Positions 1-64,000 of a DNA stretch of 64,000 nt are shown piece by piece (position 1 is the stretch's first letter; each line of letters opens with the position of its first letter). The translations under genes were made by a program, and so were the position numbers. The notes under the pieces were generated by a model. The model was not told the origin of the DNA. It saw only the letters and a program-made list of their open reading frames with translations, and made no database searches. This stretch comes from Deltaproteobacteria bacterium (GTDB lineage: Bacteria > Desulfobacterota > Desulfomonilia > Desulfomonilales > Desulfomonilaceae), in NCBI GenBank assembly GCA_021777225.1, contig JAJYDQ010000001.1, forward strand, positions 1 through 64,000, given 5' to 3'.

Positions 1-93
1 ATTACCAATATACATTCCTGGAGTATTTCGGACAGCTTCCAGTCCATCCAAAACTCTAATTCGTTCCGCTCCATAATCGTTTGAATCAACCAA
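1..93 (-). CDS. gyrB: DNA gyrase subunit B, N-terminal fragment
   Basis: Only the first 31 codons are inside the window; the gene runs off the left edge. The visible peptide contains [12 protein letters not shown] followed by PGMYIG, the conserved start of the GyrB ATPase domain (supercoiling subunit of gyrase, with GyrA). The frame is closed upstream by a TAA, and the only start that fits is a TTG at 93, preceded by AAAGGT about 12 bases upstream. It lies 67 bp downstream of dnaN on the same strand, the usual dnaA-dnaN-gyrB order. ParE (topoisomerase IV) has a similar start, but the neighbourhood favours GyrB. Confidence 0.85.
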
Positions 94-160
94 TTCTGTT
101 TTTTTACCTTTCGATTATAATTTGATTAAGCTCATACAGTGATACAGATTAATGGTCCAT

Positions 161-1258
161 CTACTTTCTCATTGGCATAACTATGCTGAAATAATTCGAA
201 TCAGGACCTGCAATAAATTTAATGGGGGCGCCTTCTTTATAATATTCAATGTATATATTTTCCAATTCAATATTAATAATTGCGTCCATCATATATACTA
301 CATTGAGAATAAGATTTATTTCTTCTTCATCTTTATATTCAACTTCAATTATGTCATTTGCTGCGCCCAAATCTGGATGATTAACGCTAAATTCGATTTG
401 ATCTGATTTAATTGTGACATTTACTCCCTTATTTCTATCTGATGTCAATATCGCCATCCGTTTCAAAGATTGAAGTAAAACATTTCTTTTGGCCAAAATC
501 ATTTTAGCTTTATCTGTAGGCAGGACCCTTAAATAATCAGGATAATCACCTTCAATTAATCTTATTGTCATCATTGCTTTTGAAGTTTTTACAACAAGAT
601 TTTTGCGGTCAAAACCTATTTCAGCCTTATCTTTCTGACCCTCAAGAAGTCTTTTAAGTTCCAAAAGACCCTTTTTTGGAGCAATAACCTTTAAATCCAA
701 AGGTATGTCAATTTTTTCATCAATCAAAGCTAAACGATGTCCATCTGTCGCTACGAATCTCGTTTGATTTTCGTTTTTCTCAATTAATACACCATTAAGA
801 TTGAATCTTGAATCATCATTGGATGATGCAAATAGTGTCTTATCTAACATATGAACTATTTTCTCACATGGTATCTCATGTGTGTCAACATCTTCAATGT
901 TCGCCCACGCTGGAAAGTCAGAAGGGTCCATACCTGCAATATCAAAAGATGATCTTCCAGAGGTTATTTTAATTCTGAATCGATCAGTGAGTTCTATTCT
1001 CACAGGGCCAGGTGAAAGTTCCTTAACAATTTCTAAAAATTTTCTTGCAGGTACTGTTGCAAATCCTTCACTTGAATTTTCACAGTTGTAAATTGCACGT
1101 ATCCCAACTTCAAGATCAGTGGCTGTGATTGACAATACGTTGTCTCTAACTTCTATCAAAGCATGAGTGAGAATTGGCAGAGGAGATCGTCTTTCCGTAA
1201 TTGGGACAATTTTTGACATTCCTTCTGTTATTGCGTCCTTCTGAATTTCAAAGAACAT
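161..1258 (-). CDS. dnaN: DNA polymerase III beta subunit (sliding clamp)
   Basis: 365 residues, the normal length of the beta clamp, which encircles DNA and tethers polymerase III, MutS and other partners. The three-domain clamp pattern is readable: an N-terminal stretch with RRSPLPILTHALIEV, a central FVATDGHRLALI motif, and the C-terminal IVMPMR typical of the family. The start at 1258 has AAGGAG eight bases upstream. Same strand and order as dnaA (upstream) and gyrB (downstream), consistent with an origin-linked replication operon. A 218-bp AT-rich gap separates it from dnaA. Confidence 0.97.
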   Translation of the reverse strand: MFFEIQKDAITEGMSKIVPITERRSPLPILTHALIEVRDNVLSITATDLEVGIRAIYNCENSSEGFATVPARKFLEIVKELSPGPVRIELTDRFRIKITSGRSSFDIAGMDPSDFPAWANIEDVDTHEIPCEKIVHMLDKTLFASSNDDSRFNLNGVLIEKNENQTRFVATDGHRLALIDEKIDIPLDLKVIAPKKGLLELKRLLEGQKDKAEIGFDRKNLVVKTSKAMMTIRLIEGDYPDYLRVLPTDKAKMILAKRNVLLQSLKRMAILTSDRNKGVNVTIKSDQIEFSVNHPDLGAANDIIEVEYKDEEEINLILNVVYMMDAIINIELENIYIEYYKEGAPIKFIAGPDSNYFSIVMPMRK

Positions 1259-1476
1259 GTATGGTCTCCTTGCCTATTATATTCTTAAATTTAAAAAATA
1301 AATTTAGTAGTCGTAATAAGACCTGTGAATACGTGGAAAACATTATTAAACTCAGCATACGGGCAGTGATTACCTGTTAATAAAACTATAGTTAAAATGT
1401 GCAAATATTGTTAATAAATTTATTAAAAGATCTATAGACAGCATTTTCACAACTTTTTATTGAGTTATCCAGGAAA
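1259..1476. other. dnaA-dnaN spacer, weak origin candidate
   Basis: A 218-bp, strongly AT-rich gap. It holds imperfect DnaA-box-like sites: TGTGAATAC at 1324-1332 (one mismatch to TTATNCACA on the minus strand), ATTTTCACA at 1443-1451 and TTATCCAGG at 1465-1473 (two mismatches each). Origins often lie beside dnaA, so this is a possible part of oriC, but no perfect box cluster is visible and the call rests mainly on position and composition. Confidence 0.25.
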
Positions 1477-2823
1477 TTATATCCCTCTGATTTCTTTTCT
1501 TAAAGCTTCAAGAATTGTTTTGAGCGAATGATCAGTTTCAAGACGCTTTTCGATTTTTTTTGCTCCATAAATGACCGTTGAGTGATCTTTACCACCAAAT
1601 GCAGCTCCAATTTCTGGATATGATAAGTCCGTCAAATTTCTCGCCAGGTACATTCCTACCTGGCGAGGCAAAGAGTACAGCTTATGCTTTTTCTTTGATT
1701 TTAGATCAGTGGTCTTGATATTAAAAGATTTAGCTACATGAGAAATAATGTCTTCAATAGTGATATTTTTAGTGTTTCTGTGCAAAATTTCTCTGAGGGC
1801 GAGTTTAGCCAGGTTCGTGGAAATCGGAATGCCCTGTAAAGAACTCATTGCAATGACTCTTATTAAATAACCCACGAGTTCTCTAATATTTGATTCAACC
1901 TGTTCAGCTAAAAAATAGGCCACATCATCAGGCAAATCGAATGAATCTTCGAAAGATTTCCTCTTTAAGATCGCAACCTTAGTCTCCAAGTCAGGAGGAC
2001 TCATATCTGCTATCAATCCCCAACTAAAACGAGATCTCAATCTTTCTTCCATATTTGATATTTCATTTGGAAATCTGTCTGATGTAATGACGATTTGTTT
2101 TGAAGCTTCGTAAAGTGAATTGAAAGTATGAAAAAACTCCTCTTGTGTTCTCTCTTTTCCGGCGATGAATTGAATGTCATCGATCATCAGCAAATCGAGT
2201 TTACGGTATTTATTTCTAAAATCCACCATCCTATCGAAACGAAGCGCATTTATCATTTCATTGGTAAACTCTTCAGAAGTCACAAAAGCCATGTTTTTAT
2301 TTTTTTCTCTAATGGCTATAGAATATCCAATAGCGCTCATTAAATGGGTTTTACCCAAACCAACACTTCCATAAATAAATAATGGGTTATAACTTCCTCC
2401 AAGGTTTTCAGATACAGATCTGGCGGCTGCATGCGCAAACTGATTGCATGACCCAACTACAAAGCTTTCAAAAGTATACCTTGGATTTAGGTTACGTTTC
2501 CTAACAAACTCATTATTTTTAAGAGTTAGTTGTTGAGGTTCAACCGTATCACCGCATTCAGCGATTGGTTCCTGAGAACTGGATTCACCGCGAATCACAA
2601 ATTCAATTCGTAATTCAGCGCCAGTCAACTCAAAAACAGTGGCGGAAATTAGACTGAGATAGTGGTCTTTTATCCAAACAACAAAGAAATTATTTGGCGC
2701 AGAAAGTACGATTTGTTCTTCAGATACGTTTTCACAGAGAATAGGGGAAAGCCAGGTTACGAAAGTATGTTCGTTCACCTGATCGCGAAGTTTTTTCAGA
2801 CATTGTTCCCAAAGGGTTATCAT
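1477..2823 (-). CDS. dnaA: Chromosomal replication initiator DnaA
   Basis: 448 residues, full length. Domain I occupies roughly residues 1-80; the AAA+ domain III carries Walker A GSVGLGKTHL near residue 152 and Walker B LLMIDDIQF near 212; the C-terminal DNA-binding domain IV contains the signature GGKDHSTVIYGAKKIE. The protein binds DnaA boxes and melts oriC. It is followed by dnaN after a 218-bp AT-rich spacer and preceded by parB 64 bp upstream. No strong Shine-Dalgarno is visible before the ATG at 2823. Confidence 0.98.
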   Translation of the reverse strand: MITLWEQCLKKLRDQVNEHTFVTWLSPILCENVSEEQIVLSAPNNFFVVWIKDHYLSLISATVFELTGAELRIEFVIRGESSSQEPIAECGDTVEPQQLTLKNNEFVRKRNLNPRYTFESFVVGSCNQFAHAAARSVSENLGGSYNPLFIYGSVGLGKTHLMSAIGYSIAIREKNKNMAFVTSEEFTNEMINALRFDRMVDFRNKYRKLDLLMIDDIQFIAGKERTQEEFFHTFNSLYEASKQIVITSDRFPNEISNMEERLRSRFSWGLIADMSPPDLETKVAILKRKSFEDSFDLPDDVAYFLAEQVESNIRELVGYLIRVIAMSSLQGIPISTNLAKLALREILHRNTKNITIEDIISHVAKSFNIKTTDLKSKKKHKLYSLPRQVGMYLARNLTDLSYPEIGAAFGGKDHSTVIYGAKKIEKRLETDHSLKTILEALRKEIRGI

Positions 2824-2887
2824 CTAGAAATTCTAACAAAATTAATAAGATATTATTTTTTAACGGTATCATGTGACTCATATATTT

Positions 2888-3790
2888 TCAAGTTAATTCT
2901 TCCGAAAAACCGATTGTGTCTAAAAGCCTAACAAGTTCGTCGTTTGAGTAAAAATGAAATTCAATTTTTCCTGATCCGGCGGATTGGGACCGTACTGTAA
3001 CTTTTGTCGAAAATTGTCTGGATAGACTCTTTTCAAGCTGGGCCATGTTGCACGAAGATTCATTTCGCTGGATCTTATTACGGTTTTGCTGTTTGTCTTT
3101 ATAATTTTGAACAATCCTTTCAAGTTCTCTTACAGATAACTTACGTCGGACAATTTTTTCCGACAAAGATAACTGGGTTTCTATATGATCAACCGCTAGT
3201 AAAGTTCTCGCATGACCCATTGAAATTTCACGATTTCTAACGCTGTTTTTTATTGGTTCAGGTAAACGGAGTAATCTCAGATGATTAGTTATATCTGTTC
3301 TATCTTTTCCAATACGTGTAGCTAATACTTCATGAGTATATGAAAATTTCATAATCAAAGTTTCGTATGCTTCGGCCGTGTCAAGTGGATTCAAATCTTC
3401 CCTTTGAAGATTTTCAATCAAAGCTATTTCAAGAGATTCCTTTTCGGTGACATCGCGTACTATAACTGGCAGACTTTGAATTTTAGCTAAAATAGCCGCT
3501 CGCCATCGTCGTTCACCAGCCACGATTTCATAAGTCCCCTCATTGGTAGATCGTACTATTATAGGTTGAATTAAACCAATTTCGGCAATTGAAGAAGCTA
3601 ATTCGCTCAAGCTTTGATTATCGAAACTTTGTCGAGGCTGGTTTGGATTTGGCTGAATTGTATGAACTGGAACCATCTTTGCCTGAATATTGGAAATATT
3701 TAAATTTTCATCAATTTTTGGAGGAATTAAGGCGTCCAGTCCCAAACCTAAGGCATTACGCTTTTTAACAGTTTCTTTTTGTTTCAGCAT
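2888..3790 (-). CDS. parB: Chromosome partitioning protein ParB
   Basis: ParB/Spo0J: CTP-dependent DNA clamp that loads at parS and works with ParA in origin segregation. 300 residues from the chosen start. Visible: NALGLGLDALIPP near the N terminus, the QPRQSF and GERRWRAA (CTP-binding) motifs, ENLQREDLNPLDTAEAY, and a helix-turn-helix with MGHAR. The ATG at 3790 was preferred over a longer form starting at 3847 because it has AAGGAG eight bases upstream and starts at the family's conserved MLKQK-type N terminus; it overlaps the 3' end of parA by 26 bp, implying coupling. I did not find a canonical parS 16-mer in the window. Confidence 0.96.
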   Translation of the reverse strand: MLKQKETVKKRNALGLGLDALIPPKIDENLNISNIQAKMVPVHTIQPNPNQPRQSFDNQSLSELASSIAEIGLIQPIIVRSTNEGTYEIVAGERRWRAAILAKIQSLPVIVRDVTEKESLEIALIENLQREDLNPLDTAEAYETLIMKFSYTHEVLATRIGKDRTDITNHLRLLRLPEPIKNSVRNREISMGHARTLLAVDHIETQLSLSEKIVRRKLSVRELERIVQNYKDKQQNRNKIQRNESSCNMAQLEKSLSRQFSTKVTVRSQSAGSGKIEFHFYSNDELVRLLDTIGFSEELT

Positions 3791-4541
3791 CCAGAATCTC
3801 CTTAGTGAGAGCCATGTAACTAGTAGCGCCAGTAGATTGTGGATCATATATCATCACTGGTTTTCCAAAACTAGGCGCTTCTGAAAGTCTTACATTTCTG
3901 GGTATAACCGTTTTAAAAACCCTATCCGCCAGATTCTGCCTAACATTATCAACGACCTGATGACATATGTTGTTCCTGGAATCAAACATGGTTAAAACGA
4001 AGCCCTCAATAAATAAAGCTTCATTAAAAATATTTTGAACCTTTTGAACTGTATTTATAAGGGCGCTAACTCCCTCCAAAGCATAATATTCGCACTGAAT
4101 CGGAATAATTACAGACTGAGCCGCAACCAACGCATTTAAAGTCAAAAAACCCAAAGATGGCGGACAATCTATCAATATGTAATCATAATCGTTCTCAAGA
4201 ACACCTATCATTTTAGAAAGGAACTGTTGTCTATTTTCAAGGGCCACGAGTTCAACCTCAGCCCCTATTAAACTTTGGGAAGAGGGAATAATAAAAAGAT
4301 CATTGATTTCAGTATATTTTATTATTGAAGACGGTTCTATCTGGCCAATAAGCGCCTGGTAAATTGACGGCTCCCCTGAGGCAAGCCTGAACCCTACTCC
4401 AGTAGATGCATTAGCTTGAGGATCAATATCTATTAAGAGCGTCCTTCTCTTTAGCATCGCCAGACAAGCGGATATATTAACCGCTGTAGTGGTTTTGCCA
4501 ACCCCACCTTTTTGATTACATATACAAATCACGCGTAACAT
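3765..4541 (-). CDS. parA: Chromosome partitioning ATPase ParA (Soj)
   Basis: 258 residues, normal for chromosomal ParA. The deviant Walker A motif KGGVGKTTTAVN lies at residues 10-21, and switch motifs DIDPQANAS and LIDCPPSLGFLTLNAL follow. It dimerises on ATP and binds nucleoid DNA to pull ParB-parS complexes apart. The ATG at 4541 sits directly beside a near-perfect dyad (4544-4573), and no good Shine-Dalgarno is visible in front, so its translation or transcription may be controlled there. The downstream parB overlaps it. Confidence 0.97.
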   Translation of the reverse strand: MLRVICICNQKGGVGKTTTAVNISACLAMLKRRTLLIDIDPQANASTGVGFRLASGEPSIYQALIGQIEPSSIIKYTEINDLFIIPSSQSLIGAEVELVALENRQQFLSKMIGVLENDYDYILIDCPPSLGFLTLNALVAAQSVIIPIQCEYYALEGVSALINTVQKVQNIFNEALFIEGFVLTMFDSRNNICHQVVDNVRQNLADRVFKTVIPRNVRLSEAPSFGKPVMIYDPQSTGATSYMALTKEILDAETKRNC

Positions 4542-4543
4542 AG

Positions 4544-4573
4544 TTCAGCATCCACAATATATTGTGTGCTGAA
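4544..4573. promoter_or_regulatory. Dyad immediately upstream of parA
   Basis: Two base pairs before the parA ATG lies a dyad: outer arms TTCAGCA (4544-4550) and TGCTGAA (4567-4573), inner perfect palindrome CACAATATATTGTG (4553-4566), with two unpaired bases (TC) on the left. In the parA mRNA this would be a hairpin covering the ribosome landing zone; in DNA it looks like an operator for a dimeric regulator, perhaps ParA or ParB acting on its own operon. Function is inference. Confidence 0.5.
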
Positions 4574-4692
4574 GCAATATCATAAAAGAGAATTATTAGA
4601 CAACGTAAAAATGGAGTCATATCAAACATAGCAAAACAAGGTATTATGATGAAACCAGAAATAGCAGTTTCCTGAGTGAAAAAATTCACACG

Positions 4693-5352
4693 CTAATCTA
4701 ACTGATACCTGATAACACAGCGGCTTAAATTAAAGTATGGCAATTTTCCAGTCCAACTTTCCACTCGATGATACCCGACAAATTCAGTTTCCTCGACGCT
4801 TGGCTGTCCAGAATACATTCGTATTACTGATCCGCCTGAATTCAATATTCTTGGGATATTCAAATACTTAAAGGATTTTTTAGGCAAAGCTCTGAATGAA
4901 ACCACATCAAATTTATTGGAAATATGACTTTTAAAATAATCCTGGAATTGAAGATTGATAAACTTTATTGTCGTTAACCCCAATTCTTTAGCCACTAACT
5001 TTAGGAAAACAATCCTTTTTGGGTTCCTATCCAGTAACGCCATAAACAAGGAATCATCAACGATTTTAATCACAAGTCCGGGAAAACCTGCGCCAGCGCC
5101 AATATCTAAAAAATGCGCCTTAGAATTTAACGGCAACACTTTGAAAATAGTTAGAGAATCCAAAAAGTGAAAGACAGCTATTTTTTTAGCGTCCGCAATG
5201 GAAGTAAGATTAAATCTTGAGTTCCAATATCTCAACAACTCTAAGTAAATCAGCATATTAGAAATACTTGAGTCTGAAACCCCAATTCCCAAAGACTCGC
5301 ATCCATCAGATAAGATATCTGAAATATTAGGAAGACATTTCGGTTGAGTCAT
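4693..5352 (-). CDS. rsmG: 16S rRNA (guanine527-N7)-methyltransferase RsmG
   Basis: 219 residues (family about 205-240). The SAM-binding motif LDIGAGAGFPGLVIKI is plain, followed by DRNPKRIVFLKLVAKELGL, which fits GidB/RsmG. It methylates N7 of G527 in 16S rRNA using S-adenosylmethionine. Its place beside parA is a common origin-region arrangement. The start at 5352 overlaps the end of cutA by 26 bp, so the two are probably co-transcribed and translationally coupled; a 151-bp gap separates it from parA. Confidence 0.94.
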   Translation of the reverse strand: MTQPKCLPNISDILSDGCESLGIGVSDSSISNMLIYLELLRYWNSRFNLTSIADAKKIAVFHFLDSLTIFKVLPLNSKAHFLDIGAGAGFPGLVIKIVDDSLFMALLDRNPKRIVFLKLVAKELGLTTIKFINLQFQDYFKSHISNKFDVVSFRALPKKSFKYLNIPRILNSGGSVIRMYSGQPSVEETEFVGYHRVESWTGKLPYFNLSRCVIRYQLD

Positions 5353-5653
5353 TTATCCATTCCAAATATTCATGGAGACCATCGGAAATTTTGACACAAA
5401 TTATTTCAGGCACTTCATAAGGATGTATCTCTTTCACCCGCTCTTCGAGCCTTTTAAATAAACTTGATCTGGTCTTGGCAATCAAGAGCGTTTCCTTTTC
5501 ATCGCACATTTTTCCCTGCCACCAATAAATTGATCTATACCCATTTAAAATATTTACGCAGGCTACAATCTTTTCCCGTACTAGAACAGACGCGATATTT
5601 ACTGCGTTTTCGGGCGTATCGACAGAAACAAAACAGATCACATATGATTCCAT
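5327..5653 (-). CDS. cutA: CutA1-family divalent-cation tolerance protein
   Basis: 108 residues, the usual CutA1 length. Recognisable features are VREKIVACVNILNGYRSIYWWQGK and the near-terminal HPYEVPEIICVKISDG, both family signatures. CutA1 forms a very stable PII-like trimer; its link to copper tolerance is historical and its true ligand is uncertain. It is the first gene of the cutA-rsmG pair; the next gene upstream (carD) diverges from it. Confidence 0.93.
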   Translation of the reverse strand: MESYVICFVSVDTPENAVNIASVLVREKIVACVNILNGYRSIYWWQGKMCDEKETLLIAKTRSSLFKRLEERVKEIHPYEVPEIICVKISDGLHEYLEWINDSTEMSS

Positions 5654-5902
5654 AATTACTCCATATTGTGCTTTTATGTTGACAAGCTACTATAAGTTGT
5701 ATAACTTCATCCTCGGTGAAACCCTCAAAGGGGTAGGAAACGGTCGAGAGGGGTCCTTTTTGCAGGGTCCCAATGGCGAAACCTTAATCGAAAAGACTTG
5801 TAAAGTCACCAAAACGCTTTAAAAAGCGCCTCTCTGATGGGTTAATTTTTTCCGGACCAAGATCTGCACCGATCAGTGAACCAAAAAGAAAGGGAGCTGG
5901 TA
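5654..5902 (+). promoter_or_regulatory. Divergent promoter/leader region before the CarD gene
   Basis: 249 bp between the divergent cutA and carD genes. A TTGACA lies at 5679-5684, with TATAAC 15 bp further (5700-5705) or TAACTT at 17 bp as a possible -10. The following ~150 bases are GC-richer than their flanks, with a possible ACCC/GGGT hairpin near 5725-5742, direct repeats of GGGTCC (about 5753 and 5767) and a small CGCTT/AAGCG hairpin near 5815-5828. I could not match it to any riboswitch family. Confidence 0.35.
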
Positions 5903-6433
5903 ATGTTCAAGATCGGAGAAGTCGTAGTTTACCCGGTTCATGGGGTAGCAAGAATAGTTGGAATTAGGAAAGAAAAAATTGGAAACTCTGACCAGCTCTG
6001 CTACATATTGGAAACAGAAATAAAAACAGCTAATGAAAAGCCTGTAATCAAACTTCCAATAGATAAGGTCGAATCCAACCGCGTACGAAAAATTGTTGAC
6101 GAAAGTGAAGTCTCTCAAGTTATGGATATCCTGGAAAAACGTGGGATGAAAACAGATACTCAAACTTGGAATCGTAGGCACCGGGAATATCAGGATAAAA
6201 TGAGAACAGGAAGCATTTTTCAGGCAGCGGAAGTATACAGGGATTTGAGTTTACTCAAAGAAAACAAAGATCTCTCCCACGGGGAAAGACGACTTTTCGA
6301 CCAGGCCCACAATTTATTAATCAAAGAACTTTCCATCGCTAAACACACAGATGAAACAGAAATAGAGCGTACTCTAAATTTCATTTTCCAAAAGAACAGC
6401 GACAATTTGTCTGAATCCCAAAAAGATTGTTGA
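5903..6433 (+). CDS. CarD family transcriptional regulator
   Basis: 176 residues from the chosen start (ATG at 5903, with GGGAG seven bases upstream; a longer in-frame version starts at 5876 but has no site). The N-terminal CarD_TRCF RNA-polymerase-interacting domain is clear: FKIGEVVVYPVHGVARI, then LPIDKVESNRVRKI; the C-terminal half is helical with a FQAAEVYRDLSLL segment typical of CarD proteins. CarD family members bind RNA polymerase beta and stabilise open promoter complexes. The downstream PIN-TRAM gene is 52 bp away on the same strand and may be co-transcribed. Confidence 0.92.
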   Translation: MFKIGEVVVYPVHGVARIVGIRKEKIGNSDQLCYILETEIKTANEKPVIKLPIDKVESNRVRKIVDESEVSQVMDILEKRGMKTDTQTWNRRHREYQDKMRTGSIFQAAEVYRDLSLLKENKDLSHGERRLFDQAHNLLIKELSIAKHTDETEIERTLNFIFQKNSDNLSESQKDC

Positions 6434-6485
6434 TCCTCAAAAAAAGATTGGATAATTCCCAGATATAAACCGAAAGGATCAACAT

Positions 6486-7475
6486 TTGCCACTTAGCAAG
6501 ACAATCTCAATAATAATTGTTGGGAGCTATGTCTTGTTTGGTAGTCTTATTGGTTTTTCTTTATTTGGTTCACTTGATCTAATACTTCTGGCTCAGATAT
6601 TTTTTCTTGTTCTGGCCTTTGGGACAATAAAGCTCCTCCAAATATGGTTAAACGCAGATGTCTTTAAAATAATTGGAGGGGTGTTTGGTGCTGTTACAGG
6701 ACTCATATCCGGTGTAATACTTACCTGGAACCTCTCATCAATATTCAATGGTCAAGAAATAGGCGGCCCAATTACCGGGCTCTTAATAATTATTCCTGTA
6801 CTTGTGGGACTGCAATTGGGTTCGGCAAAGGCACGGGAATTCAGGGAAAAAATCGGGAAAACCGATAGCAATACCAGAAAAATAGTAGGTGTTTTAGATA
6901 CTTCAGTAATTATAGACGGACGAATAGCCGATATTTGTGAAACAGGTTTTTTAGATGGCGATCTGATAATACCTCAATTTGTACTACAAGAATTGCAGGT
7001 TATTGCTGATTCAAGTGAATCGACCAAAAGAACGCGCGGAAGACGGGGCTTGGACATACTAAACAAGATGAAGAAACAAGCGTACGTAAAAATCATAATT
7101 TCGGAAACAGATTATCCATCAATTAAAGAAGTAGATCAAAAACTTATTCAGCTAGCTAAAAAAATTAATTGTTCAATAATTACAAACGATTTCAATCTAA
7201 ACAAGGTGGCTGAAGTTCACTCAATTCAAGTCCTTAACATTAACCAATTAGCTAATGCTCTAAAACCAATAGTACTTCCTGGTGAAACCATGAGAGTCCA
7301 GGTAATTAAAGAAGGCAAAGAGCCTAATCAAGGAGTCGCTTACCTGGATGACGGCACAATGGTTGTGATTGATAACGGTAAAAAACTTATGGGCCGCAAT
7401 ATTGACGCCACGGTAACTAGTGTACTGCAAACCACGGCTGGGCGAATGATCTTTGCTACTTACAAAGGGGCCTGA
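6486..7475 (+). CDS. PIN-TRAM domain membrane ribonuclease-like protein (YacL type)
   Basis: 329 residues starting at TTG (6486), with AAAGGA nine bases upstream. Residues 1-115 form about four transmembrane segments; residues about 135-250 are a PIN domain with acidic positions in VLDTSVIIDGRIADI, DFN and NDFNLNKVA; the C-terminal 60 residues are a TRAM domain (ETMRVQVIKEGKE onward). This matches the YacL/PilT-N family found beside carD and ispD in many bacteria. PIN domains are metal-dependent RNases and TRAM binds RNA, so a membrane-tethered RNase is the likely role; the substrate is unknown. Confidence 0.92.
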   Translation: MPLSKTISIIIVGSYVLFGSLIGFSLFGSLDLILLAQIFFLVLAFGTIKLLQIWLNADVFKIIGGVFGAVTGLISGVILTWNLSSIFNGQEIGGPITGLLIIIPVLVGLQLGSAKAREFREKIGKTDSNTRKIVGVLDTSVIIDGRIADICETGFLDGDLIIPQFVLQELQVIADSSESTKRTRGRRGLDILNKMKKQAYVKIIISETDYPSIKEVDQKLIQLAKKINCSIITNDFNLNKVAEVHSIQVLNINQLANALKPIVLPGETMRVQVIKEGKEPNQGVAYLDDGTMVVIDNGKKLMGRNIDATVTSVLQTTAGRMIFATYKGA

Positions 7476-7486
7476 ACCTCAAAAAG

Positions 7487-7529
7487 AAAAAAGGCTGGGA
7501 ACACAAATTTGTGTCAACATCCAACCTTT
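7487..7529. terminator. Hairpin between convergent genes
   Basis: Between the convergent PIN-TRAM gene and the gene ending at 7612. A perfect palindrome ACACAAATTTGTGT (7501-7514) is enclosed by AAAGGCTGG and CCAACCTTT arms (one mismatch). A-rich on the left and mildly T-rich on the right, it may act as a bidirectional terminator. Confidence 0.4.
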
Positions 7530-7611
7530 CCAAAATGAACCGGAAAATTTATGACATTGAATTTCAGCCATCAATGATTCGACTGAATCACCTAATTGAA
7601 CGACAGACCCA

Positions 7612-8358
7612 CTAACTCCTTCCTCTAGCGGCTAGATAGTCCTGCCAGAGCTTGACACCGGATTCCCCAGGATTGCCGGCATCGTTCCACCATCGGATAA
7701 AATCTTGATAAGTGACCAAAAAATCAGCCCATGTTCCATTTGGGGCGTATCTTTTTTTCCAGTCTGGGAAAAGATCATCGTTTGCAAGTTGAAATTCATC
7801 TTCACCGAAATCTGGAAAAGTTTTTTGGAATAATTTGAACCTTTCTTCAGCAGATACTTGAGTTTCATTAGGTTTCACTGTATTAACCGCTGTTTCTGGA
7901 ACTACCGGTTCGGCAGTGGCGGATTCTTTTGCTTGAGGCGCAGCTATATTTTCCTCTTTTGGGGCAGCAGCGGCGACTGTTGGAGAAACAGTATTCTTTT
8001 CGACTTCCGGCGCAACCACTTCTGGTGTTTTCATTGGCGCAACTTGCGGTAACTGAGGACCGGAAGACGAAGGTTCGAGCATAGACATAGCCGTAGGCAC
8101 AGAGACTGATTGAAGCTGAGCGGCTATCCAGCCCTTATTGGGCTCAAATTCTTGGATTCCTCCAAAAACTTTGTCAATCCTATATGCTTTTCCCAATCCA
8201 ACAGGGCTCAGATAATGATAACGATTTTGAACCCCCAGGAGCAAAAAACCTAAAGCGATAATACCAAGAAATACCCAGGAGTGAAGTTTGGTCCAACCAG
8301 GAGTTAATTTTAAATTATCCAAGTCGGGACGTCGCTCTTCTTTTGGTCTGTCGATCAT
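7612..8358 (-). CDS. Single-pass membrane protein with Ala/Pro/Glu-rich linker, unknown function
   Basis: 248 residues; I do not recognise a family. Layout: a short charged cytoplasmic N terminus, one transmembrane helix (WVFLGIIALGFLLLGV, about residues 28-43), a small domain to about residue 90, a low-complexity Ala/Pro/Glu/Val linker (about 95-170), then a conserved-looking acidic/aromatic tail with FPDFGEDEFQLANDDLFPDWKK and WADFLVTYQDFIRWWNDAG. The architecture suggests an inner-membrane anchored periplasmic protein whose tail reaches a partner, in the general style of TonB or SPOR proteins, but that is only an analogy. It ends in a convergent region with the PIN-TRAM gene. Confidence 0.75.
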   Translation of the reverse strand: MIDRPKEERRPDLDNLKLTPGWTKLHSWVFLGIIALGFLLLGVQNRYHYLSPVGLGKAYRIDKVFGGIQEFEPNKGWIAAQLQSVSVPTAMSMLEPSSSGPQLPQVAPMKTPEVVAPEVEKNTVSPTVAAAAPKEENIAAPQAKESATAEPVVPETAVNTVKPNETQVSAEERFKLFQKTFPDFGEDEFQLANDDLFPDWKKRYAPNGTWADFLVTYQDFIRWWNDAGNPGESGVKLWQDYLAARGRS

Positions 8359-8571
8359 CCCAAAGCCTCCTTTTAAAAGGGCGATGAAATGGGCAAAAGC
8401 CCTTGAATGTCTTTAATATATCACATTTGAAAAAATCTGTAAATATTTAAATGAATATAATTTTTTAGAGATGATAAAATTTTTGGAATAAGGGATGGTC
8501 CGAAAAAAAAGATGTCAAAGGAAAAAAATTGCTATTTGAAGTGAAAAAACGCTTGCCTGTTCGAAGAAATA

Positions 8572-8604
8572 TGGTAGTAAGGAATCACTTCTCAACATAC
8601 CCTT
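8572..8604 (+). repeat. Repeated motif, copy A
   Basis: Copy A of a motif also found at 10338-10368. Both begin TGGTAG, have 7-9 variable bases, then an identical ACTTCTCAACATACCCTT. TGGTA/TACC arms could pair into a small hairpin. The two copies flank the beta-barrel gene, 1.77 kb apart. No function is known to me. Confidence 0.55.
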
Positions 8605-8613
8605 TCGAATCGT

Positions 8614-8665
8614 GAAAAGCCCTGAAAGGGGCGGCTTCCAAGCCGTTTTCGGGCTTTTCATTTTT
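8614..8665 (+). terminator. Strong intrinsic terminator with nested stems
   Basis: Outer stem GAAAAGCCC (8614-8622) pairs perfectly with GGGCTTTTC (8651-8659), and an inner CGGCTT/AAGCCG hairpin fills the loop. It is followed by ATTTTTAT, a U-tract for plus-strand transcripts. No plus-strand coding region ends here, suggesting a terminated non-coding RNA or a read-through stop. Confidence 0.6.
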
Positions 8666-8687
8666 ATATGGTTGAGATAAATAATGA

Positions 8688-8799
8688 ATGGCGCCGGAGG
8701 AGGGCTATCCAACTCTTGGTTTCCCTGACTTTAGGACATTCAGTCAAGGTAGAGTTTAAACCCTATTTCACATGAAAGGACATTCAGAGCCGGCGCCAT
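8688..8799. repeat. 112-bp element bounded by perfect GC-rich inverted repeats
   Basis: Perfect 10-bp terminal inverted repeats ATGGCGCCGG (8688-8697) and CCGGCGCCAT (8790-8799). Inside is a second stem-loop (CCTGACT ... AGTCAAGG, near 8725-8750) and a direct repeat AGGACATTCAG present twice. It could be a structured RNA in the 3' UTR of the minus-strand beta-barrel gene (stop 20 bp away) or a MITE-like element; no target duplication is evident. Confidence 0.5.
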
Positions 8800-8818
8800 C
8801 CAAACCGAAAGTAATCAT

Positions 8819-9889
8819 TTAAAAGATCAGCCCTGCTTCAACATATGCGCCTTCGAGATAAAGATTCATCTGCAGATCATTCCGGTTTTCGTTGAAACTT
8901 AGCCACCGATAGCCACCTTTAACAAATCCCCAACGATTACAATTTAGAGGAACGCTGAATCTCAAACCAGGCTCAATGTCCAACACCAGAGTATTATCAA
9001 GATAACCAATACTGAATTCACTGTCGCAAGCCAAGGTGGCTCCATTACATAATGTTCTAATACATTTTCGAAGATTGATACCTGACATCAACATTTGTCT
9101 GGTACGATCATTGTTACTAACCGGCCAATTTGGACAGACATCACATGAAACCCTAAACTGCTGAGGATTGTACAGCCATGCCGTGTAAATTGACACGTTG
9201 GCGTTGCAGGTATTAATAAAGCTGTACATGAGACCTAAGCGTTGATATATAAAACTCCAATTGGTGTGAAGCTGAGCGCCCACAGGTACGAACCAGTTGC
9301 CGTAATAGAATGATTTTGTGGCAACAGCGGCGCCACTTAGGTTTATAGGCATAATGGAGTAATATATAGCCCAGTTCCAGTTTATCTGATAATAGGCCGA
9401 ATATTCGCCGAGTACAGGATGTTTCGGTAAACCAAGATCATCAGTTAGGTCAATACCATTAGCGGGCTGACCAAAAACCATGCCTGGCCATTGCAGGGTC
9501 CCACTGAGCCTCGGCAGGAAAACCTGAGCGCTAACTTCCCACTGTCTGCAAAATCTACGTGGAACAATACATGGTGGCTCGGGTTTGGGGCCGCAAATTG
9601 GACCTGGAACGCAAACAGGAGCCTTAACCTTGGATATAGGACCAGCATAACCTATATAAGGCCTATAGGAGGCCGGTTCAAATCTTGGGGTCGTAGCCGA
9701 TACACCATCAGTCGGCGTACCGTGGTAGTCCAAAATTGATCCCGAAGGCCCAGAGCTAGACTCATAAGAGACGTCATCCGGGTGATTAATAATAACGTTA
9801 ATAGATTCTTGATTTTCGTAAGGATATGCAATTACAATTGAACCAAAAAACAATAAGCATACCAGTAGCGTAACAGTGCTTCTTTTCAT
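8819..9889 (-). CDS. Outer-membrane beta-barrel protein
   Basis: 356 residues from the ATG at 9889 (GGGAGG upstream; a form nine codons longer has no better site). A signal peptide is obvious: MKRSTVTLLVCLLFFGSIVIA with cleavage near residue 21. A Pro/Cys-rich segment (VCVPGPICGPKPEPPC) precedes alternating aromatic strands (YYQINWNWAIYYSIMPINL, WSFIYQRLGLMYSF, LEGAYVEAGLIF), and the last residue is Phe, the usual beta-barrel insertion signal. Several cysteines are unusual for a barrel. The specific family and cargo are unknown. It stands alone on the minus strand, between two non-coding regions carrying the same repeated motif. Confidence 0.82.
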   Translation of the reverse strand: MKRSTVTLLVCLLFFGSIVIAYPYENQESINVIINHPDDVSYESSSGPSGSILDYHGTPTDGVSATTPRFEPASYRPYIGYAGPISKVKAPVCVPGPICGPKPEPPCIVPRRFCRQWEVSAQVFLPRLSGTLQWPGMVFGQPANGIDLTDDLGLPKHPVLGEYSAYYQINWNWAIYYSIMPINLSGAAVATKSFYYGNWFVPVGAQLHTNWSFIYQRLGLMYSFINTCNANVSIYTAWLYNPQQFRVSCDVCPNWPVSNNDRTRQMLMSGINLRKCIRTLCNGATLACDSEFSIGYLDNTLVLDIEPGLRFSVPLNCNRWGFVKGGYRWLSFNENRNDLQMNLYLEGAYVEAGLIF

Positions 9890-9976
9890 TGCCCTGTCCT
9901 CCCAGCTCGAACTCACTGGTATTGCTTAAATATTTTTTATGGAATTTTGTCAAGATAAAAAACGCAAACTTAACCG

Positions 9977-10021
9977 TATATTGTGTTTTTTAATGAGAAA
10001 TAACTTATTTTACACAATATA
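9977..10021. promoter_or_regulatory. Inverted repeat upstream of the beta-barrel gene
   Basis: Ten-base perfect arms TATATTGTGT and ACACAATATA separated by 25 bases. The same CACAATAT half-site builds the palindrome in front of parA, in the opposite arrangement. It may be a regulator binding site for the barrel gene, whose start codon is about 90 bp downstream on the minus strand. Confidence 0.35.
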
Positions 10022-10337
10022 AAGGCGAAAAAACAGCAAGTTATTTATATTATTCAATGTATACTATTTGTAAAAGCTAATAACATGCATTAATTATAAA
10101 CTATAATAAATGCTCATGAGAAATTACTTTAGCTCAAGCTTAATAAACTTTTTCTGAAAAAACCGTATCTGTGAGTTCGGCTTGAAGAAATTGAGCTATA
10201 AATATTACTGGATTTTACTCTCCTCCTTTCTGTGAAGGGCCCCATATTGTAATTCTAGATGGACATGAAGCCACACGGGAGCCAACTCAACATCGAAACA
10301 ACTATTTATGAAATTGGAAAACTTAATGAAAACTAAG

Positions 10338-10368
10338 TGGTAGGGTAATTACTTCTCAACATACCCTT
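10338..10368 (+). repeat. Repeated motif, copy B
   Basis: Second copy of the motif at 8572-8604, sharing TGGTAG at the left and the 18-base ACTTCTCAACATACCCTT at the right. Here GGGTA and TACCC flank the variable part and can form a hairpin. It lies in the spacer upstream of the patatin gene. Confidence 0.55.
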
Positions 10369-10591
10369 GCCAAAAGCACAACTAACTGAATTCACCTATT
10401 ATATAGTTTAAAAATGTTGTCAAGTAAAAAATGACCGTTAAAAATAAGTATGTTACGATAATAAAGTGAAAATATTTCGATGTTAATTTAATAGAAATCA
10501 TCATTAACTAATTGATATTATAACATAATGAAATATACTTCATGTCTTGTAAACTTGAAAATTGTCTATATCATGATATCTTAAAACTATT

Positions 10592-11668
10592 ATGAAAAAG
10601 ATGATTTGTTTTAAAGCCGGGTCAGGAATCCTTAATATTATACGCGATGAAGGCCTAAAACCTGAGCGCGTACGCGTATTCACTGGACCAGCGGGTGGCC
10701 CTAAATGGTTTACTGCCGTAGGCTTGGACAAGGCCCTTATTGGGAGTCAATTTCTCCAAAAATCCTCTTTTGAGAAAGTGCTTTTAACAGGGGCCTCGGC
10801 AGGCGCGTGGAGATGTTTGGCTATGGGCTGCAAAGACCCTTTAAGCGCGTACGAAAAACTAAGAATTGCGTATTCAAGAAATGTTTTTACAGCTCTGGAC
10901 AACCCATCAACTGTTTCCGCGAAAATCAGAAGAAATGTAGATAGTTTTATAAATGATCAAGATGTGCCTCACATATTGAACCATCCAAAATTTGATCTGG
11001 CCATACATGTTGTGAAGTCAAAGAACCTTGCCGCTTCCAGCAATATCAAAATTGAAAGTGTGGCCCTGATACTTTCTGCTATTTTAAACTTGATCAATTC
11101 GAAATACATCAGATTGTTTTATGACAAATCAATTTTTTATACCGGTAAGCGCACACCGGAATTTGCTTCTCATAATTATGATGGTCTATCTTTCAGAATG
11201 AATAGCGAAAATATCAAAGACGTGGCTTTAGCTACTGGGTCATTGCCATATTTCATTGAGGGAGTGTCTAATATTCGAGGAGCGCATGAAGGTGTTTACC
11301 GAGATGGAGGCTTAATCAACTATCAACTAAACGAAGATTACAATACCGAGGGTGGGCTTACATTATTTTTTCATTATCAGGAAAGAATCATTCCTGGGTG
11401 GTTCGATAAAAAACTCTACTGGAAAAAAGCCTCATGCAAAAGTCTGGAACGGGTATTACAGATTTTCCCTAGTGAAGCGTTCATCAAGATGCTCCCTGAT
11501 GGCAAAATCCCTGATAGATCGGATTTTGTGACCTTTGTTAATGATCCGGAAGAAAGAATTAAAAGATGGGACAAAGTTTGCCAATTAAGTGAACTTATTG
11601 CGGAAGATTTTATGGAAAGCGTAGAATCAGGACAAATTCGTGATAGAGTTAAACCTCTTTTTCCATAA
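10592..11668 (+). CDS. Patatin-like phospholipase
   Basis: 358 residues. Patatin hallmarks are present: an oxyanion-type glycine segment (GPAGGPKW, about residue 32), the nucleophile elbow GASAGA with the catalytic Ser near residue 69, and a DGG triad containing the catalytic Asp at about residue 232 (VYRDGGLINY). Such enzymes hydrolyse acyl esters of membrane lipids. No signal peptide or transmembrane helix is visible, so it is probably cytoplasmic. The ATG at 10592 has no strong Shine-Dalgarno. It is followed after 36 bp by the deaminase gene, so the two may share a transcript. Confidence 0.85.
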   Translation: MKKMICFKAGSGILNIIRDEGLKPERVRVFTGPAGGPKWFTAVGLDKALIGSQFLQKSSFEKVLLTGASAGAWRCLAMGCKDPLSAYEKLRIAYSRNVFTALDNPSTVSAKIRRNVDSFINDQDVPHILNHPKFDLAIHVVKSKNLAASSNIKIESVALILSAILNLINSKYIRLFYDKSIFYTGKRTPEFASHNYDGLSFRMNSENIKDVALATGSLPYFIEGVSNIRGAHEGVYRDGGLINYQLNEDYNTEGGLTLFFHYQERIIPGWFDKKLYWKKASCKSLERVLQIFPSEAFIKMLPDGKIPDRSDFVTFVNDPEERIKRWDKVCQLSELIAEDFMESVESGQIRDRVKPLFP

Positions 11669-11704
11669 GCTAGAATTAGAAATGTTGTATTAAGGCGACA
11701 AACA

Positions 11705-12310
11705 ATGAATAGACCATCGTGGCACGAATACTTCATGATGCTGGCCAAACTGGTTAGTGTAAGATCTACTTGCAACTCAAGGAAAATTGGAGCTGTAATC
11801 GTAAGAAACAACAGAATACTTGCTACAGGTTATAACGGAGCTGTCCACGGAGCGCCACACTGTTCCGACAAAGGACCTGACTTCTGTTTACGTAGATCTA
11901 TAGGAGCGCATGACGCGGAGAAATATAACTATTGTCTATCAAGTCATGCAGAGGTAAACGCTGTGAATCAGGCGGCCAGGTTCGGCACCCCATTGGAGAA
12001 CGCAACTCTATACTGCACACTTGAACCCTGTAACTGGTGCTTCAAACAACTGATTCAAGCCGGAATTAGAGAAATTTATTTTGAATCGGCATATGATTCA
12101 AAAAATAGGGATTTTGATCTATTCTGGCGAAAGACGATGGAAACTAATAAGGAAATTAGAATATTTCAGCAGATATCCATTTCAGATCAGGCAAAGAAAT
12201 TCATGATCAAGACTTTACTTGATGATTCAACACGACAATTATTGGCTACCGATCCGTCAGGGGCTTCACAATTAAATGAAGACGCTCTGGGTGAATTTCT
12301 GAAGGTTTAA
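11705..12310 (+). CDS. Deoxycytidylate deaminase family protein (ComEB-like)
   Basis: 201 residues. The zinc-dependent cytidine/deoxycytidylate deaminase fold is shown by HAEVNAVNQAARFG (catalytic Glu, zinc His) and LEPCNWCFKQLIQAGI (two zinc Cys). An additional CSDKGPDFC insert is like the second zinc site of dCMP deaminases. The likely reaction is dCMP to dUMP for thymidylate synthesis. The C-terminal 50 residues beyond the deaminase core are less conserved. It lies between the patatin gene and an unknown ParB-like gene on the same strand. Confidence 0.85.
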   Translation: MNRPSWHEYFMMLAKLVSVRSTCNSRKIGAVIVRNNRILATGYNGAVHGAPHCSDKGPDFCLRRSIGAHDAEKYNYCLSSHAEVNAVNQAARFGTPLENATLYCTLEPCNWCFKQLIQAGIREIYFESAYDSKNRDFDLFWRKTMETNKEIRIFQQISISDQAKKFMIKTLLDDSTRQLLATDPSGASQLNEDALGEFLKV

Positions 12311-12356
12311 AATAGCTATCCGCAAAAACTTAAAAAGATATTCAAGGTAATAATTT

Positions 12357-12965
12357 ATGAAAATAATCAAAGTAGAAAAATTTCCAGAAAGTGAACTAAT
12401 TTTAAGGCTGAGAAGAGTTACCATGCTTAAAGCGCCGGAAACTAAAGTATATACTCACTCATTTATTTCCTTAGAAAAAGTCAGGCCCGAATTTCTCGCT
12501 CCTCCCCAAAACTACATTCTTCGTCAAGAGTTAAAAAAAGTACGGGAGTTAAAATGGGCGCTTGAAGAGCACCAAGTTAATATCTTTCAGTTAAACGGTT
12601 TTGTGAGACTCACTCTTAATTCGACTGAAGAACCGGTGGATCTATTGCCTCCAATAGTTGAAGAGTCAATAGAAAGGGACGGATCAGTTCACTTAATAAT
12701 CAATGATGGGATGCACAGAATTTATATGGCCTTGCGAGAATGGGTAGTTCCGGAAGTGGTAGTGATTCGAGGTATCCCCAGACATCTACCCTATTATGCT
12801 TTCCCTGTTCCTGGTGGCTGGAATAGTGTTGAGGAACGGGAAGACATCCCTTCTGGCTATTTGAAAAAATGGCATCGAATAGCTGATTATCATTCGTTAT
12901 ATCGAAATTTTAACTCAAGTTTCAAAAACGTAGGGGGACCACGAGAATTTTTTAAGAATCCCTAG
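12357..12965 (+). CDS. Hypothetical protein with ParB-like motif
   Basis: 202 residues, no confident family. One segment, LIINDGMHRIYMALREW (near residues 118-134), resembles the DG-HR motif of ParB/sulfiredoxin-fold proteins, and is preceded by a stretch of predicted helices with many Lys/Glu. Cytoplasmic; no membrane segments. It follows the deaminase by 46 bp on the same strand and is convergent with fusA. A role in nucleotide chemistry with its neighbour is possible but unproven. Confidence 0.7.
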   Translation: MKIIKVEKFPESELILRLRRVTMLKAPETKVYTHSFISLEKVRPEFLAPPQNYILRQELKKVRELKWALEEHQVNIFQLNGFVRLTLNSTEEPVDLLPPIVEESIERDGSVHLIINDGMHRIYMALREWVVPEVVVIRGIPRHLPYYAFPVPGGWNSVEEREDIPSGYLKKWHRIADYHSLYRNFNSSFKNVGGPREFFKNP

Positions 12966-13039
12966 GCAGATATCCCCTGTGACACAACCTTAAGGCAACA
13001 ACAAAATAACGACCGTCAAAAACTTACAGCTAAGTTTAT

Positions 13040-15070
13040 TCATTGTTTGACATCATAATGGGAATACTGCATTGAAAAAATTCCACGACCCTGGGTCAAA
13101 GACCTCAAGGACGTAGAATAGCCAAACATGTTGGCAAGTGGAGATATGGCTTTTAAAATAGATGTTTTTCCACGAGGGAGAATTTCTTCCAATCGCCCGT
13201 GACGACTATTAAGATCAGCAATGACTTCACCCACGAAGTCTTCAGGAACTACTATCTCTACACTCATATAAGGTTCCAAAACAATCGGGCCGGCTTTCTC
13301 GCAGGCTTCTCTACATGCTTGAGACGCAGCGACTTTAACTCCAAGAGGCGACATTAAAAAAGGCTCCGGCCCCAACGCCACCAGATTAACAATTAAATCT
13401 ACAACCTCATTGCCCGCCAAAGCGCCGGCTAGAGTAGCTTCTTTAGCCCCATTTTCAGCGTGTTTTATCAGCTCAGGCGCCAGGAGCTGTAAACGGTCCT
13501 CAGCTCTAAATACAAAACCAGAGCCTCTTGCTCCAGATTGGACAGAAAGAGTGACATCGCCAAAATGCCTGACATCATGGATTTCCCTGTCAAAAATAAC
13601 CCTCGCCTCCGCATTACCTGAAACCGATTCCTTATAAACAACTTGTGGCTTTCCAGTTTGAACTTCAACGCTATATTCCCTACGTAATCGATCAACAATT
13701 ATTTCGAGGTGTAATTCACCCATGCCTGATATAAGTAATTGACCGGTTTCCTGATTTTCAGAATACACAAACGAAGGATCTTCCTGAGCGATTTTCTCTA
13801 AACAAAAAATCAGTTTTTCCTGGTCTGATCGCGTCTGTGGCTCGACGGCAATAGAAATGACAGGTAAATATGTTTCAACAGATTCCAGAACTAATGGCGC
13901 TCCGAAATTGGTGATGGTATCTCCAGTTCTGGTGTCCTTCAACCCCACTGCTAAAGCGATGCTCCCGACTGTTGCGGACTTGATTTTTTCGCGTTTGTTA
14001 GCGTGAGTCAAAAACAGACGGGCCACCCTCTCTTTGATACCCCTAGTAGCGTTGTAAACCTCGCTTTCCGCGTTCAATTCCCCAGAGTAAACCCGAACAA
14101 AAACGCTCTTTCTGCCTTGATCCATGATTACCTTGAAAGCAAGTGCGCATAAAGGATCTTTAGTTTTTGGATTTCGAAATTCTTCTAAGCCAGTTTCAGG
14201 ATTAACACCTTTAATTGGTGGTATATCTATAGGTGATGGAAGGAAATCTATTATAGCGTCGATAACGGGTTGAACCCCCTGATTTTTCAAGGCCGAACCG
14301 CACAAAATTGGCACAATTTTATTGCTGATTGTTCCTTTCCTAAGACCTGATATGATTTGTTTTTCGTCCAAAGAGTCATTTTCAAGATAATATTCTAGCA
14401 ACGCTTCATCCTGTTCGGCCGCATTTTCAATCATGAAATCGCGCGCCTTTTGTGCACACTCCAGGAAAGAAGTCGGTATATCTACAACCTTGAAAGTTTC
14501 ACCTTTTGACTCGGTGTCCCAGACAATCGCTTTCATCCGTATGAGATCGATTACACCTTTGAAATCAACTCCATCCATCATTGGTATTTGAATAGGAACA
14601 GGATAAGCCCCCAACCGGTCCTTCATCATTGAAACAGCATGATCAAAATCAGCGCCAGTCCTATCGAGTTTATTTATAAACGCAATACGGGGAACGCCAT
14701 ATTTTTCCGCCTGATGCCACACGGTTTCAGTTTGTGGCTCCACCCCTCCTACAGCGCAAATAACAGTTACAACACCGTCAAGCACGCGCAAACTCCGCTC
14801 GACCTCAATTGTAAAGTCAACATGACCCGGAGTATCGATCAAATGAATTTCATAATTGTTCCAATTGAATACTGTTGCGGCCGAAGTAATGGTTATGCCC
14901 CGTTCCTGCTCTTGAGGCATATAATCCATGGTCGCAGACCCATCATCAACCTCTCCGATTTTATGAATCTTTTTTGTATAAAATAAAATTCGTTCGGTCA
15001 GAGTTGTTTTACCAGCGTCAATATGGGCCATAATCCCGATATTTCTTATCCTGGAAAGGTTTTGGTTCAC
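13040..15070 (-). CDS. fusA: Translation elongation factor G
   Basis: 676 residues, slightly short of canonical EF-G (about 690-700). GTPase motifs: G1 [13 protein letters not shown], effector region [11 protein letters not shown]3 DTPGH, G4 NKLD; domain IV-V segments such as GMGELHLEI and the C-terminal elongation-factor fold follow. EF-G moves tRNAs and mRNA through the ribosome after peptide bond formation. It is a single gene outside the str operon (no rpsL, rpsG or tuf nearby), so it may be one of several EF-G copies in this genome. It is divergent from the YacP-like gene. Confidence 0.93.
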
Positions 15071-15204
15071 AGTAAGTTTGAAACCCCTTTAAAAATTACC
15101 ATTGTAGGAAGAAGCAAAATAGTTTTCTCATCTTATGGTATTGTTTGTCAATCGGGCGAATAGAGAGCGATTATAAAGGATGCAATACATAAAAGGTGAC
15201 TTGA

Positions 15205-15675
15205 ATGATTCTAATAGTTGACGGAAATAATCTCATAGGACGTAAAATTACGACACCTTCCGACGGATATATGATTAAAAGGGACTTGACGCTTAAGTTG
15301 GTTAAATACGTTGCCATGACTGGCAGAAAAGTCAAAATAGTCTTTGACGGAATCGAAGATGCTAATTATCCGGACGGAATTATTTTCAAGGGTGTTCAAA
15401 TATTTTACGCGAAAGCGGGGAGAAATGCGGACGAAAGAATCAAAAGCATGGTCAAAAATATATCTTACGCTCGAGACATTACAGTGGTTTCTTCAGATCG
15501 GGAATTGAGGTCTTATGTTTCAAGTCGCGGAGCTAAGGTAATGACAAGGGACGCTTTTAAGTCCGAATTGGAAAGGTTGAAATTGAATGAACAAAAGGAG
15601 ATAAAGGAATCTAATCCAAAGATCGATAATATATCGGAATGGCTAGAATTTTTTGGTATAGATCAAAAACACTAA
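15205..15675 (+). CDS. YacP-like NYN domain protein (putative RNase)
   Basis: 156 residues. The start ILIVDGNNLIG carries the PIN-like/NYN Asp-Asn pair, and VVSSDRELRSYVSSRGAKVM provides the further acidic position and the last strand-helix unit. This pattern fits the YacP (DUF901/Rae1-like) family, of which Bacillus Rae1 is a ribosome-associated mRNA endonuclease. It is shorter than Rae1-type proteins only slightly. The next gene, pgeF, begins about 24 bp after its stop. It is divergent from fusA, an interesting pairing given the translational link. Confidence 0.85.
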   Translation: MILIVDGNNLIGRKITTPSDGYMIKRDLTLKLVKYVAMTGRKVKIVFDGIEDANYPDGIIFKGVQIFYAKAGRNADERIKSMVKNISYARDITVVSSDRELRSYVSSRGAKVMTRDAFKSELERLKLNEQKEIKESNPKIDNISEWLEFFGIDQKH

Positions 15676-15698
15676 AACCAGAAGGAAACTTCTCTAAA

Positions 15699-16532
15699 AT
15701 GACCGCAAAAATTTTACTTCAGGCTAACAATAATATCAAATTCACCACTGAAGCCTGCATTTTAAAAACTGTTGAATCTTATGGAGCTATTATCGCTTTT
15801 TCATTCCGTAATGGAGGTTGTTCCTCAGGGCCCTACGAATCGCTCAATTTTTCAAGTGCTTATGGTGACAAAAGAACATGTGTTACTCGTAATCTACGCA
15901 TATTCTCCGATCACCTGGGAATTGAAAGTTCACAAATAATCACATTGAATCAAGAACATGGGGATACAATAGTAATTGTGGACCAAATCCCTGGGACCAC
16001 GTTGGCGGGTGATGCTATCATAGCTGTTAATTCAGGCCTTTACCCTTCTATCAAGACAGCGGATTGTCTCCCGATTTTAATAATTGATCCAGTTAAAAAA
16101 ATATCCGCTGCGATTCATGCCGGCTGGCGGGGAACTGTCCTGCGCATAACTAGAAAAGTCGTCTTAACTCTAGTCAATGATTTCAAATGCAATTATGAAA
16201 GTATAATAGTGGCTTTAGGCCCCGCAATAGGATTGTGCTGTTATGAGGTTGATCAGACAGTATTAAAACCACTGTTTTCAGAAATTCCCTGGGCTGAAAA
16301 ATTTACAGCACAAGCCGACACGGACCCTCAACAATTTTTAACAAAAAGAAGATTGGATTTAGTAGCAATAAATCACCAAGAGCTTATCAATTTAGGAATT
16401 TTTCCGGAAAATATTCATGTTGTGAAAATGTGCACTTCATGTAACAGGGACAAACTCTTTTCTTATCGACGTGACGGCGTGATTAGTGGAAGAAATATCG
16501 CCGTAACTGGTTTCAGACCTGTAGGCGTTTAG
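15699..16532 (+). CDS. pgeF: Purine nucleoside phosphorylase / laccase-domain protein (YfiH family)
   Basis: 277 residues from ATG 15699 (GAAGGA about 12 bases upstream); a longer version starting at 15639 would overlap the YacP-like gene and lacks a site. Family motifs: NQEHGDTIV, TADCLPILI, HAGWRGT (copper/zinc-type His) and the terminal CTSCNRDKLFSYRRDG. Proteins of this family act as purine nucleoside phosphorylases/adenosine deaminases and in some species edit peptidoglycan precursors. The 3' end overlaps the convergent acyl-CoA synthetase gene by 20 bp. Confidence 0.92.
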   Translation: MTAKILLQANNNIKFTTEACILKTVESYGAIIAFSFRNGGCSSGPYESLNFSSAYGDKRTCVTRNLRIFSDHLGIESSQIITLNQEHGDTIVIVDQIPGTTLAGDAIIAVNSGLYPSIKTADCLPILIIDPVKKISAAIHAGWRGTVLRITRKVVLTLVNDFKCNYESIIVALGPAIGLCCYEVDQTVLKPLFSEIPWAEKFTAQADTDPQQFLTKRRLDLVAINHQELINLGIFPENIHVVKMCTSCNRDKLFSYRRDGVISGRNIAVTGFRPVGV

Positions 16533-17907
16533 AAATTTCCAAATGCCTCCTGATCAAGCTCTTTAGTCCAATGGCAGCCTCTTCAGGAGAGGAATAGGTA
16601 GGAATACCCGATTGGTGAAGCGCGGTTCGAGCAGGCTCCATGGAATGTAAAGAACCTATAAAACATGCAATAATAGTTTTCTGATAACGATTTTGAAGGT
16701 CTATTAAGGCCTCAGTAGGATATGGCCAATTTTTGTGCTCGCAAAAAATGGCCAGAAGACAATCAACATCATGATCTTTTAAAATCACTTCAGCAATATC
16801 GTGAAACGGTTTTGTTAAAAAAGCCCCAGCGGCGCCATCAACAGGATTTTTGTAAACAACAGGGACTGAAGGACCAAGAATTTCAGAGATAGCCTGCAAA
16901 GTTTCCTTACTTAAATTAGCCAAACGACAGGACGGTTCTTGCTGAAGAATATCCCAAGCAACTATGCTGGGGCCGGCGGTATGGGTAAAAATCCCCACAC
17001 TCGGTCCTTGCGGGACATTTCCAATTGAAAAGGCTTTGCACATAGACACCAACTCATTAACGGAATGAGCAAGTTCAACACCAGATTGTTTCAAAGCTCC
17101 TTTCCACACCCGGCTGGAACCTGCTGCGGCGCCTGTGTGGGTCATGGTTACCCTATCAGCCAACTTGCCATGCCCTGCTTTGTAAATCACAATCGGTTTC
17201 TTCAGAGAAACTCGTTTCATACTTTCAACCATGGCCTTTGGGTTACCAGACCCTTCCGAGAAAACTCCTATAACTTCTGTGTGTTCATCTTGACCCAAAT
17301 AGTCTAACAGATCATGAAATTCCAAATTAACCCTGTTGCCCACCCCAACCCATTTAGAAAAACCCACGCCTTGGTCATGGATCTGAGACTTGATGGCTAA
17401 TCCTATTCCACCACTCTGGCTTAAAAAGGACACATTTCCCGGAGAGAGAGATCTTGGATAAAAAGTAACGTTCAATTTGGCGTGAACATTAATCAAACCG
17501 AGCGTATTGGGACCAATTATAGGCATTGGTCCTGCCGCATATTTTAGTTCTTCCTGGAGTATACGACCCTGATTTCCCATTTCTGCGTAACCACCAGCCA
17601 GGACTACTGCGCCTGCCACACCGATGTTACGCAACTTTTCAATCATTTTAACAGACGCTTTCTGATTCAAAGCCACTACAGCCATATCAGGAACTTCAGG
17701 AAGATCATTGATATCCTTGAAAACGGGATAATTAAAAATTTCCTCATGCCGGGTGTGAATAGGATAAATTCTACCCTGAAATTTTCCAGTGACAATACTA
17801 TCCATTACGGCGTGGCCAACTTTTGTCGGATCAACACCAGCACCTATAATTGCTACGGAACGCGGATAAAAAATTCGGTTCAATCTGTTCAACATATCTT
17901 TGTTCAT
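16513..17907 (-). CDS. ADP-forming acyl-CoA synthetase, alpha-type (CoA-binding) subunit
   Basis: 464 residues. N-terminal CoA-binding Rossmann domain (RSVAIIGAGVDPTKVGHAV, FQGRIYPIH), then the succinyl-CoA ligase-like domain (GPNTLGLIN, FLSQSGGIG) and the MTHTGAAAGSS segment, whose His corresponds to the phosphohistidine of ADP-forming acetyl-CoA synthetases. It conserves CoA-thioester energy as ATP. The ATP-grasp beta part is absent from this chain, so it needs a partner subunit; none is adjacent. The gene upstream on the same strand encodes a PAS histidine kinase, and its 3' end overlaps convergent pgeF. Confidence 0.85.
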   Translation of the reverse strand: MNKDMLNRLNRIFYPRSVAIIGAGVDPTKVGHAVMDSIVTGKFQGRIYPIHTRHEEIFNYPVFKDINDLPEVPDMAVVALNQKASVKMIEKLRNIGVAGAVVLAGGYAEMGNQGRILQEELKYAAGPMPIIGPNTLGLINVHAKLNVTFYPRSLSPGNVSFLSQSGGIGLAIKSQIHDQGVGFSKWVGVGNRVNLEFHDLLDYLGQDEHTEVIGVFSEGSGNPKAMVESMKRVSLKKPIVIYKAGHGKLADRVTMTHTGAAAGSSRVWKGALKQSGVELAHSVNELVSMCKAFSIGNVPQGPSVGIFTHTAGPSIVAWDILQQEPSCRLANLSKETLQAISEILGPSVPVVYKNPVDGAAGAFLTKPFHDIAEVILKDHDVDCLLAIFCEHKNWPYPTEALIDLQNRYQKTIIACFIGSLHSMEPARTALHQSGIPTYSSPEEAAIGLKSLIRRHLEISKRLQV

Positions 17908-17955
17908 AACAACATTGTCCTCAATTCTTTTAGCAGACGTCCTCTAAATATAAAT

Positions 17956-19119
17956 TTACGTACGCATATCGGTGAACATAACCTTAAACACAGAGTACCC
18001 TGAGTCCAAACACTCCAGAGGATTTTTTATGTGTGGACAAATATCTATTTTACCCGGACAATGATCAGTCGATTCCGGAATGTACAAACAGCGTTTGCTT
18101 TGAAAAACAAATTCAAAGCCATGAAATTCCAATAGACTTTTCAGTTGAAACAATTCCAGTCCCTTGCCACCGGCATTAAAATCATAAGGTTTTTTAGTAG
18201 AATATTCATTTGTATCTTGAGTATGATGAAATCCTTCGAATATAAACTTTGAATCCTTCAATGGAATACCGACACCATAATCATGCACGCTAATTTCAAA
18301 ACGCCCCGAACTGGGTTCACAGAAAATTACCTTCACCAAACCTTGATCAGGAGTATTTTCGAAAGCGTTTTTGATGAGAGTGGTCAAGATTTGTTTCAAC
18401 ATTCCAGGATCAAAAAAAATCGAGCCGGTATATTGAAATTCTATTTTCGGTACAATGTCACGATGCTGCGCTCTCTGTAGAATTTCTGCAATAATTTTGT
18501 TTGTGTAGTTTTGAACTAACAACTGTTCGGGGTGTGGTTTTGGCGGGGAGAAAATTTGTTCCACTGAGTCTTGAATGGAAAGAAGACGGTCCAGGTTTCG
18601 TTCCGTTCGTTTAATCAAATTGGACGCTTTTGGGTTTGATTCGCTGAATTCCAAAAGGCGCTCGAGGGAAGCTTTAACAATTGCTAAAGGGGTCTTTAAT
18701 TCATGGGAAAGATGATCCGCCGCCTTTCGTTTTGCAGTTTCCAAATTCTTGAACGCTGTTATGTCTCTAAATAAAACAACATAACTTTCCATACCCGGAA
18801 CACACTCGGTGACATCCAATGCAGCGCTTGAAATGGAAAGCTGAATTTTTCGACCATCATGCGCAGTGAATTCCAGTTCCCTGTGGGGAGTAACAATACC
18901 ATTCGTAACAAGAGATTGAAAAACTTCCAAAAACTCTCTATTAGGCACTGTGTCAAGTCCGACGCGACCTATTGTATGCCCAACAATCTCCTCACAGGTT
19001 AAATTAAGGATCCTCAAAGCCGCAGGGTTAGCGCCGGAAATTACGCCATTGCATTCTATGGTTAGAACACCTTCCTGTAGACTCCTCACAATCACTTGAT
19101 CCAGGGTTTGGTCTTTCAT
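17956..19119 (-). CDS. PAS domain sensor histidine kinase
   Basis: 387 residues, soluble (no transmembrane helices). Residues about 5-125 form a PAS domain; HisKA follows with the phospho-acceptor His139 in DHLSHELKTP; the ATPase domain has an N box LTTLIKNAFENT, G1 DYGVGIPLKD and G2 GGKGLELFQLKSLLEFHG. The last 35 residues contain three Cys in a HCPGKIDICPHIKNPLEC pattern, which may bind metal or sense redox. It is 48 bp upstream of the acyl-CoA synthetase subunit gene on the same strand, but no response regulator is nearby, so its partner is elsewhere. Confidence 0.88.
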   Translation of the reverse strand: MKDQTLDQVIVRSLQEGVLTIECNGVISGANPAALRILNLTCEEIVGHTIGRVGLDTVPNREFLEVFQSLVTNGIVTPHRELEFTAHDGRKIQLSISSAALDVTECVPGMESYVVLFRDITAFKNLETAKRKAADHLSHELKTPLAIVKASLERLLEFSESNPKASNLIKRTERNLDRLLSIQDSVEQIFSPPKPHPEQLLVQNYTNKIIAEILQRAQHRDIVPKIEFQYTGSIFFDPGMLKQILTTLIKNAFENTPDQGLVKVIFCEPSSGRFEISVHDYGVGIPLKDSKFIFEGFHHTQDTNEYSTKKPYDFNAGGKGLELFQLKSLLEFHGFEFVFQSKRCLYIPESTDHCPGKIDICPHIKNPLECLDSGYSVFKVMFTDMRT

Positions 19120-19419
19120 AAGCTTATTTGGCGCAAATCCGATGAAAAGTATTCCTGTAATGACTTATCATGCTAATTTGATTAGACTTGATGTAAAACT
19201 TGCGTTAAAACAAAAATCAATTTTTGAGGACTTGCGAGATTTTGAACGAATACTTACCTTAAATGCAAGAGTTAATTGGTAAACGGCCATACGATTCACG
19301 TGAGTGGCGGAGGTCGGTAATTAATCAAAAACCTGAGATATTGGCTACAAAGATTGATTTCAGGTTTAAGCTTATTCTGCTCAACAATTAGAAAGTTTAT
19401 CCGCAACAAAGGAGAAAAA
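19120..19419. other. 300-bp intergenic region with a 46-codon ORF
   Basis: Between divergent genes. A plus-strand ORF of 46 codons (19142-19282) is listed separately. The remainder is AT-rich and must contain promoters for the kinase (minus) and the zinc-ribbon gene (plus). No clear operator is visible. Confidence 0.4.
19142..19282 (+). CDS. Possible 46-residue protein
   Basis: A short ORF starting at ATG 19142 and ending at TAA 19280-19282. The translation is charged and amphipathic (for example LKQKSIFEDLRDFERILTL), which looks more protein-like than random AT-rich sequence, but there is no clear Shine-Dalgarno and I know no homologue. It could equally be chance. Confidence 0.22.
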   Translation: MKSIPVMTYHANLIRLDVKLALKQKSIFEDLRDFERILTLNARVNW

Positions 19420-19686
19420 ATGTCAAAGGAATTCTTAAAATGCCCGCATTGTGGAGCCGAAATGGAACCTATAAACACACCGGAAGCTTCTAGCTGGGGT
19501 GGAGAAGTTCATCATGTGTGCTTCAATGACGAATGTTCATACTACAAAAAAAGCTGGGAAGTACTTGATAGTCAAGGGGTAGAAAGAACGGGATACCGTT
19601 GCCGTATAGACCCCAGAGGTGTTTCAGGTCCTCTGGCAGTGTGGTCTGCTGACGCTTTAAAAGACTTGATCTGCGAGAAAAGATAA
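19420..19686 (+). CDS. Small zinc-ribbon protein, unknown function
   Basis: 88 residues from ATG 19420, which has AAAGGAG six bases upstream; a longer frame from 19354 has no such site. A CPHC pair near residue 8 and a CFNDEC pair near residue 39 form a probable four-Cys zinc ribbon, resembling the Ogr/Delta or Com-like small zinc proteins. The C-terminal half is YRCRIDPRGVSGPLAVW. No partner is evident. A strong terminator follows 46 bp downstream. Confidence 0.75.
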   Translation: MSKEFLKCPHCGAEMEPINTPEASSWGGEVHHVCFNDECSYYKKSWEVLDSQGVERTGYRCRIDPRGVSGPLAVWSADALKDLICEKR

Positions 19687-19731
19687 CTAATAGGTTTGTT
19701 TTTTGAAATTTGTAATGGGTTAGATTGTTAA

Positions 19732-19764
19732 ACAAATTAGGGCGCTTATAGCGCCCTAATTTGT
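19732..19764. terminator. Perfect 14-bp terminator hairpin
   Basis: ACAAATTAGGGCGC (19732-19745), five-base loop TTATA, and the exact complement GCGCCCTAATTTGT (19751-19764). It follows the zinc-ribbon gene and sits 13 bp before the methyltransferase start. The U-tract is weak for the plus strand, so efficiency is uncertain. Confidence 0.6.
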
Positions 19765-19777
19765 CTAGGGGACAAAA

Positions 19778-20449
19778 ATGGTTCCAGAAACACTCAAATA
19801 TTTTAGCGTAAATGATTTTATTCGTGATGATGAAGATCTGGACAAAAATTTCTATTCCAGGCCTCGTTTGGTAAGCCATCTCGACTCGCTGGCCTTAAGC
19901 ACGGTGGCAGATATTTATGCCAGATTATTACCTAAGGAAGCAGATGTATTGGATTTAATGGCCGGGCCGGATTCCCATCTCAGGGAAGATTTGAATCTTC
20001 ACAGTGTAACCGGTTTGGGCCTGAATGATGAAGAATTGAAAGCTAATACTAATCTTGACGAGAAAATCATTCATGATTTAAACACCGACTGGAGACTCCC
20101 TTTTGAAGATAACAGATTCGATGCGGCTATTAATACCGTTTCGGTAGATTATTTAACAAGACCGGTTGATGTTTTTTCCGAAGTCGGTCGTGTCCTTAAA
20201 CCTGGGGGGATCTTCATCGTTGTTTTTTCTAATAGAATGTTCCCGCCAAAGGCCGTAAATATATGGAAGAATACCCTTGAGAAAGGCAGAATGGATCTGG
20301 TCAAGAAATTTATTTCTCTTACGGGAAAGTTTCAAATCCAGGGCTATTCTGAAAGTAAAGGCAGGCCCAGACCGGAAGATGACAAATATTACAAATACGG
20401 AATTCCCAGTGACCCGATCTATGCCATATGGTCTTCTGTAGTTAAATAA
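19778..20449 (+). CDS. SAM-dependent methyltransferase (class I)
   Basis: 223 residues. A methyltransf_11 pattern is readable: ADVLDLMAGPDSHL as motif I (unusually without GxGxG), DLNTDWRLPFEDNRFDAAINTVSVDYL as motifs II-III, and EVGRVLKPGGIFIVVFSNRMF as motif IV-V. The substrate is unknown. It starts 13 bp after a strong hairpin and is followed by an isochorismatase-family gene 45 bp later, so the pair may be co-transcribed. Confidence 0.82.
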   Translation: MVPETLKYFSVNDFIRDDEDLDKNFYSRPRLVSHLDSLALSTVADIYARLLPKEADVLDLMAGPDSHLREDLNLHSVTGLGLNDEELKANTNLDEKIIHDLNTDWRLPFEDNRFDAAINTVSVDYLTRPVDVFSEVGRVLKPGGIFIVVFSNRMFPPKAVNIWKNTLEKGRMDLVKKFISLTGKFQIQGYSESKGRPRPEDDKYYKYGIPSDPIYAIWSSVVK

Positions 20450-20494
20450 ATTAGAGTATATCGATAGCCACTTATTATCTCATAATCGAGAGGA

Positions 20495-21070
20495 TTGAAT
20501 CTAATGGATTTAGCGCTCGTAATCGTTGATATGATTAAAGATAATGTTGATTTGAAAAGGGGCGCGGCCTTGGACCTTGAAGCCGGTAGGATAATTCCTA
20601 GAATCAACGAATTGGCCAGAGAGTTCCGAGCAAGATCATGTCCTGTAATTTTTGCCTGTGACAGTTTTATGGCTGATGATTTTATTTTTGGTGGACGAAT
20701 GAAGCCACATGCAATTAGGGGGACAGGTGGAGATCTTCCGATAAAAGAACTCGATGTTGAACCATCGGATATCGTTTTGGCGAAAAGACGAATGAGCGCT
20801 TTCCACAAAACTGATCTGGACCAAACCCTGAGGACTATGAAGATTAAAACTGTAGTCGTTTGCGGAATAATGACAAATGTATGTGTTCTATTAACGGCCC
20901 TGGACGCGCTTCAGAACGATTTTGCCACGGTAATCGTTACAGATGCTTCAGCTTGCTACAAGGCGGAATTACATGAAGCAACACTCAAAGTTTATGAGAA
21001 TTTCCCGCTATTTCCGCTTTTTAGGTTGATGTCTACAAATGAAATAATTTCTGAAATATCATCAAATTGA
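20495..21070 (+). CDS. Isochorismatase-family cysteine hydrolase (nicotinamidase-like)
   Basis: 191 residues. Catalytic triad positions are visible: Asp in LALVIVDMIKD, Lys in VLAKRRMSAFHKTDL and Cys in VVVCGIMTNVCVLLTA. This family hydrolyses amides such as nicotinamide, or the enol ether of isochorismate; the particular substrate cannot be told from sequence. It follows the methyltransferase and is convergent with hrcA, with 43 bp between the stops. Confidence 0.88.
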   Translation: MNLMDLALVIVDMIKDNVDLKRGAALDLEAGRIIPRINELAREFRARSCPVIFACDSFMADDFIFGGRMKPHAIRGTGGDLPIKELDVEPSDIVLAKRRMSAFHKTDLDQTLRTMKIKTVVVCGIMTNVCVLLTALDALQNDFATVIVTDASACYKAELHEATLKVYENFPLFPLFRLMSTNEIISEISSN

Positions 21071-21113
21071 TAATAACCAGTGAAAAAGACCTATTATTTC
21101 AAATAGCGAATTT

Positions 21114-22163
21114 TCAAGAATCTTTTTCAACAATTCTTTTGAATAAGCGCGTTAGTACCTCAGCCGTAGTCCGGACCACTGGGATTATTTTTTGATAGTT
21201 CATTCTTTTAGGACCAATAATGCCAATGCTTCCTAGTACCGCTCCTTCCGCCTTTATAGGATAAGCGATCAGCGAGCAGGATTCCATTTCATTGATTCCA
21301 TGCTCTGACCCAATAAAGATTTGTATCCCTTGAGCGGCCAGGGTTTTGTCTAGCAATTTCAGAAGCTGAATTTTGTGCTCAAAGGTAGCTAGAACTGCTC
21401 TTATTTTCTCGATTTGGGAAAATTCCGGGTCTTCCACAATATTTGTTGATGCTTCAATAAAAATTTCCCGAGACGTGCTGTCATCTGACAATATTTTATA
21501 TCCAAACTCCAAAGCCTTGGTTAACATGGCGTCAAATTTGGCCTTTTCATGGCTCAATTCCTGTTCGATTCTATCTTTTGCCTGTTTCAAATCCAGGTCC
21601 TTAAGAATGTCGTTTAAATTTCGGCTCAAGGATTCCAGGGTATATTGCGATATGTCGTCATCATCAAAAATCATTTTGTTTTGGACGAAACCCGCAGTTG
21701 AAACCAGAACAACCAGTATTCTATCTTTTGCCACCTTAATGAAATCTATTGTTTTGAAAGTTTGTTCAGTCGCAGGAGACCCGCTTACTACTCCAGCCTG
21801 TTTTGAAAGATCCGCCAGGACCCACGAAGACTGTTTCAATGCGTCACGGATATCCAGACCGGCTGCTGCTATCCAGGATTCTATCGCTGTGACCTCATTC
21901 TGCTTCAGGCCTATAGGTTCCAGAATTTTATCCACATAAAAACGATAGCCCAAATCAGTAGGAATACGACCCGCGCTGATATGTGGCTGTAAAATGAAAC
22001 CGAAATCAGTCAAATCGCTCATAATATTACGGATCGAAGCGGCCGAAAGTCCTATATCCATTTTTTTGGATAAGGTTCTTGATCCCACCGGTTCCCCAGT
22101 CGCAATATACTCAGATACAATCGTAGCCAGAATTTGTTCTGATCTCTTCCCGATCGTGTTCAT
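21114..22163 (-). CDS. hrcA: Heat-inducible transcription repressor HrcA
   Basis: 349 residues from ATG 22163, which has GGAG about six bases upstream (six codons shorter than the longest frame). N-terminal winged helix: EYIATGEPVGSRTLS and LSAASIRNIMSDL, ending ISAGRIPTDLGYRFYVD; the C-terminal HrcA domain has GSIGIIGPKRMNY. HrcA represses chaperone genes by binding CIRCE elements. Its usual companions grpE, dnaK and dnaJ are not in the window, and I see no CIRCE element here. Confidence 0.93.
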   Translation of the reverse strand: MNTIGKRSEQILATIVSEYIATGEPVGSRTLSKKMDIGLSAASIRNIMSDLTDFGFILQPHISAGRIPTDLGYRFYVDKILEPIGLKQNEVTAIESWIAAAGLDIRDALKQSSWVLADLSKQAGVVSGSPATEQTFKTIDFIKVAKDRILVVLVSTAGFVQNKMIFDDDDISQYTLESLSRNLNDILKDLDLKQAKDRIEQELSHEKAKFDAMLTKALEFGYKILSDDSTSREIFIEASTNIVEDPEFSQIEKIRAVLATFEHKIQLLKLLDKTLAAQGIQIFIGSEHGINEMESCSLIAYPIKAEGAVLGSIGIIGPKRMNYQKIIPVVRTTAEVLTRLFKRIVEKDS

Positions 22164-22240
22164 CTGGACTCCATTAAACAACGATGCCTGTTAACAAGCG
22201 AAAGTCGTCAAGCTTGCTCCAAAAAAAACAGAAAAGCTGT

Positions 22241-23053
22241 TTAGACTTTGCTAAAGTACTGAATAAAATAATCAAAGCATCCTTTGGGCGCTGCTATCAA
22301 AGGATCTTCAATCCTTTGTCCATCCAGGAAATCACCAACGTGGAATGGACGCCCATCAAGATATCTTATTTCGCCCCCGGCCGCCTGAAGTATGATGCTA
22401 CCTGCGGCCAAATCCTGGACGGTGACATTTTTCATGATGCAAGCGTCGGCGGCCCCTCTAGCGATATATGCCAAATGTCCGGCGGAAGAGCCCAAGTTAC
22501 GAATCTTGCCGGGAAAATTACTGCAAAAATCACGGTGAAACCGGGAGTAGACCAAAATCAAACTCTCATTATCCACGCTGGGGTCCTGTCGCACCCTAAT
22601 CGGCCTGTCATTGAGGTAAGCTTCTTTTCCAGCGTAAGCGGAATACAGTTCACCAGTTACAGGTAAATACAAGAACCCTAGAACTGGCCAAAACTTCTCA
22701 AAAAGGGCCGCGCTAACACCCCAAACCGGCATTCCTGCTTGAAATGAAGCTGCGCCATCCAGAGTGTCCACGATCCAAAGGAATCTTGGCGCATCGGGAC
22801 CTTTCAATTGTTCTTCACTTAAATCCCTCAAAAATCCATGTCCTTCAAAGCTTCCACCAATTTTGTTTTGAATGATGTCCCACGCACGGTTTTCCGCTTC
22901 GGTTACAAGCTCATCGTCAAATTTAAGCTTTCGATTTCCACGGCCATACATTTCAAGCAGAACAACTCCACTTTTTCGCAAAGTATTTTCAACAAATTCT
23001 TTTAGTGTCCAAAGTTCTCTATCTGTTAAAGACTGAGTTTCCTGAACGGACAT
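22241..23053 (-). CDS. Inositol-monophosphatase family phosphatase
   Basis: 270 residues. Motif A is modified (WIVDTLDGAASF in place of DPIDGT), motif B is VQDLAAGSIILQAAGGEI, and the VTEAENRAWDIIQ stretch corresponds to the metal-binding Glu region. This fold includes inositol monophosphatase, CysQ and fructose-1,6-bisphosphatase. The substitution in motif A leaves substrate and activity uncertain. It stands 77 bp upstream of hrcA on the same strand. Confidence 0.82.
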   Translation of the reverse strand: MSVQETQSLTDRELWTLKEFVENTLRKSGVVLLEMYGRGNRKLKFDDELVTEAENRAWDIIQNKIGGSFEGHGFLRDLSEEQLKGPDAPRFLWIVDTLDGAASFQAGMPVWGVSAALFEKFWPVLGFLYLPVTGELYSAYAGKEAYLNDRPIRVRQDPSVDNESLILVYSRFHRDFCSNFPGKIRNLGSSAGHLAYIARGAADACIMKNVTVQDLAAGSIILQAAGGEIRYLDGRPFHVGDFLDGQRIEDPLIAAPKGCFDYFIQYFSKV

Positions 23054-23431
23054 TGGCTACTCCTTGTATATAAGACCCAAAAATAATCAGAGATTCTCAA
23101 ATTGTGACCCAGCTTCAGGGATTTTGATTCTAAATCCCCAGTGTTATGTAAGGTCATCAGGCCACCGCTGTCAAGCAAGACAAAAATAAAGTTTATCAAC
23201 TGTCGATCAATTGAGCTTTGGCGCTACAAACCGACAAAATTTTCATGAGAGAAATTGACCGGGTTAAATGAAAAACATATGGTATAGTAAAAATCCGGTG
23301 GTGATATCATCTGATTAAAAAACCGAACTCAAGGGATGGACAATATTACAGGTTGACAAAACGCTAACAGCACAAATCCTTGACTTTAAAATGTCGGGTC
23401 AAGACCCCGTCGAAAAGGTTTGGAGACCAAA
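23054..23431. promoter_or_regulatory. 378-bp divergent promoter region
   Basis: Between the divergent phosphatase and CoA-transferase genes. Features: an AT-rich segment around 23180-23310 with TATAGT, and TTGACA and TTGACT hexamers at about 23353 and 23382. CTTGAC and GTCAAG form a small inverted repeat near 23381-23404, close to the downstream start. No coding potential is seen. Confidence 0.35.
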
Positions 23432-25318
23432 ATGTCTGATTGGAAGCAGAGGTATGCCAACAAATTAGTAAGTGTTCACGAAGCGGCCTCTCATGTTAAA
23501 AACGGCGATCGAATTTACTTGGGGAGCATGTGTTCAGAGCCCAGGACAATCATAGAAGCCTTGGGAAATTCCCGAGTTGAAGACGTTGAAATCGTCCAAT
23601 TTATCAGGGGTGATTACGCTACTAATCTGGCCGCCAAGATCCCCGGGAGATTCGTCATCAAATCTTTTTCTGTCGGTGGTCGTACAGGTGAAGAGGAAAG
23701 ACCTTCAGTAGCGGATTACGTGCCACTTTTCCATGCTCACATACCGAATTTTTTCAGAAACAGACGAATTGCTATCGATGTTGCGATAATTCAGGTTACG
23801 CCGCCTGACAGATTCGGAAGATTCAGTCTTGGAATATCAGTTGACGCCACAAAATCCGCAGTTGAATCGGCACGTATTGTCATAGCTCAAGTTAACACCA
23901 GGATGCCTCGAACCTGTGGGGACACATCAATAATGATAGATGAAATTGATTATCTGGTGGAGGCTGACGAAGATTTGTTTGAATTGCCCCAGGAAGAACT
24001 GGGCGAACGAGAGAGGACCATAAGTTACTATTGTGGAGAACTTATTGATGATGGATCAATACTTCAATTCGGTTTCGCAGGGATCTCACAAGGATTGATG
24101 GACCATTTGAAAGACCGTCGCAACCTTGGTCTTCATACGGAAATTCTGACAGAATTTCTTGTTGATCTCATAGAATGTGGGGCTGTCAATAATAGCACGA
24201 AGAAAATGTACAGGGGGAAATCGCTTGCGACTTGTTGCATGGGAACAAGGCGTCTCTATGATTTTGTCGATAACAACTCAATGGTTGAACTCTATACCAG
24301 TGATGTAGTCCTAAACCCTTTATTTATTGCGGCAAATGACAAAGTAGTAGCCGTAAATCTAGCGTTGCAGGTAGATTTGAGGGGTCAAATCAGACAGGGC
24401 AATCCAACATGGACGGCATTTGAAGGGTCCGGAGGTGACCATGATTTTATGTTGGGAGCCGGCATGTCAAAGGGAGGACGTTCCATTATTTGTCTGAGGT
24501 CCACGTCTATAAAGAGTGGTCGCTCTACAATAGTGCCTTCTTTTGGCCCTAAAGCAGCGGTGATAATGAATCGTGGAGAAGTAAATTACATAGTTACGGA
24601 ATACGGTATAGCCTATTTAGGTGGTAGGACAATCCGGGAGAGGGCCATGGCTCTAATTGAGGTCGCTCATCCTGATCATCGTGAGAACCTCATGAAACAG
24701 GCTCGAGAAATGGGATATATCTATCCAGACCAGATTTATTACAAGAGCGTTTCTCCGGAATTAAGACAAAGAATCAGAACAGACCATGTTTTCAGGGATG
24801 GCCTAAAATGTCATATTCGCGCCGTTAGACCGACAGATGAAACTATGCTGAGAGACTTGTTTTATAATTTGTCCGAGAGTTCAATTTATTTTAGATATTT
24901 CAGTCCGAAACGCACCATGCCTCATAAAAATCTTCAAACATACGTCAACCTCAAAGAAGATGAAGGTGTTTCAATAGTGGTGACGACTGGCCCCCGCGAA
25001 AAACGTAAAATGATTGCTGAAGCCAGATATATGATTGAGCCCGGCGAAGGATTCGCTGATTCCGCATTTATGGTGGACGAGAATTATCAGGGTCGCGGCA
25101 TTGCGTCATATCTACTAAATTATTTGATTGAAATAGCCAAAGAAAGAGACTTGAAAGGATTTAAGGCCGATGTGTTGTTTTCGAATCAGCCAATGCTAAA
25201 AGTCTATGAAAAGGTCCCCTATAAGCTACACAAGCGTTTTGCGGACGGAGTTGTCAGCCTAAGTTTTCGATTTGATGAGTTCAAAGATGAAGAGCAAAAC
25301 AAGGGTCCGGTGGAGTAA
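23432..25318 (+). CDS. CoA-transferase/acetyl-CoA hydrolase fused to a GNAT acetyltransferase
   Basis: 628 residues from ATG 23432 (GGAG seven bases upstream). Residues 1 to about 440 are a 4-hydroxybutyrate CoA-transferase/acetyl-CoA hydrolase module, with the LHTEILTEF segment containing the probable catalytic Glu and TEYGIAYLGGRTIRERA near its end. Residues about 455-620 are a GNAT N-acetyltransferase domain (LKCHIRAVRPTDE, VDENYQGRGIASYLLNYLIE). The fusion is seen in other anaerobes to my knowledge; the GNAT part may acetylate proteins using the same acyl-CoA pool. It is followed 64 bp later by an HD gene. Confidence 0.88.
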   Translation: MSDWKQRYANKLVSVHEAASHVKNGDRIYLGSMCSEPRTIIEALGNSRVEDVEIVQFIRGDYATNLAAKIPGRFVIKSFSVGGRTGEEERPSVADYVPLFHAHIPNFFRNRRIAIDVAIIQVTPPDRFGRFSLGISVDATKSAVESARIVIAQVNTRMPRTCGDTSIMIDEIDYLVEADEDLFELPQEELGERERTISYYCGELIDDGSILQFGFAGISQGLMDHLKDRRNLGLHTEILTEFLVDLIECGAVNNSTKKMYRGKSLATCCMGTRRLYDFVDNNSMVELYTSDVVLNPLFIAANDKVVAVNLALQVDLRGQIRQGNPTWTAFEGSGGDHDFMLGAGMSKGGRSIICLRSTSIKSGRSTIVPSFGPKAAVIMNRGEVNYIVTEYGIAYLGGRTIRERAMALIEVAHPDHRENLMKQAREMGYIYPDQIYYKSVSPELRQRIRTDHVFRDGLKCHIRAVRPTDETMLRDLFYNLSESSIYFRYFSPKRTMPHKNLQTYVNLKEDEGVSIVVTTGPREKRKMIAEARYMIEPGEGFADSAFMVDENYQGRGIASYLLNYLIEIAKERDLKGFKADVLFSNQPMLKVYEKVPYKLHKRFADGVVSLSFRFDEFKDEEQNKGPVE

Positions 25319-25382
25319 ATCGCTTTTTGGCCGGGTTTGGGTTACCTAGACAATTTGAGTTCAAGGAGGTTTTTACGGAGTT

Positions 25383-25949
25383 ATGAATTCATCCGCTGTC
25401 AATCCGGGTGAAGAAGTATGCCTGGCGCTTCTGAGAAAATATTCCACACCAGACCATATTGTGCGACACTGTCAAAAAGTGTGGGAAGTTGGACAATTCC
25501 TTGGGAAAAGCCTGATTAGGGAAAATTATCAGTTGGACATGTCTTTGCTCAAGGCTTCTTGCTTGCTCCATGATATTGGAAAGTTTACGTGCATAGTGTC
25601 TGGTAAGAAGCATCACGACATTGTAGGACAAGAAATCCTGATTAAGGAAGGCCTTCCTGATGTGGGAACAATAGTAGCTCAACATGTGGTTTTGGGGCCC
25701 CCCAAAGACAGACCTGTGGCAGAAGAGCACATTGTCTTCTACGCGGATAAACGTGTGATGCATGATCAAATAGTTAGTTTGGAAAGCAGATTTATTTATC
25801 TCAATGAAACATATGGTAAAACCCCAGAAGCCTTGGATCGTTTGTCTTTTATGAAGCAGGAAACAATAGATATAGAAAGAGCCATTTTTGAAATCCTGGA
25901 CTTTAGTCCTGAAGAAATTTCAGAATTGAGCGTAACTTTTGATAAATAA
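25383..25949 (+). CDS. HD-domain phosphohydrolase-like protein
   Basis: 188 residues. HD-domain signature: [13 protein letters not shown], then [11 protein letters not shown] (the HD pair), and [11 protein letters not shown] with further metal-ligand His. This family contains metal-dependent phosphohydrolases acting on nucleotides; no substrate can be assigned. An AAGGAGG site lies about 12 bases before the ATG. The 3' end abuts queC, suggesting one transcript with queC and perhaps the upstream CoA-transferase. Confidence 0.85.
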
Positions 25950-25983
25950 TTCGAATTCAGAAATCACGAAACCGCTCATGGTC

Positions 25984-26673
25984 ATGAAATATGCCGTAGT
26001 CCTGCTATCCGGAGGAATCGATTCCACAACCACGATGGCAATAGCCAAATCTGAAGGTTTTGAAATTTGCGCATTGAGTTTTGATTATGGGCAGAGACAT
26101 AGAGTGGAACTCGATGCGGCGAAAAGAATAGCCGAATATTTTAAAGTTCAGAGACACCTGGTTGTCAAAATTCCACTAAGGAAAATTGGAGGATCGGCCC
26201 TAACCAGCAACATCGATGTGCCAAAAGGGATGATCGTTGAACAAATAGGCTCAGCTATACCAATCACATATGTGCCAGCTAGAAACACTATTTTTCTGGC
26301 TTTTGCGCTTGGCTTGGCGGAAGTGATTGGGGCCGAAGACATATACATCGGGGTAAACGCCCTGGATTACTCGGGCTACCCGGATTGCCGCCCGGAATTC
26401 ATACAGGCTTTTGAAAATATGGCCAATCTAGCTACTCAGAAAGCTGTTGAAGGGAAAATGAAAGTAAAAATCCAGACACCTCTAATCAAAATGTCCAAAG
26501 CCCAAATAATAAAAAGAGGTGTGGGATTGGGAATAGACTACGGTCTTACCCATTCCTGCTATGACCCTGCTGATTCAGGCGCCGCATGTGGGGCCTGTGA
26601 GAGTTGCATATTAAGAAAACGGGGATTCGAAGAAGCGGGTGTTTTGGATCCAACAAAATACGCGATCTTTTAA
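25984..26673 (+). CDS. queC: 7-cyano-7-deazaguanine synthase QueC
   Basis: 229 residues from ATG 25984, which gives the family N terminus [16 protein letters not shown]; a longer frame with TTG start (25939) would overlap the HD gene by 11 bp. The PP-loop motif SGGIDS and the C-terminal zinc pattern [17 protein letters not shown] are complete. QueC converts 7-carboxy-7-deazaguanine to preQ0 with ammonia and ATP, for queuosine. No queD, queE or queF is adjacent. No strong ribosome site precedes the chosen start. Confidence 0.93.
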
Positions 26674-26755
26674 TAGAACATTGATTTTAAATGCTTTGGT
26701 GATAGCAATGACAAATTAGAAGATCCTACAATTCAGATCCAGGAGTGAGGCGCGG

Positions 26756-27715
26756 ATGATAAAATATTTCCAGGACAACATAGCGGCCATAGGCTCTACT
26801 CCACTGGTTAAACTGAACAAAATAGAAGGAGTTCAGGAGGCCACGATTCTTGTAAAAGTTGAAGGTCGGAATCCGGCGTATTCAATTAAGGACCGGATAG
26901 GAGCCTATATGATCAGAGACGCTGAAGAGACAGGTGTACTGTTACCAGGCATGGAGGTAGTAGAGCCGACTAGTGGAAATACAGGAATAGGCCTTGCCTA
27001 TGTTTGCGCAATAAAAGGTTATCCTTTGACACTCACCATGCCTGAAACTATGAGCTTAGAACGCCGGAAGGTACTAAAAATGTTCGGGGCCCATATAGTA
27101 TTGACAGATGGCGCTAAAGGCATGAGAGGCGCAGTGGAAAAGGCCAGCCAGATAGTCTCCAGCGCCCCGAATAGATATTTTATGCCCCAGCAATTTGAAA
27201 ATCCTGCTAATCCAAGAGCCCACGAAGAAACAACAGGGCCTGAAATATGGGAACAAACTGGCGGAAAAATTGATGCCTTTGTAAGCGGCGTGGGCACTGG
27301 GGGGACCATAACAGGGGTTTCACGATTCATTAAACACACAAAGAAAAAAAAACTTGTATCCGTTGCTGTTGAACCTTCAGAAAGTCCTGTAATCACTCAA
27401 ACCCTTCAAGGTAGGGAAACCGTCCCTGGACCTCACAAGATTCAGGGGATCGGAGCAGGTTTTATTCCCGATGTACTTGATCTGTCATTGATTGATGAAG
27501 TTGTGCAGGTTTCAAGTGATGAAGCCGTTAACTACAGCCGTCTGCTGGCAAGGGAAGAAGGTTTGTTAAGCGGAATATCATCTGGAGCAGCCGTCTATGC
27601 CGCCATTATTCTGGCACGGAAGAAAGAATTTCACGGCAAGACCATTGTCGCCATATTGCCCAGCGCCGGCGAACGTTATTTAAGCTCGGTTTTGTTTGAA
27701 CACTTGGATGATTGA
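26756..27715 (+). CDS. cysK: Cysteine synthase (O-acetylserine sulfhydrylase)
   Basis: 319 residues, normal length. The pyridoxal-phosphate lysine sits in YSIKDRIGA near residue 43, and the phosphate/substrate loop [11 protein letters not shown], the [10 protein letters not shown] loop and the ISSGAA motif are all present. It makes cysteine from O-acetylserine and sulfide. CysK and CysM are not separable by eye; the symbol is provisional. The ATG has GGAGTGAGG about 6-14 bases upstream. No serine acetyltransferase is nearby. Confidence 0.92.
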
Positions 27716-27765
27716 ACTAATTTGCCCAGCAGGAAACGGATCGCTTTAATAAGGAGGTTGGTTCT

Positions 27766-28188
27766 ATGGGACACAGGGACGATTGTATTTTTTGCAAAAT
27801 TGTCAAAGGAGAAATCCCTTGTATCAAAATTTATGAAGATGAAAAAGCTTTGGCGTTTATGGACATAGCTCCATTAAACGAGGGACACGTCTTGATAGTT
27901 CCAAAAAACCATTACGAGACCATCCTGAACATTGAACCCGAGGTATTCGGATGGTTGGGGAATGTTGCGGCTAAAGTCTGCAAAGCTGTTCAAAAAACCC
28001 TAAAGCCTGATGGAATAAATGTTATGCAATTGAACGGTAAGGCCGCAAATCAGGTCGTTCCTCATTTACACATTCATATAGTCCCGAGAAATTTTGGAGA
28101 CGGCCTGTCTATTTGCGCGTGGGACCCTATTCCTGGGTCTATGGATCAGATAAAATCTACGGCTGAGGCCATCAGGAAAAATGTCTAA
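27766..28188 (+). CDS. HIT family nucleotide hydrolase (HinT-like)
   Basis: 140 residues. The N terminus has a CIFCKIVKGEIPC motif typical of Hint proteins, and the histidine triad appears as HLHIHIVPR near residue 100. Hint proteins hydrolyse AMP-lysine, adenosine 5'-phosphoramidates and acyl-AMP adducts. AAGGAGG lies about nine bases before the start. It is 50 bp after cysK and 29 bp before the CDP-alcohol phosphotransferase fusion, probably one operon. Confidence 0.94.
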   Translation: MGHRDDCIFCKIVKGEIPCIKIYEDEKALAFMDIAPLNEGHVLIVPKNHYETILNIEPEVFGWLGNVAAKVCKAVQKTLKPDGINVMQLNGKAANQVVPHLHIHIVPRNFGDGLSICAWDPIPGSMDQIKSTAEAIRKNV

Positions 28189-28217
28189 TTCAACAGCTTT
28201 ATACTAAAGAATACAAA

Positions 28218-29837
28218 ATGTCCACTGCTAACCAGAAAAATGAAGTTAGTTTTAAAGCTCAACCTCAGTCTGATTTCTTCAACTATTTTGGCAAAGACAG
28301 ATGGATCCAAACGTGGCTTGCTGAGAAGAGAACTCGATTAACGTCAGTCATTTTCCCTCCTCTCGAAAAAATTGGCCTGGCGCCGGATACAATTTCTTAC
28401 ATTGGTATTGCCCTGCTTGCAGGAGTTATTCTCTATTTTGTTCGAAAACCGTGGTTAGCTACTATCTTTTTGCTTGGGCACGTGTTTTTTGATGGTCTTG
28501 ATGGCGCCTATGCCCGCAACGCGGGTAGGGCTTCTCAATCCGGAGCATTCACAGATCTTGTATGCGATCAATTTGGAATGGTAGTAGTGTCCATGCTGGC
28601 CATATTCCACCATTTGGTGGAACCCCTGATAGGGGCGGCGTACATAAGTCTGTACCTAATTGTAGTAGTCTTTGGAGTGATCATTAACGTAATGGGAATT
28701 GGTTCCAGGATCACTATTACCAGCAAATACTTTCTCTATATGGTTTACGGCCTGTGGGCTTTTAGCGGAGTTAATCATTTTTCTTTCCTGATGACCTTTT
28801 TTTCATGCGTAATGGCAATTGAAGTTTTGGTCGGATATGTTCGTCTAAAAGCCGGCATAAGAAAGAAATTCGATTCTGAAGAACGTTTCAGTGTAGGAGA
28901 CACATATTCCGGGCCGGTAAATTACATTTTAAACATAACAATTCCATTATTAACATTGATAGCAATCCTTATCTATGGAAACTGGGTCCCATTGAGGACT
29001 ATCATGGATAAGCCCAACACCGTGCTCAACTGGGAGGAGGGGCGCCCAATTCCCTTTCCTGAGGACAATTCAAGACTTTTGTCTTTTGGGGTATGGAATA
29101 ACAAGTGGCTAGCGCTTTTCGAAAACGGAAACGGGACCAAAGAAATAAGGGTTATAAATCCTGACGGTTCATTTAATGGAGAGAACTTTGAGGCTCCATC
29201 CTATATCCAGCCTGCTTGCGAAGAATTGCCTGTTGATGGGGACACCTTGCTCATAGCGGATAACACCACGAGGCTGGTCATGGGAATCGATCTTAAAGCT
29301 TCTCTGGCTGCAAAAAAGACCGTGATAACACTTACACTTCCATTCGGGTATTTACGAATGACCGCTATAGCGACCACCCGCTGGAACAATAAGACTGTAT
29401 GGCTAATCGCCAACTATCTTTATACCCGTAAAACTTACGTCATTGACCCGGACATAGCCCTTAAAAAGGGCTCTGTTTTAGGTGGAGTAATAGCGTCATA
29501 CACAAATGGGGGTTTCCCGTCAGGTCTGGTAGTATCAAATGGCGAAGTCATAGAACTCAATAAATCACCATTCAATTCACTAATCTATACGGCTCAATTT
29601 GATAGAATGTTGCAAGGGGCAAATCTGCTCAAGGCTACTCGGAAGAAAATCGCGCCACCGGAAAAGGAAGTGTTAGGACTTAGTATATCAAATGCCGACA
29701 TAATTCTGGTATCAGAGCAGGGAAGAACTTTTCATGCGCCACTGAAAAGGGTTTTAGGAAAGAATTTACTCGAATACGACATTCATCATTCCTTTTTAAC
29801 CAAATCCGAAGTTGTAAAGAATACGTTTTCACACTAA
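28218..29837 (+). CDS. CDP-alcohol phosphotransferase with an unusual C-terminal domain
   Basis: 539 residues. Residues about 40-235 contain the full CDP-alcohol phosphotransferase motif: Asp92, Asp95-Gly96, Ala99-Arg100, Gly109, Asp113 and Asp117, in a polytopic membrane region with further helices to about residue 265. Residues about 270-539 are soluble, with repeated beta-rich stretches (for example RLLSFGVWNNKWLALF, TLLIADNTTRLVMGID, KTVWLIANYLYTRKTYVIDPD), resembling beta-propeller blades but not a family I can name. It probably transfers a phosphoalcohol onto a lipid or polyol, with the extra domain outside the membrane. lepA starts 70 bp downstream. Confidence 0.8.
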   Translation: MSTANQKNEVSFKAQPQSDFFNYFGKDRWIQTWLAEKRTRLTSVIFPPLEKIGLAPDTISYIGIALLAGVILYFVRKPWLATIFLLGHVFFDGLDGAYARNAGRASQSGAFTDLVCDQFGMVVVSMLAIFHHLVEPLIGAAYISLYLIVVVFGVIINVMGIGSRITITSKYFLYMVYGLWAFSGVNHFSFLMTFFSCVMAIEVLVGYVRLKAGIRKKFDSEERFSVGDTYSGPVNYILNITIPLLTLIAILIYGNWVPLRTIMDKPNTVLNWEEGRPIPFPEDNSRLLSFGVWNNKWLALFENGNGTKEIRVINPDGSFNGENFEAPSYIQPACEELPVDGDTLLIADNTTRLVMGIDLKASLAAKKTVITLTLPFGYLRMTAIATTRWNNKTVWLIANYLYTRKTYVIDPDIALKKGSVLGGVIASYTNGGFPSGLVVSNGEVIELNKSPFNSLIYTAQFDRMLQGANLLKATRKKIAPPEKEVLGLSISNADIILVSEQGRTFHAPLKRVLGKNLLEYDIHHSFLTKSEVVKNTFSH

Positions 29838-29907
29838 ACTCCCTCTCTAAACAGGCCTTGGTCAGGACATCCCTCAAGCTCAATCCGGGCAAGGCGTTGG
29901 AGATTTA

Positions 29908-31707
29908 ATGGATAAAATTAGAAACTTTTGTATCATAGCTCATATTGATCATGGAAAATCGACATTGGCTGATCGGTTGCTCCAGATTACGGGAGTAGTC
30001 GGGGATCACAACTTTCATGACCAAATGCTCGACACGATGGACATTGAACGGGAACGCGGGATAACAATTAAAAACCAGTCGGTAGCGTTACCTTACACGT
30101 CTTCTGATGGTTTTAATTACACACTCAATTTAATAGATACACCAGGTCACGCTGATTTTTCGTACGAGGTTTCTCGAGCCCTCGTCGCCTGTGAAGGAGC
30201 GCTATTGGTCATAGACGCCAGCCATGGTGTTCAGGCGCAAACTCTGGCCAATTTTTACATGGCGGTTGAACAGGACCTTGAGATTATACCACTTATAAAC
30301 AAGATTGATTTGCCAGCCGCGGACATTGATAGAGTCAAGGGGCAGATTTCCAAGGATTTAGGGTTAGACCCGGATTCGGCAATTCTCGTTTCCGCAAAAG
30401 AGGGCACAGGTGTCAAGGAAGTTCTTGAAGCCATCGTGCACAAGATACCGGCCCCAAGAGGTGACCCAAATTTACCCCTAAAGGCTCTCATTTTTGATTC
30501 ACATTGGGACTCATATACAGGAACCGTTGTTCATATCCGGATATTTGACGGCACAATAAGACCCGGTCAAACCATAAGACTTTGGGCAATAAACGCTAAT
30601 TACAAAGTTGAAGAAACGGGAATTTTCCTGATTGAGCGAAAACGTGAAAAGCAATTATCAGCAGGACAGGTAGGCTACATAATCGCGGGCATCAAAACTG
30701 TTAGCGACACGAGAATAGGTGATACCGTAACTCTTGAAGACAATCCATGCGAAGCGCCTTTAAAAGGGTTTAAAATTGTAAAGCCGGTCGTGTTTTCTTC
30801 ATTTTATCCCATTTCATCCGATGATTATCAGGAACTTTTCGAGGCCCTGGAAAAACTGAAATTGAATGACGCTTCCCTAACCTATGAAAAGGACCATTCA
30901 ACTGCGCTGGGCCATGGTTTTAGATGTGGATTCCTTGGATTATTACATCTTGAAGTGGTTCAGGAGCGGCTCGAAAGAGAGTTTAATCTTTCTTTAATCC
31001 TAACGGCTCCCTCGGTTCAATATATAATAGTCTATAAAAACGGATCGGAAGAAATAATAGATAATCCGGCCAAATATCCAGACCCTGTCGCGATTGAAGA
31101 CGCCAAAGAACCCTTTATAAGGGCTTCAATAATCTTACCTGAACAATATCTGGGGACAGTAATCAGTCTGTGTATAGATCGAAGAGGTATTCAAAAGGAC
31201 ATGACCTATTTAGACTCCGGCCGGGTGGAGCTTACTTTTGATTTACCGTTAGCGGAAGTCCTTTTCGATTTTTATGACAAGCTGAAATCAGTTTCTCGTG
31301 GATACGCGTCATTCGATTACGAATTTCTCGATTATCGGCCTACTGAACTGGCGAAAGTTGACATTATGGTGGCTGGCGAAAGAGTAGACGCCTTGTCCAT
31401 GTTGGTGCACAAGGAACGTGCTTATCAACGTGCCCGAAAAGCTTGTGAAAGACTGAAAGATGAAATTCCGCGTCAACTCTTTAAGGTTGCTATTCAAGGA
31501 GCGATAGGGGGTAAGATAATCGCCAGAGAGACGGTTTCCGCTCTTAGAAAGGATGTTTTGGCGAAGTGCTACGGTGGGGATATAACACGTAAGAAAAAAC
31601 TGCTGGAAAAACAAAAAGAGGGCAAGAAAAGAATGAAACAGGTTGGTAACGTTGTTATTCCTCAGTCAGCGTTTCTTGCCGTGTTAAAGACCGATACCGA
31701 TGAATAG
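29908..31707 (+). CDS. lepA: Translation factor LepA (EF4)
   Basis: 599 residues, standard length. GTPase motifs: [16 protein letters not shown] (G1), [21 protein letters not shown] (G3), NKIDLP (G4). The LepA-specific C-terminal domain ends near [19 protein letters not shown]. It is a ribosomal GTPase that remodels stalled or mis-translocated ribosomes. The ATG has GGAG about seven bases upstream. It marks the right edge of the conserved block; the disrupted region begins directly downstream. Confidence 0.97.
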
Positions 31708-31713
31708 GAGTAA

Positions 31714-32413
31714 TTGAAATTTGACGAAACCTGGTTACCAGAACTCAAAATGGGAGCCATATTTGATCAATCTGAGGCGGCCATGCTGAAATCGGAACTC
31801 GAGCAAATCATAGCCAACGGAGAGAATTCCGGAGTTGAATTCAAGCGGGACGATTGCCGACCCGAACAACTGGCCAGAGAAATCGTGGCTATGGTCAATC
31901 TCAATGGCAGGCCGCTGGAAAAAAGCTGGAGATGAAGTCAGGCGATTAATAACCCCTGGTGTCATCGAAGATTTCCTGCGAATAATACGTCCTTATATTA
32001 GTGAAGAAACAGGAGTCATTGAAGATCAGTTAAGACGTGACAGGATTTGGCATTATCCGGTGGAAGCAGTGCGTGAAGTAATAGTAAACGCTCTCGCCCA
32101 CCGCGATTGGACTCGATCCGTCGATATCGAAGTGTCTGTTTATTCCGACCGGTTAGAGGTGATTAGTCCTGGGGCGCTTCAGAACTCCATGACTGTGGAA
32201 AAAATGATAGCCGGCCAACGGGCGCCCCGGAATCCGTTAATAGTAGAAGTTCTAAGAGATTATGGGTATGTAGACGCTCGTGGAATGGGAATCAGGACCA
32301 AGGTGATACCGCTGATGCGGAGACAAAATCGAACAGAGCCACTCTTCGAAGCCACGAATGATTTCCTCAAAACGACCTTGTTCAGAGGTCCAACCAAGCC
32401 ATCAGAGTCATGA
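31714..32413 (+). pseudogene. Broken AlbA_2/GHKL ATPase-type transcription regulator
   Basis: Two fragments of a Schlafen AlbA_2 (divergent AAA-4) protein. The first gives ELEQIIANGENSGVEFKRDD and AREIVAMVNLNG, the start of the AlbA_2 domain; the second, in another frame, gives the C-terminal ATPase half (VREVIVNALAHRDWTRSVDIEV, DYGYVDARGMGIRTKVIP). Roughly 200 middle residues are missing and the frame changes at a run of six A near 31919-31924, where removing one A restores GRPLEKAGDEVRRLITP. Codons after the stop near 32413 look coding in another frame up to about 32535, hinting at a further shift. Intact relatives are DNA-binding regulators or defence/TA-associated proteins. Confidence 0.75.
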
Positions 32414-32959
32414 AAAAACGGATGAAAGATCTGTTGTTAATAAAAAAATGGATGACGTGTCATTTAAACGGCCGCAACATCCTCCATCATCATCACCTGA
32501 TTCGTCTTCAAAACTATTCATGTAACCAATCCAGTTCCAATCAGGTCCCCAATTCATTTTTAGCTCCTGTTCACCGTTTCTTTGAAAAAATGTTGTAATC
32601 GGGTTGAGCCTCCTGGACCTCAGTCCAAAGGTTTTTCACTCTTGGCCCGCAATGATAATAGATACGTGTGTCAAATTGGGACAAATGTAAATCAAAACAT
32701 TTTCAGATTTTTTTCCGGGCTAAACAATTTTCTCGAAGTTGTTATCAGGCCCTCAGAGAAGCGGTTGGGAGGAAAAGATTCAATCCGATAAAGCAATCAT
32801 ACACTTGAGATTTGTGATGAGCCTCTGAATAGAATTGCTGTTGTTAAATCAATCTGAAATCTAATAACATACGTTCAGAAAATCCTGTAGCAAAGTATTG
32901 AAAACGTCAGTAGCAACATTAGTTTTTTTCAACCAAGGACCCGGACAACCGATGGATTG
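32414..32959. other. 546-bp region with possible mobile-element remnant
   Basis: No intact gene. The first ~120 bases may be the shifted tail of the preceding pseudogene. Around 32672 is GTGTGTCAAATTGGGACA, which recurs in nearly the same form at about 48315. The remainder holds nothing recognisable. The region is convergent between the pseudogene and the large minus-strand NTPase gene. Confidence 0.4.
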
Positions 32960-35900
32960 TCAGCGTAGAACCGGCAGTGTACTCAGTTGGGTTTGGATCT
33001 CCATTGCCACTGAATTTTGAATGCCAGCGAGCAGGGCTAGGAGTTTCTTGAAGGCAACAAGTGCTTCGGGCTGCCGTTGTATCCTTTGATAATGCATTTG
33101 AGAGGATATTCCCAACAAAGAAGCCAAATTCGCCACGACATGCTTATCGTCCAATAAAGAGGCTCGTGCGCTAATGGCCCTTTCAAGTTGAATGAGGCCA
33201 TCCGGGAGCAACTGTCCAGCGGCAAGTTGCTTGAGGAAGGCAGCAAAACAGGCAAAACTTTTACTTCTCTCTAAGTGGTGCTGCCCCCATTTCTGGTAAA
33301 AGCTTTGCATTTTACCTACGCAGGATTCTTGGCCTTTACTCCACAATGTCACGAGGCTATCTTCAAATCCCATCAGGCAGCACCACAGAGCCTCTACGTC
33401 ATACCCTTTCCGAGGCTGTATGAAGCTCCAGCCTTGGGCATCGAAGGCGTGGTCTATCATTGCGCGCCATTGGCTCAGGAATGCTTCTTCTGGGAGACCT
33501 GAATCAAAGTACCTGAGGAACCAGGATTTCAGAAAGCAATCGATCCAGTAGTGTGCATCGACACCCAAATCCAAGATGGGAGACCACATGGTAGATGGAT
33601 TCTCTTCCGAGTTCATACTGCAGATAACTGCCGGTAATCGATCAAGGAACCAGTGGTCCCATGCAGAGGGCATTCCTTCACCAAATTGGTGTGGTTCGAG
33701 TCTTCTGTGAATAGCTTCCATCGTGTAATTGAGGGCTTCTCGCCAAAAAAGTAGCCATTCGGTTCGTTCGTCCGGATCACTGGCCTTATCCAAAGCCGGA
33801 AGCCACGAGTAGGCAGCATGGACGAGATCTTCATTCAATGTGCCTCCACCACGACCGGGCTCTCTTGTAGCCGACAATCGTACTGCGATTTTTCCCATCC
33901 AACTCTTCGGTTTCTTGAGACTTATCCAGGATGGTACACGGGGCCCAAGCGCACCTTTGACGAAAGTGTTCCATTCTCGGCGCACTGCAGATTTGAAATC
34001 GATAGGTAAAACCTCACCCTTTTCGCCGAGTGAATAGCGATTTCCAGCAACTGCGAGTTTCATGATGAAATGCTGAAGTCTTTGAAAATCCGAGCCGAGG
34101 CAATGGCGGATTTGAGACGCAGAGGTCATGAGGATTTCAACTACACCGTGGATGTTACTCGAAGCGAGGACGGCAACACACTCCCTAAGACATGGAGACC
34201 TAAGGTCCTCAGCCCACAAAATAGGGACGACCTCCGCAGAGAAACCTTCCCATGAACGATTCACTGATTTGAAGGTTTCTAAAGACTGAGATCCAGATTC
34301 TGGTTGTCGCAAGATCGTGTGGACAATTTGTTCTCGACACCATTGGTCTCGGTCAGGAAATTGATTTAGCCAATCCCGATGATGCTTGAGCAATACTGCG
34401 GCCCCGCCGCAGATCAAGTCTTCACTACTTGGGGCAGCAAGATAATCTTCTACAGAAGCCATTTCTGGTATGGTCGTCAGCATGGACCAGAATTCGTCGA
34501 TTTCTTCGGGATGGAGTCGGCCTTGACCATCCAGTAGTCTCCTACACCGCCAGGGAAATACATTGAGGGAAATGGTCCTCGTCAGGTCAGGAAATCCCTC
34601 CTCGGCCTTGGAGCGCAGATCTGCCGGCGGTTGGTATTGCAAAATCGCTCGGCCTTCGAGATTCTTTGATGGGAGCCAATTGGCAGGATCAAATTGAGCG
34701 ACGAGGTTTTCGATAAAATCTCCAACGCGGGGACAGAAATCGCTTCGGTCCAATCGATCTTTCCATTCAGTGCGAATCCGGCGACAAAAGTCGTTCGTTT
34801 CTGGGCTAAAAAGAAATATCTTCTGAGCAAGATCGACTAGATCAAGTTGCCGATGCGCCATCGAATGCCATCCTCTGGCCATCTCAATTTGCCATGGAGC
34901 GTGCGGCAAAGTCATCCACCCGATCATCGTATAATCTTCTCCGTCAACATTGTGACGTTTCGTCCATTCGTAGAATTCAGGCACTGAGAGCAAAGGCAGC
35001 AATTGTCTTGCGAACAATTCGGGCTGCTTCTTGCCCACTTCACAGAGGACCCCCGCGAGAGCGACCGACGTCGAGTTTTTCAGTATAAATTCGGCGTAAT
35101 CGTCTATTGGCTGTTTGGCTTCCAATCTATCATAAAGCCACCGCTCAAACGCCATCAACGCGATCACAATTATATTTGGAGCTGTCGCCGATTCACGGAA
35201 CCAGTAAAATACATGTTCGTCGCCTCTCAGAATGCGAGAGCCTTCCATTGTCTGCATTGAAACGGATTCGATTCCATCGATTTTGTGACTATTACGTTCA
35301 GTCCATCGGTCAGTCGCATGATTTACGAGCAGCACCAACGCTCTCAGAGCTTCGTATGGTCGCAATGTGAGAAATGAAAGAAACGGACCGTCAGTGTAAA
35401 AAGGTGGAAATGAAGTTACTTTAGGGTCTAGGCCACAGATTATATTGGGATCAAAGGTCCATTCAGAGGTCCGCCGCAGCTCCCGCAATACATCTTTCTC
35501 CTCAATGAGGAAAGACAAAATGGTCTCGGCCGCAACATCAGGTGCGGATGCAATAAGAGGTAGCAGCACGTTGGGTTTCAGACAAACCACCCTGAAAGTA
35601 TCGTCCGCCAGATATTGGCGTCCGTCTGGCCAAGACTCAACCTGTTCCGAAACAAGCGCCTCACTAGGATCTGTGAATCCAATCTCTCGACGCTTGTGCT
35701 CTGCTGAAGCTTCCTCGCTCTGCCGGTTCCATTCGCCAAGCTGAGTTCTGTGCCATTTTATTCGTTCAACAATATGTCCTTCTGGCTGTTTTCTGCCGCA
35801 GGCAGTCAAAATAAAATCTCGGGCGCGCTCGGGTAATTCGGCATAGGCGGCAATGGCAGCCCGATAGAATGGCTCTGACAACTCTTTGGATACCCCTCGG

Positions 35901-38257
35901 ACTGTCCAAGAACTCAGTGAAAACGCGAGCCACTCTTCTGCTCCCGCAAGAGCTAGATCTGCGGCTACAGTTCGAGCTTCTGAACCCGGAAGGGTGGATC
36001 GCAGCCACATATCACAAATTCGAACTACTCCGGCAGGAGCCAGCCGAATCACCTCGTTTTTGTGATCACTGAGAAAAGTCAAGACGGCTGGCCATAGTTG
36101 CAGAATAGGGACTCTACATTCCGCAGCAAATCTCAACCGAATCTCTGGGGTTTTATTTGCTGTTGCAGCCAGCATAGTCAGATCAGGAGAAGTCGCGACT
36201 TGTAAGAATTGCCCTAAGAAACGCCATAGGAGCCGCCCTTTGTCTTCGACTAACGTTTCCCACAGGTTTTCTAAAATTGCATCCGGATTGCTGGCGAATA
36301 TTATTGTCTCCAAAAGCAGGTTCTGGCCTAATTCAGAATTGTTCTCCGCCAATTGGCTCAATATATCCAACCACTGTCGCTGATCTTTCTTAAGTTCCAG
36401 GAGATGTAAGCCAAAAAGACGTACTGCACGGCACCAAGGTGGCGATAACAGTTTCTTAGGGAGAAATTCTGAAAGTTGGTGTGAGCGACTCAGTAAAACT
36501 CTCTGCCTTGACCAGTCGCCAAAAAGATCGTGATCGAAAGCAATCTTTTCGTCCTCAATTGCGCAAATTCTATCCTTTTTCAACGTTTCGAAGATTATGA
36601 GATCATCACTGGTGAATTCGCAAGTCCCTGTCTCATATTGCATCGTATCGGCTTGATTCTCACCAAGTCTTTGTAGCAAAAAGGATCTGGCAGGCCCATT
36701 TGCGCCGTTGTTCACCTCGGCCGACCAAAACCATTCGATCAGATCAGATTCTCCCACCCATTCCTGAGTGTCCGGAACTCTTTTTGCTGCAATATTTGTG
36801 GCAAAGAGATCCAAAATTTTTGGCTTCAGAAGCATATCGGCCAGACGCTTCTCCGATGATAGCCGCTGAAGAGAAGGAAATGCATCCCAAACTGCATCCA
36901 ACTGCTCAATAGCGGGATGGTCGATGTTCAATAAAGAAGGTCTCGATAATAATCCTCCAAGTCTTATCAATGCAAGTTGAACTCGACCCCATTCTTCCCG
37001 TTGACACGTCAGAACTAGCCTCCACGGACTATTTGTTTCTTCTAGTCGGAGCCATCTAGAAACTTCTGCAAGGTTGGCGAACTCACCTTCCTCGGACAAA
37101 TGATCAAGTCCATCGATCACAAAGTAAGCAAGCTCACGGCTAGCGGCCGGAATGACTTCATCCAACTCGTAATTGAATCTGAGTGTACCCACAGCCGTGG
37201 TTGAAAACTGTCCCGTCTTCAACTTATTAGCGGACCAAAAAACCAGAGTATGAAGGGAAGATTTTTGTTCGGCCCATTTTTTGACGATGACAGACTTGCC
37301 GCATCCAGATGGCCCCACCACTGCGCAGACAGGATGCTGCTCTATTGCACGTTCAAGGTTATTCTCCTCGAGCTGCCGATCAAATTCGACGTGTCCACCA
37401 ATATTAGCCCGGATAGAATTCAAGGTCCTCTGTGTGTCGGACGACAACTTTTTCCAGTCAGCTTCGTACGCTGGGTATTCCTTGAGTGGAAAACTATTTC
37501 TCAAGAAGCCAAGAAGGTGAGGGAGGTCAAGAAAACCCGCTTGCGGCCTATCCTGACTAGCAATAGAGCACAGCCGCCACCAAAGATCTTGAGCCTCATC
37601 AACAGACCCGCTGCGAAGTATCTCAGTGCATATCTGAATGTCGGATTGCAATTGTTCAGAAGGATCCGATTCAAAATCAAAGAACAGGACTCTTACCGAG
37701 CGCAAAACTCTCACGGTATCCTCCGGGCCAACACAAGAAGCATTGCGCAAGTCTTCCGGGCAGCTAAAGGAATTAAAGAGGGAGCGTACGAGGTCAGTGG
37801 CAAACCCCTTTTTTCTTAGCCTTTCGGGAAGGTCGTGAGGATCCTGTTTGCGGGCCCACTTGAGCAATGTGCTAACCCCCCTTTTCAGGTCCGACGATCC
37901 CGATGCCGTTGCCAGAACAAGCAAATCGTTACGTAGATCAAAAGGACTGCCACGGAGATACTGTTGCCAGGCTAACTGAACAAAATCTTTATCAAAACCG
38001 TTTTTCGTGATGTGTTCGCCGCTTTTTATGGAAACAGCGGCTCTTCTCTGAACTTGACTACTGATCATGGTAAGAAGCAGGTCATCAAGCAGCCACCCGT
38101 CAGACCTAACTTGGAATCCGATACGGGTGAGGGTGCCAGCCCCGGACTCGAATGGAAGACGATTCCTAAGGAAATAACAAATGAAGTGGGCGGTGACTTG
38201 GTCTTCAAATGAAAAACCGCCGCCGCCCGTGGACTTTGGCGGGGCAACATGTCCCAT
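32960..38257 (-). CDS. Giant STAND/NACHT-like P-loop protein, candidate anti-phage defence
   Basis: 1765 residues, one continuous frame. The N-terminal ~200 residues begin GGGGFSFEDQVTAHF and contain WLLDDLL (Asp58/59) and VSIKSG (Lys78), a pattern like a PD-(D/E)xK nuclease or a related sensing domain. A P-loop NTPase follows: Walker A VGPSGCGKSV (residues 314-323) and Walker B YFVIDGLDHL (378-387). About 1100 residues of helical, repeat-like sequence complete the chain. This layout (effector, STAND NTPase, long sensor) is that of Avs-type defence proteins, but I cannot assign a subtype. It lies alone in an island full of pseudogenes; the ATG has GAGAGG five bases upstream. Confidence 0.7.
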   Translation of the reverse strand: MGHVAPPKSTGGGGFSFEDQVTAHFICYFLRNRLPFESGAGTLTRIGFQVRSDGWLLDDLLLTMISSQVQRRAAVSIKSGEHITKNGFDKDFVQLAWQQYLRGSPFDLRNDLLVLATASGSSDLKRGVSTLLKWARKQDPHDLPERLRKKGFATDLVRSLFNSFSCPEDLRNASCVGPEDTVRVLRSVRVLFFDFESDPSEQLQSDIQICTEILRSGSVDEAQDLWWRLCSIASQDRPQAGFLDLPHLLGFLRNSFPLKEYPAYEADWKKLSSDTQRTLNSIRANIGGHVEFDRQLEENNLERAIEQHPVCAVVGPSGCGKSVIVKKWAEQKSSLHTLVFWSANKLKTGQFSTTAVGTLRFNYELDEVIPAASRELAYFVIDGLDHLSEEGEFANLAEVSRWLRLEETNSPWRLVLTCQREEWGRVQLALIRLGGLLSRPSLLNIDHPAIEQLDAVWDAFPSLQRLSSEKRLADMLLKPKILDLFATNIAAKRVPDTQEWVGESDLIEWFWSAEVNNGANGPARSFLLQRLGENQADTMQYETGTCEFTSDDLIIFETLKKDRICAIEDEKIAFDHDLFGDWSRQRVLLSRSHQLSEFLPKKLLSPPWCRAVRLFGLHLLELKKDQRQWLDILSQLAENNSELGQNLLLETIIFASNPDAILENLWETLVEDKGRLLWRFLGQFLQVATSPDLTMLAATANKTPEIRLRFAAECRVPILQLWPAVLTFLSDHKNEVIRLAPAGVVRICDMWLRSTLPGSEARTVAADLALAGAEEWLAFSLSSWTVRGVSKELSEPFYRAAIAAYAELPERARDFILTACGRKQPEGHIVERIKWHRTQLGEWNRQSEEASAEHKRREIGFTDPSEALVSEQVESWPDGRQYLADDTFRVVCLKPNVLLPLIASAPDVAAETILSFLIEEKDVLRELRRTSEWTFDPNIICGLDPKVTSFPPFYTDGPFLSFLTLRPYEALRALVLLVNHATDRWTERNSHKIDGIESVSMQTMEGSRILRGDEHVFYWFRESATAPNIIVIALMAFERWLYDRLEAKQPIDDYAEFILKNSTSVALAGVLCEVGKKQPELFARQLLPLLSVPEFYEWTKRHNVDGEDYTMIGWMTLPHAPWQIEMARGWHSMAHRQLDLVDLAQKIFLFSPETNDFCRRIRTEWKDRLDRSDFCPRVGDFIENLVAQFDPANWLPSKNLEGRAILQYQPPADLRSKAEEGFPDLTRTISLNVFPWRCRRLLDGQGRLHPEEIDEFWSMLTTIPEMASVEDYLAAPSSEDLICGGAAVLLKHHRDWLNQFPDRDQWCREQIVHTILRQPESGSQSLETFKSVNRSWEGFSAEVVPILWAEDLRSPCLRECVAVLASSNIHGVVEILMTSASQIRHCLGSDFQRLQHFIMKLAVAGNRYSLGEKGEVLPIDFKSAVRREWNTFVKGALGPRVPSWISLKKPKSWMGKIAVRLSATREPGRGGGTLNEDLVHAAYSWLPALDKASDPDERTEWLLFWREALNYTMEAIHRRLEPHQFGEGMPSAWDHWFLDRLPAVICSMNSEENPSTMWSPILDLGVDAHYWIDCFLKSWFLRYFDSGLPEEAFLSQWRAMIDHAFDAQGWSFIQPRKGYDVEALWCCLMGFEDSLVTLWSKGQESCVGKMQSFYQKWGQHHLERSKSFACFAAFLKQLAAGQLLPDGLIQLERAISARASLLDDKHVVANLASLLGISSQMHYQRIQRQPEALVAFKKLLALLAGIQNSVAMEIQTQLSTLPVLR

Positions 38258-39032
38258 TTGTCCTCTCTTTCCGAGAAAGCTAGAGGTTAATATGCTTTTA
38301 CAGCTATCCCGATGATAGTTATCATTACTGCTTGGAACTCTGAAAGTGAAGAAAAAAGCTAAGAACTGAGCTTCCCAGTGAAAATCAAATAACCTTTCTT
38401 ACTGTCAAATTCTGTCCAATGTATTTAAACAGGCCATGTAATGTAAGTTGATTTTTTCTGATGCCGAAACCCAAAGAGGTTAGTCAAAAAATTGAACAAC
38501 CTCTTGTGGGGGTTGGTGGAGCAATCAATCCTGACGGAAGTAAGGGCCACTACGTCAACATGGTCAAAAAAAGGTGAAAATAAACCTGGATAATTCCTTA
38601 CTCTAGTTGATAGCCATCCGATTCAGTCCTGACGTAGAGACAATGTCGCCGCAGATTTCGCGTTTAAGACGCGACATGGGCGCGGATGTGGTTCAGATAA
38701 GGGGAAATAGCGCAGACATCAGAAAATCGCGTGGTTTTGACATGGGACGGGGGATTTGACGTGACGGGAATAAGAAATGAATATAATGTTTCGGACCCAT
38801 TACGTTCGCCGCTCCTTCTGTTTTGATTAATTTAGAGCAGCTTTTGCACTTGTGTCAGTGTCCATTTTTCTTAGACCACTAATTTCCCAGATGTTGTTCC
38901 ATTCTGAGCGCTAACCCAATTCGCAATAGTTTACAAAGATCGTGCCGCAGGTTTCAGGACATGAAAATCACAAATAACCAGGGAACTTCTCTTTCACAAA
39001 ATTTATGACTTGCTTAAAAAAGGTTCTCCTAT
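38258..39032. other. 775-bp intergenic region with small remnants
   Basis: No full gene. A plus ORF of 38 codons (38461-38577, PKPKEVSQKIEQPLVGVGGA start) has no clear site. On the minus strand around 38650-38770, codons read SHVKTTRFSDVC and AISPYLNHIRAHVAS before a stop, which looks like a degraded coding remnant. The left part must hold the promoter of the NTPase gene; a palindromic GATAGTTATCATT-like stretch lies near 38313-38325. Confidence 0.4.
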
Positions 39033-39785
39033 TCAATCACGGATCTTAATTTCTTGAAGGTGCCTCCAAGTCTCCGGTGAATACCAGATGTCCACAAACT
39101 CTTGAATTGATGCTGTTTCCCTGCTTCGCATAGCCTCGGCCACCGGGCCGCGTAACAGCAGCTTGATACTCCTGAAGGCTCGCGCATCCTTTTGAGCAAA
39201 CTCCTGTGCCACTGTCCGTGCCTGGGCCAACAGGTTTTCTTCGGAAACCGTCTGATCGACTAGTCCCATTTTCAGAGCTTGGTCCCCGGTATACATGGCG
39301 CCGCTGTACAGCATTGTTTGAGCAATTCTTTCCCCCACACAAAACTTGAGCATCTCCACACTGCCAGCAAAGATCGATGAGCCAAACCCTATTTCGTTGA
39401 TTGATATCTTTGCCCTCCCTCGCGCCATTATCCGATGGTCACACGCCGTGGCCAGCATGCATGCCCCTGCGGTGGCATGGCCGTTGATGGCTGCGATTAC
39501 AGGCTTTGGAAAGAGAAATACCTCTGTGTAAAAATCTGTGAAGTGGCCTAGGTAGTGCACGAACTCTTCTTTGGAATAACCAAGAAAATGGGAAATATCA
39601 AATCCAAATGAGAAAAACTTTCCACTTCCGGTGAGGATCAGGGCACTTGTTTGTGAATCCTTTTCCGACTCACGGAAGGCTTGTCTGAGATCATCCACAA
39701 GCGCATCGTTAAAGGCATTCACTTTGCCGCGATTCATGGTGATCGTTGCCAAATCCTCGTCCTTGTTGATGGTTACAAACTGCAT
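39033..39785 (-). CDS. Enoyl-CoA hydratase/isomerase family protein
   Basis: 250 residues, crotonase fold. Oxyanion-hole elements are FFSFGFDISHF and INGHATAGACML; the SINEIGFGSSIFAG segment carries a Glu where delta3-delta2-enoyl-CoA isomerases have theirs. An isomerase or a hydratase on a CoA ester is therefore likely; the substrate is unknown. The gene is first (downstream end) in the minus-strand catabolic cluster, 207 bp from the iron-sulfur flavoprotein gene. Confidence 0.85.
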   Translation of the reverse strand: MQFVTINKDEDLATITMNRGKVNAFNDALVDDLRQAFRESEKDSQTSALILTGSGKFFSFGFDISHFLGYSKEEFVHYLGHFTDFYTEVFLFPKPVIAAINGHATAGACMLATACDHRIMARGRAKISINEIGFGSSIFAGSVEMLKFCVGERIAQTMLYSGAMYTGDQALKMGLVDQTVSEENLLAQARTVAQEFAQKDARAFRSIKLLLRGPVAEAMRSRETASIQEFVDIWYSPETWRHLQEIKIRD

Positions 39786-39991
39786 GCAATTTACTCCGCC
39801 TCAAAGAAATGATATTGTTTGAAGCAAGCCGAAGCCTGTCTGCATCGCTGAAGATGAATTGGCTTTTGAATATCACTTTCAAGAATGCGCATTAGTATAA
39901 GTACTTCGCAGCTCAAAGAATTTCAGAGAGCCATTTCCCTTGTGTAAACCGGGTTGGGTTCCTGGATGCTGTCTTTAAGCTAGTTCTTGAT

Positions 39992-40639
39992 TTACGCTCT
40001 TTTCCCGGCTTTAATGATCTTGGCAAGTGCCAGCATGCTTCGCGCTGTCGCCCTGGCGGTGTTCAGACCATATTCATCTTTGAGCACCTGATGTTTGTCT
40101 TTGACATCAAATGCTCCGGTACCGGCAAGGCTTGTAAGACCTGCCCCTCCAAACGTGGAAAGTGACCCAGGTACGCCAATAACCATCTGATATGTCAGGA
40201 AGGCCCAGTGAATACTCGTGAGGGTGGTTTCAATGCCTGAATTTCGATACCAACTCACGGCAATAGCAGCGCCAACTTTGTGTTTCATACCCCCTGTCCA
40301 ATGTTTCCCATAATGAACACAGCGCAGACGATCCAGAACCGACGCTAAGTGCCCTGACATGCGAGCCAAATAGACCGGTGACGAAACAAGCAGAGCATCA
40401 GCCTTTACCACTTTAGGATAGAGTTCCTGCAAATCGTCTCTGACAGCACAGAAATCTTCCTTGGATTGTTCTCCCATGCACCAATTACATTGAATGCAAT
40501 CTTTAATACTCTTCCCCTGAACGCCGAAGAAATCCGTCTGGACGTCATCTTGCTCTATGGCTTTAAGCGCATCCTTCAAGATGAGTTCTGCATTTGAATT
40601 CTTGACAGGGCTACCACAAATACCCAGTACTCTGATCAC
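39992..40639 (-). CDS. Iron-sulfur flavoprotein (NADPH-dependent FMN reductase family)
   Basis: 215 residues. Flavodoxin-like N terminus VLGICGSPVKNSNAELIL binds FMN phosphate, and CIQCNWCMGEQSKEDFC is the compact Cys motif of archaeal/anaerobe Isf proteins, which bind a 4Fe-4S cluster. SSPVYLARMSGHLASVLDRL is the flavin-side helix. It transfers electrons between ferredoxin and other carriers. It lies 21 bp downstream of the BadI-like gene on the same strand, so it may serve redox steps of the same pathway. Confidence 0.88.
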   Translation of the reverse strand: MIRVLGICGSPVKNSNAELILKDALKAIEQDDVQTDFFGVQGKSIKDCIQCNWCMGEQSKEDFCAVRDDLQELYPKVVKADALLVSSPVYLARMSGHLASVLDRLRCVHYGKHWTGGMKHKVGAAIAVSWYRNSGIETTLTSIHWAFLTYQMVIGVPGSLSTFGGAGLTSLAGTGAFDVKDKHQVLKDEYGLNTARATARSMLALAKIIKAGKRA

Positions 40640-40660
40640 TTTCCTCTCCTATTTCAGATC

Positions 40661-41443
40661 TCAGGTTGTGAATCTTGGCACCCGCTTTTCTTTGAATGCC
40701 TTCATGCCTTCTCTCGCTTCATCGGTTCCCCAGAAGAGAGTGAGCATTTCCACGCCGATCTCCGCGCTTGCCGAGAGCAAATCGTAGTATGCGTTGTGCA
40801 TCTTTTTGGCCAAGGCGATTGCTGTGGGACTCTTCACCTCAATTTCCTCCGCCCATCTATCAACTTCCGAGTCGAGTTCATCCGGGGGCACTACTTTGTT
40901 GATCCATCCCATTGCTTCGGCCTCCCGCGCCCCATAGAGACGGCAGAGATACGTGATTTCCCTTGAGCGCTTCTCACCGACGAGAATCTGCAAGTTCTGA
41001 GGGACACCGAACGCGGGCATGGAGCCGACACGGGGACCGGCTTGTCCGAATTTGGCTTTTTCGGACGCTATGGTCAAATCGCAAGCGATATTGAGTTCAT
41101 TACCCCCGCCAACGCAAGCTCCGTGCACAGCTGCTATAACCGGTTTTGAGATACCCCTTACCGTATCGATCATTTTCTTAAAACTACCGAGATAAGACCG
41201 CCTTTGAGTGGCGTTTCCGGCGGTAAGCTCTAGCAGTTCCTCCAGATCTCCCCCGGCGCACCAGGCCTTTCCTGCGCCTCTGAGGATGATGACCCTGACC
41301 TCATTTTCCGACTCTGCACGTTCCAGGGTGGCAATCAGGTCAGTTACTAACTGTCTATTCAGAGCGTTGTACACTTGGGGGCGATTCAGCGTGAGATAGC
41401 ATTTACTTTCTCTTGCTTCGTAGATGACTGTGGATTCCATCAA
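40661..41443 (-). CDS. BadI/MenB-like crotonase (ring-cleaving hydrolase or hydratase)
   Basis: 260 residues. Crotonase signatures WCAGGDLEEL and HGACVGGGNELNIACDL; the following FGQAGPRVGSMPAFG, LCRLYGAREAEAMGW and the end DEAREGMKAFKEKRVPRF closely resemble MenB and the 2-ketocyclohexanecarboxyl-CoA hydrolase BadI. This suggests Dieckmann-type ring chemistry on an alicyclic CoA ester, as in anaerobic benzoate/cyclohexanecarboxylate breakdown, but general hydratase activity cannot be excluded. Upstream (higher coordinate) is the acyl-CoA dehydrogenase pseudogene. Confidence 0.8.
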   Translation of the reverse strand: MMESTVIYEARESKCYLTLNRPQVYNALNRQLVTDLIATLERAESENEVRVIILRGAGKAWCAGGDLEELLELTAGNATQRRSYLGSFKKMIDTVRGISKPVIAAVHGACVGGGNELNIACDLTIASEKAKFGQAGPRVGSMPAFGVPQNLQILVGEKRSREITYLCRLYGAREAEAMGWINKVVPPDELDSEVDRWAEEIEVKSPTAIALAKKMHNAYYDLLSASAEIGVEMLTLFWGTDEAREGMKAFKEKRVPRFTT

Positions 41444-41554
41444 ATGAACCTCTTTCTTTCGATGTCACAGCAGTTCCCAAATTGAGATCAGCCGAGTTTC
41501 GGCCATAATGCACCTTATGATCGCGATCCAGTGGGCTTAGCGGGGCTCTGCCCT

Positions 41555-42672
41555 TCATGAAAGAAGAGCTTTTGCCACGATCACGCGTTGGATTTGATTA
41601 GTCCCTTCAAATACCTGGATCATTTTTGCGTCCCTCATCATCCTTTCTACAGGATGGTCCTTTATCACTCCGTACCACCCAGGATCTGGACTGCGTCAGT
41701 CGTGACCTTCATGGCCATATCAGAGGCGAAACACTTTGTGGAGGACACGAGACGCCTACGAGTACTTGCTGGCGCTTCATCCGAGTCCAGCATGGCAGTG
41801 GTTCGATAGAGGAGTGACCGAGCCGTTTCCAACTGGATGGATATATCGGCCAGCATGAACCGAATACTCTGCAGGTCGGCAATGGGCCGTCCGAACTGTA
41901 TCCGCTGCTTGGAGTTACGAAGGGCATAGTCCAGGGCTCCCTGAGCTAATCCTACAGACATGGCCCAGGTCCGTACACTCTCATGTCAGCCCCTTTGGTC
42001 ATCAGCACATTCCACCCTTCACCGGGTCTGCCTATCAGGTTCTCAACAGGGACTTTGACATTGTTCAGGACTAGTTCGGTCAAATCAATTCCTCTGAGCC
42101 CCAATTTGTCTTCCCGGTTGACGACGGTAAACCCTGGTGTCCCTTTCTCCCGTTCGCCCTCACCGGTGTGTACAACAACTAACATTAGGTCGGCGATGCT
42201 GCCGTTGGTCACGAAAAGCTTGGTACCATTGACAAGGTAGTGATCTCCGTTCAAGACAGCACGGGTTTGAACCGATGCGGATTCCGAACCGCAATTCGCC
42301 TCTGTCAAAGAGAATGCGTTGACCGTGGGTGCGTTTGCCATCTTGCCGAAGAAACGTCTTTTCTGTTCCTCTTTAGACCATTGCTTAAGAATCTGAATGA
42401 GTGCCTGTGTAACAAAAACGATCATTGCAGCCGAAGGTGTCCACCTTTGCCAACTCTTCAACGGCCAAAGCGATGGTAGTGTGGTCGGCATTGATCCCAC
42501 CGTATTCCTCTGGAAGCCCAATCCTCAGCAAACCGCTCTTGGCTAACACTTTCAGGACGTCGGGTGAAGAATGCCCCGAAGCGTCAGCATCTTAGCTCAA
42601 TGGAGCTATCTGGCGCCGAGCTATCTCTGCAATCGATTCCGTGAACCTTCGTTGCTCAGTCGTGAGTGTCAT
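41555..42672 (-). pseudogene. Acyl-CoA dehydrogenase, decayed
   Basis: An acyl-CoA dehydrogenase readable only by switching frames. From ATG 42672 (MTLTTEQRRFTESIAEIARR) the reading meets an in-frame TAA after ...QIAPLS, then continues PDVLKVLAKSGLLRIGLPEE; a frameshift near GCNDRF moves to the 42521-41952 frame (ANAPTVNAFSLTEANCGSES). Another shift near 41965 leads to MSVGLAQGALDYALRN; a third at LGGTE/GGYG restores IKDHPVERMMRDAKM and FEGTNQIQRVIVAKALL before TGA. At least three frameshifts and one nonsense codon mean no functional enzyme. It would have oxidised an acyl-CoA between its cluster neighbours. Confidence 0.9.
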
Positions 42673-42697
42673 TGAAAGAATCCCTTCTTTCTTTTGT

Positions 42698-43552
42698 TCA
42701 GGTGGCATAGTCATAGACGCCTCGCCCCGTCTTCCTGCCCAGACGTCCAGCCTTAACGAGCTTCATCAGCAGCGGGGCTGGCCTGTACTTCTCCCCCAGT
42801 TCTCTGTGAAATGTCTGCATGCAAGCCAGAAGTATGTCCAATCCGAAGGCGTCCGCAGCGGCAAGAGGTCCCAACGGAAATGCCAAACCTTTGGTGCAAC
42901 TTCTGTCAATATCTTCTGCACTGGCAAGACCCGTATCCAAAGCGAAGAATGCCTCGTTTACCAGAGGCACGTACAGCCGGTTTATGACGAAGCCGGGCGA
43001 ATCTGACACCGTGACCGTCTCTTTCCCGCATTTCTTCAGGAAATTCAGAACAGCGGAATGGGTCTTGTCCGATGTTTCCATCCCCTTCACGACCTCCACA
43101 AGCGGCGTCAGAGCGGCTGGAATCAAGAAGTGCGTCCCGATACACCGATCACTCCGCGCAGTGGCCGCGGCCAGTTCTGTGATCCAGAGTGTCGAGGTGT
43201 TGCTGGCGAAAATTGTCTGTTCCGGGGCCACGGCATCCAGCGCCTTCATAACGTTCTTTTTTGTATCTATGTCCTCGAAGACCGCTTCTATGACAAGATC
43301 GGCCTCTGCCACTGCCTCCGCCAAATCAGCGCCGCTTGAAACCAATGAAAGGACGCTATCGACTTCCGCCTCACTCATCTTCCCTTTCTTCCTCTGATGA
43401 CCAAGAAAGGATGTGATGTTGGCCATTCCCTTCTGTGCTTGCTCGCTGGAAGACTCCACCATGATGGTAGGAAATCCAGCGCGGGCGCATACAATTCCGA
43501 TCTGGCCACCCATGGTCCCAATGCCTATGACGCTCACCCGCTCGATCCGCAT
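42698..43552 (-). CDS. 3-hydroxyacyl-CoA dehydrogenase, copy 1
   Basis: 284 residues, an intact HBD/PaaH-type NAD-dependent enzyme. N-terminal Rossmann GIGTMGGQIGIVCARAGF; substrate loop with Ser-Asn ASNTSTLWITELA; catalytic His in GTHFLIPAALTPLVEVV; C-terminal domain VINRLYVPLVNEAF and FPLGPLAAADAFGLDILL. It oxidises 3-hydroxyacyl-CoA to 3-oxoacyl-CoA. The paralogue at 51561-52415 is very similar. It lies between two pseudogenes (acyl-CoA dehydrogenase and HMG-CoA-lyase-like) on the same strand. Confidence 0.92.
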   Translation of the reverse strand: MRIERVSVIGIGTMGGQIGIVCARAGFPTIMVESSSEQAQKGMANITSFLGHQRKKGKMSEAEVDSVLSLVSSGADLAEAVAEADLVIEAVFEDIDTKKNVMKALDAVAPEQTIFASNTSTLWITELAAATARSDRCIGTHFLIPAALTPLVEVVKGMETSDKTHSAVLNFLKKCGKETVTVSDSPGFVINRLYVPLVNEAFFALDTGLASAEDIDRSCTKGLAFPLGPLAAADAFGLDILLACMQTFHRELGEKYRPAPLLMKLVKAGRLGRKTGRGVYDYAT

Positions 43553-43577
43553 GTGTCCCTCCGTATGAACTAGCTCT

Positions 43578-44527
43578 CTACTTCAATGACAATGGTTCAG
43601 GTATGTCAGACAATCCGGTATTCGGGCCGGACATTCGAATGTGTGCCGAGAGGGGCCGTCCGGCGATTTCTTCCGCAAGATCCACGCACTCCAGGAGGCG
43701 ATCCATGTCCACCCGGTTTTCACGCCCATTTCCTCGAACAGATTGACGAGGTCCTCCGGTGGAACATTCCAAACACCCAGATTCTGATTCGGGGCTCCGA
43801 ATGAAGTGCGGCTCAAGCCAGCAATCGCAGTATCGAACACCCGGACTCCCGCCTCATACGCCGCCACGCAATTGGCTATGGCCGTTCCCCGAGTGTCATG
43901 GAAATGAACTGCTAGGGTGGATTCAAGGCCCAAAGCCAAAATCGATTCGATGAGGCGTTTGACTTGCTTGGGATTCGCCATACCGGTACTGTCTACTAAA
44001 GAGATTTCAGCGACCCCCATTCGGGTAAGACGTGACACCACTTTCAGGACGGTCTCCGAACCGACAGCTCCGCTATATGGGCAACCAAAGGCGGTGAGAA
44101 TGTAGGCTCGGATGGCCTTACCACCTTGGCGAGCCGTCTCGAAAATCGCCGGCAGAGACTTGTTCATCAATTGACGCAGACTCAATCCCAGAGCGGCATT
44201 ATTGAATGCCTCGGAAGCCGCCACCATAGCCAATATTTCATCGATGCCTGTCAACACCGCACGTCTACAGGCCACTTCGCTCGGGACCACGCCATTAAGC
44301 CCAACATCTGGCTTCTTTTCGATCAATTCTACGACTCGCTCAGCATCTGCGCTCTCGGGCATGATCCGCGGATGCGTGAAGGCCACGCAGTCGATTTTCT
44401 TGACCCCGGCGGCAACCAAACCATTGATTAACCGAGCCTTTTCTCCGGTCGGAACGCTTCTGGCAAGAGCTGACAAGCCGTCTCTAGGTCCGCAATCTAC
44501 TATTGTCACTGCTGAATCTGATTTCAC
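43578..44527 (-). pseudogene. HMG-CoA lyase-like enzyme, single frameshift
   Basis: A DRE-TIM metallolyase of the HMG-CoA lyase/isopropylmalate synthase type: VTIVDCGPRDGLSALARSVPT at the N terminus, SLVDSTGMANPKQVKRLI, VHFHDTRGTAIANCVAAYEAG, and LSRTSFGAPNQNLG. The frame breaks at the C terminus near 43712-43714: GVKTG continues as VDMDRLLECVDLAEEIAGR only if one G is added to the G run. The probable start is GTG 44527; the longer 44590 frame merely reads through thiolase remnants. Expected reaction is acyl-CoA cleavage giving acetyl-CoA or similar. Confidence 0.82.
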
Positions 44528-44535
44528 GATTGTAT

Positions 44536-44620
44536 CTAAATCCTTTCCACAATTGCGGCGATTCCCAAACCTCCGCCGCCCCAGATGCACTCCAGTCCGT
44601 AACGAACTCCACGGCGTTGG
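44536..44620 (-). pseudogene. Thiolase C-terminal remnant
   Basis: In one minus-strand frame, codons read RRGVRYGLECIWGGGGLGIAA then IVERI and a TAG (44536-44538). This is the C-terminal signature of thiolases, with the active Cys-Gly-Gly-Gly-like element mutated in spacing (Cys followed by IWGGGGLG). Everything upstream of this point belongs to a different gene, so the thiolase has lost its first roughly 370 residues in a deletion. Confidence 0.65.
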
Positions 44621-45410
44621 GTATTTTCAATTCGTAGACCGTCCGCAATCCGTGGCAGCAACAAGAGCAACACTGACAAAAGGCAGTCGGCATTTTCTGC
44701 ACCTTTAACCAGGCGGTACGCACTAATTCAGCCCGTTCTCCGATTTCGATGACCTCCATTGCCTTATCGACACTATCTTCTTTACCGAGACCCCGTTCGA
44801 TATAAAATTCCGCCACCGGGGAAAGCTGGAGGCACATCTCCTCATGGGGCTTCTGGCAGCCCGTACCCAGCTATTTATTCTTCTTTCGGCAAATGCAGTC
44901 GGTTAGGGCTATCTTTTTCGTCTCCCTGATGATCTGCGAGGCTAATTCAAAAGGATAGACTCGCAGAACAGTTGGAATGGGTTTTTCTACCGCAACGACC
45001 CTGATCCGCGGTGTCGATGAACTGAACATCTCCTTGGCCTGAGGCGCATAGTAAGACTCGCTGATTTCAGCAAAATCCCTGTCCATCTTCTTCACCTGAA
45101 AATCCCAAAACCCAGGGGCATAAGGGACCAACATATAACTTCTGTAACCTTCCCTATCCAAGGCAAAGATTTGTCCTTTGTCGGCCATCCTTTCCAGTAA
45201 AGAAACCAATTCATTAAAATCCTGGTTCAATCTCTGGGCAATTGCCGCGGCCGTCTCCGGCATCATCGTCAGGTTCAGGGCCATTTTCGCTTCTTCTTCA
45301 TTAAAAATCCACTGCAGGATCTTCAACTCTACCTGTTCCTCCGTTTCGGGGAATCCTAGGGGGTGCTGATGGAAATGGACCTGCAGTTTTTTATAAACCT
45401 CTGTTCGCAT
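44600..45410 (-). pseudogene. Ferredoxin-like Cys-rich protein with in-frame UAG and truncated 3' end
   Basis: From ATG 45410 a 179-residue open part (MRTEVYKKLQVHFHQHPLGF ... TDCICRKKNK) meets TAG at 44871-44873. In the same frame the reading resumes LGTGCQKPHEEMCLQLSP and AEFYIERGLGKEDSVDKAME, then VQKMPTAFCQCCSCCCHGLR and VYELKIPNAVEFV. This matches a family of 4Fe-4S ferredoxin-type proteins that should go on to cluster-binding domains, but here the sequence runs into thiolase remnants at about 44600-44620. The UAG alone could be a point mutation; the missing C-terminal makes it non-functional. Confidence 0.72.
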
Positions 45411-45453
45411 CGGTTATCTCCTTCACATTTTCTTGATTTGTCGTTTTCATAAA

Positions 45454-45482
45454 AAACCTGGACGAATCTTTCCTCCAGGTTT
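45454..45482 (-). terminator. Intrinsic terminator of the MarR gene
   Basis: On the minus strand AAACCTGGA (read from 45482) pairs with TCCAGGTTT, nine perfect pairs, followed by TTTTATG. The stem overlaps the stop codon region of the MarR gene ending at 45481. It would end the regulator transcript and isolate it from the pseudogene downstream. Confidence 0.6.
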
Positions 45483-45927
45483 AGACCTCGCTTCCCTTGT
45501 CTGGGTTATCAAATTTCTTGAAAAGGCTTTGTAAGACGCTCTTGAACACTTCAATTTCTTCTTTGGAATACCCAGCTTTTATCTCATCGTTAATTTTCTT
45601 AATAATGGGTTTTACTTTTTTGCATTCTTTGATTCCATTAGGGGTAAGGTAAATTCTGAACGAACGCCTATCCCCCGAATCTGCTTTACGTCTAACAAAA
45701 TCCGACTTTTCGAGACGGTCGATGAGGCCAGTGAGAGTAGGGTTTGCCACGGCCAAGGTCTTACTTAACTCGGTCATGGTTTGTCCATCATCATGCTGTA
45801 ACAAAAAGAGGATACCCGCCTGCCCCAGGGTTACCTTGACACCTTCAGTTAGAAGCACACTGGCGATATGGGTCCGCATTTTTTGTTGAGCCATAAAAAC
45901 AAGATATATCAATCGGTCTTCGGCCAT
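45481..45927 (-). CDS. MarR family transcriptional regulator
   Basis: 148 residues. Winged-helix MarR pattern: GQAGILFLLQHDDGQTMTELSKTLAVANPTLTGLIDRLEKSDFVRRKADSGDRRSFRIY, with the recognition helix and the DRR beta-wing arginines. MarR proteins repress neighbouring genes and release DNA on binding phenolic acids or CoA thioesters. The tandem dyads in the promoter at 46774-46801, upstream of the following reductase gene, are the best target candidate. Upstream of this gene's start lies the 3' end of that reductase gene, 58 bp away. Confidence 0.9.
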   Translation of the reverse strand: MAEDRLIYLVFMAQQKMRTHIASVLLTEGVKVTLGQAGILFLLQHDDGQTMTELSKTLAVANPTLTGLIDRLEKSDFVRRKADSGDRRSFRIYLTPNGIKECKKVKPIIKKINDEIKAGYSKEEIEVFKSVLQSLFKKFDNPDKGSEV

Positions 45928-45985
45928 AATTTATTAGACCCTGCAAGTCCTTTTCACGACACAAATATTCTAAAAATAGAACTTA

Positions 45986-46744
45986 CTAAGCAACATGAGG
46001 ACACATTGCCACGCATTGGATACAAGTGTACATCGCATGATCATCCACGCCTGTTACGTGATTGAGCATTTTCGCGTCTACGGGATCAAAAGCCTTTGTC
46101 TTCATGAGATAAGAGAAGACGGGAGTTTTTTGAGAATGTCTAGCACAGGCTGATCGGTCCACCTTTCCAATTTGATCGATGGCCCCGACAGGACAGATCT
46201 CCTGGCAAACATGACAGCCTTCAGGACATCCAATATTTTTTTGTTCCGGCCAAGTTATTTCCGGTAAAGTAGCTGATGTGACAAGGCCTCCAAGAATTAG
46301 CCTCGGACCATAATGAGAATTGAATAGTAGCCCGTTCTTCCCTGTTTTCCCTATTCCGACTAATTCCCCCATCTTGACCAATGACAGGAATCCCCAGAAG
46401 TCGCCCTTACCCCTTACATCATAAGGGAAGCATCCATAGACAGGAATGGCCTCCTCGCCGGTTTCTTCTATAATCCGTCCAAGCTGCATCAGCATCGCGT
46501 CGATATTCCGATAGTAGGTATTAGCCGCCCTCCAATAGGTCTGGTTCGCTCTTGCCCCGCACTTAAATATTCCTCTGGGAACCGGGATTCCCAGGCAAAG
46601 CAAGCTTTTTGAAGACGGGAGGAGATCAGAAGGTCTATAGTCTTGAATAGCGCTGTTTTCGAGACGTGCGGCCTCACAGATTCCGAAAACCGGAATGTCG
46701 TGTTGAGCCATGAACTCTTTGATCCTTTCTAACAGACCTTTCAT
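45986..46744 (-). CDS. QueG-like 4Fe-4S reductase domain protein
   Basis: 252 residues with an epoxyqueuosine-reductase-like architecture: N-terminal flavin/cobalamin-side fold (FGICEAARL, RANQTYWRAANTYYRNID) and C-terminal double-cluster ferredoxin with CPEGCHVCQEICPVGAID and CIQCVAMCPHVA. Cobalamin binding cannot be judged. QueG itself is longer (about 370), so this is a short relative, perhaps an electron-transfer or dehalogenation-type protein. The ATG has AAGGAGG about nine bases upstream. It is the first gene after the operator/promoter at 46774-46814, so MarR regulation is likely. Confidence 0.8.
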   Translation of the reverse strand: MKGLLERIKEFMAQHDIPVFGICEAARLENSAIQDYRPSDLLPSSKSLLCLGIPVPRGIFKCGARANQTYWRAANTYYRNIDAMLMQLGRIIEETGEEAIPVYGCFPYDVRGKGDFWGFLSLVKMGELVGIGKTGKNGLLFNSHYGPRLILGGLVTSATLPEITWPEQKNIGCPEGCHVCQEICPVGAIDQIGKVDRSACARHSQKTPVFSYLMKTKAFDPVDAKMLNHVTGVDDHAMYTCIQCVAMCPHVA

Positions 46745-46773
46745 CAGGCGTACCTCCTTGAGATGATATTCAG

Positions 46774-46814
46774 TTAGTTGCCTAACTATTAGCCTGCTAA
46801 CTATTTTGTGTCAA
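46774..46814 (-). promoter_or_regulatory. Promoter with tandem MarR-like operators
   Basis: Minus-strand promoter: TTGACA (46809-46814), exactly 17 bp, TAATAG (46786-46791). Two dyads TTAG-N4-CTAAC lie at 46774-46786 and 46789-46801, one in the spacer and one over the likely start of transcription. This is a textbook layout for a repressor such as the MarR protein encoded just downstream, and would allow autoregulation of the reductase-marR pair. Confidence 0.65.
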
Positions 46815-46903
46815 CAAAAAAATTAATGGTCTGACAAAAAATGAACACTGGTTTAAGTGCAAAAGCTGCTCTAAATTTAGTCAAAATAGAAGGAGCAGTG
46901 AAA

Positions 46904-47206
46904 ATGGCTAGAGGAAGCAGAAAGAATCACGGGACAGCGTTCAAGGCTAAGGTGGCGTTGGAGGCTATTAGGGAACAACAGACGCTTTCTGAGTTGGCGG
47001 ATCGTTTCCAGGTCCATAGGAATCAGATAGCTAAATGGAAAAAGCAACTCCTTGATCGGGCCGAAGAAGTATTCTCCAAAGAAAGAACACCTGACAACGA
47101 TCCAGGCGTTAAGGAGCTAGACGCGAAGATAGGTCGTCTGACTATGGAGAATGATTTTTTATCCGTTGCGCTCGGTCGCATCGGGGATACGAGCGCAAAA
47201 CGATGA
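46904..47206 (+). CDS. IS3-family transposase OrfA
   Basis: 100 residues from ATG 46904 (GAAGGAG upstream; a longer frame from 46841 would begin in the IS end). It contains the helix-turn-helix KAKVALEAIREQQTLSELAD and VHRNQIAKWKKQLL, then a leucine-zipper-like tail LDAKIGRLTMENDFLSVAL. OrfA supplies DNA binding and forms the OrfAB fusion by programmed frameshifting in many IS3 elements; here its end overlaps the orfB start by an ATGA, consistent with translational coupling. Confidence 0.93.
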   Translation: MARGSRKNHGTAFKAKVALEAIREQQTLSELADRFQVHRNQIAKWKKQLLDRAEEVFSKERTPDNDPGVKELDAKIGRLTMENDFLSVALGRIGDTSAKR

Positions 47207-48033
47207 TCATGCGAGATCATAAGTTGCCGATTGTCAGACAGTGCCGGATTCTTCAAATTGCCCGGTCATGGGTTTATCGTAAGCCTGTCCAGGATAGGGA
47301 GCGTAATCAGGATTTAAAACAGTTAATTAAAGAGATACACTCCAAACACCCAGATCTTGGAAGTAGACGAATGTGCGACGCATTGCGAGACCGAGGCTAC
47401 AGCATAGGCCGATACGCCGTGAGGACACTGATGCGCAATATGGGTATTAAGACAGTTTATCGTAAACCCAACTTGTCCAAGAGTCATCCTGACCACAGGA
47501 AGTGCCCTTATCTTTTACGGGGCTTGGAAATTAAACAGCCCAATCAGGTTTGGGCGACGGATATAACTTACATACCAATGGCGAGAGGCAATTGTTATCT
47601 GGTGGCTATTATAGACTGGGCGACTCGTCTGATGCTGTCATGGAGGTTGTCTAACACAATGGATACCACTTTCTGTCTGGATGCGCTTCATGAAGCGATA
47701 GACCGATACGGGACCCCTGAAATTTTCAACTCAGACCAGGGCAGTCAATTCACGTCCGAGGAATTCACGAGTTCGCTTATTTCTAATGAGATCAAGATCA
47801 GCATGGATGGAAAAGGTAGATGGGTTGATAACGTCATTATTGAACGAGCATGGAAAAGTGTCAAATATGAAGAAGTTTACCTGAAGGCTTATGAATCAAT
47901 GGCTGAAGCCAAAGAGGCTCTCGATGCCTATTTCGAGTATTACAATTGTGAGCGACGCCATCAGAGCCTTGACAGAAGAACACCCTATGAAGTTTACTGG
48001 GGTTACCTACCAGAACAGAGGGCAGCGGCATGA
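47203..48033 (+). CDS. IS3-family transposase OrfB (DDE integrase)
   Basis: 276 residues with an rve-type core: ATDITYIPMARGNCYLVAII (first Asp), FNSDQGSQFTSEEF (second Asp) and VIIERAWKSVKYEEVYLKAY (Glu). The HTH_21 N-terminal stretch is RMCDALRDRGYSIGRYAVRT. The end carries RRHQSLDRRTPYEVYWGY typical of the group. It is intact and probably active. Its ATG overlaps the orfA stop (ATGA). Confidence 0.96.
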   Translation: MIMRDHKLPIVRQCRILQIARSWVYRKPVQDRERNQDLKQLIKEIHSKHPDLGSRRMCDALRDRGYSIGRYAVRTLMRNMGIKTVYRKPNLSKSHPDHRKCPYLLRGLEIKQPNQVWATDITYIPMARGNCYLVAIIDWATRLMLSWRLSNTMDTTFCLDALHEAIDRYGTPEIFNSDQGSQFTSEEFTSSLISNEIKISMDGKGRWVDNVIIERAWKSVKYEEVYLKAYESMAEAKEALDAYFEYYNCERRHQSLDRRTPYEVYWGYLPEQRAAA

Positions 48034-48061
48034 ACAAGCAGCTTGCACTTAAAGATCGCGT

Positions 48062-48187
48062 TCAACTGTCCCAAAACTTCGGACCATCGCTGACTGCCCA
48101 GTCATCATCCTGACCGTAACCGTAACCCAAGTTGGTAAGAATCCCGATTATCGTCCAGATAATTACAACTGTCCAAAAGATGCCCAT
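48062..48187 (-). CDS. Small membrane protein, probably truncated at the IS edge
   Basis: 41 residues: MGIFWTVVIIWTIIGILTNL then GYGYGQDDDWAVSDGPKFWDS, ending TGA inside the IS right end. The ATG at 48187 has GGGAG about nine bases upstream. One hydrophobic helix is clear. The last residues fall within the IS inverted repeat, so the natural C terminus was probably different and the gene was cut by the insertion. Confidence 0.45.
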   Translation of the reverse strand: MGIFWTVVIIWTIIGILTNLGYGYGQDDDWAVSDGPKFWDS

Positions 48188-48455
48188 TTCTCTTGCTCCC
48201 TATGACAGGAATACGACCCAGTTGCCTGTTGTTTCTCTCTTTGCAGCGGATCTCCTCCAGAAATCGGTGTGTCCGCCTCCCTGATTTTGCCTACGATATG
48301 CGATTGTAAAGGACACGCGTGTCAAATGGGGACACACGTTTTTGGATTTTTCATATTTTTTTTGATTAGGGTAATTTTTTTCAGGCTATCTGGAAACTGG
48401 TCTAAATAGGGCGCAATTGAGCTACAAGCCACGGAGCAGAGTGTTCGGGGCTAGT
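48188..48455. other. 268-bp region with a repeated GGGACA motif
   Basis: Contains GACACGCGTGTCAAATGGGG followed by ACACACG at about 48313-48339, nearly the same as GTGTGTCAAATTGGGACA near 32672, followed in both cases by T-rich DNA. It may be a short mobile-element end or a repeated non-coding motif. No gene seen. Confidence 0.35.
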
Positions 48456-48660
48456 CTATTCAACATATTTTTCCATGAATTCTCTAGTGATCTTACCAAG
48501 GCGCGCATCAACAATCTCGTAAACAATCTCGTAAACTTTGTTCACAATTGGTTCTGGAACACCACCGTAAAAGGCTTGAGCGATTCCACCAGTGATGCAG
48601 GTCACTGTGTCGGTGTCACCGCCAAGAGAAACCGCTGTCATATCCCCAACTGTTCATATG
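48456..48660 (-). pseudogene. ADP-ribosylglycohydrolase C-terminal fragment
   Basis: Codons read AVSLGGDTDTVTCITGGIAQAF and GGVPEPIVNKVYE, the conserved C-terminal block of the DraG-type ADP-ribosylglycohydrolase family (metal-binding GGDTD). Only about 60 residues remain; the N-terminal three quarters are missing and replaced by the neighbouring nucleotidyltransferase pseudogene. The enzyme would remove ADP-ribose from proteins. Confidence 0.62.
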
Positions 48661-49322
48661 GGAAGTCTATTCTCTCGCAGGAGGTCTGGATTTGTTTCTT
48701 TGTCCGGGGTCCAAGCTTTTCTGAATTAGCAATATCTTGTAATATTTGGGCATCGAGAATCCCTGACAATGATCTGCATTGGGAAAGGTCTTTTCCTCTC
48801 TTGGAGCTGTCTGTTCTTCTATTTGCTATGATTAACTTGTGAACAAAAAAGGCTTCAGGAATTGGGATATGAATATAAAAATCATCCGTATCAACCCTTT
48901 CCGTGAAATTCAGCAACATGCGTATAAAAGGTAATGGTTGTGCGTGAATATTCCACTCACGAATTAAAGTAATGCCTGACTCCTTTGTCCTGGACAATAA
49001 ATTCAATTCGGAAACCAGGGATTATGAATCGTTGTATACCGTCACTAGAAAAGTCCGGTATCGCCCCAATTTTCTGTAAGACCTTCTTCAGGTCAACGCC
49101 TGTACCTTCTTTATAGGTCGCAAGTTGAAGAACAGCCAAGTCAATATCAGAGGTAACCAGCGCAAAAGCGATATTGTGAATCGCTCGATAATAGAACATA
49201 GCCCAACTTCCAATGAGAACAGAGCGTTCAAAAAAACCTACATGCGACAAAGCCGAGAGAACCTCACCTACATGGTCAGGTATGAATCTTTTTACTTCTT
49301 GATATTCCAAGTATTTTGTCAA
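48638..49322 (-). pseudogene. Nucleotidyltransferase-fold protein, frameshifted
   Basis: Two overlapping frames make one protein. The 5' part (ATG 49322) has MTKYLEYQEVKRFIPDHVGE and VLIGSWAMFYYRA ... TSDIDLAV, the GSx10-DxD nucleotidyltransferase motif of AbiEii/MNT-type proteins; it ends RIEFIVQDKG. The 3' part, in another frame, continues IREWNIHAQPLPFIRMLLNF. A small indel near 48990 separates them. Such proteins appear as toxins or antitoxins beside small partners; here the 106-residue gene upstream overlaps it. Confidence 0.65.
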
Positions 49323-49596
49323 TGTATCGAATCCTGTCCTGGTAAGATTTTATCTCAAGGATGATCTTGTCCCTCGACTCGAGACGTTTTTGCATTTCGG
49401 GGAACTCGGTCCAGGAAATGTGCTGATTTACGATTTTCCCCATGTTACTGTATTTCAGACAAGGATACTCATAGACCTTGAGCGTTTTTTTGTTCACTCG
49501 TTTGCGGATGCCGAGTTTACCTTTGGGATATTCTTGAACCTTCAGCTTGAGAGAAGATAGAACGTCCTGGCACTGGCGATATTCATCGAATAACAT
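49276..49596 (-). CDS. Small protein upstream of the nucleotidyltransferase pseudogene
   Basis: 106 residues, no family recognised. Basic, with LGIRKRVNKKTLKVYEYP in the middle and a helical C terminus (RLESRDKIILEIKSYQDRIRYI, split by me here for length: RLESRDKIILEIK, SYQDRIRYI). It overlaps the start of the nucleotidyltransferase by 47 bp, a layout common to toxin-antitoxin pairs, so it may be the partner of that broken gene. Confidence 0.55.
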   Translation of the reverse strand: MLFDEYRQCQDVLSSLKLKVQEYPKGKLGIRKRVNKKTLKVYEYPCLKYSNMGKIVNQHISWTEFPEMQKRLESRDKIILEIKSYQDRIRYIDKILGISRSKKIHT

Positions 49597-49973
49597 GCCT
49601 CTAATCCAGTTGTCACTTTCCGCCTTTGCATCACCCTTTAACCTTCTTGTTTTCCACCATAACTGCCCTTATTTTAACCATTATTGGTGGAAACAGCAAT
49701 TACTGATTTCTGACAACTGAACTACCTATACTATCTCACTGCCTAGAATGCTCCTGAAAATTATTGCTCATTTCTATTGTTGTGTGTCGCTGGATGACAC
49801 GGGTTGGGAATAGAATGAAAAAAGCGGCCGCTTTTTATGGCCGGAAAATACAAAAGTCGAGTTATTATGAGTAAGAAAAATGATAGAAATAGTCTTGTGG
49901 CTAATGTATCATCAGTTTGGTCTTATTGGGGAAAATCAGAGCTGGAAACATTTAGTCGCCGAAACGGGGGTTT
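49597..49973. other. 377-bp intergenic region with a palindromic hairpin
   Basis: Promoter region for the divergent genes. The only strong feature is a perfect palindrome AAAAAGCGGCCGCTTTTT (49819-49836), which could act as a compact terminator or binding site. No coding potential is visible. Confidence 0.4.
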
Positions 49974-50222
49974 ATGATGAAAGCTGCAGTTGTCGGCATC
50001 ATTTTGATCCTATTACCATTAGTCAGTTCAGCTTCTGACAGAAGCGTAACGGTTAGGGACCGTTACGGAAATATCGTAGAAACAAAAGACCGATATGGGG
50101 ATGAGACGGTAGTGCGTGACGGTTCCGGAAACATCACTCGCACTGAGCATTACGACGGCCAGGGTCAAAAATCCATACGTGACAGAGCGGGGAATATTAT
50201 TGCGACCGAAGATAGAGATTGA
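49974..50222 (+). CDS. Small secreted repeat protein
   Basis: 82 residues (or 81 from the second ATG at 49977). A signal peptide MMKAAVVGIILILLPLVSS is clear. The mature part is a set of short repeats with the core RDxxGNI (RDRYGNIVET, RDGSGNITRT, RDRAGNIIAT), reminiscent of the YD repeats of RHS/teneurin-type toxins but far shorter. Role unknown. It is followed 63 bp later by a WYL regulator on the same strand. Confidence 0.7.
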   Translation: MMKAAVVGIILILLPLVSSASDRSVTVRDRYGNIVETKDRYGDETVVRDGSGNITRTEHYDGQGQKSIRDRAGNIIATEDRD

Positions 50223-50285
50223 TGAACTGAAGCCATTGGAATTAATGTTCATTACTACTGACCATACAACAGGAAGGGACCCGAC

Positions 50286-51284
50286 ATGCGTGGAACTCAA
50301 ATGGCCCGACAATGGAAAATCATCCGGTTGATGGAGTCTCACAAATACGGGATTAGCGGGAACGAACTCGCCATTGAACTTAAGACGCCTCTCCGGACTA
50401 TCTACCGCGACCTGAAGGCAATCGAGGAGGCGGGGTTCCCCCTTTATACCGACAAAGACGGTAAGAATTCGGTCTGGAAAATGGTTGACACATTCAGGAA
50501 GGATTTCCCAATTCCGATGACAACGACTGAGTTGATGGCTCTTCACATGAGTCGAGACCTGTTGAGCATTTTGCATGGGACCATTTTCCACGATAGCATC
50601 GAAACTCTCTTTCAGAAGGTCAAGGCAGCCCTGTTGCCAGAAACCATCATATTTATGGAAAAGGTATCAGGTTCCCTTAAGGTTGATTTTGGACCTACGA
50701 AAAGCTTTTCGGGGTTGAATGAAATCGTCAAGGATCTAAGTGAAGCCACTACGTCAAGGAAACGTGTTGAGATCATGTACCAGGCGGTGTCAACCGGAAA
50801 GATTACGAAACGCAAGGTTGATCCATATCAGGTGTGGGTCATGAGCGGCAGCTTTTACCTGATGGCGTTCTGTAATTTCAGAAACGCCATTCGGACGTTC
50901 GCAATGGACCGGATAAAGAGTTACTCGATAACCGACGAATCGTTCGAAATGTCTGAGGACTTCAAACTCGAAGACTATCTCCAAGCAGCCTTCCGGGTCA
51001 TGCGGGGCAAACCGGAGAAGGTCAGATTCAGGCTCACTCCTGGGGCTGCTCATGTTGTCAGGGAGCGTATATGGCACCCTACTCAGGAGTTGCGCGAGAT
51101 AGAGGGCGGCGGCATAGAGATTTCAGTTGAAGTTCCTATCAACTATGAAATTATCTCCTGGATCATGGGGTTTGGGTCGGCGGCTGAAGTCATTCAACCG
51201 GAATCGCTACGGAAGCGAGTCATGCAGGAGTTTGACATGGCCTCCAGACAATACCGGAAGCGCTTTTCGCAAAAAAATAATTAA
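50286..51284 (+). CDS. WYL-domain transcriptional regulator
   Basis: 332 residues. N-terminal winged helix: MARQWKIIRLMESHKYGIS, NELAIELKTPLRTIYRDLKA; the WYL domain spans about 130-320 with KRVDPYQVWVMSGSFYLMAF and DFKLEDYL. WYL proteins bind ligands, often nucleotides, and are linked to phage defence and stress. The ATG at 50286 has AAGGGA seven bases upstream. It lies at the edge of the accessory island near the second hydroxyacyl-CoA dehydrogenase. Confidence 0.88.
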   Translation: MRGTQMARQWKIIRLMESHKYGISGNELAIELKTPLRTIYRDLKAIEEAGFPLYTDKDGKNSVWKMVDTFRKDFPIPMTTTELMALHMSRDLLSILHGTIFHDSIETLFQKVKAALLPETIIFMEKVSGSLKVDFGPTKSFSGLNEIVKDLSEATTSRKRVEIMYQAVSTGKITKRKVDPYQVWVMSGSFYLMAFCNFRNAIRTFAMDRIKSYSITDESFEMSEDFKLEDYLQAAFRVMRGKPEKVRFRLTPGAAHVVRERIWHPTQELREIEGGGIEISVEVPINYEIISWIMGFGSAAEVIQPESLRKRVMQEFDMASRQYRKRFSQKNN

Positions 51285-51377
51285 CTGAAAAATAATTAAA
51301 ATAATTTTGGAACGTGTATCCTTGTTTAGCACGCGTGGCGAGCATGATGGGGTCATTATGATCAAAAGGAGACCATC

Positions 51378-51560
51378 ATGACTGCCCACAAGTCTGAAAC
51401 CATTATTTCGATGTGTTGCGTCGAACGGGGCAGATGGTCTTATCGCGGACTGAGGGGTTCGGAAGGGGAAAGAAGAAGAGACCTGATTAGAGGGGATAGC
51501 GGGCGCAATGAAGCCTACAGTGGCCAATCGGGAGCCACCGCCTTAAAGGCGATGGAGCGT
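51378..51560 (+). other. ORF start with strong ribosome site, probably a gene remnant
   Basis: ATG 51378 is preceded at nine bases by AAAGGAG, the strongest such site in this gap. The frame (TAHKSETIISMCCVERGRW) stays open to 51791 but then runs antisense through the intact dehydrogenase, so only the first part could be meaningful. It may be the surviving 5' end of a truncated gene. Confidence 0.25.
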
Positions 51561-52415
51561 TCATTTTCTGTAATCATATACCCCTTGTCCTGTCTTTTTC
51601 CCGAGATGTCCAGCCTTGACGAGCTTAACCAGAAATGGGGCCGGTCTGTATTTGTCACCCAGTTCACGATGGAACGTGTTCATGCATGCCAGAAGAATGT
51701 CCAGGCCGAAAGAGTCTGCTGCGGCCAAAGGCCCCAAAGGCAAGCCGAGACCCAACACGCATGCCCGGTCTATCTCTTCGGGAGCCGCTAAACCTGTCTC
51801 CAGAGCAAAAAAGGCTTCATTAACCATGGGGAGGTACAAGCGGTTGATAAGAAACCCAGGTGAATCTGTGACAGTGACCGTTTGTTTTCCGCACTTCTTT
51901 AAGAAATCAACAATCGTGTCATGGGTCGTGTCAGAGGTTTGTACTCCTCGGACCACCTCCACAAGTGGCGTCAGGGCCGCGGGGATAAGAAAGTGAGCGC
52001 CAATACACTTTTCAGGCCTCATGGTGGCGGAACTTATTTCGGTGATCCACAAAGTTGACGTGTTGCTGGCAAAGAGGGCGCCTACTTTACAGAGCGAATC
52101 CAATCGTTCGAATACGGTTTTTTTTGCATCGATATTCTCATGTACAGCCTCTATCACTAGATCTGCGTCCCGGCATGCTTTTGCCATGTCCATTTCGGCC
52201 GTGATAAGGGCAAGAATCTCATCCATCTTCTCCCGTCCCAGCTTCCCTTTTTTAACTCTGTTTTCCAGGAACAAATAAATAGTTGTCAAACCAGCCGCGA
52301 CTTTTTCCTCGGAGGTATCAACCATAGACGTTTGATAACCGCCGCCTGCAGACACGATCCCGATCTGGCTGCCCATTGTCCCCATACCAACAATACAAAC
52401 TTTCTTTATCTCCAT
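51561..52415 (-). CDS. 3-hydroxyacyl-CoA dehydrogenase, copy 2
   Basis: 284 residues, close relative of the gene at 42698-43552 (identical length and near-identical blocks such as SPGFLINRLYLPMVNEAFFA and GLPLGPLAAADSFGLDIL). Rossmann GMGTMGSQIGIVSAGGGY, Ser-Asn loop SNTSTLWITEISS and catalytic His in GAHFLIPAALTPLVEVV are intact. It presumably carries out the same 3-hydroxyacyl-CoA oxidation, and may be the surviving functional copy if the copy-1 cluster is decaying. The downstream gene is separated by the WYL region on the opposite strand. Confidence 0.92.
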   Translation of the reverse strand: MEIKKVCIVGMGTMGSQIGIVSAGGGYQTSMVDTSEEKVAAGLTTIYLFLENRVKKGKLGREKMDEILALITAEMDMAKACRDADLVIEAVHENIDAKKTVFERLDSLCKVGALFASNTSTLWITEISSATMRPEKCIGAHFLIPAALTPLVEVVRGVQTSDTTHDTIVDFLKKCGKQTVTVTDSPGFLINRLYLPMVNEAFFALETGLAAPEEIDRACVLGLGLPLGPLAAADSFGLDILLACMNTFHRELGDKYRPAPFLVKLVKAGHLGKKTGQGVYDYRK

Positions 52416-52502
52416 TGGATGCCTCCGGTGGGCCGGATATGTCCCGAATTAGACTGTTTCACATCAACCAGGCGGAATTGATCCCGCAACAGTTTATGGT
52501 CA

Positions 52503-53006
52503 CTACAAGCGAGGCAGTGAATTATCTTCAACAACTCCGCTCTTGTTTCTACGCTTCATCATACCTATTCCTTTCCAAGTCATCACGACCTGACGATGCT
52601 GGTTCATTACCTCTACATACGTACGAACAGTCCCCCGATCTGGTTTGGAGTGAGAAGTTTTCACTTCAAGAATAGTAACACGCAGCGAAAGACTATCACC
52701 AGGTCTTACTGGCTCGAGCCAGCGCAGTTCGTCTGCGCCGGGCGACCCCAAACTTGCAACAGGCGAGACATAATGATCAACCAGTAACCGCATGGCCAAA
52801 CTCGCCGTATGCCATCCGCTGGCGATTATACCGCCGAACACGGACTGCTTCGCCGCCAGCGGGTCTACGTGAAATGGCTGCGGATCGAATTGTCGGGCGA
52901 ACTCGATAATGTCGGCCTCACTAACGGTAATCGAACCAGTTTCATGAACAGCGCCCGGTTGATAATCCTCAAAATAACGGTCTTCCGCCATAGTTTCGAA
53001 TGTCAT
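52503..53006 (-). CDS. MaoC-like (R)-enoyl-CoA hydratase domain protein
   Basis: 167 residues with a single hot-dog fold of the MaoC type: [18 protein letters not shown] (the conserved Asp/His dyad) and [19 protein letters not shown]. Such proteins hydrate trans-2-enoyl-CoA with R stereochemistry. A shorter start at 52991 is possible. It lies 87 bp upstream of the hydroxyacyl-CoA dehydrogenase on the same strand, so both may form a short catabolic pair. Confidence 0.86.
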
Positions 53007-53048
53007 GGCCCTCTGGGGACTCCTTGTATTATTGTCTGAAAAGTTTTT

Positions 53049-53444
53049 CTACTCAGGCAAAATTGTAATTTGGTAAACTTTGGTTTTAACCGCAGAAGAT
53101 TCCCACGGTCTTTTTAATCGCATTTCTATTTTGGTGTCGCCCGGTTTCAATGGAACGAACAAGAATGTTTGTTTACCAGGCGCTCCCAAAAGTTTTGACT
53201 CCGGCTTTTCATACCAGGATTTCTCGAGTTTCAACCACGCCTTGTCAAATTGAGTGGCCCAACTATAGCCTGTGCTTCCGATTGCGGCTTCAAGCAAAAT
53301 TGGGAAAGGCTTCTTCAATTTTGCGGCGATTACATGCTCTGTAGCGTAACCGCTCTGCCACGACCCAAAGGCTAGGACAGCAATGAGAAACAAGCCTGTC
53401 AACAGCTTTGTCAGATTAGCGAGGATATTGAACGAATTTGCCAA
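53049..53444 (-). CDS. Chagasin-type (I42 family) cysteine-protease inhibitor
   Basis: 131 residues with a signal peptide (LLTGLFLIAVLAFGSWQSG, cleavage near residue 33). The mature part shows the I42 inhibitor motifs: GSTGYSW for NPTTGYxW, LLGAPGKQTFLF and RPWE near the end. Bacterial homologues inhibit papain-like proteases in the periplasm or outside. It directly follows the FeoB-associated small protein gene (28 bp), an odd company, so co-transcription with feo may be accidental. Confidence 0.82.
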   Translation of the reverse strand: MANSFNILANLTKLLTGLFLIAVLAFGSWQSGYATEHVIAAKLKKPFPILLEAAIGSTGYSWATQFDKAWLKLEKSWYEKPESKLLGAPGKQTFLFVPLKPGDTKIEMRLKRPWESSAVKTKVYQITILPE

Positions 53445-53472
53445 AGGATATCCATTCTGTTTTAACTTTGTA

Positions 53473-53670
53473 CTATTTCAAATGATTGGGGACAACTCGT
53501 TTGGTGTCGGGCTTATCGGAGCAATTTCCCTTATCCAAAGGACATCTTGAGCAATCACATGAGCAATTGGGCTGTTCAGAAGTCCCAGACTTAAAATTTC
53601 CGATAAGTCTGTGCACCATGAAAATCACAGCCAACAACACAATTGATCCTACAACAATTTCTTGCCACAT
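53473..53670 (-). CDS. FeoB-associated Cys-rich membrane protein
   Basis: 65 residues. One transmembrane helix (VGSIVLLAVIFMVHRLIG, about 7-24), then a Cys cluster CSCDCSRCPLDKGNC. This matches the FeoB-associated small Cys-rich proteins encoded after feoB in many anaerobes. It is 24 bp after the feoB stop, on the same strand, and probably belongs to the iron(II) uptake operon. Confidence 0.85.
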   Translation of the reverse strand: MWQEIVVGSIVLLAVIFMVHRLIGNFKSGTSEQPNCSCDCSRCPLDKGNCSDKPDTKRVVPNHLK

Positions 53671-53694
53671 TTTCTGTTCCTCTCAGGCTAATCG

Positions 53695-55974
53695 TTAAGA
53701 AAGCCCGATCCCCAGAAGAGTACCGGTGGTTTTGACAATGAATGCGACAACATATGCCAACACCGTAGTATAGACCATCGCAAATAGCATCCATCGCCAT
53801 TTTCCGGTTTCTCTCTTGATAACAACCAATGTGACAACACAGGGGGCATATAACATAACGAATATTATCAACGTGAAAGCCATCAAAGGATTCCAACCGG
53901 GCTCATGTTTGAGCTGCTCAGAAAGAGTAGGGTATTGTTCCCGTTCAACGGAGCCCATGCTATAGGCTGTTCCCAATGTTGAAACTACAACTTCCTTGGC
54001 GGCAAAGCCTCCCAGAAGGGCTACATTGGTTTTCCAGTCAAACCCAATAGGTTTAAACACCCATACCATCCCCGCTCCGACTCTACCGGCTACGGTGCCC
54101 CTCAATTTTGCGCTTTGTTCTTCATTTTCAAGTCGTAGTTTTTCCTCTTTATACTCGGTGTATTTCAAGGTAAATGGTGTAGAGGGCTGTTTAGCGTCTC
54201 TAGTTTCAGCAGATTGGGAACCTTCAAAATTGTTAAGATCCTGTTGATTCTTTAAAACTGGGCTTACCGCCGGATCAGAGAGGAAACTGGACGTCAGTTT
54301 ATCCTGTTTTTGTTCAAAAAACGCCTTTTGTTCAGACGAAAGCGCGGGAAATGTCATTAACGCCCATATTATTATGGAAACAGCCAATATTACCGTGCCG
54401 GCTTTTTTAAGATACATCCATGTCCGTTCCCATGTGTGTATGAAAAGCCCCTGAAATGTCGGGATTCTGTATGGCGGTAACTCGAGCACGAATGGGGCGG
54501 ATGGCCCAGACAGAACTGTGGAACGAATGGTCCTTCCCGCCAAAAGGACCATCATCCATGATATTAATGTGAGCAAAAACATTATAGCGGCACGATTTCC
54601 AGGGAAAAAGGCTCCAATTAACAGAGCGTATACGGGCAATTTCGCCCCACAATTCATTAGAGGCGCGACCAGTATTGTAACCAACCGTTCTTTTGGTTCT
54701 TTCATGGTCCGGGTGGCCATTATCCCCGGGACAGCGCAACCGCCGGCAATTCCTCCAGCCACCATGAGAGCAAGCATTGAAGCGCCATGCAACCCAAACC
54801 CACGTAGGACTCGATCAAGCATAAAAGCGATGCGAGCCATATATCCCGTGTCTTCCAGTATCGCGATTGCGAAAAACATGAAGGCTATTAATGGGGTAAA
54901 CCCTAATACTCCGCCCACCCCTTTAATCATTCCACTCACTATTAATGATTTCAAAAGTCCTTCAGGTAGAATAGTGGCAACACTGTCTCCAAGCCATGAA
55001 AAGAAGGAATCAAAATATTTTACCAAAGGAGCGCTGCCATTGAAGGTAAAAATGTAAACGGAATAAAGAACTGCAAGCAGGATTAAAGGTCCTAACAAAC
55101 GGTTGGTAAGAACTTTGTCGATTGATTCGCTTAAATTTACCCTATCAGTTCGTTCGACTTGAACTGTTTGCTTGATAGCGCCGGATATGAACCCATACCT
55201 GGCGTCTGCAAGAACTATCTCAGGGCTGTCGCCAAAAATATTGTTCAGGTGAGATCGGCTCTTTTCGACCTGCTCCATGATTTTGGCCCTGTGATCAAGA
55301 TTGTCGATCTTTTTAATGATTTCTGTATCACCCTCGAGTAGCTTTACGGAAACCCAACGTGTGTTCACAGCGTCGGATGAAAAACTGTTCGCACAAAGCA
55401 GACCCTGAATTTTACAAAGTTCGTCTTCAACTTCCAGCCCATATGTGAATCTGGTGAAATCCTCCGGTGCTTGCGGTTTTTCCACTTCTGAGATTATGGT
55501 GTCTACCAGAATATCCATACCGATTCCCTTTTTCCCATTTGTAGGAACAACAGGGACATCGGTTAAACTCGAGAAATGGGTTTCATCAATTATTATGCCG
55601 CGACCGCGGGCGACATCGATCATATTGAGGGCAAGGATTATTTTACATCCCATTTCCAGTAACTGAACGGAAAGATACAAATTTCTCTCAAGATTAGAAG
55701 CGTCAACAACGTTGACAACCAGATCGGGCATGGAATCGACAATGAAATTCCGGGCGATAATTTCTTCCAGAGAAAAAGCTGTTAACGAATATGTTCCTGG
55801 TAGATCTACTATATGAATTTCCCGCCCTTTATGTTTTAAAGTCCCTTCTTTTTTTTCCACCGTAACACCGGGCCAGTTGCCTACATGCTGTCGAGCGCCG
55901 GTCAATGCGTTAAAAATCGTGGTCTTCCCTGCATTAGGGTTTCCGGCCAAAGCCACAGTGATCTTCTGTTTCAT
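53695..55974 (-). CDS. feoB: Ferrous iron transport protein B
   Basis: 759 residues from ATG 55974 (AAGGA upstream), shorter by 11 codons than the maximal frame and starting at the family N terminus MKQKITVALAGNPNAGKTT. G-domain: GNPNAGKTT, DLPGTYSL (G3), NMID (G4). The membrane region has two gate motifs, VAGGIAGGCAVPGIMATRTM and FAAKEVVVSTLGTAYSMG. A long insert around residues 560-625 with charged sequence is notable. It takes up Fe(II) with FeoA. Ten bases separate feoA's stop from this start. Confidence 0.97.
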   Translation of the reverse strand: MKQKITVALAGNPNAGKTTIFNALTGARQHVGNWPGVTVEKKEGTLKHKGREIHIVDLPGTYSLTAFSLEEIIARNFIVDSMPDLVVNVVDASNLERNLYLSVQLLEMGCKIILALNMIDVARGRGIIIDETHFSSLTDVPVVPTNGKKGIGMDILVDTIISEVEKPQAPEDFTRFTYGLEVEDELCKIQGLLCANSFSSDAVNTRWVSVKLLEGDTEIIKKIDNLDHRAKIMEQVEKSRSHLNNIFGDSPEIVLADARYGFISGAIKQTVQVERTDRVNLSESIDKVLTNRLLGPLILLAVLYSVYIFTFNGSAPLVKYFDSFFSWLGDSVATILPEGLLKSLIVSGMIKGVGGVLGFTPLIAFMFFAIAILEDTGYMARIAFMLDRVLRGFGLHGASMLALMVAGGIAGGCAVPGIMATRTMKEPKERLVTILVAPLMNCGAKLPVYALLIGAFFPGNRAAIMFLLTLISWMMVLLAGRTIRSTVLSGPSAPFVLELPPYRIPTFQGLFIHTWERTWMYLKKAGTVILAVSIIIWALMTFPALSSEQKAFFEQKQDKLTSSFLSDPAVSPVLKNQQDLNNFEGSQSAETRDAKQPSTPFTLKYTEYKEEKLRLENEEQSAKLRGTVAGRVGAGMVWVFKPIGFDWKTNVALLGGFAAKEVVVSTLGTAYSMGSVEREQYPTLSEQLKHEPGWNPLMAFTLIIFVMLYAPCVVTLVVIKRETGKWRWMLFAMVYTTVLAYVVAFIVKTTGTLLGIGLS

Positions 55975-55984
55975 ACATGAATCC

Positions 55985-56299
55985 TTAAGCAGCGAGTTCA
56001 GGTTCATTCATCAAAATGTGAGCCGCCTGTTTTTTGCGCAAGGTTATATGATAACCCTTGACCACAAATTCCATGGGATCATTTAGGGGAGCGTATTTAA
56101 CTACCTGGATTTCTGTTCCTCTAACAAATCCCATTTCCATCAAGCGAAGTCGAAAATCAGGATCTCCACAGACCTGGACTATTTTCCCTTTCTGTCCCGG
56201 TTTGTAATTCGACAATTTGACCGTGTTCTGTGCGAGACAATTATGATCAACTAAAGAAACACAGTTTATGCATTTTTTTTGAGATACTCTAGGGCTCAT
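55985..56299 (-). CDS. feoA: Ferrous iron transport protein A with Cys-rich N-terminal extension
   Basis: 104 residues from ATG 56299 (GAGGA upstream). The SH3-like FeoA core is KPGQKGKIVQVCGDPDFRLRLMEMGFVRGTEI and VVKYAPLNDPMEFVVKGYHI. The first 25 residues, KKCINCVSLVDHNCLAQ, add a Cys-x2-Cys and another Cys that may bind iron or another metal. FeoA regulates or assists FeoB. The feoAB promoter candidate is TTGACA (56391-56396) and TAAACA (56368-56373) on the minus strand, 17 bp apart. Confidence 0.92.
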   Translation of the reverse strand: MSPRVSQKKCINCVSLVDHNCLAQNTVKLSNYKPGQKGKIVQVCGDPDFRLRLMEMGFVRGTEIQVVKYAPLNDPMEFVVKGYHITLRKKQAAHILMNEPELAA

Positions 56300-56367
56300 T
56301 TTGACTAATCCTCCGAGGCCGTATCTTAGAGCCGACAAGGCTATTTTTGTTAGATGCGTCGAACATA

Positions 56368-56396
56368 TGTTTAACCCTCATATAAAATATTGTCAA
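56368..56396 (-). promoter_or_regulatory. Candidate feo promoter
   Basis: Minus strand TTGACA (56391-56396), 17-bp spacer and TAAACA (56368-56373), 69 bp upstream of the feoA start. I see no canonical Fur box overlapping it, so iron regulation by Fur is not evident by eye. Confidence 0.45.
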
Positions 56397-56626
56397 GTCA
56401 ACTTTAGCAATAATCTTCTAAGGGGTCATTAAAATCTTGAGTAACTTTGTCGTAAACCTGAAAAGCACTTCAAAAACACACTCAACAAATAACATTTCAG
56501 TTCGAAAGTCCTGCGCCACTTTTCATCCACTAATTCTTTGTAAGAAGAGTCAGAAAATGCTATTTCAATAAAACAAACACATTCGAATGTTGGGAAAAAA
56601 TTCGGCCCCGGATTTTGGAGTCAAAT

Positions 56627-57571
56627 ATGAAAACGGTTGTTGTCAGTGGTGGAGCAGGCTTCATTGGTAGCCATCTCATAGAAAGCCTTTTGAGCAAAGG
56701 ATATTGCGTCCTGTGTCTTGACAATATGTTTACGGGTAGCAAGAAAAATATAGCGCCGTTTAAGGACCATCCGCAATTTGAGTTTATCAGGCATGACGTA
56801 GTGGTCCCCATATTGCTGGAAGCTGATGAAATTTACCACTTAGCGTGTCCGGCTTCACCTGTTCATTATCAAAATAATCCTATAAAGACCCTTAAAACAT
56901 CTGTAATCGGAACTTTGAATATGTTAGGCCTGGCCAAGAGAATCAAAGCCAGGTTTCTCCTGGCATCTACCTCCGAAGTTTATGGTGACCCGGAAATTCA
57001 TCCTCAAACTGAAAGTTATCATGGAAACGTTAATCCCGTGGGCCCCAGGGCCTGCTACGACGAAGGAAAACGAGCGGCTGAAACACTAACCGTAGGTTAT
57101 AGGGATTACAACAATACCAATGTTGGGATAGCCAGAATTTTCAACACATATGGTCCCAGGATGCTGCCAAATGATGGTCGGGTAGTTAGTAATTTTATTT
57201 GTCAGGCCCTGCGTGGACAAGACATCACCATTTACGGAGAGGGTTCTCAAACTAGATCATTCTGTTTCATCAGTGATATGGTCACTGGCTTGACCAAATT
57301 GATGGAAAGCGTTCAGCCAGGCCCAATTAATTTAGGCAATCCCCACGAAGTTACTATAAAAGAACTGGCGGAAACCATCCTGAAGTTGATTGGGACGGAC
57401 AAATCCAAGATCGTTTACAAAGACCTCCCTAAAGATGATCCTACAAGGAGACGTCCGGACATATCCCTCGCTAAGAAGGCCTTGAACTGGGATCCCAAGA
57501 TACCTCTGGAAGACGGCCTGAAGGCGACCATAGCCTATTTTAAAGAAGAACTGGGAATCAAGAATGGCTGA
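56627..57571 (+). CDS. UDP-glucuronate decarboxylase-like SDR (UDP-xylose synthase)
   Basis: 314 residues from ATG 56627 (GGAG eight bases upstream; an alternative TTG lies at 56615). Extended-SDR motifs: [40 protein letters not shown], the SEVYGDP / YDEGKRAAE (Tyr-x3-Lys) catalytic segment and [21 protein letters not shown]. The ACPASP-YQ pattern is typical of UXS. It would make UDP-xylose for cell-surface glycans. The membrane-protein gene that follows overlaps it by eight bases. Confidence 0.88.
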
Positions 57572-58577
57572 AACTAAAGGAGGAAATTCGAAACGCAATG
57601 CTCTAATTATAATTGGCGGCATTCTGGGTCTGTTTTTTTTATGGCTTGCCTTTCGTGATATTTCCCTGGTTGATTTGGAAGATGGCGTGAGGAAGATGAA
57701 GGTATGGTATCTGCTACCATGCCTTGTATTGGCAATCTCCTGTCAATTCGTACGAGCAATAAGATTTGGAGTGATTCTAAGCCCATTTTGTTCATTAGAT
57801 GTCAAATCTCTTTGGGATTTACTTAATATCTGGGCGGCCGCGAACATGATATTACCGGCCAGACTGGGAGAACTTGTCAGGCCCTATCTTCTCCAACAAA
57901 AGGGGGCCTCGTTTTCCAGTGTCTTCGGTTCAGTAATGGTCGAAAGGTTTTTTGATCTGTCCGGTTTGTTATTACTTCTTGGCGTTGTTCTGCTAAAAAC
58001 CCCTGACGCTCCTCCCAGATTTTCTTTTTTGGGAATATTTTTGCTTATATGTCTCGTATTAGGTTACGTGCTTGTGCTCATAATTTTGACAAAACGAGCT
58101 ATAGCTCTTTCTTTTTTTAATAGAATTTTTTCAATATTACCGAGTAAGGCAGGGACATTTATTCAAGGCGTTTTTGAAAAGTTGATAGACGGCCTGGGCA
58201 TCATGGCCAGTCCTAAACAGGCCCTCATCATTTTCTTGTATTCCGTTTTTTTATGGCTGTTATTCTCTTCGACTACTTATCTATTTTTACTGGCGTTTTC
58301 TATTGACGCCCCATTTCTTGTAGCTGTAACAATCCAGCTTTTTATAGCTTTAGGCGTTGCGCTTCCTTCGGCTCCCGGTTTCATAGGAACTTTCCATGCG
58401 GCCGGCCGATACGCTCTGGCCCTATTTGGTATAGGCGCGATAGTAGCGGTGTCGTTCGCGACTGTTTATCACCTGTTCAGTTTGGTTGTTTGCATTAGTT
58501 TAGGTCTAATTTCTTATCTTACGAGCGATTTTCGGTTGGACCAGAAGATTTTTTCCGGTAGCGAAAGTAGTTCTTAA
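57564..58577 (+). CDS. Flippase-like integral membrane protein (UPF0104/AglD family)
   Basis: 337 residues with about eight transmembrane helices. Sequence GARLGEL-like segment appears as [19 protein letters not shown] near residue 95-113, then [18 protein letters not shown], and [19 protein letters not shown] in the C-terminal half: hallmarks of the lysylphosphatidylglycerol synthase transmembrane/AglD family. Members are implicated in lipid or glycolipid handling. It overlaps the UXS gene, suggesting a joint role in surface glycan or lipid-linked sugar metabolism. bioA starts 11 bp later. Confidence 0.85.
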
Positions 58578-58588
58578 CAGGAGAAGAT

Positions 58589-59932
58589 ATGAGGGACTGG
58601 ACTAATCTCGACAAGAACTACATATGGCATCCTTTCACACAAATGAAGGACTGGCTCCAATCCGACAATCTTGTTATCGAGCGGGGCGAAGGCGTTTACT
58701 TATATGACACTGACGGAAATAAATATCTGGATGGGATTTCGTCCCTGTGGGTCAACATACATGGACATAGAAAAAAGGAAATTGATGAAGCTATAATAGA
58801 CCAGCTTCATGAGCTGGCTCATTCTACGCTTCTTGGTTTAGGCGTAGTGCCTTCAATAGAATTGGCTGAGAGGCTGGTTAGAATAACCCCGGACAATCTC
58901 AGGAAAGTATTTTACTCGGATTCCGGGTCAACAGCGGTAGAGATTGCGCTAAAAATTGCCTTTCAGTACTGGAAAAACAAAGGTCACGAAAACAAAAAAC
59001 TGTTTGTGAGTCTGGATCAGGCATACCACGGCGACACCATTGGATCGGTAAGCCTTGGCGCAATAGACCTCTTTCACAGCATATTTCATCCACTTCTTTT
59101 TCATACTCTGGTTATTCCAACGCCCTTCCCATATATGAGTCCTGAATTTACGCCCGACGAACTAAAGGAAAATTGCCTGAACGATTTCCGGAAAATCGCT
59201 TCAGAGCGTGGGGCGGAGATAGCTGCGCTCATAGTCGAGCCCCGAGTACAGGGCGCTGCTGGCATGATTGTACATCCCAAAGGTTTTCTAAAGGGTTTGG
59301 AATCGATCTGCAGGGAAAACGAAATTCTGATGATTTGTGACGAGGTCGCAACTGGTTTCGGAAGAACAGGGACCATGTTCGCGTGTGAACAAGAGGATGT
59401 TAGACCTGATTTAATGTGCCTCGCTAAAGGAATGACGGGGGGGTATTTGCCGTTAGCCGCAACAATGGTGAGCAATCAAATTTTTGAAGCTTTTCTGGGA
59501 AATCACACGGAATACAAAACGTTCTTTCACGGTCATAGTTATACGGGAAATGCTTTAGCCTGCTCAGCGGCGATCGCGTGCCTGGACATTTTTGATCGTG
59601 ATCAAGTTTTGGAACGGCTCAACCCTAAAATCAAATTTCTGAGGAATTGCCTTGCAGATCGACTGACCAATTTGGATCACGTTGGAGACATCAGACAATG
59701 TGGTTTTATGGTTGGTATAGAACTCGTTGAAAACAAGCTATTGAGAAAACCATTTCCCGCTGAACTCCGAATAGGGGCTAAGGTAACTCGATACGCGCGC
59801 AATTGCGGAGTAATTTTGAGACCTCTCGGCGATGTGGTCGTTATACTGCCGCCATTGAGTATTGAAAACAGTGAAATTGAAACAATTGTCGAAGCTACTG
59901 AAAAATCGATAAAGGAAATTTGTCAAATCTGA
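58589..59932 (+). CDS. bioA: Adenosylmethionine-8-amino-7-oxononanoate transaminase
   Basis: 447 residues, full length. Class III aminotransferase: IWHPFTQMKDW at the N terminus (BioA-specific), YSDSGSTAVEIALKIAFQYW, CDEVATGFGRTGTMFACE and the PLP lysine in CLAKGMTGGYLPLAAT. It makes 7,8-diaminopelargonate from KAPA with SAM as amino donor. AGGAGA lies seven bases before the ATG. bioD follows after three bases, so the pair forms a biotin operon; bioB and bioF must lie elsewhere. Confidence 0.96.
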   Translation: MRDWTNLDKNYIWHPFTQMKDWLQSDNLVIERGEGVYLYDTDGNKYLDGISSLWVNIHGHRKKEIDEAIIDQLHELAHSTLLGLGVVPSIELAERLVRITPDNLRKVFYSDSGSTAVEIALKIAFQYWKNKGHENKKLFVSLDQAYHGDTIGSVSLGAIDLFHSIFHPLLFHTLVIPTPFPYMSPEFTPDELKENCLNDFRKIASERGAEIAALIVEPRVQGAAGMIVHPKGFLKGLESICRENEILMICDEVATGFGRTGTMFACEQEDVRPDLMCLAKGMTGGYLPLAATMVSNQIFEAFLGNHTEYKTFFHGHSYTGNALACSAAIACLDIFDRDQVLERLNPKIKFLRNCLADRLTNLDHVGDIRQCGFMVGIELVENKLLRKPFPAELRIGAKVTRYARNCGVILRPLGDVVVILPPLSIENSEIETIVEATEKSIKEICQI

Positions 59933-59935
59933 TCT

Positions 59936-60649
59936 ATGAACGGCATCTTTGTAACAGGCACTGATACAGGTGTGGGCAAAAGCGTAATCACGGCTGGGTT
60001 GACCAGCCTGTTGCGCAAAAGAGGCGTGGACTGTGTTGCTCTGAAACCGGTAGAAACGGGCTGTAAATTCAATTGTGGCGAGTTGTTTCCTGAAGATGGC
60101 CATTTCCTGTGGCGCGCCTCTCAAGAAAGCATAAGTTTAGATGATGTAACGCCGTTTCGTTTTTCGCTACCGGCGTCGCCCTACCGTGCGGCTGCTTTGC
60201 AAGTCAGTCGCCTTAGGATATCCGACATTGTTGAACATATCCTGGCAATCGGAGAAGTCCATGATCTTGTAATCGTGGAAGGCGCAGGAGGTTTGTTTGC
60301 GCCTATTGAGGAAAATGGCGCATTTGTTGATCTTATTAGAAAGTTGAGTTTCCCGGTTGTTTTAGTGGCGCGTTTGAAATTAGGAACTATAAATCACACA
60401 ATGCTGAGTGTCGAAGCTCTTACCACAAGAAACCTGAACATCTCGAGTGTGATTCTATCAAAATGCGACAGGGAAGAAGGGCCTGAAGAGCAATATACTC
60501 CAAACGACATTAAGCGAATGATCGGAAACATCCCATTTTGCCAGTTTCCGTTCATTAACGGGAATATATTGGACAATCCGCTCGAAATTGGAGCAATAAT
60601 GGAAAAAGTCTTGGGGAGAGAAAGTTTTATAGAACAGTTTATATCTTGA
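59936..60649 (+). CDS. bioD: Dethiobiotin synthetase
   Basis: 237 residues. P-loop GTDTGVGKSVITAGL at the N terminus, KPVETGC switch segment, EGAGGLFAPIEENG and the ATP-binding end LSKCDREEG. It carboxylates 7,8-diaminopelargonate to dethiobiotin using ATP. Located three bases after bioA. It is convergent with ftsK, 42 bp between stops. Confidence 0.95.
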   Translation: MNGIFVTGTDTGVGKSVITAGLTSLLRKRGVDCVALKPVETGCKFNCGELFPEDGHFLWRASQESISLDDVTPFRFSLPASPYRAAALQVSRLRISDIVEHILAIGEVHDLVIVEGAGGLFAPIEENGAFVDLIRKLSFPVVLVARLKLGTINHTMLSVEALTTRNLNISSVILSKCDREEGPEEQYTPNDIKRMIGNIPFCQFPFINGNILDNPLEIGAIMEKVLGRESFIEQFIS

Positions 60650-60691
60650 ATTACTCATAAAGCCTGCTGCCAAAAATTGTCCTATGACCAA

Positions 60692-63352
60692 TTATTCCCT
60701 GTCGGGTATGTGGTCCAAGGATAGCGCCAGGACCTCTCTGGGACGACTGGTACCGTCAGATGGGCCAATCAAATTTTGAGCTTCCATTGTTTCTATAATT
60801 CTGGCCGCACGATTGTAGCCTATTCTCATATGCCGCTGGATCAATGAAATGGAAGCGTGGCCTACCCGTGTGACTAGAGCGACAGCTTCATCATATTTTT
60901 CATCATCGATAGAATCTACGCCTGCGCTGACCCCACCATCGGACCCATTTACGATATTGGATATTTCAGAAAGGTAGACCGGTGAACGCTGAGCCTTCGT
61001 AAAATCTGCGATTCGCCGTATTTCATTTTCCGAGACAAAAGCTCCATGAAGCCTCAGCAGTTTCGAAGTGCCGGGAGGCAAGAATAACATGTCTCCCATT
61101 CCAAGCAGATTTTCGGCTCCAACTGTGTCTATGATAGTCCTGGAATCTGGTTTTGCCGAGACCTGAAATGAAATTCTGGCAGGGAAGTTGGCTTTGATAA
61201 TACCCGTGATAACGTCAACAGAAGGTCGCTGAGTAGCCAGGATTAGGTGGATCCCTGCCGCTCTTGCCATTTGGGCTAACCGGGCTATGGAAATTTCTAT
61301 GTCTTTTGCAGCCACCATCATCAGTTCTGCGAGTTCATCGACTATGATAATTAGATAGGGTAGTTTTTGGGGCGGTTCTTCCTCTTCAGAGGCGGTTATT
61401 GCCCCTGCCTGGACTTGTTGATTGTAACCTTCAATATTTTTGGCGCCTGCCTTGCTAAGTAAATCGTAACGTCTCTCCATTTCCCTGATGGCCCAACTTA
61501 ACACCTTGGGGACCTTGTCCGGGTCAGTCACAACCGGATAGATCAAATGAGGGATATCCTGATAATATGAGAGTTCAAGTTTCTTGGGGTCAACCATTAT
61601 AAATTTGACTTCATCAGGTGAATAACTCATTAACCAGGAGCAGATAAGACTGTTAAGACCAACTGATTTTCCGGTTCCAGTAGCCCCGGCAATCAAAAGA
61701 TGCGGCATTCTCGCTAGACTTGACGCAAAGGGCTCCCCGTCAATACATTTTCCCAAGGCCATTTTAAGAGGAGAACTAGAAGATTTGAAAACTGAGGATT
61801 CTATTATCTCCCTAAAGTAAACAATTTCTCTATACAGATTTGGGACTTCAATTCCAACGGTGTCCTTCCCCGGTATAGGCGCTACCACTCTAGTAGAGCC
61901 GGACTTCAAGGCCATTGCCAGATCGTCGGCTGTGTTGAGTACCCGCCTCAAAGGAATGCCGGGCGCAAGAGTGATCTCGTACATGGTAATAACAGGACCG
62001 GGATGAATCTCAACTACCTGTCCCCTAATTCCCAGATCAGCAAGTTTCTGTTCCAATATTGCAGCGTTAGTCTCCAGCAATTTCTCATCCACATATCTTT
62101 TGGATATTTCGGGAACATCCAGAAGATCTGCCGGCGGCAAACGATAATCTGATTCAACTGAACAGGAATTTTGATGATGAATCATCGGGGCGATCTCAGC
62201 GTCAGCTCTTTTGGTGACTCTAATGGATCTGCCTGGGTTTGCTTCTGGTAAAGGTCCTCCGGCGGGACTATCTTCCTGAGGCCCAATTTTGAAGCTTTGA
62301 CTTAACTCTTCAGGTTGCTCCAGGTCATCTTCTACTGCGAATTCTTCTGTTTGTCTGTCAATTGTGAACTCCAAACTAGGTTCAGAAAGTTCAATTGATT
62401 TCCATGGAACAGGAACAGCTTTACTTACAGTGATCCTTGGATTTTTGGAATCTGCAGCCTTTGTGCTGGAATTTTCAAGAGGTGTTTCAGAAAATTGATC
62501 TCCAGAAGTTATCGGCATATCGCCTGATGGCAAGAAAGAAAGTCTTTCCCAGCCATAAACTTCCAGTGGTCCGTTTTCAATTGTCTCATGTTCGAATAAG
62601 ACTGGAGCAAGGGTATCCTGAGAATCAACTGTGGAGAAAATCAATTTCTGTTTTTCAAGTCTTCGTCGCCGTATGAATGAAACACTCTTGCTAAATATCG
62701 CATTCGTAAAAGATTTCAGCTTGTCTTTAATGACCAAGTTTATAAACTGTAAACCCCTAGCCGAAGGGAAGCAGATTTGAATCAATTTGAACAAAGATCC
62801 CTTTGTCAATTCCAGTGTGCTTATCAAAAGGACTGTAAGACTGATTACGAGACTCCCAACCTGACCAAAAAACTTGAACAAACCAGCGTTTACAAGGCTC
62901 CCCACCGCGCCGCCCGGATGAAGTGGAGAGAAATTCAAGATTTTCAAATTCGGAAATCGATCAATTAATGCGCACAAGATCAGTGTGAGGCTTATAAAAC
63001 TTACATAATCCCAGAAGCGCGCCGGTTTTGCCACAGTCTGGTTGAAACAGCGGACCGCCATCATGAGGAAGAACAAAGGAATAAAAAGTGAACAAACACC
63101 TACAAACTGAGCTAACGCGTCAGCTATATGTGAACCAATCAACCCGCAAAGATTGTATGTATAGGGACGAGTAGTGACGACATTGAAAGACGGGTCTTTG
63201 GGATCATATGAAACGAGACACACCAGCAGGAAAACACCACATGCGAACCAAATAATGGCTTTTAAGTCAGTTCTGCCAAGTTTCGTCGGATGAGACTCGA
63301 TTCCGGGAATTTTCTTGAACAGTTGTTTGTTCTCCAGCGTATTTGAAGCCAT
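60692..63352 (-). CDS. ftsK: DNA translocase FtsK
   Basis: 886 residues from ATG 63352, which has GAGG nine bases upstream; a form six codons longer (63370) lacks a site. N-terminal four transmembrane helices (about residues 30-180), a charged linker to about 430, then the motor: Walker A AGATGTGKSVGLN, FIMVDPKKLELSYY, Walker B LIIIVDELAELMM, LATQRPSVDVITGIIKANFP. The C-terminal gamma domain (EAVALVTRVGHASISLIQRHM and GYNRAARIIETME) reads KOPS-like sites. It pumps chromosome dimers through the septum and activates XerCD. Confidence 0.96.
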   Translation of the reverse strand: MASNTLENKQLFKKIPGIESHPTKLGRTDLKAIIWFACGVFLLVCLVSYDPKDPSFNVVTTRPYTYNLCGLIGSHIADALAQFVGVCSLFIPLFFLMMAVRCFNQTVAKPARFWDYVSFISLTLILCALIDRFPNLKILNFSPLHPGGAVGSLVNAGLFKFFGQVGSLVISLTVLLISTLELTKGSLFKLIQICFPSARGLQFINLVIKDKLKSFTNAIFSKSVSFIRRRRLEKQKLIFSTVDSQDTLAPVLFEHETIENGPLEVYGWERLSFLPSGDMPITSGDQFSETPLENSSTKAADSKNPRITVSKAVPVPWKSIELSEPSLEFTIDRQTEEFAVEDDLEQPEELSQSFKIGPQEDSPAGGPLPEANPGRSIRVTKRADAEIAPMIHHQNSCSVESDYRLPPADLLDVPEISKRYVDEKLLETNAAILEQKLADLGIRGQVVEIHPGPVITMYEITLAPGIPLRRVLNTADDLAMALKSGSTRVVAPIPGKDTVGIEVPNLYREIVYFREIIESSVFKSSSSPLKMALGKCIDGEPFASSLARMPHLLIAGATGTGKSVGLNSLICSWLMSYSPDEVKFIMVDPKKLELSYYQDIPHLIYPVVTDPDKVPKVLSWAIREMERRYDLLSKAGAKNIEGYNQQVQAGAITASEEEEPPQKLPYLIIIVDELAELMMVAAKDIEISIARLAQMARAAGIHLILATQRPSVDVITGIIKANFPARISFQVSAKPDSRTIIDTVGAENLLGMGDMLFLPPGTSKLLRLHGAFVSENEIRRIADFTKAQRSPVYLSEISNIVNGSDGGVSAGVDSIDDEKYDEAVALVTRVGHASISLIQRHMRIGYNRAARIIETMEAQNLIGPSDGTSRPREVLALSLDHIPDRE

Positions 63353-63670
63353 GCAAGGTGTCCTCGCCATTGTTTCGAAAAGGCTCAGTTCCTCATGGAG
63401 CGATATCCAAACAAATTATTTAATTTGTTATACAATAAATAATAACATAATCATAAAGCTGTTTCAATAACATAGTCCGTTTATTTAGTTTATAAAGAAA
63501 ACCCGAAACATTATATGATCATAATGCGTTGTTATCAAACTACATTATAGAAACACAAAAATAGAATAGAATCTATTCTGGTTGGGATCGAATAACAAAA
63601 TCTTCAGTTCACATTTCCTACTAAAATGGTTACAATGAAATTAAAGACTATCTTGAAAAGGTTGTCAGTC

Positions 63671-63829
63671 ATGATTTATGAACATGGATGCGAAAAATGC
63701 GATGCTGGTTGCACGGGTAGACACAATGCGGAGCAACGTTCTGAGGAAATAAAAGCCGGGCCTTATTTGCTTTTAAGTGGGGCGCTTATTTTAGTTATAA
63801 GTGTCATCGTGAAATGGTTATTCTATTAG
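63671..63829 (+). CDS. Small Cys-rich membrane protein
   Basis: 52 residues from ATG 63671 (a longer frame starts at 63626). The N terminus has CEKCDAGCTGRHNAEQ, three Cys near a His, and the C terminus is a hydrophobic helix GPYLLLSGALILVISVIVKWLF. Nothing more is known to me. It lies in an AT-rich region between ftsK and the partial gene at the window's right end. Confidence 0.4.
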   Translation: MIYEHGCEKCDAGCTGRHNAEQRSEEIKAGPYLLLSGALILVISVIVKWLFY

Positions 63830-63867
63830 AAATAGAATGGTAGACAAATGATGGTGATGTTGTGACT

Positions 63868-63999
63868 CTAGACAGGTTTTACAAAAATTTTCAAGGCGTC
63901 GTTTTTATTAATAGTAACGTGGTAACCGTTTATGTTTAGATTTAAATCACGAGACGATTCTTTTACTGATTCAATCTCAACAGTGACACCTTCTGTTAA
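63868..63999 (-). CDS. C-terminal fragment of an unidentified protein
   Basis: The last 43 codons of a gene that begins beyond the right edge, ending TAG at 63868-63870. The peptide reads TEGVTVEIESVKESSRDLN and GYHVTINKNDALKIFVKPV, with alternating hydrophobics suggesting a beta-rich tail. No family is recognisable from this length. Confidence 0.5.
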   Translation of the reverse strand, partial: LTEGVTVEIESVKESSRDLNLNINGYHVTINKNDALKIFVKPV

Positions 64000-64000
64000 C

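Follow-up and report, generated by a model that had tools for sequence, protein, structure and literature searches.

The window, by which we mean the whole 64,000-nucleotide stretch of contig JAJYDQ010000001.1 that was analysed, holds an open reading frame whose product joins a CDP-alcohol phosphotransferase (CDP-AP), a predicted seventh transmembrane helix (TM7) and a propeller-like domain in a single chain (Table 1). The neighbours of this gene at its own locus are queC, a PALP cysteine-synthase-like gene, a HIT-family gene and lepA, and they give no hint of envelope work.

Table 1. The fusion gene, its parts and its immediate neighbours, in window coordinates.
Feature	Position	Strand	Basis
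539-aa fusion protein: CDP-AP membrane enzyme, TM7 and propeller-like domain	28218..29837	+	ORF open over 539 codons; homologues
CDP-AP domain, residues 1-225, six predicted helices	28218..28892	+	Pfam PF01066, E=4.3e-10; hydropathy; low-confidence model
CDP-AP signature motif, residues 92-117	28491..28568	+	Sequence; motif residues invariant in 12/12
Q118, directly 3′ of the fourth motif Asp (position of the acceptor-binding Arg in PIP synthases)	28569..28571	+	Alignment; PMC6506517
Seventh TM helix, residues 235-255, after basic loop 208-236	28920..28982	+	Hydropathy peak; K/R count
Propeller-like domain, residues 263-515, predicted periplasmic	29004..29762	+	hhalign; strands and Foldseek on low-confidence model
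Unconstrained tail, residues 516-539	29763..29834	+	dN/dS; missing or divergent in most homologues
HIT-family (HinT-like) gene, directly upstream	27766..28188	+	Pfam HIT, 2.4e-28; upstream in 11/12 fusion genomes
lepA, directly downstream	29908..31707	+	Downstream in 11/11 fusion genomes where the contig continues

Three other features of the window were recorded. A 1765-aa protein (32960-38257, minus strand) matches the PADLOC Avs4 model over residues 270-770 (E 2.4e-19), together with weak STAND/AAA NTPase matches, and is a candidate antiphage STAND protein. Downstream of lepA (31714-32413, plus strand) a 73-aa ORF is followed, in another frame, by a 192-aa HATPase_c_4 (RecG-like C-terminal) ORF; together they look like what is left of a longer protein, and an ORF similar to the HATPase_c_4 one also comes after lepA in another genome of the family (G002). 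Lastly, an acetyl-CoA hydrolase/transferase at 23390-25315 (plus strand) has a GNAT acetyltransferase domain fused to its C-terminus.

The first-pass annotation of this DNA had read the gene as a complete CDP-alcohol phosphotransferase motif followed by a domain that is not part of the standard enzyme, and both halves of that reading hold. The signature D92-x2-D95-G96-x2-A99-R100-x8-G109-x3-D113-x3-D117 is complete, all of its residues are invariant in the 12 fusion proteins, and residues 55-178 match Pfam CDP-OH_P_transf (PF01066) at 40.6 bits against a cut-off of 22 (E=4.3e-10). The C-terminal part is conserved in the homologues and matches no Pfam or NCBIfam family above cut-off; Pfam likewise recognises none in any of the 12 homologues. 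A known domain already described with CDP-APs, an outcome that the annotation had allowed for, was thus not encountered above cut-off in either collection. What the annotation overlooked is a seventh hydrophobic segment (~235-255) between the enzyme and the C-terminal part. The conserved C-terminal domain itself stops near residue 515, and the last 24 residues look unconstrained.

Among 99 genomes searched, the full-length protein is present in 12 of the 18 genomes of the family (its own included), at 48-93% identity over nearly the whole length, and in all eight family genomes with a completeness of at least 94%. A sequencing error, or the chance joining of two genes, is therefore excluded. 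The same domain order, which the annotation had proposed to look for in other genomes, accordingly recurs across the family, and with the HIT gene and lepA flanking the full-length frame at the frequencies given in Table 1, the claim of a genuine and conserved fusion between hinT and lepA stands. The six family assemblies without the fusion are all 82-86% complete. In G002 the contig breaks between hinT and lepA, in G007 and G016 lepA has different neighbours, a hinT orthologue is present in G017, and in G005 and G015 the lepA and hinT matches are weak only and presumably paralogous. The gene block is broken in genus g5, to which two genomes belong: in G017 the cysteine-synthase-like gene and hinT are kept and the fusion is absent, and in G010 the fusion lies by lepA without hinT.

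Nei-Gojobori estimates of dN/dS for the C-terminal domain were 0.07 and 0.12 in two unsaturated comparisons (the third was saturated), with 0.03-0.07 for the enzyme part and 0.30-0.92 for the last 24 codons. The low values for the C-terminal domain point to purifying selection on it, and by this measure both halves of the fusion are under such selection. The propeller nonetheless evolves faster than the enzyme half, with a mean column identity of 63% versus 74%.

A profile of the C-terminal domain matched in 6 of 395 genomes of the phylum, five of them from its own family and the sixth being G054. No relative was found on viral contigs, and plasmids contained no match for the fusion or for the stand-alone propeller of genome G368 that is described below. 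A single-protein search of a genome contig collection, which reaches close relatives only, returned four close relatives of the fusion, labelled Syntrophaceae, Deltaproteobacteria (two) and uncultured Desulfomonile, all of them metagenome-assembled genomes (MAGs); from such labels of fusion-bearing MAGs we infer that the family is Desulfomonilaceae-like. In the open-access literature we found no description of a CDP-AP fused to a propeller and no HIT/PgsA1 operon, and the pairing is conserved and, apparently, undescribed.

Structure prediction of the C-terminal domain, a check that the annotation had asked for, gave a strand-rich and propeller-like reading, albeit at low confidence. The full-length model reached a pLDDT of 37, too low to be of use for a structure search. 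In the model of the domain alone (pLDDT 52, pTM 0.47) the strands can be read as five four-stranded blades. Profile self-comparison of the domain gave no significant internal repeat; the five-blade count is therefore a reading and not a result, and the annotation's description of this part as repetitive is not borne out at the sequence level. A Foldseek search with the low-confidence domain model (pLDDT 52) places NHL, BamB, designed propellers, WD40 and glutaminyl cyclase among its top rows (E from 4e-5), the glutaminyl cyclases of Zymomonas and Xanthomonas being in the list, and VIA-align of the same model agrees with propellers (Z up to 10.9, many of the alignments being partial). The domain may have a beta-propeller-like fold, as this low-confidence model suggests.

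Sequence profiles lead to a more specific relationship. The C-terminal-domain profile matched a fragment in G054 (E 3.9e-8), through which an intact 312-aa relative was reached in G368. This protein has an N-terminal hydrophobic anchor of its own and passes Pfam Glu_cyclase_2 (8.7e-7; 29.1 bits versus 22.3). Comparison of the fused domain with it by hhalign gave 97.1% (E 6e-11) over 233-234 columns. The reversed control gave 0.5%, 50 shuffles gave at most 4.4%, and the ORFs of 11 loci with other Glu_cyclase-like or weak hits gave at most 3.8%. The C-terminal domain is, on these profile comparisons, specifically homologous to a propeller-like protein with a TM anchor from another family of the Desulfobacterota. 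It follows that the fusion would have joined the enzyme to a protein of that kind. The TM helix of the propeller protein was probably included in the event, and its being brought along with the propeller would explain the seventh helix. In both the G368 protein and the fusion a hydrophobic anchor precedes the ~234 columns of the homologous domain; however, the former is encoded by a stand-alone gene and passes Glu_cyclase_2 (PF05096), whereas the fused domain matches that family in none of the 12 members. Likewise, the type I glutaminyl cyclases, which are five-bladed propellers according to PMC3986218, share the probable fold class with the fused domain but no family-level sequence match. It is conceivable that the propeller has an enzymatic activity of its own in the periplasm, such as a glutaminyl-cyclase-like or lyase-like one, and is coupled to the transferase only by co-localisation, as the Glu_cyclase_2 match of its closest stand-alone relative and the two glutaminyl cyclases in the Foldseek list of the low-confidence model would suggest. 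We consider this improbable, given that the fused domain matches no such family and that the other Glu_cyclase-like or weak-hit proteins of the phylum have no profile similarity to it.

The placement of the propeller depends on the seventh helix. Mean hydropathy over the 12 rows resolves the membrane segments of the enzyme part, whose helices also appear in the full-length model of pLDDT 37, and a separate peak centred at position 243. Helix 235-255 of the window protein has 21 residues, none of them charged, and the loop before it (208-236) holds 5-8 K/R in all 12 fusion proteins. In PMC6506517 the cavity of six-TM CDP-APs opens on the cytoplasmic side, and in PMC8633023 both termini of MjPSS, an enzyme of eight helices, are cytoplasmic. 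A seventh TM helix should therefore export whatever comes after it and, by the positive-inside rule, residues ~263-515 likely lie in the periplasm. The topology is based on hydropathy and charge, which leaves some room for a TM7 that does not cross the membrane and a cytoplasmic propeller that acts on a soluble substrate. This we regard as very improbable in view of the 21 uncharged residues behind a K/R-rich loop in 12/12 proteins; moreover, the stand-alone relative has, as judged by eye, its own N-terminal basic stretch and hydrophobic anchor.

The relatives of the propeller lie among genes of surface polysaccharides. A GT2-GtrA gene follows the propeller gene of G368 in the same orientation, and RmlD-like and Polysacc_synt_2 genes lie further on; the surroundings of the broken copy in G054 include genes for ABC2_membrane, Wzt_C, NeuB, a cytidylyltransferase and a sulfatase. 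The suggestion of the first-pass annotation that the extra domain might recognise a surface polymer gains from these loci and from the likely periplasmic placement behind TM7, but the support is circumstantial and comes from two loci. In G054 (contig C28, ~27.5-28.3 kb; L017/L035) the relative is interrupted by a change of frame and several stops, repeated fragments that look transposase-like by eye surround it, and a CDP-AP gene adjoins it, PgsA-like by tree and with a very long branch. In G368 a distance of 4.4 kb, which includes an ORF that is transposase-like by eye, separates the propeller gene from the CDP-AP gene on the opposite strand, and their linkage may be accidental. Of the 41 genomes from the order of G368, one has the propeller, six have a strong match to the enzyme and two a weak one. 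The propeller is therefore no general requirement of the enzyme and the two form no fixed pair. A recurrent pairing of propeller and enzyme, of the Rosetta-stone kind that G368 offered, is weakened by these counts and by the PgsA-like nature of the neighbouring CDP-AP in G054.

The head groups of most phospholipids are determined by CDP-alcohol phosphotransferases, enzymes whose acceptor can usually not be read from sequence. Here the best match among solved structures is to the PIP synthase structures of MtPgsA1/PIPS (E=3e-8 by sequence, 7e-8 with a profile), which shares the signature motif and the core membrane region with the fusion (MtPgsA1 6h53/6h59/6h5a; PIPS fusion 6wm5). The fusion differs from it in a Gln for the acceptor-binding Arg, in a deleted acceptor block and in its extra TM7 and propeller-like domain. 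According to PMC6506517, the Arg after the fourth motif Asp (R94 of MtPgsA1) is part of the wall of the inositol-phosphate pocket, and M. tuberculosis PgsA1 with Gln in its place has almost no activity left. The residue at this position is Gln in all 12 fusions and in the G368 relative, versus Arg or Lys in 31 of 36 other CDP-APs, a set of hits from earlier searches that pass a motif filter and not a random sample. The remaining five (DN in three, DS and DV in one each) also have neither, so the feature is not unique. Moreover, in an alignment with eight other CDP-APs and the G368 relative, the S-Y-x-x-A-R-A-E block (TM4-TM5) is deleted and a later E-R pair is missing; R164 and K170 are still present. 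The CDP-AP row set was cleared of loci that duplicate the fusion or G054/G368, and L103, the same gene as L025, was left out of this motif alignment and of the tree that placed the G054 CDP-AP. By alignment, most of the inositol-phosphate pocket is missing from the enzyme half and, with the Gln after the fourth Asp, this indicates that the enzyme is probably not a PIP synthase.

That the protein is an ordinary PIP (or archaetidylinositol-phosphate-like) synthase with an accessory domain would fit its best curated and structural matches, but the curated models score far below their cut-offs (NF040950, 50.5 versus 180 bits; NF045883, 42.1 versus 170 bits). The invariant Gln, the deleted block and the lost E-R pair all speak against it, and so does a separate PIPS-like gene in the same genome, adjoining an inositol-phosphate-synthase-like gene (names by eye). 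We hold this explanation to be quite unlikely. The genome contains two further CDP-APs besides, one PgsA-like and one PssA-like, the latter with neighbours that look by eye like decarboxylase and leuA genes. The fusion is therefore a fourth CDP-AP, different in kind and, as far as sequence can tell, not a housekeeping enzyme. As for the new lipid or glycan that the annotation proposed, the missing pocket and the presence of other genes for PgsA-, PssA- and PIPS-like enzymes make a non-housekeeping product plausible and no more than that.

The enzyme half is placed by phylogeny in a distinct CDP-AP subfamily. In the tree, 20 rows form one group (100/100) in which the 12 fusions are one clade (99/98), and the two f108/f109 members are their nearest kin (96/91), at a point where the program warns that long branches meet. 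Left out of this tree were L103 and, as distant or long branches, L035, L050, L051, L030 and L020. The stand-alone members (families f82, f108 and f109) thus belong to the same subfamily as the fusion but are without TM7 or propeller. After the fourth Asp they have Gln in 6/6 f82 proteins, and Ile and Thr in the other two. In seven of eight, a PHP-superfamily protein, a putative phosphoesterase, adjoins the enzyme in the same orientation, namely in five of the six f82 members and in G454 and G451; the exception, G447, has an ORF in the PHP position that is transposase-like by eye. The G454 protein matches PHP_C (1.6e-10), an f82 protein matches the CehA/McbA type below cut-off (2.8e-6), and the D-x-H-x-H, H, E, P-H-P and G-S-D-x-H positions are invariant in seven rows. 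Searches with the PHP protein gave matches of 3.9e-131 to 4.6e-86 in G368, G454 and G451, weak and partial ones in all 12 fusion genomes (best E per genome 1.6e-10 to 9.1e-6), and none in G447, which is 61% complete. The same-strand CDP-AP/PHP tandem is seen in three families of the phylum, at L087:11246-12778, L118, L119, L121, L122, L123:1486-3173 and L117:1396-3176, and may constitute a separate lipid pathway of two genes.

Extra domains on CDP-APs are already known, as in the AF2299 entries; new here are the domain order, the predicted outward-facing domain and the unusual subfamily. In the AF2299-type fused enzyme (4o6m) the matched CDP-AP is C-terminal (residues 193-274 of 372) and the additional part N-terminal, whereas in our fusion the additional domain is C-terminal and predicted to be periplasmic. 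The N-terminal part of 4o6m we take to be a cytoplasmic cytidylyltransferase-like domain.

Taken together, these data bring us to a tentative reading, for which we would allow somewhat less than an even chance, that the protein is a two-sided envelope enzyme: it would transfer to a non-inositol-phosphate acceptor at the cytoplasmic face and bind its product or a partner by means of a periplasmic propeller. Residues 1-225 would act as a class I CDP-alcohol phosphotransferase on the cytoplasmic face, the four motif aspartates holding two metal ions, and would move a phosphatidyl (or other CDP-linked phosphoryl) group to an alcohol acceptor, probably not inositol phosphate. TM7 would carry the propeller-like domain, whose origin would be a membrane-anchored propeller protein of the periplasm, across the membrane. 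There the propeller would most likely bind the product head group, or a glycan or protein partner, and this binding would tie lipid synthesis to lipid use in the envelope. In this scheme we infer topology, activity, acceptor, ligand and coupling alike.

The same TM7 topology would serve a propeller that is a sensor or scaffold, binding a signal or a partner protein of the envelope and controlling the activity or the location of the transferase with no contact to the lipid product. A regulatory addition of this kind would be expected to be missing from the stand-alone enzyme relatives, as it is, and to vary faster than the enzyme half, as the column identities indicate. However, the conserved block contains no two-component or other signalling partner, and invariant polar residues of the propeller domain, such as N399, R404, E446 and N448, could equally be a ligand site. 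We therefore rate a sensor or scaffold as rather unlikely, though a serious competitor to the two-sided envelope enzyme.

A wider proposal, which we put forward as doubtful, is that a new Desulfobacterota CDP-AP subfamily makes a new phospholipid with an acceptor that is not inositol phosphate, that this product would be processed by the PHP protein in the cytoplasm in most lineages, and that in Desulfomonilaceae-like bacteria the flipped product would be captured by the fused periplasmic propeller. On this proposal a single protein would connect the making of the lipid inside with the assembly of the envelope outside. A subfamily that lacks the known inositol-phosphate pocket and is tied to a phosphoesterase or to an outward-facing domain is a lead to a new bacterial lipid, and the fusion would give a rare handle on how a lipid enzyme of the cytoplasmic face connects to the periplasm.
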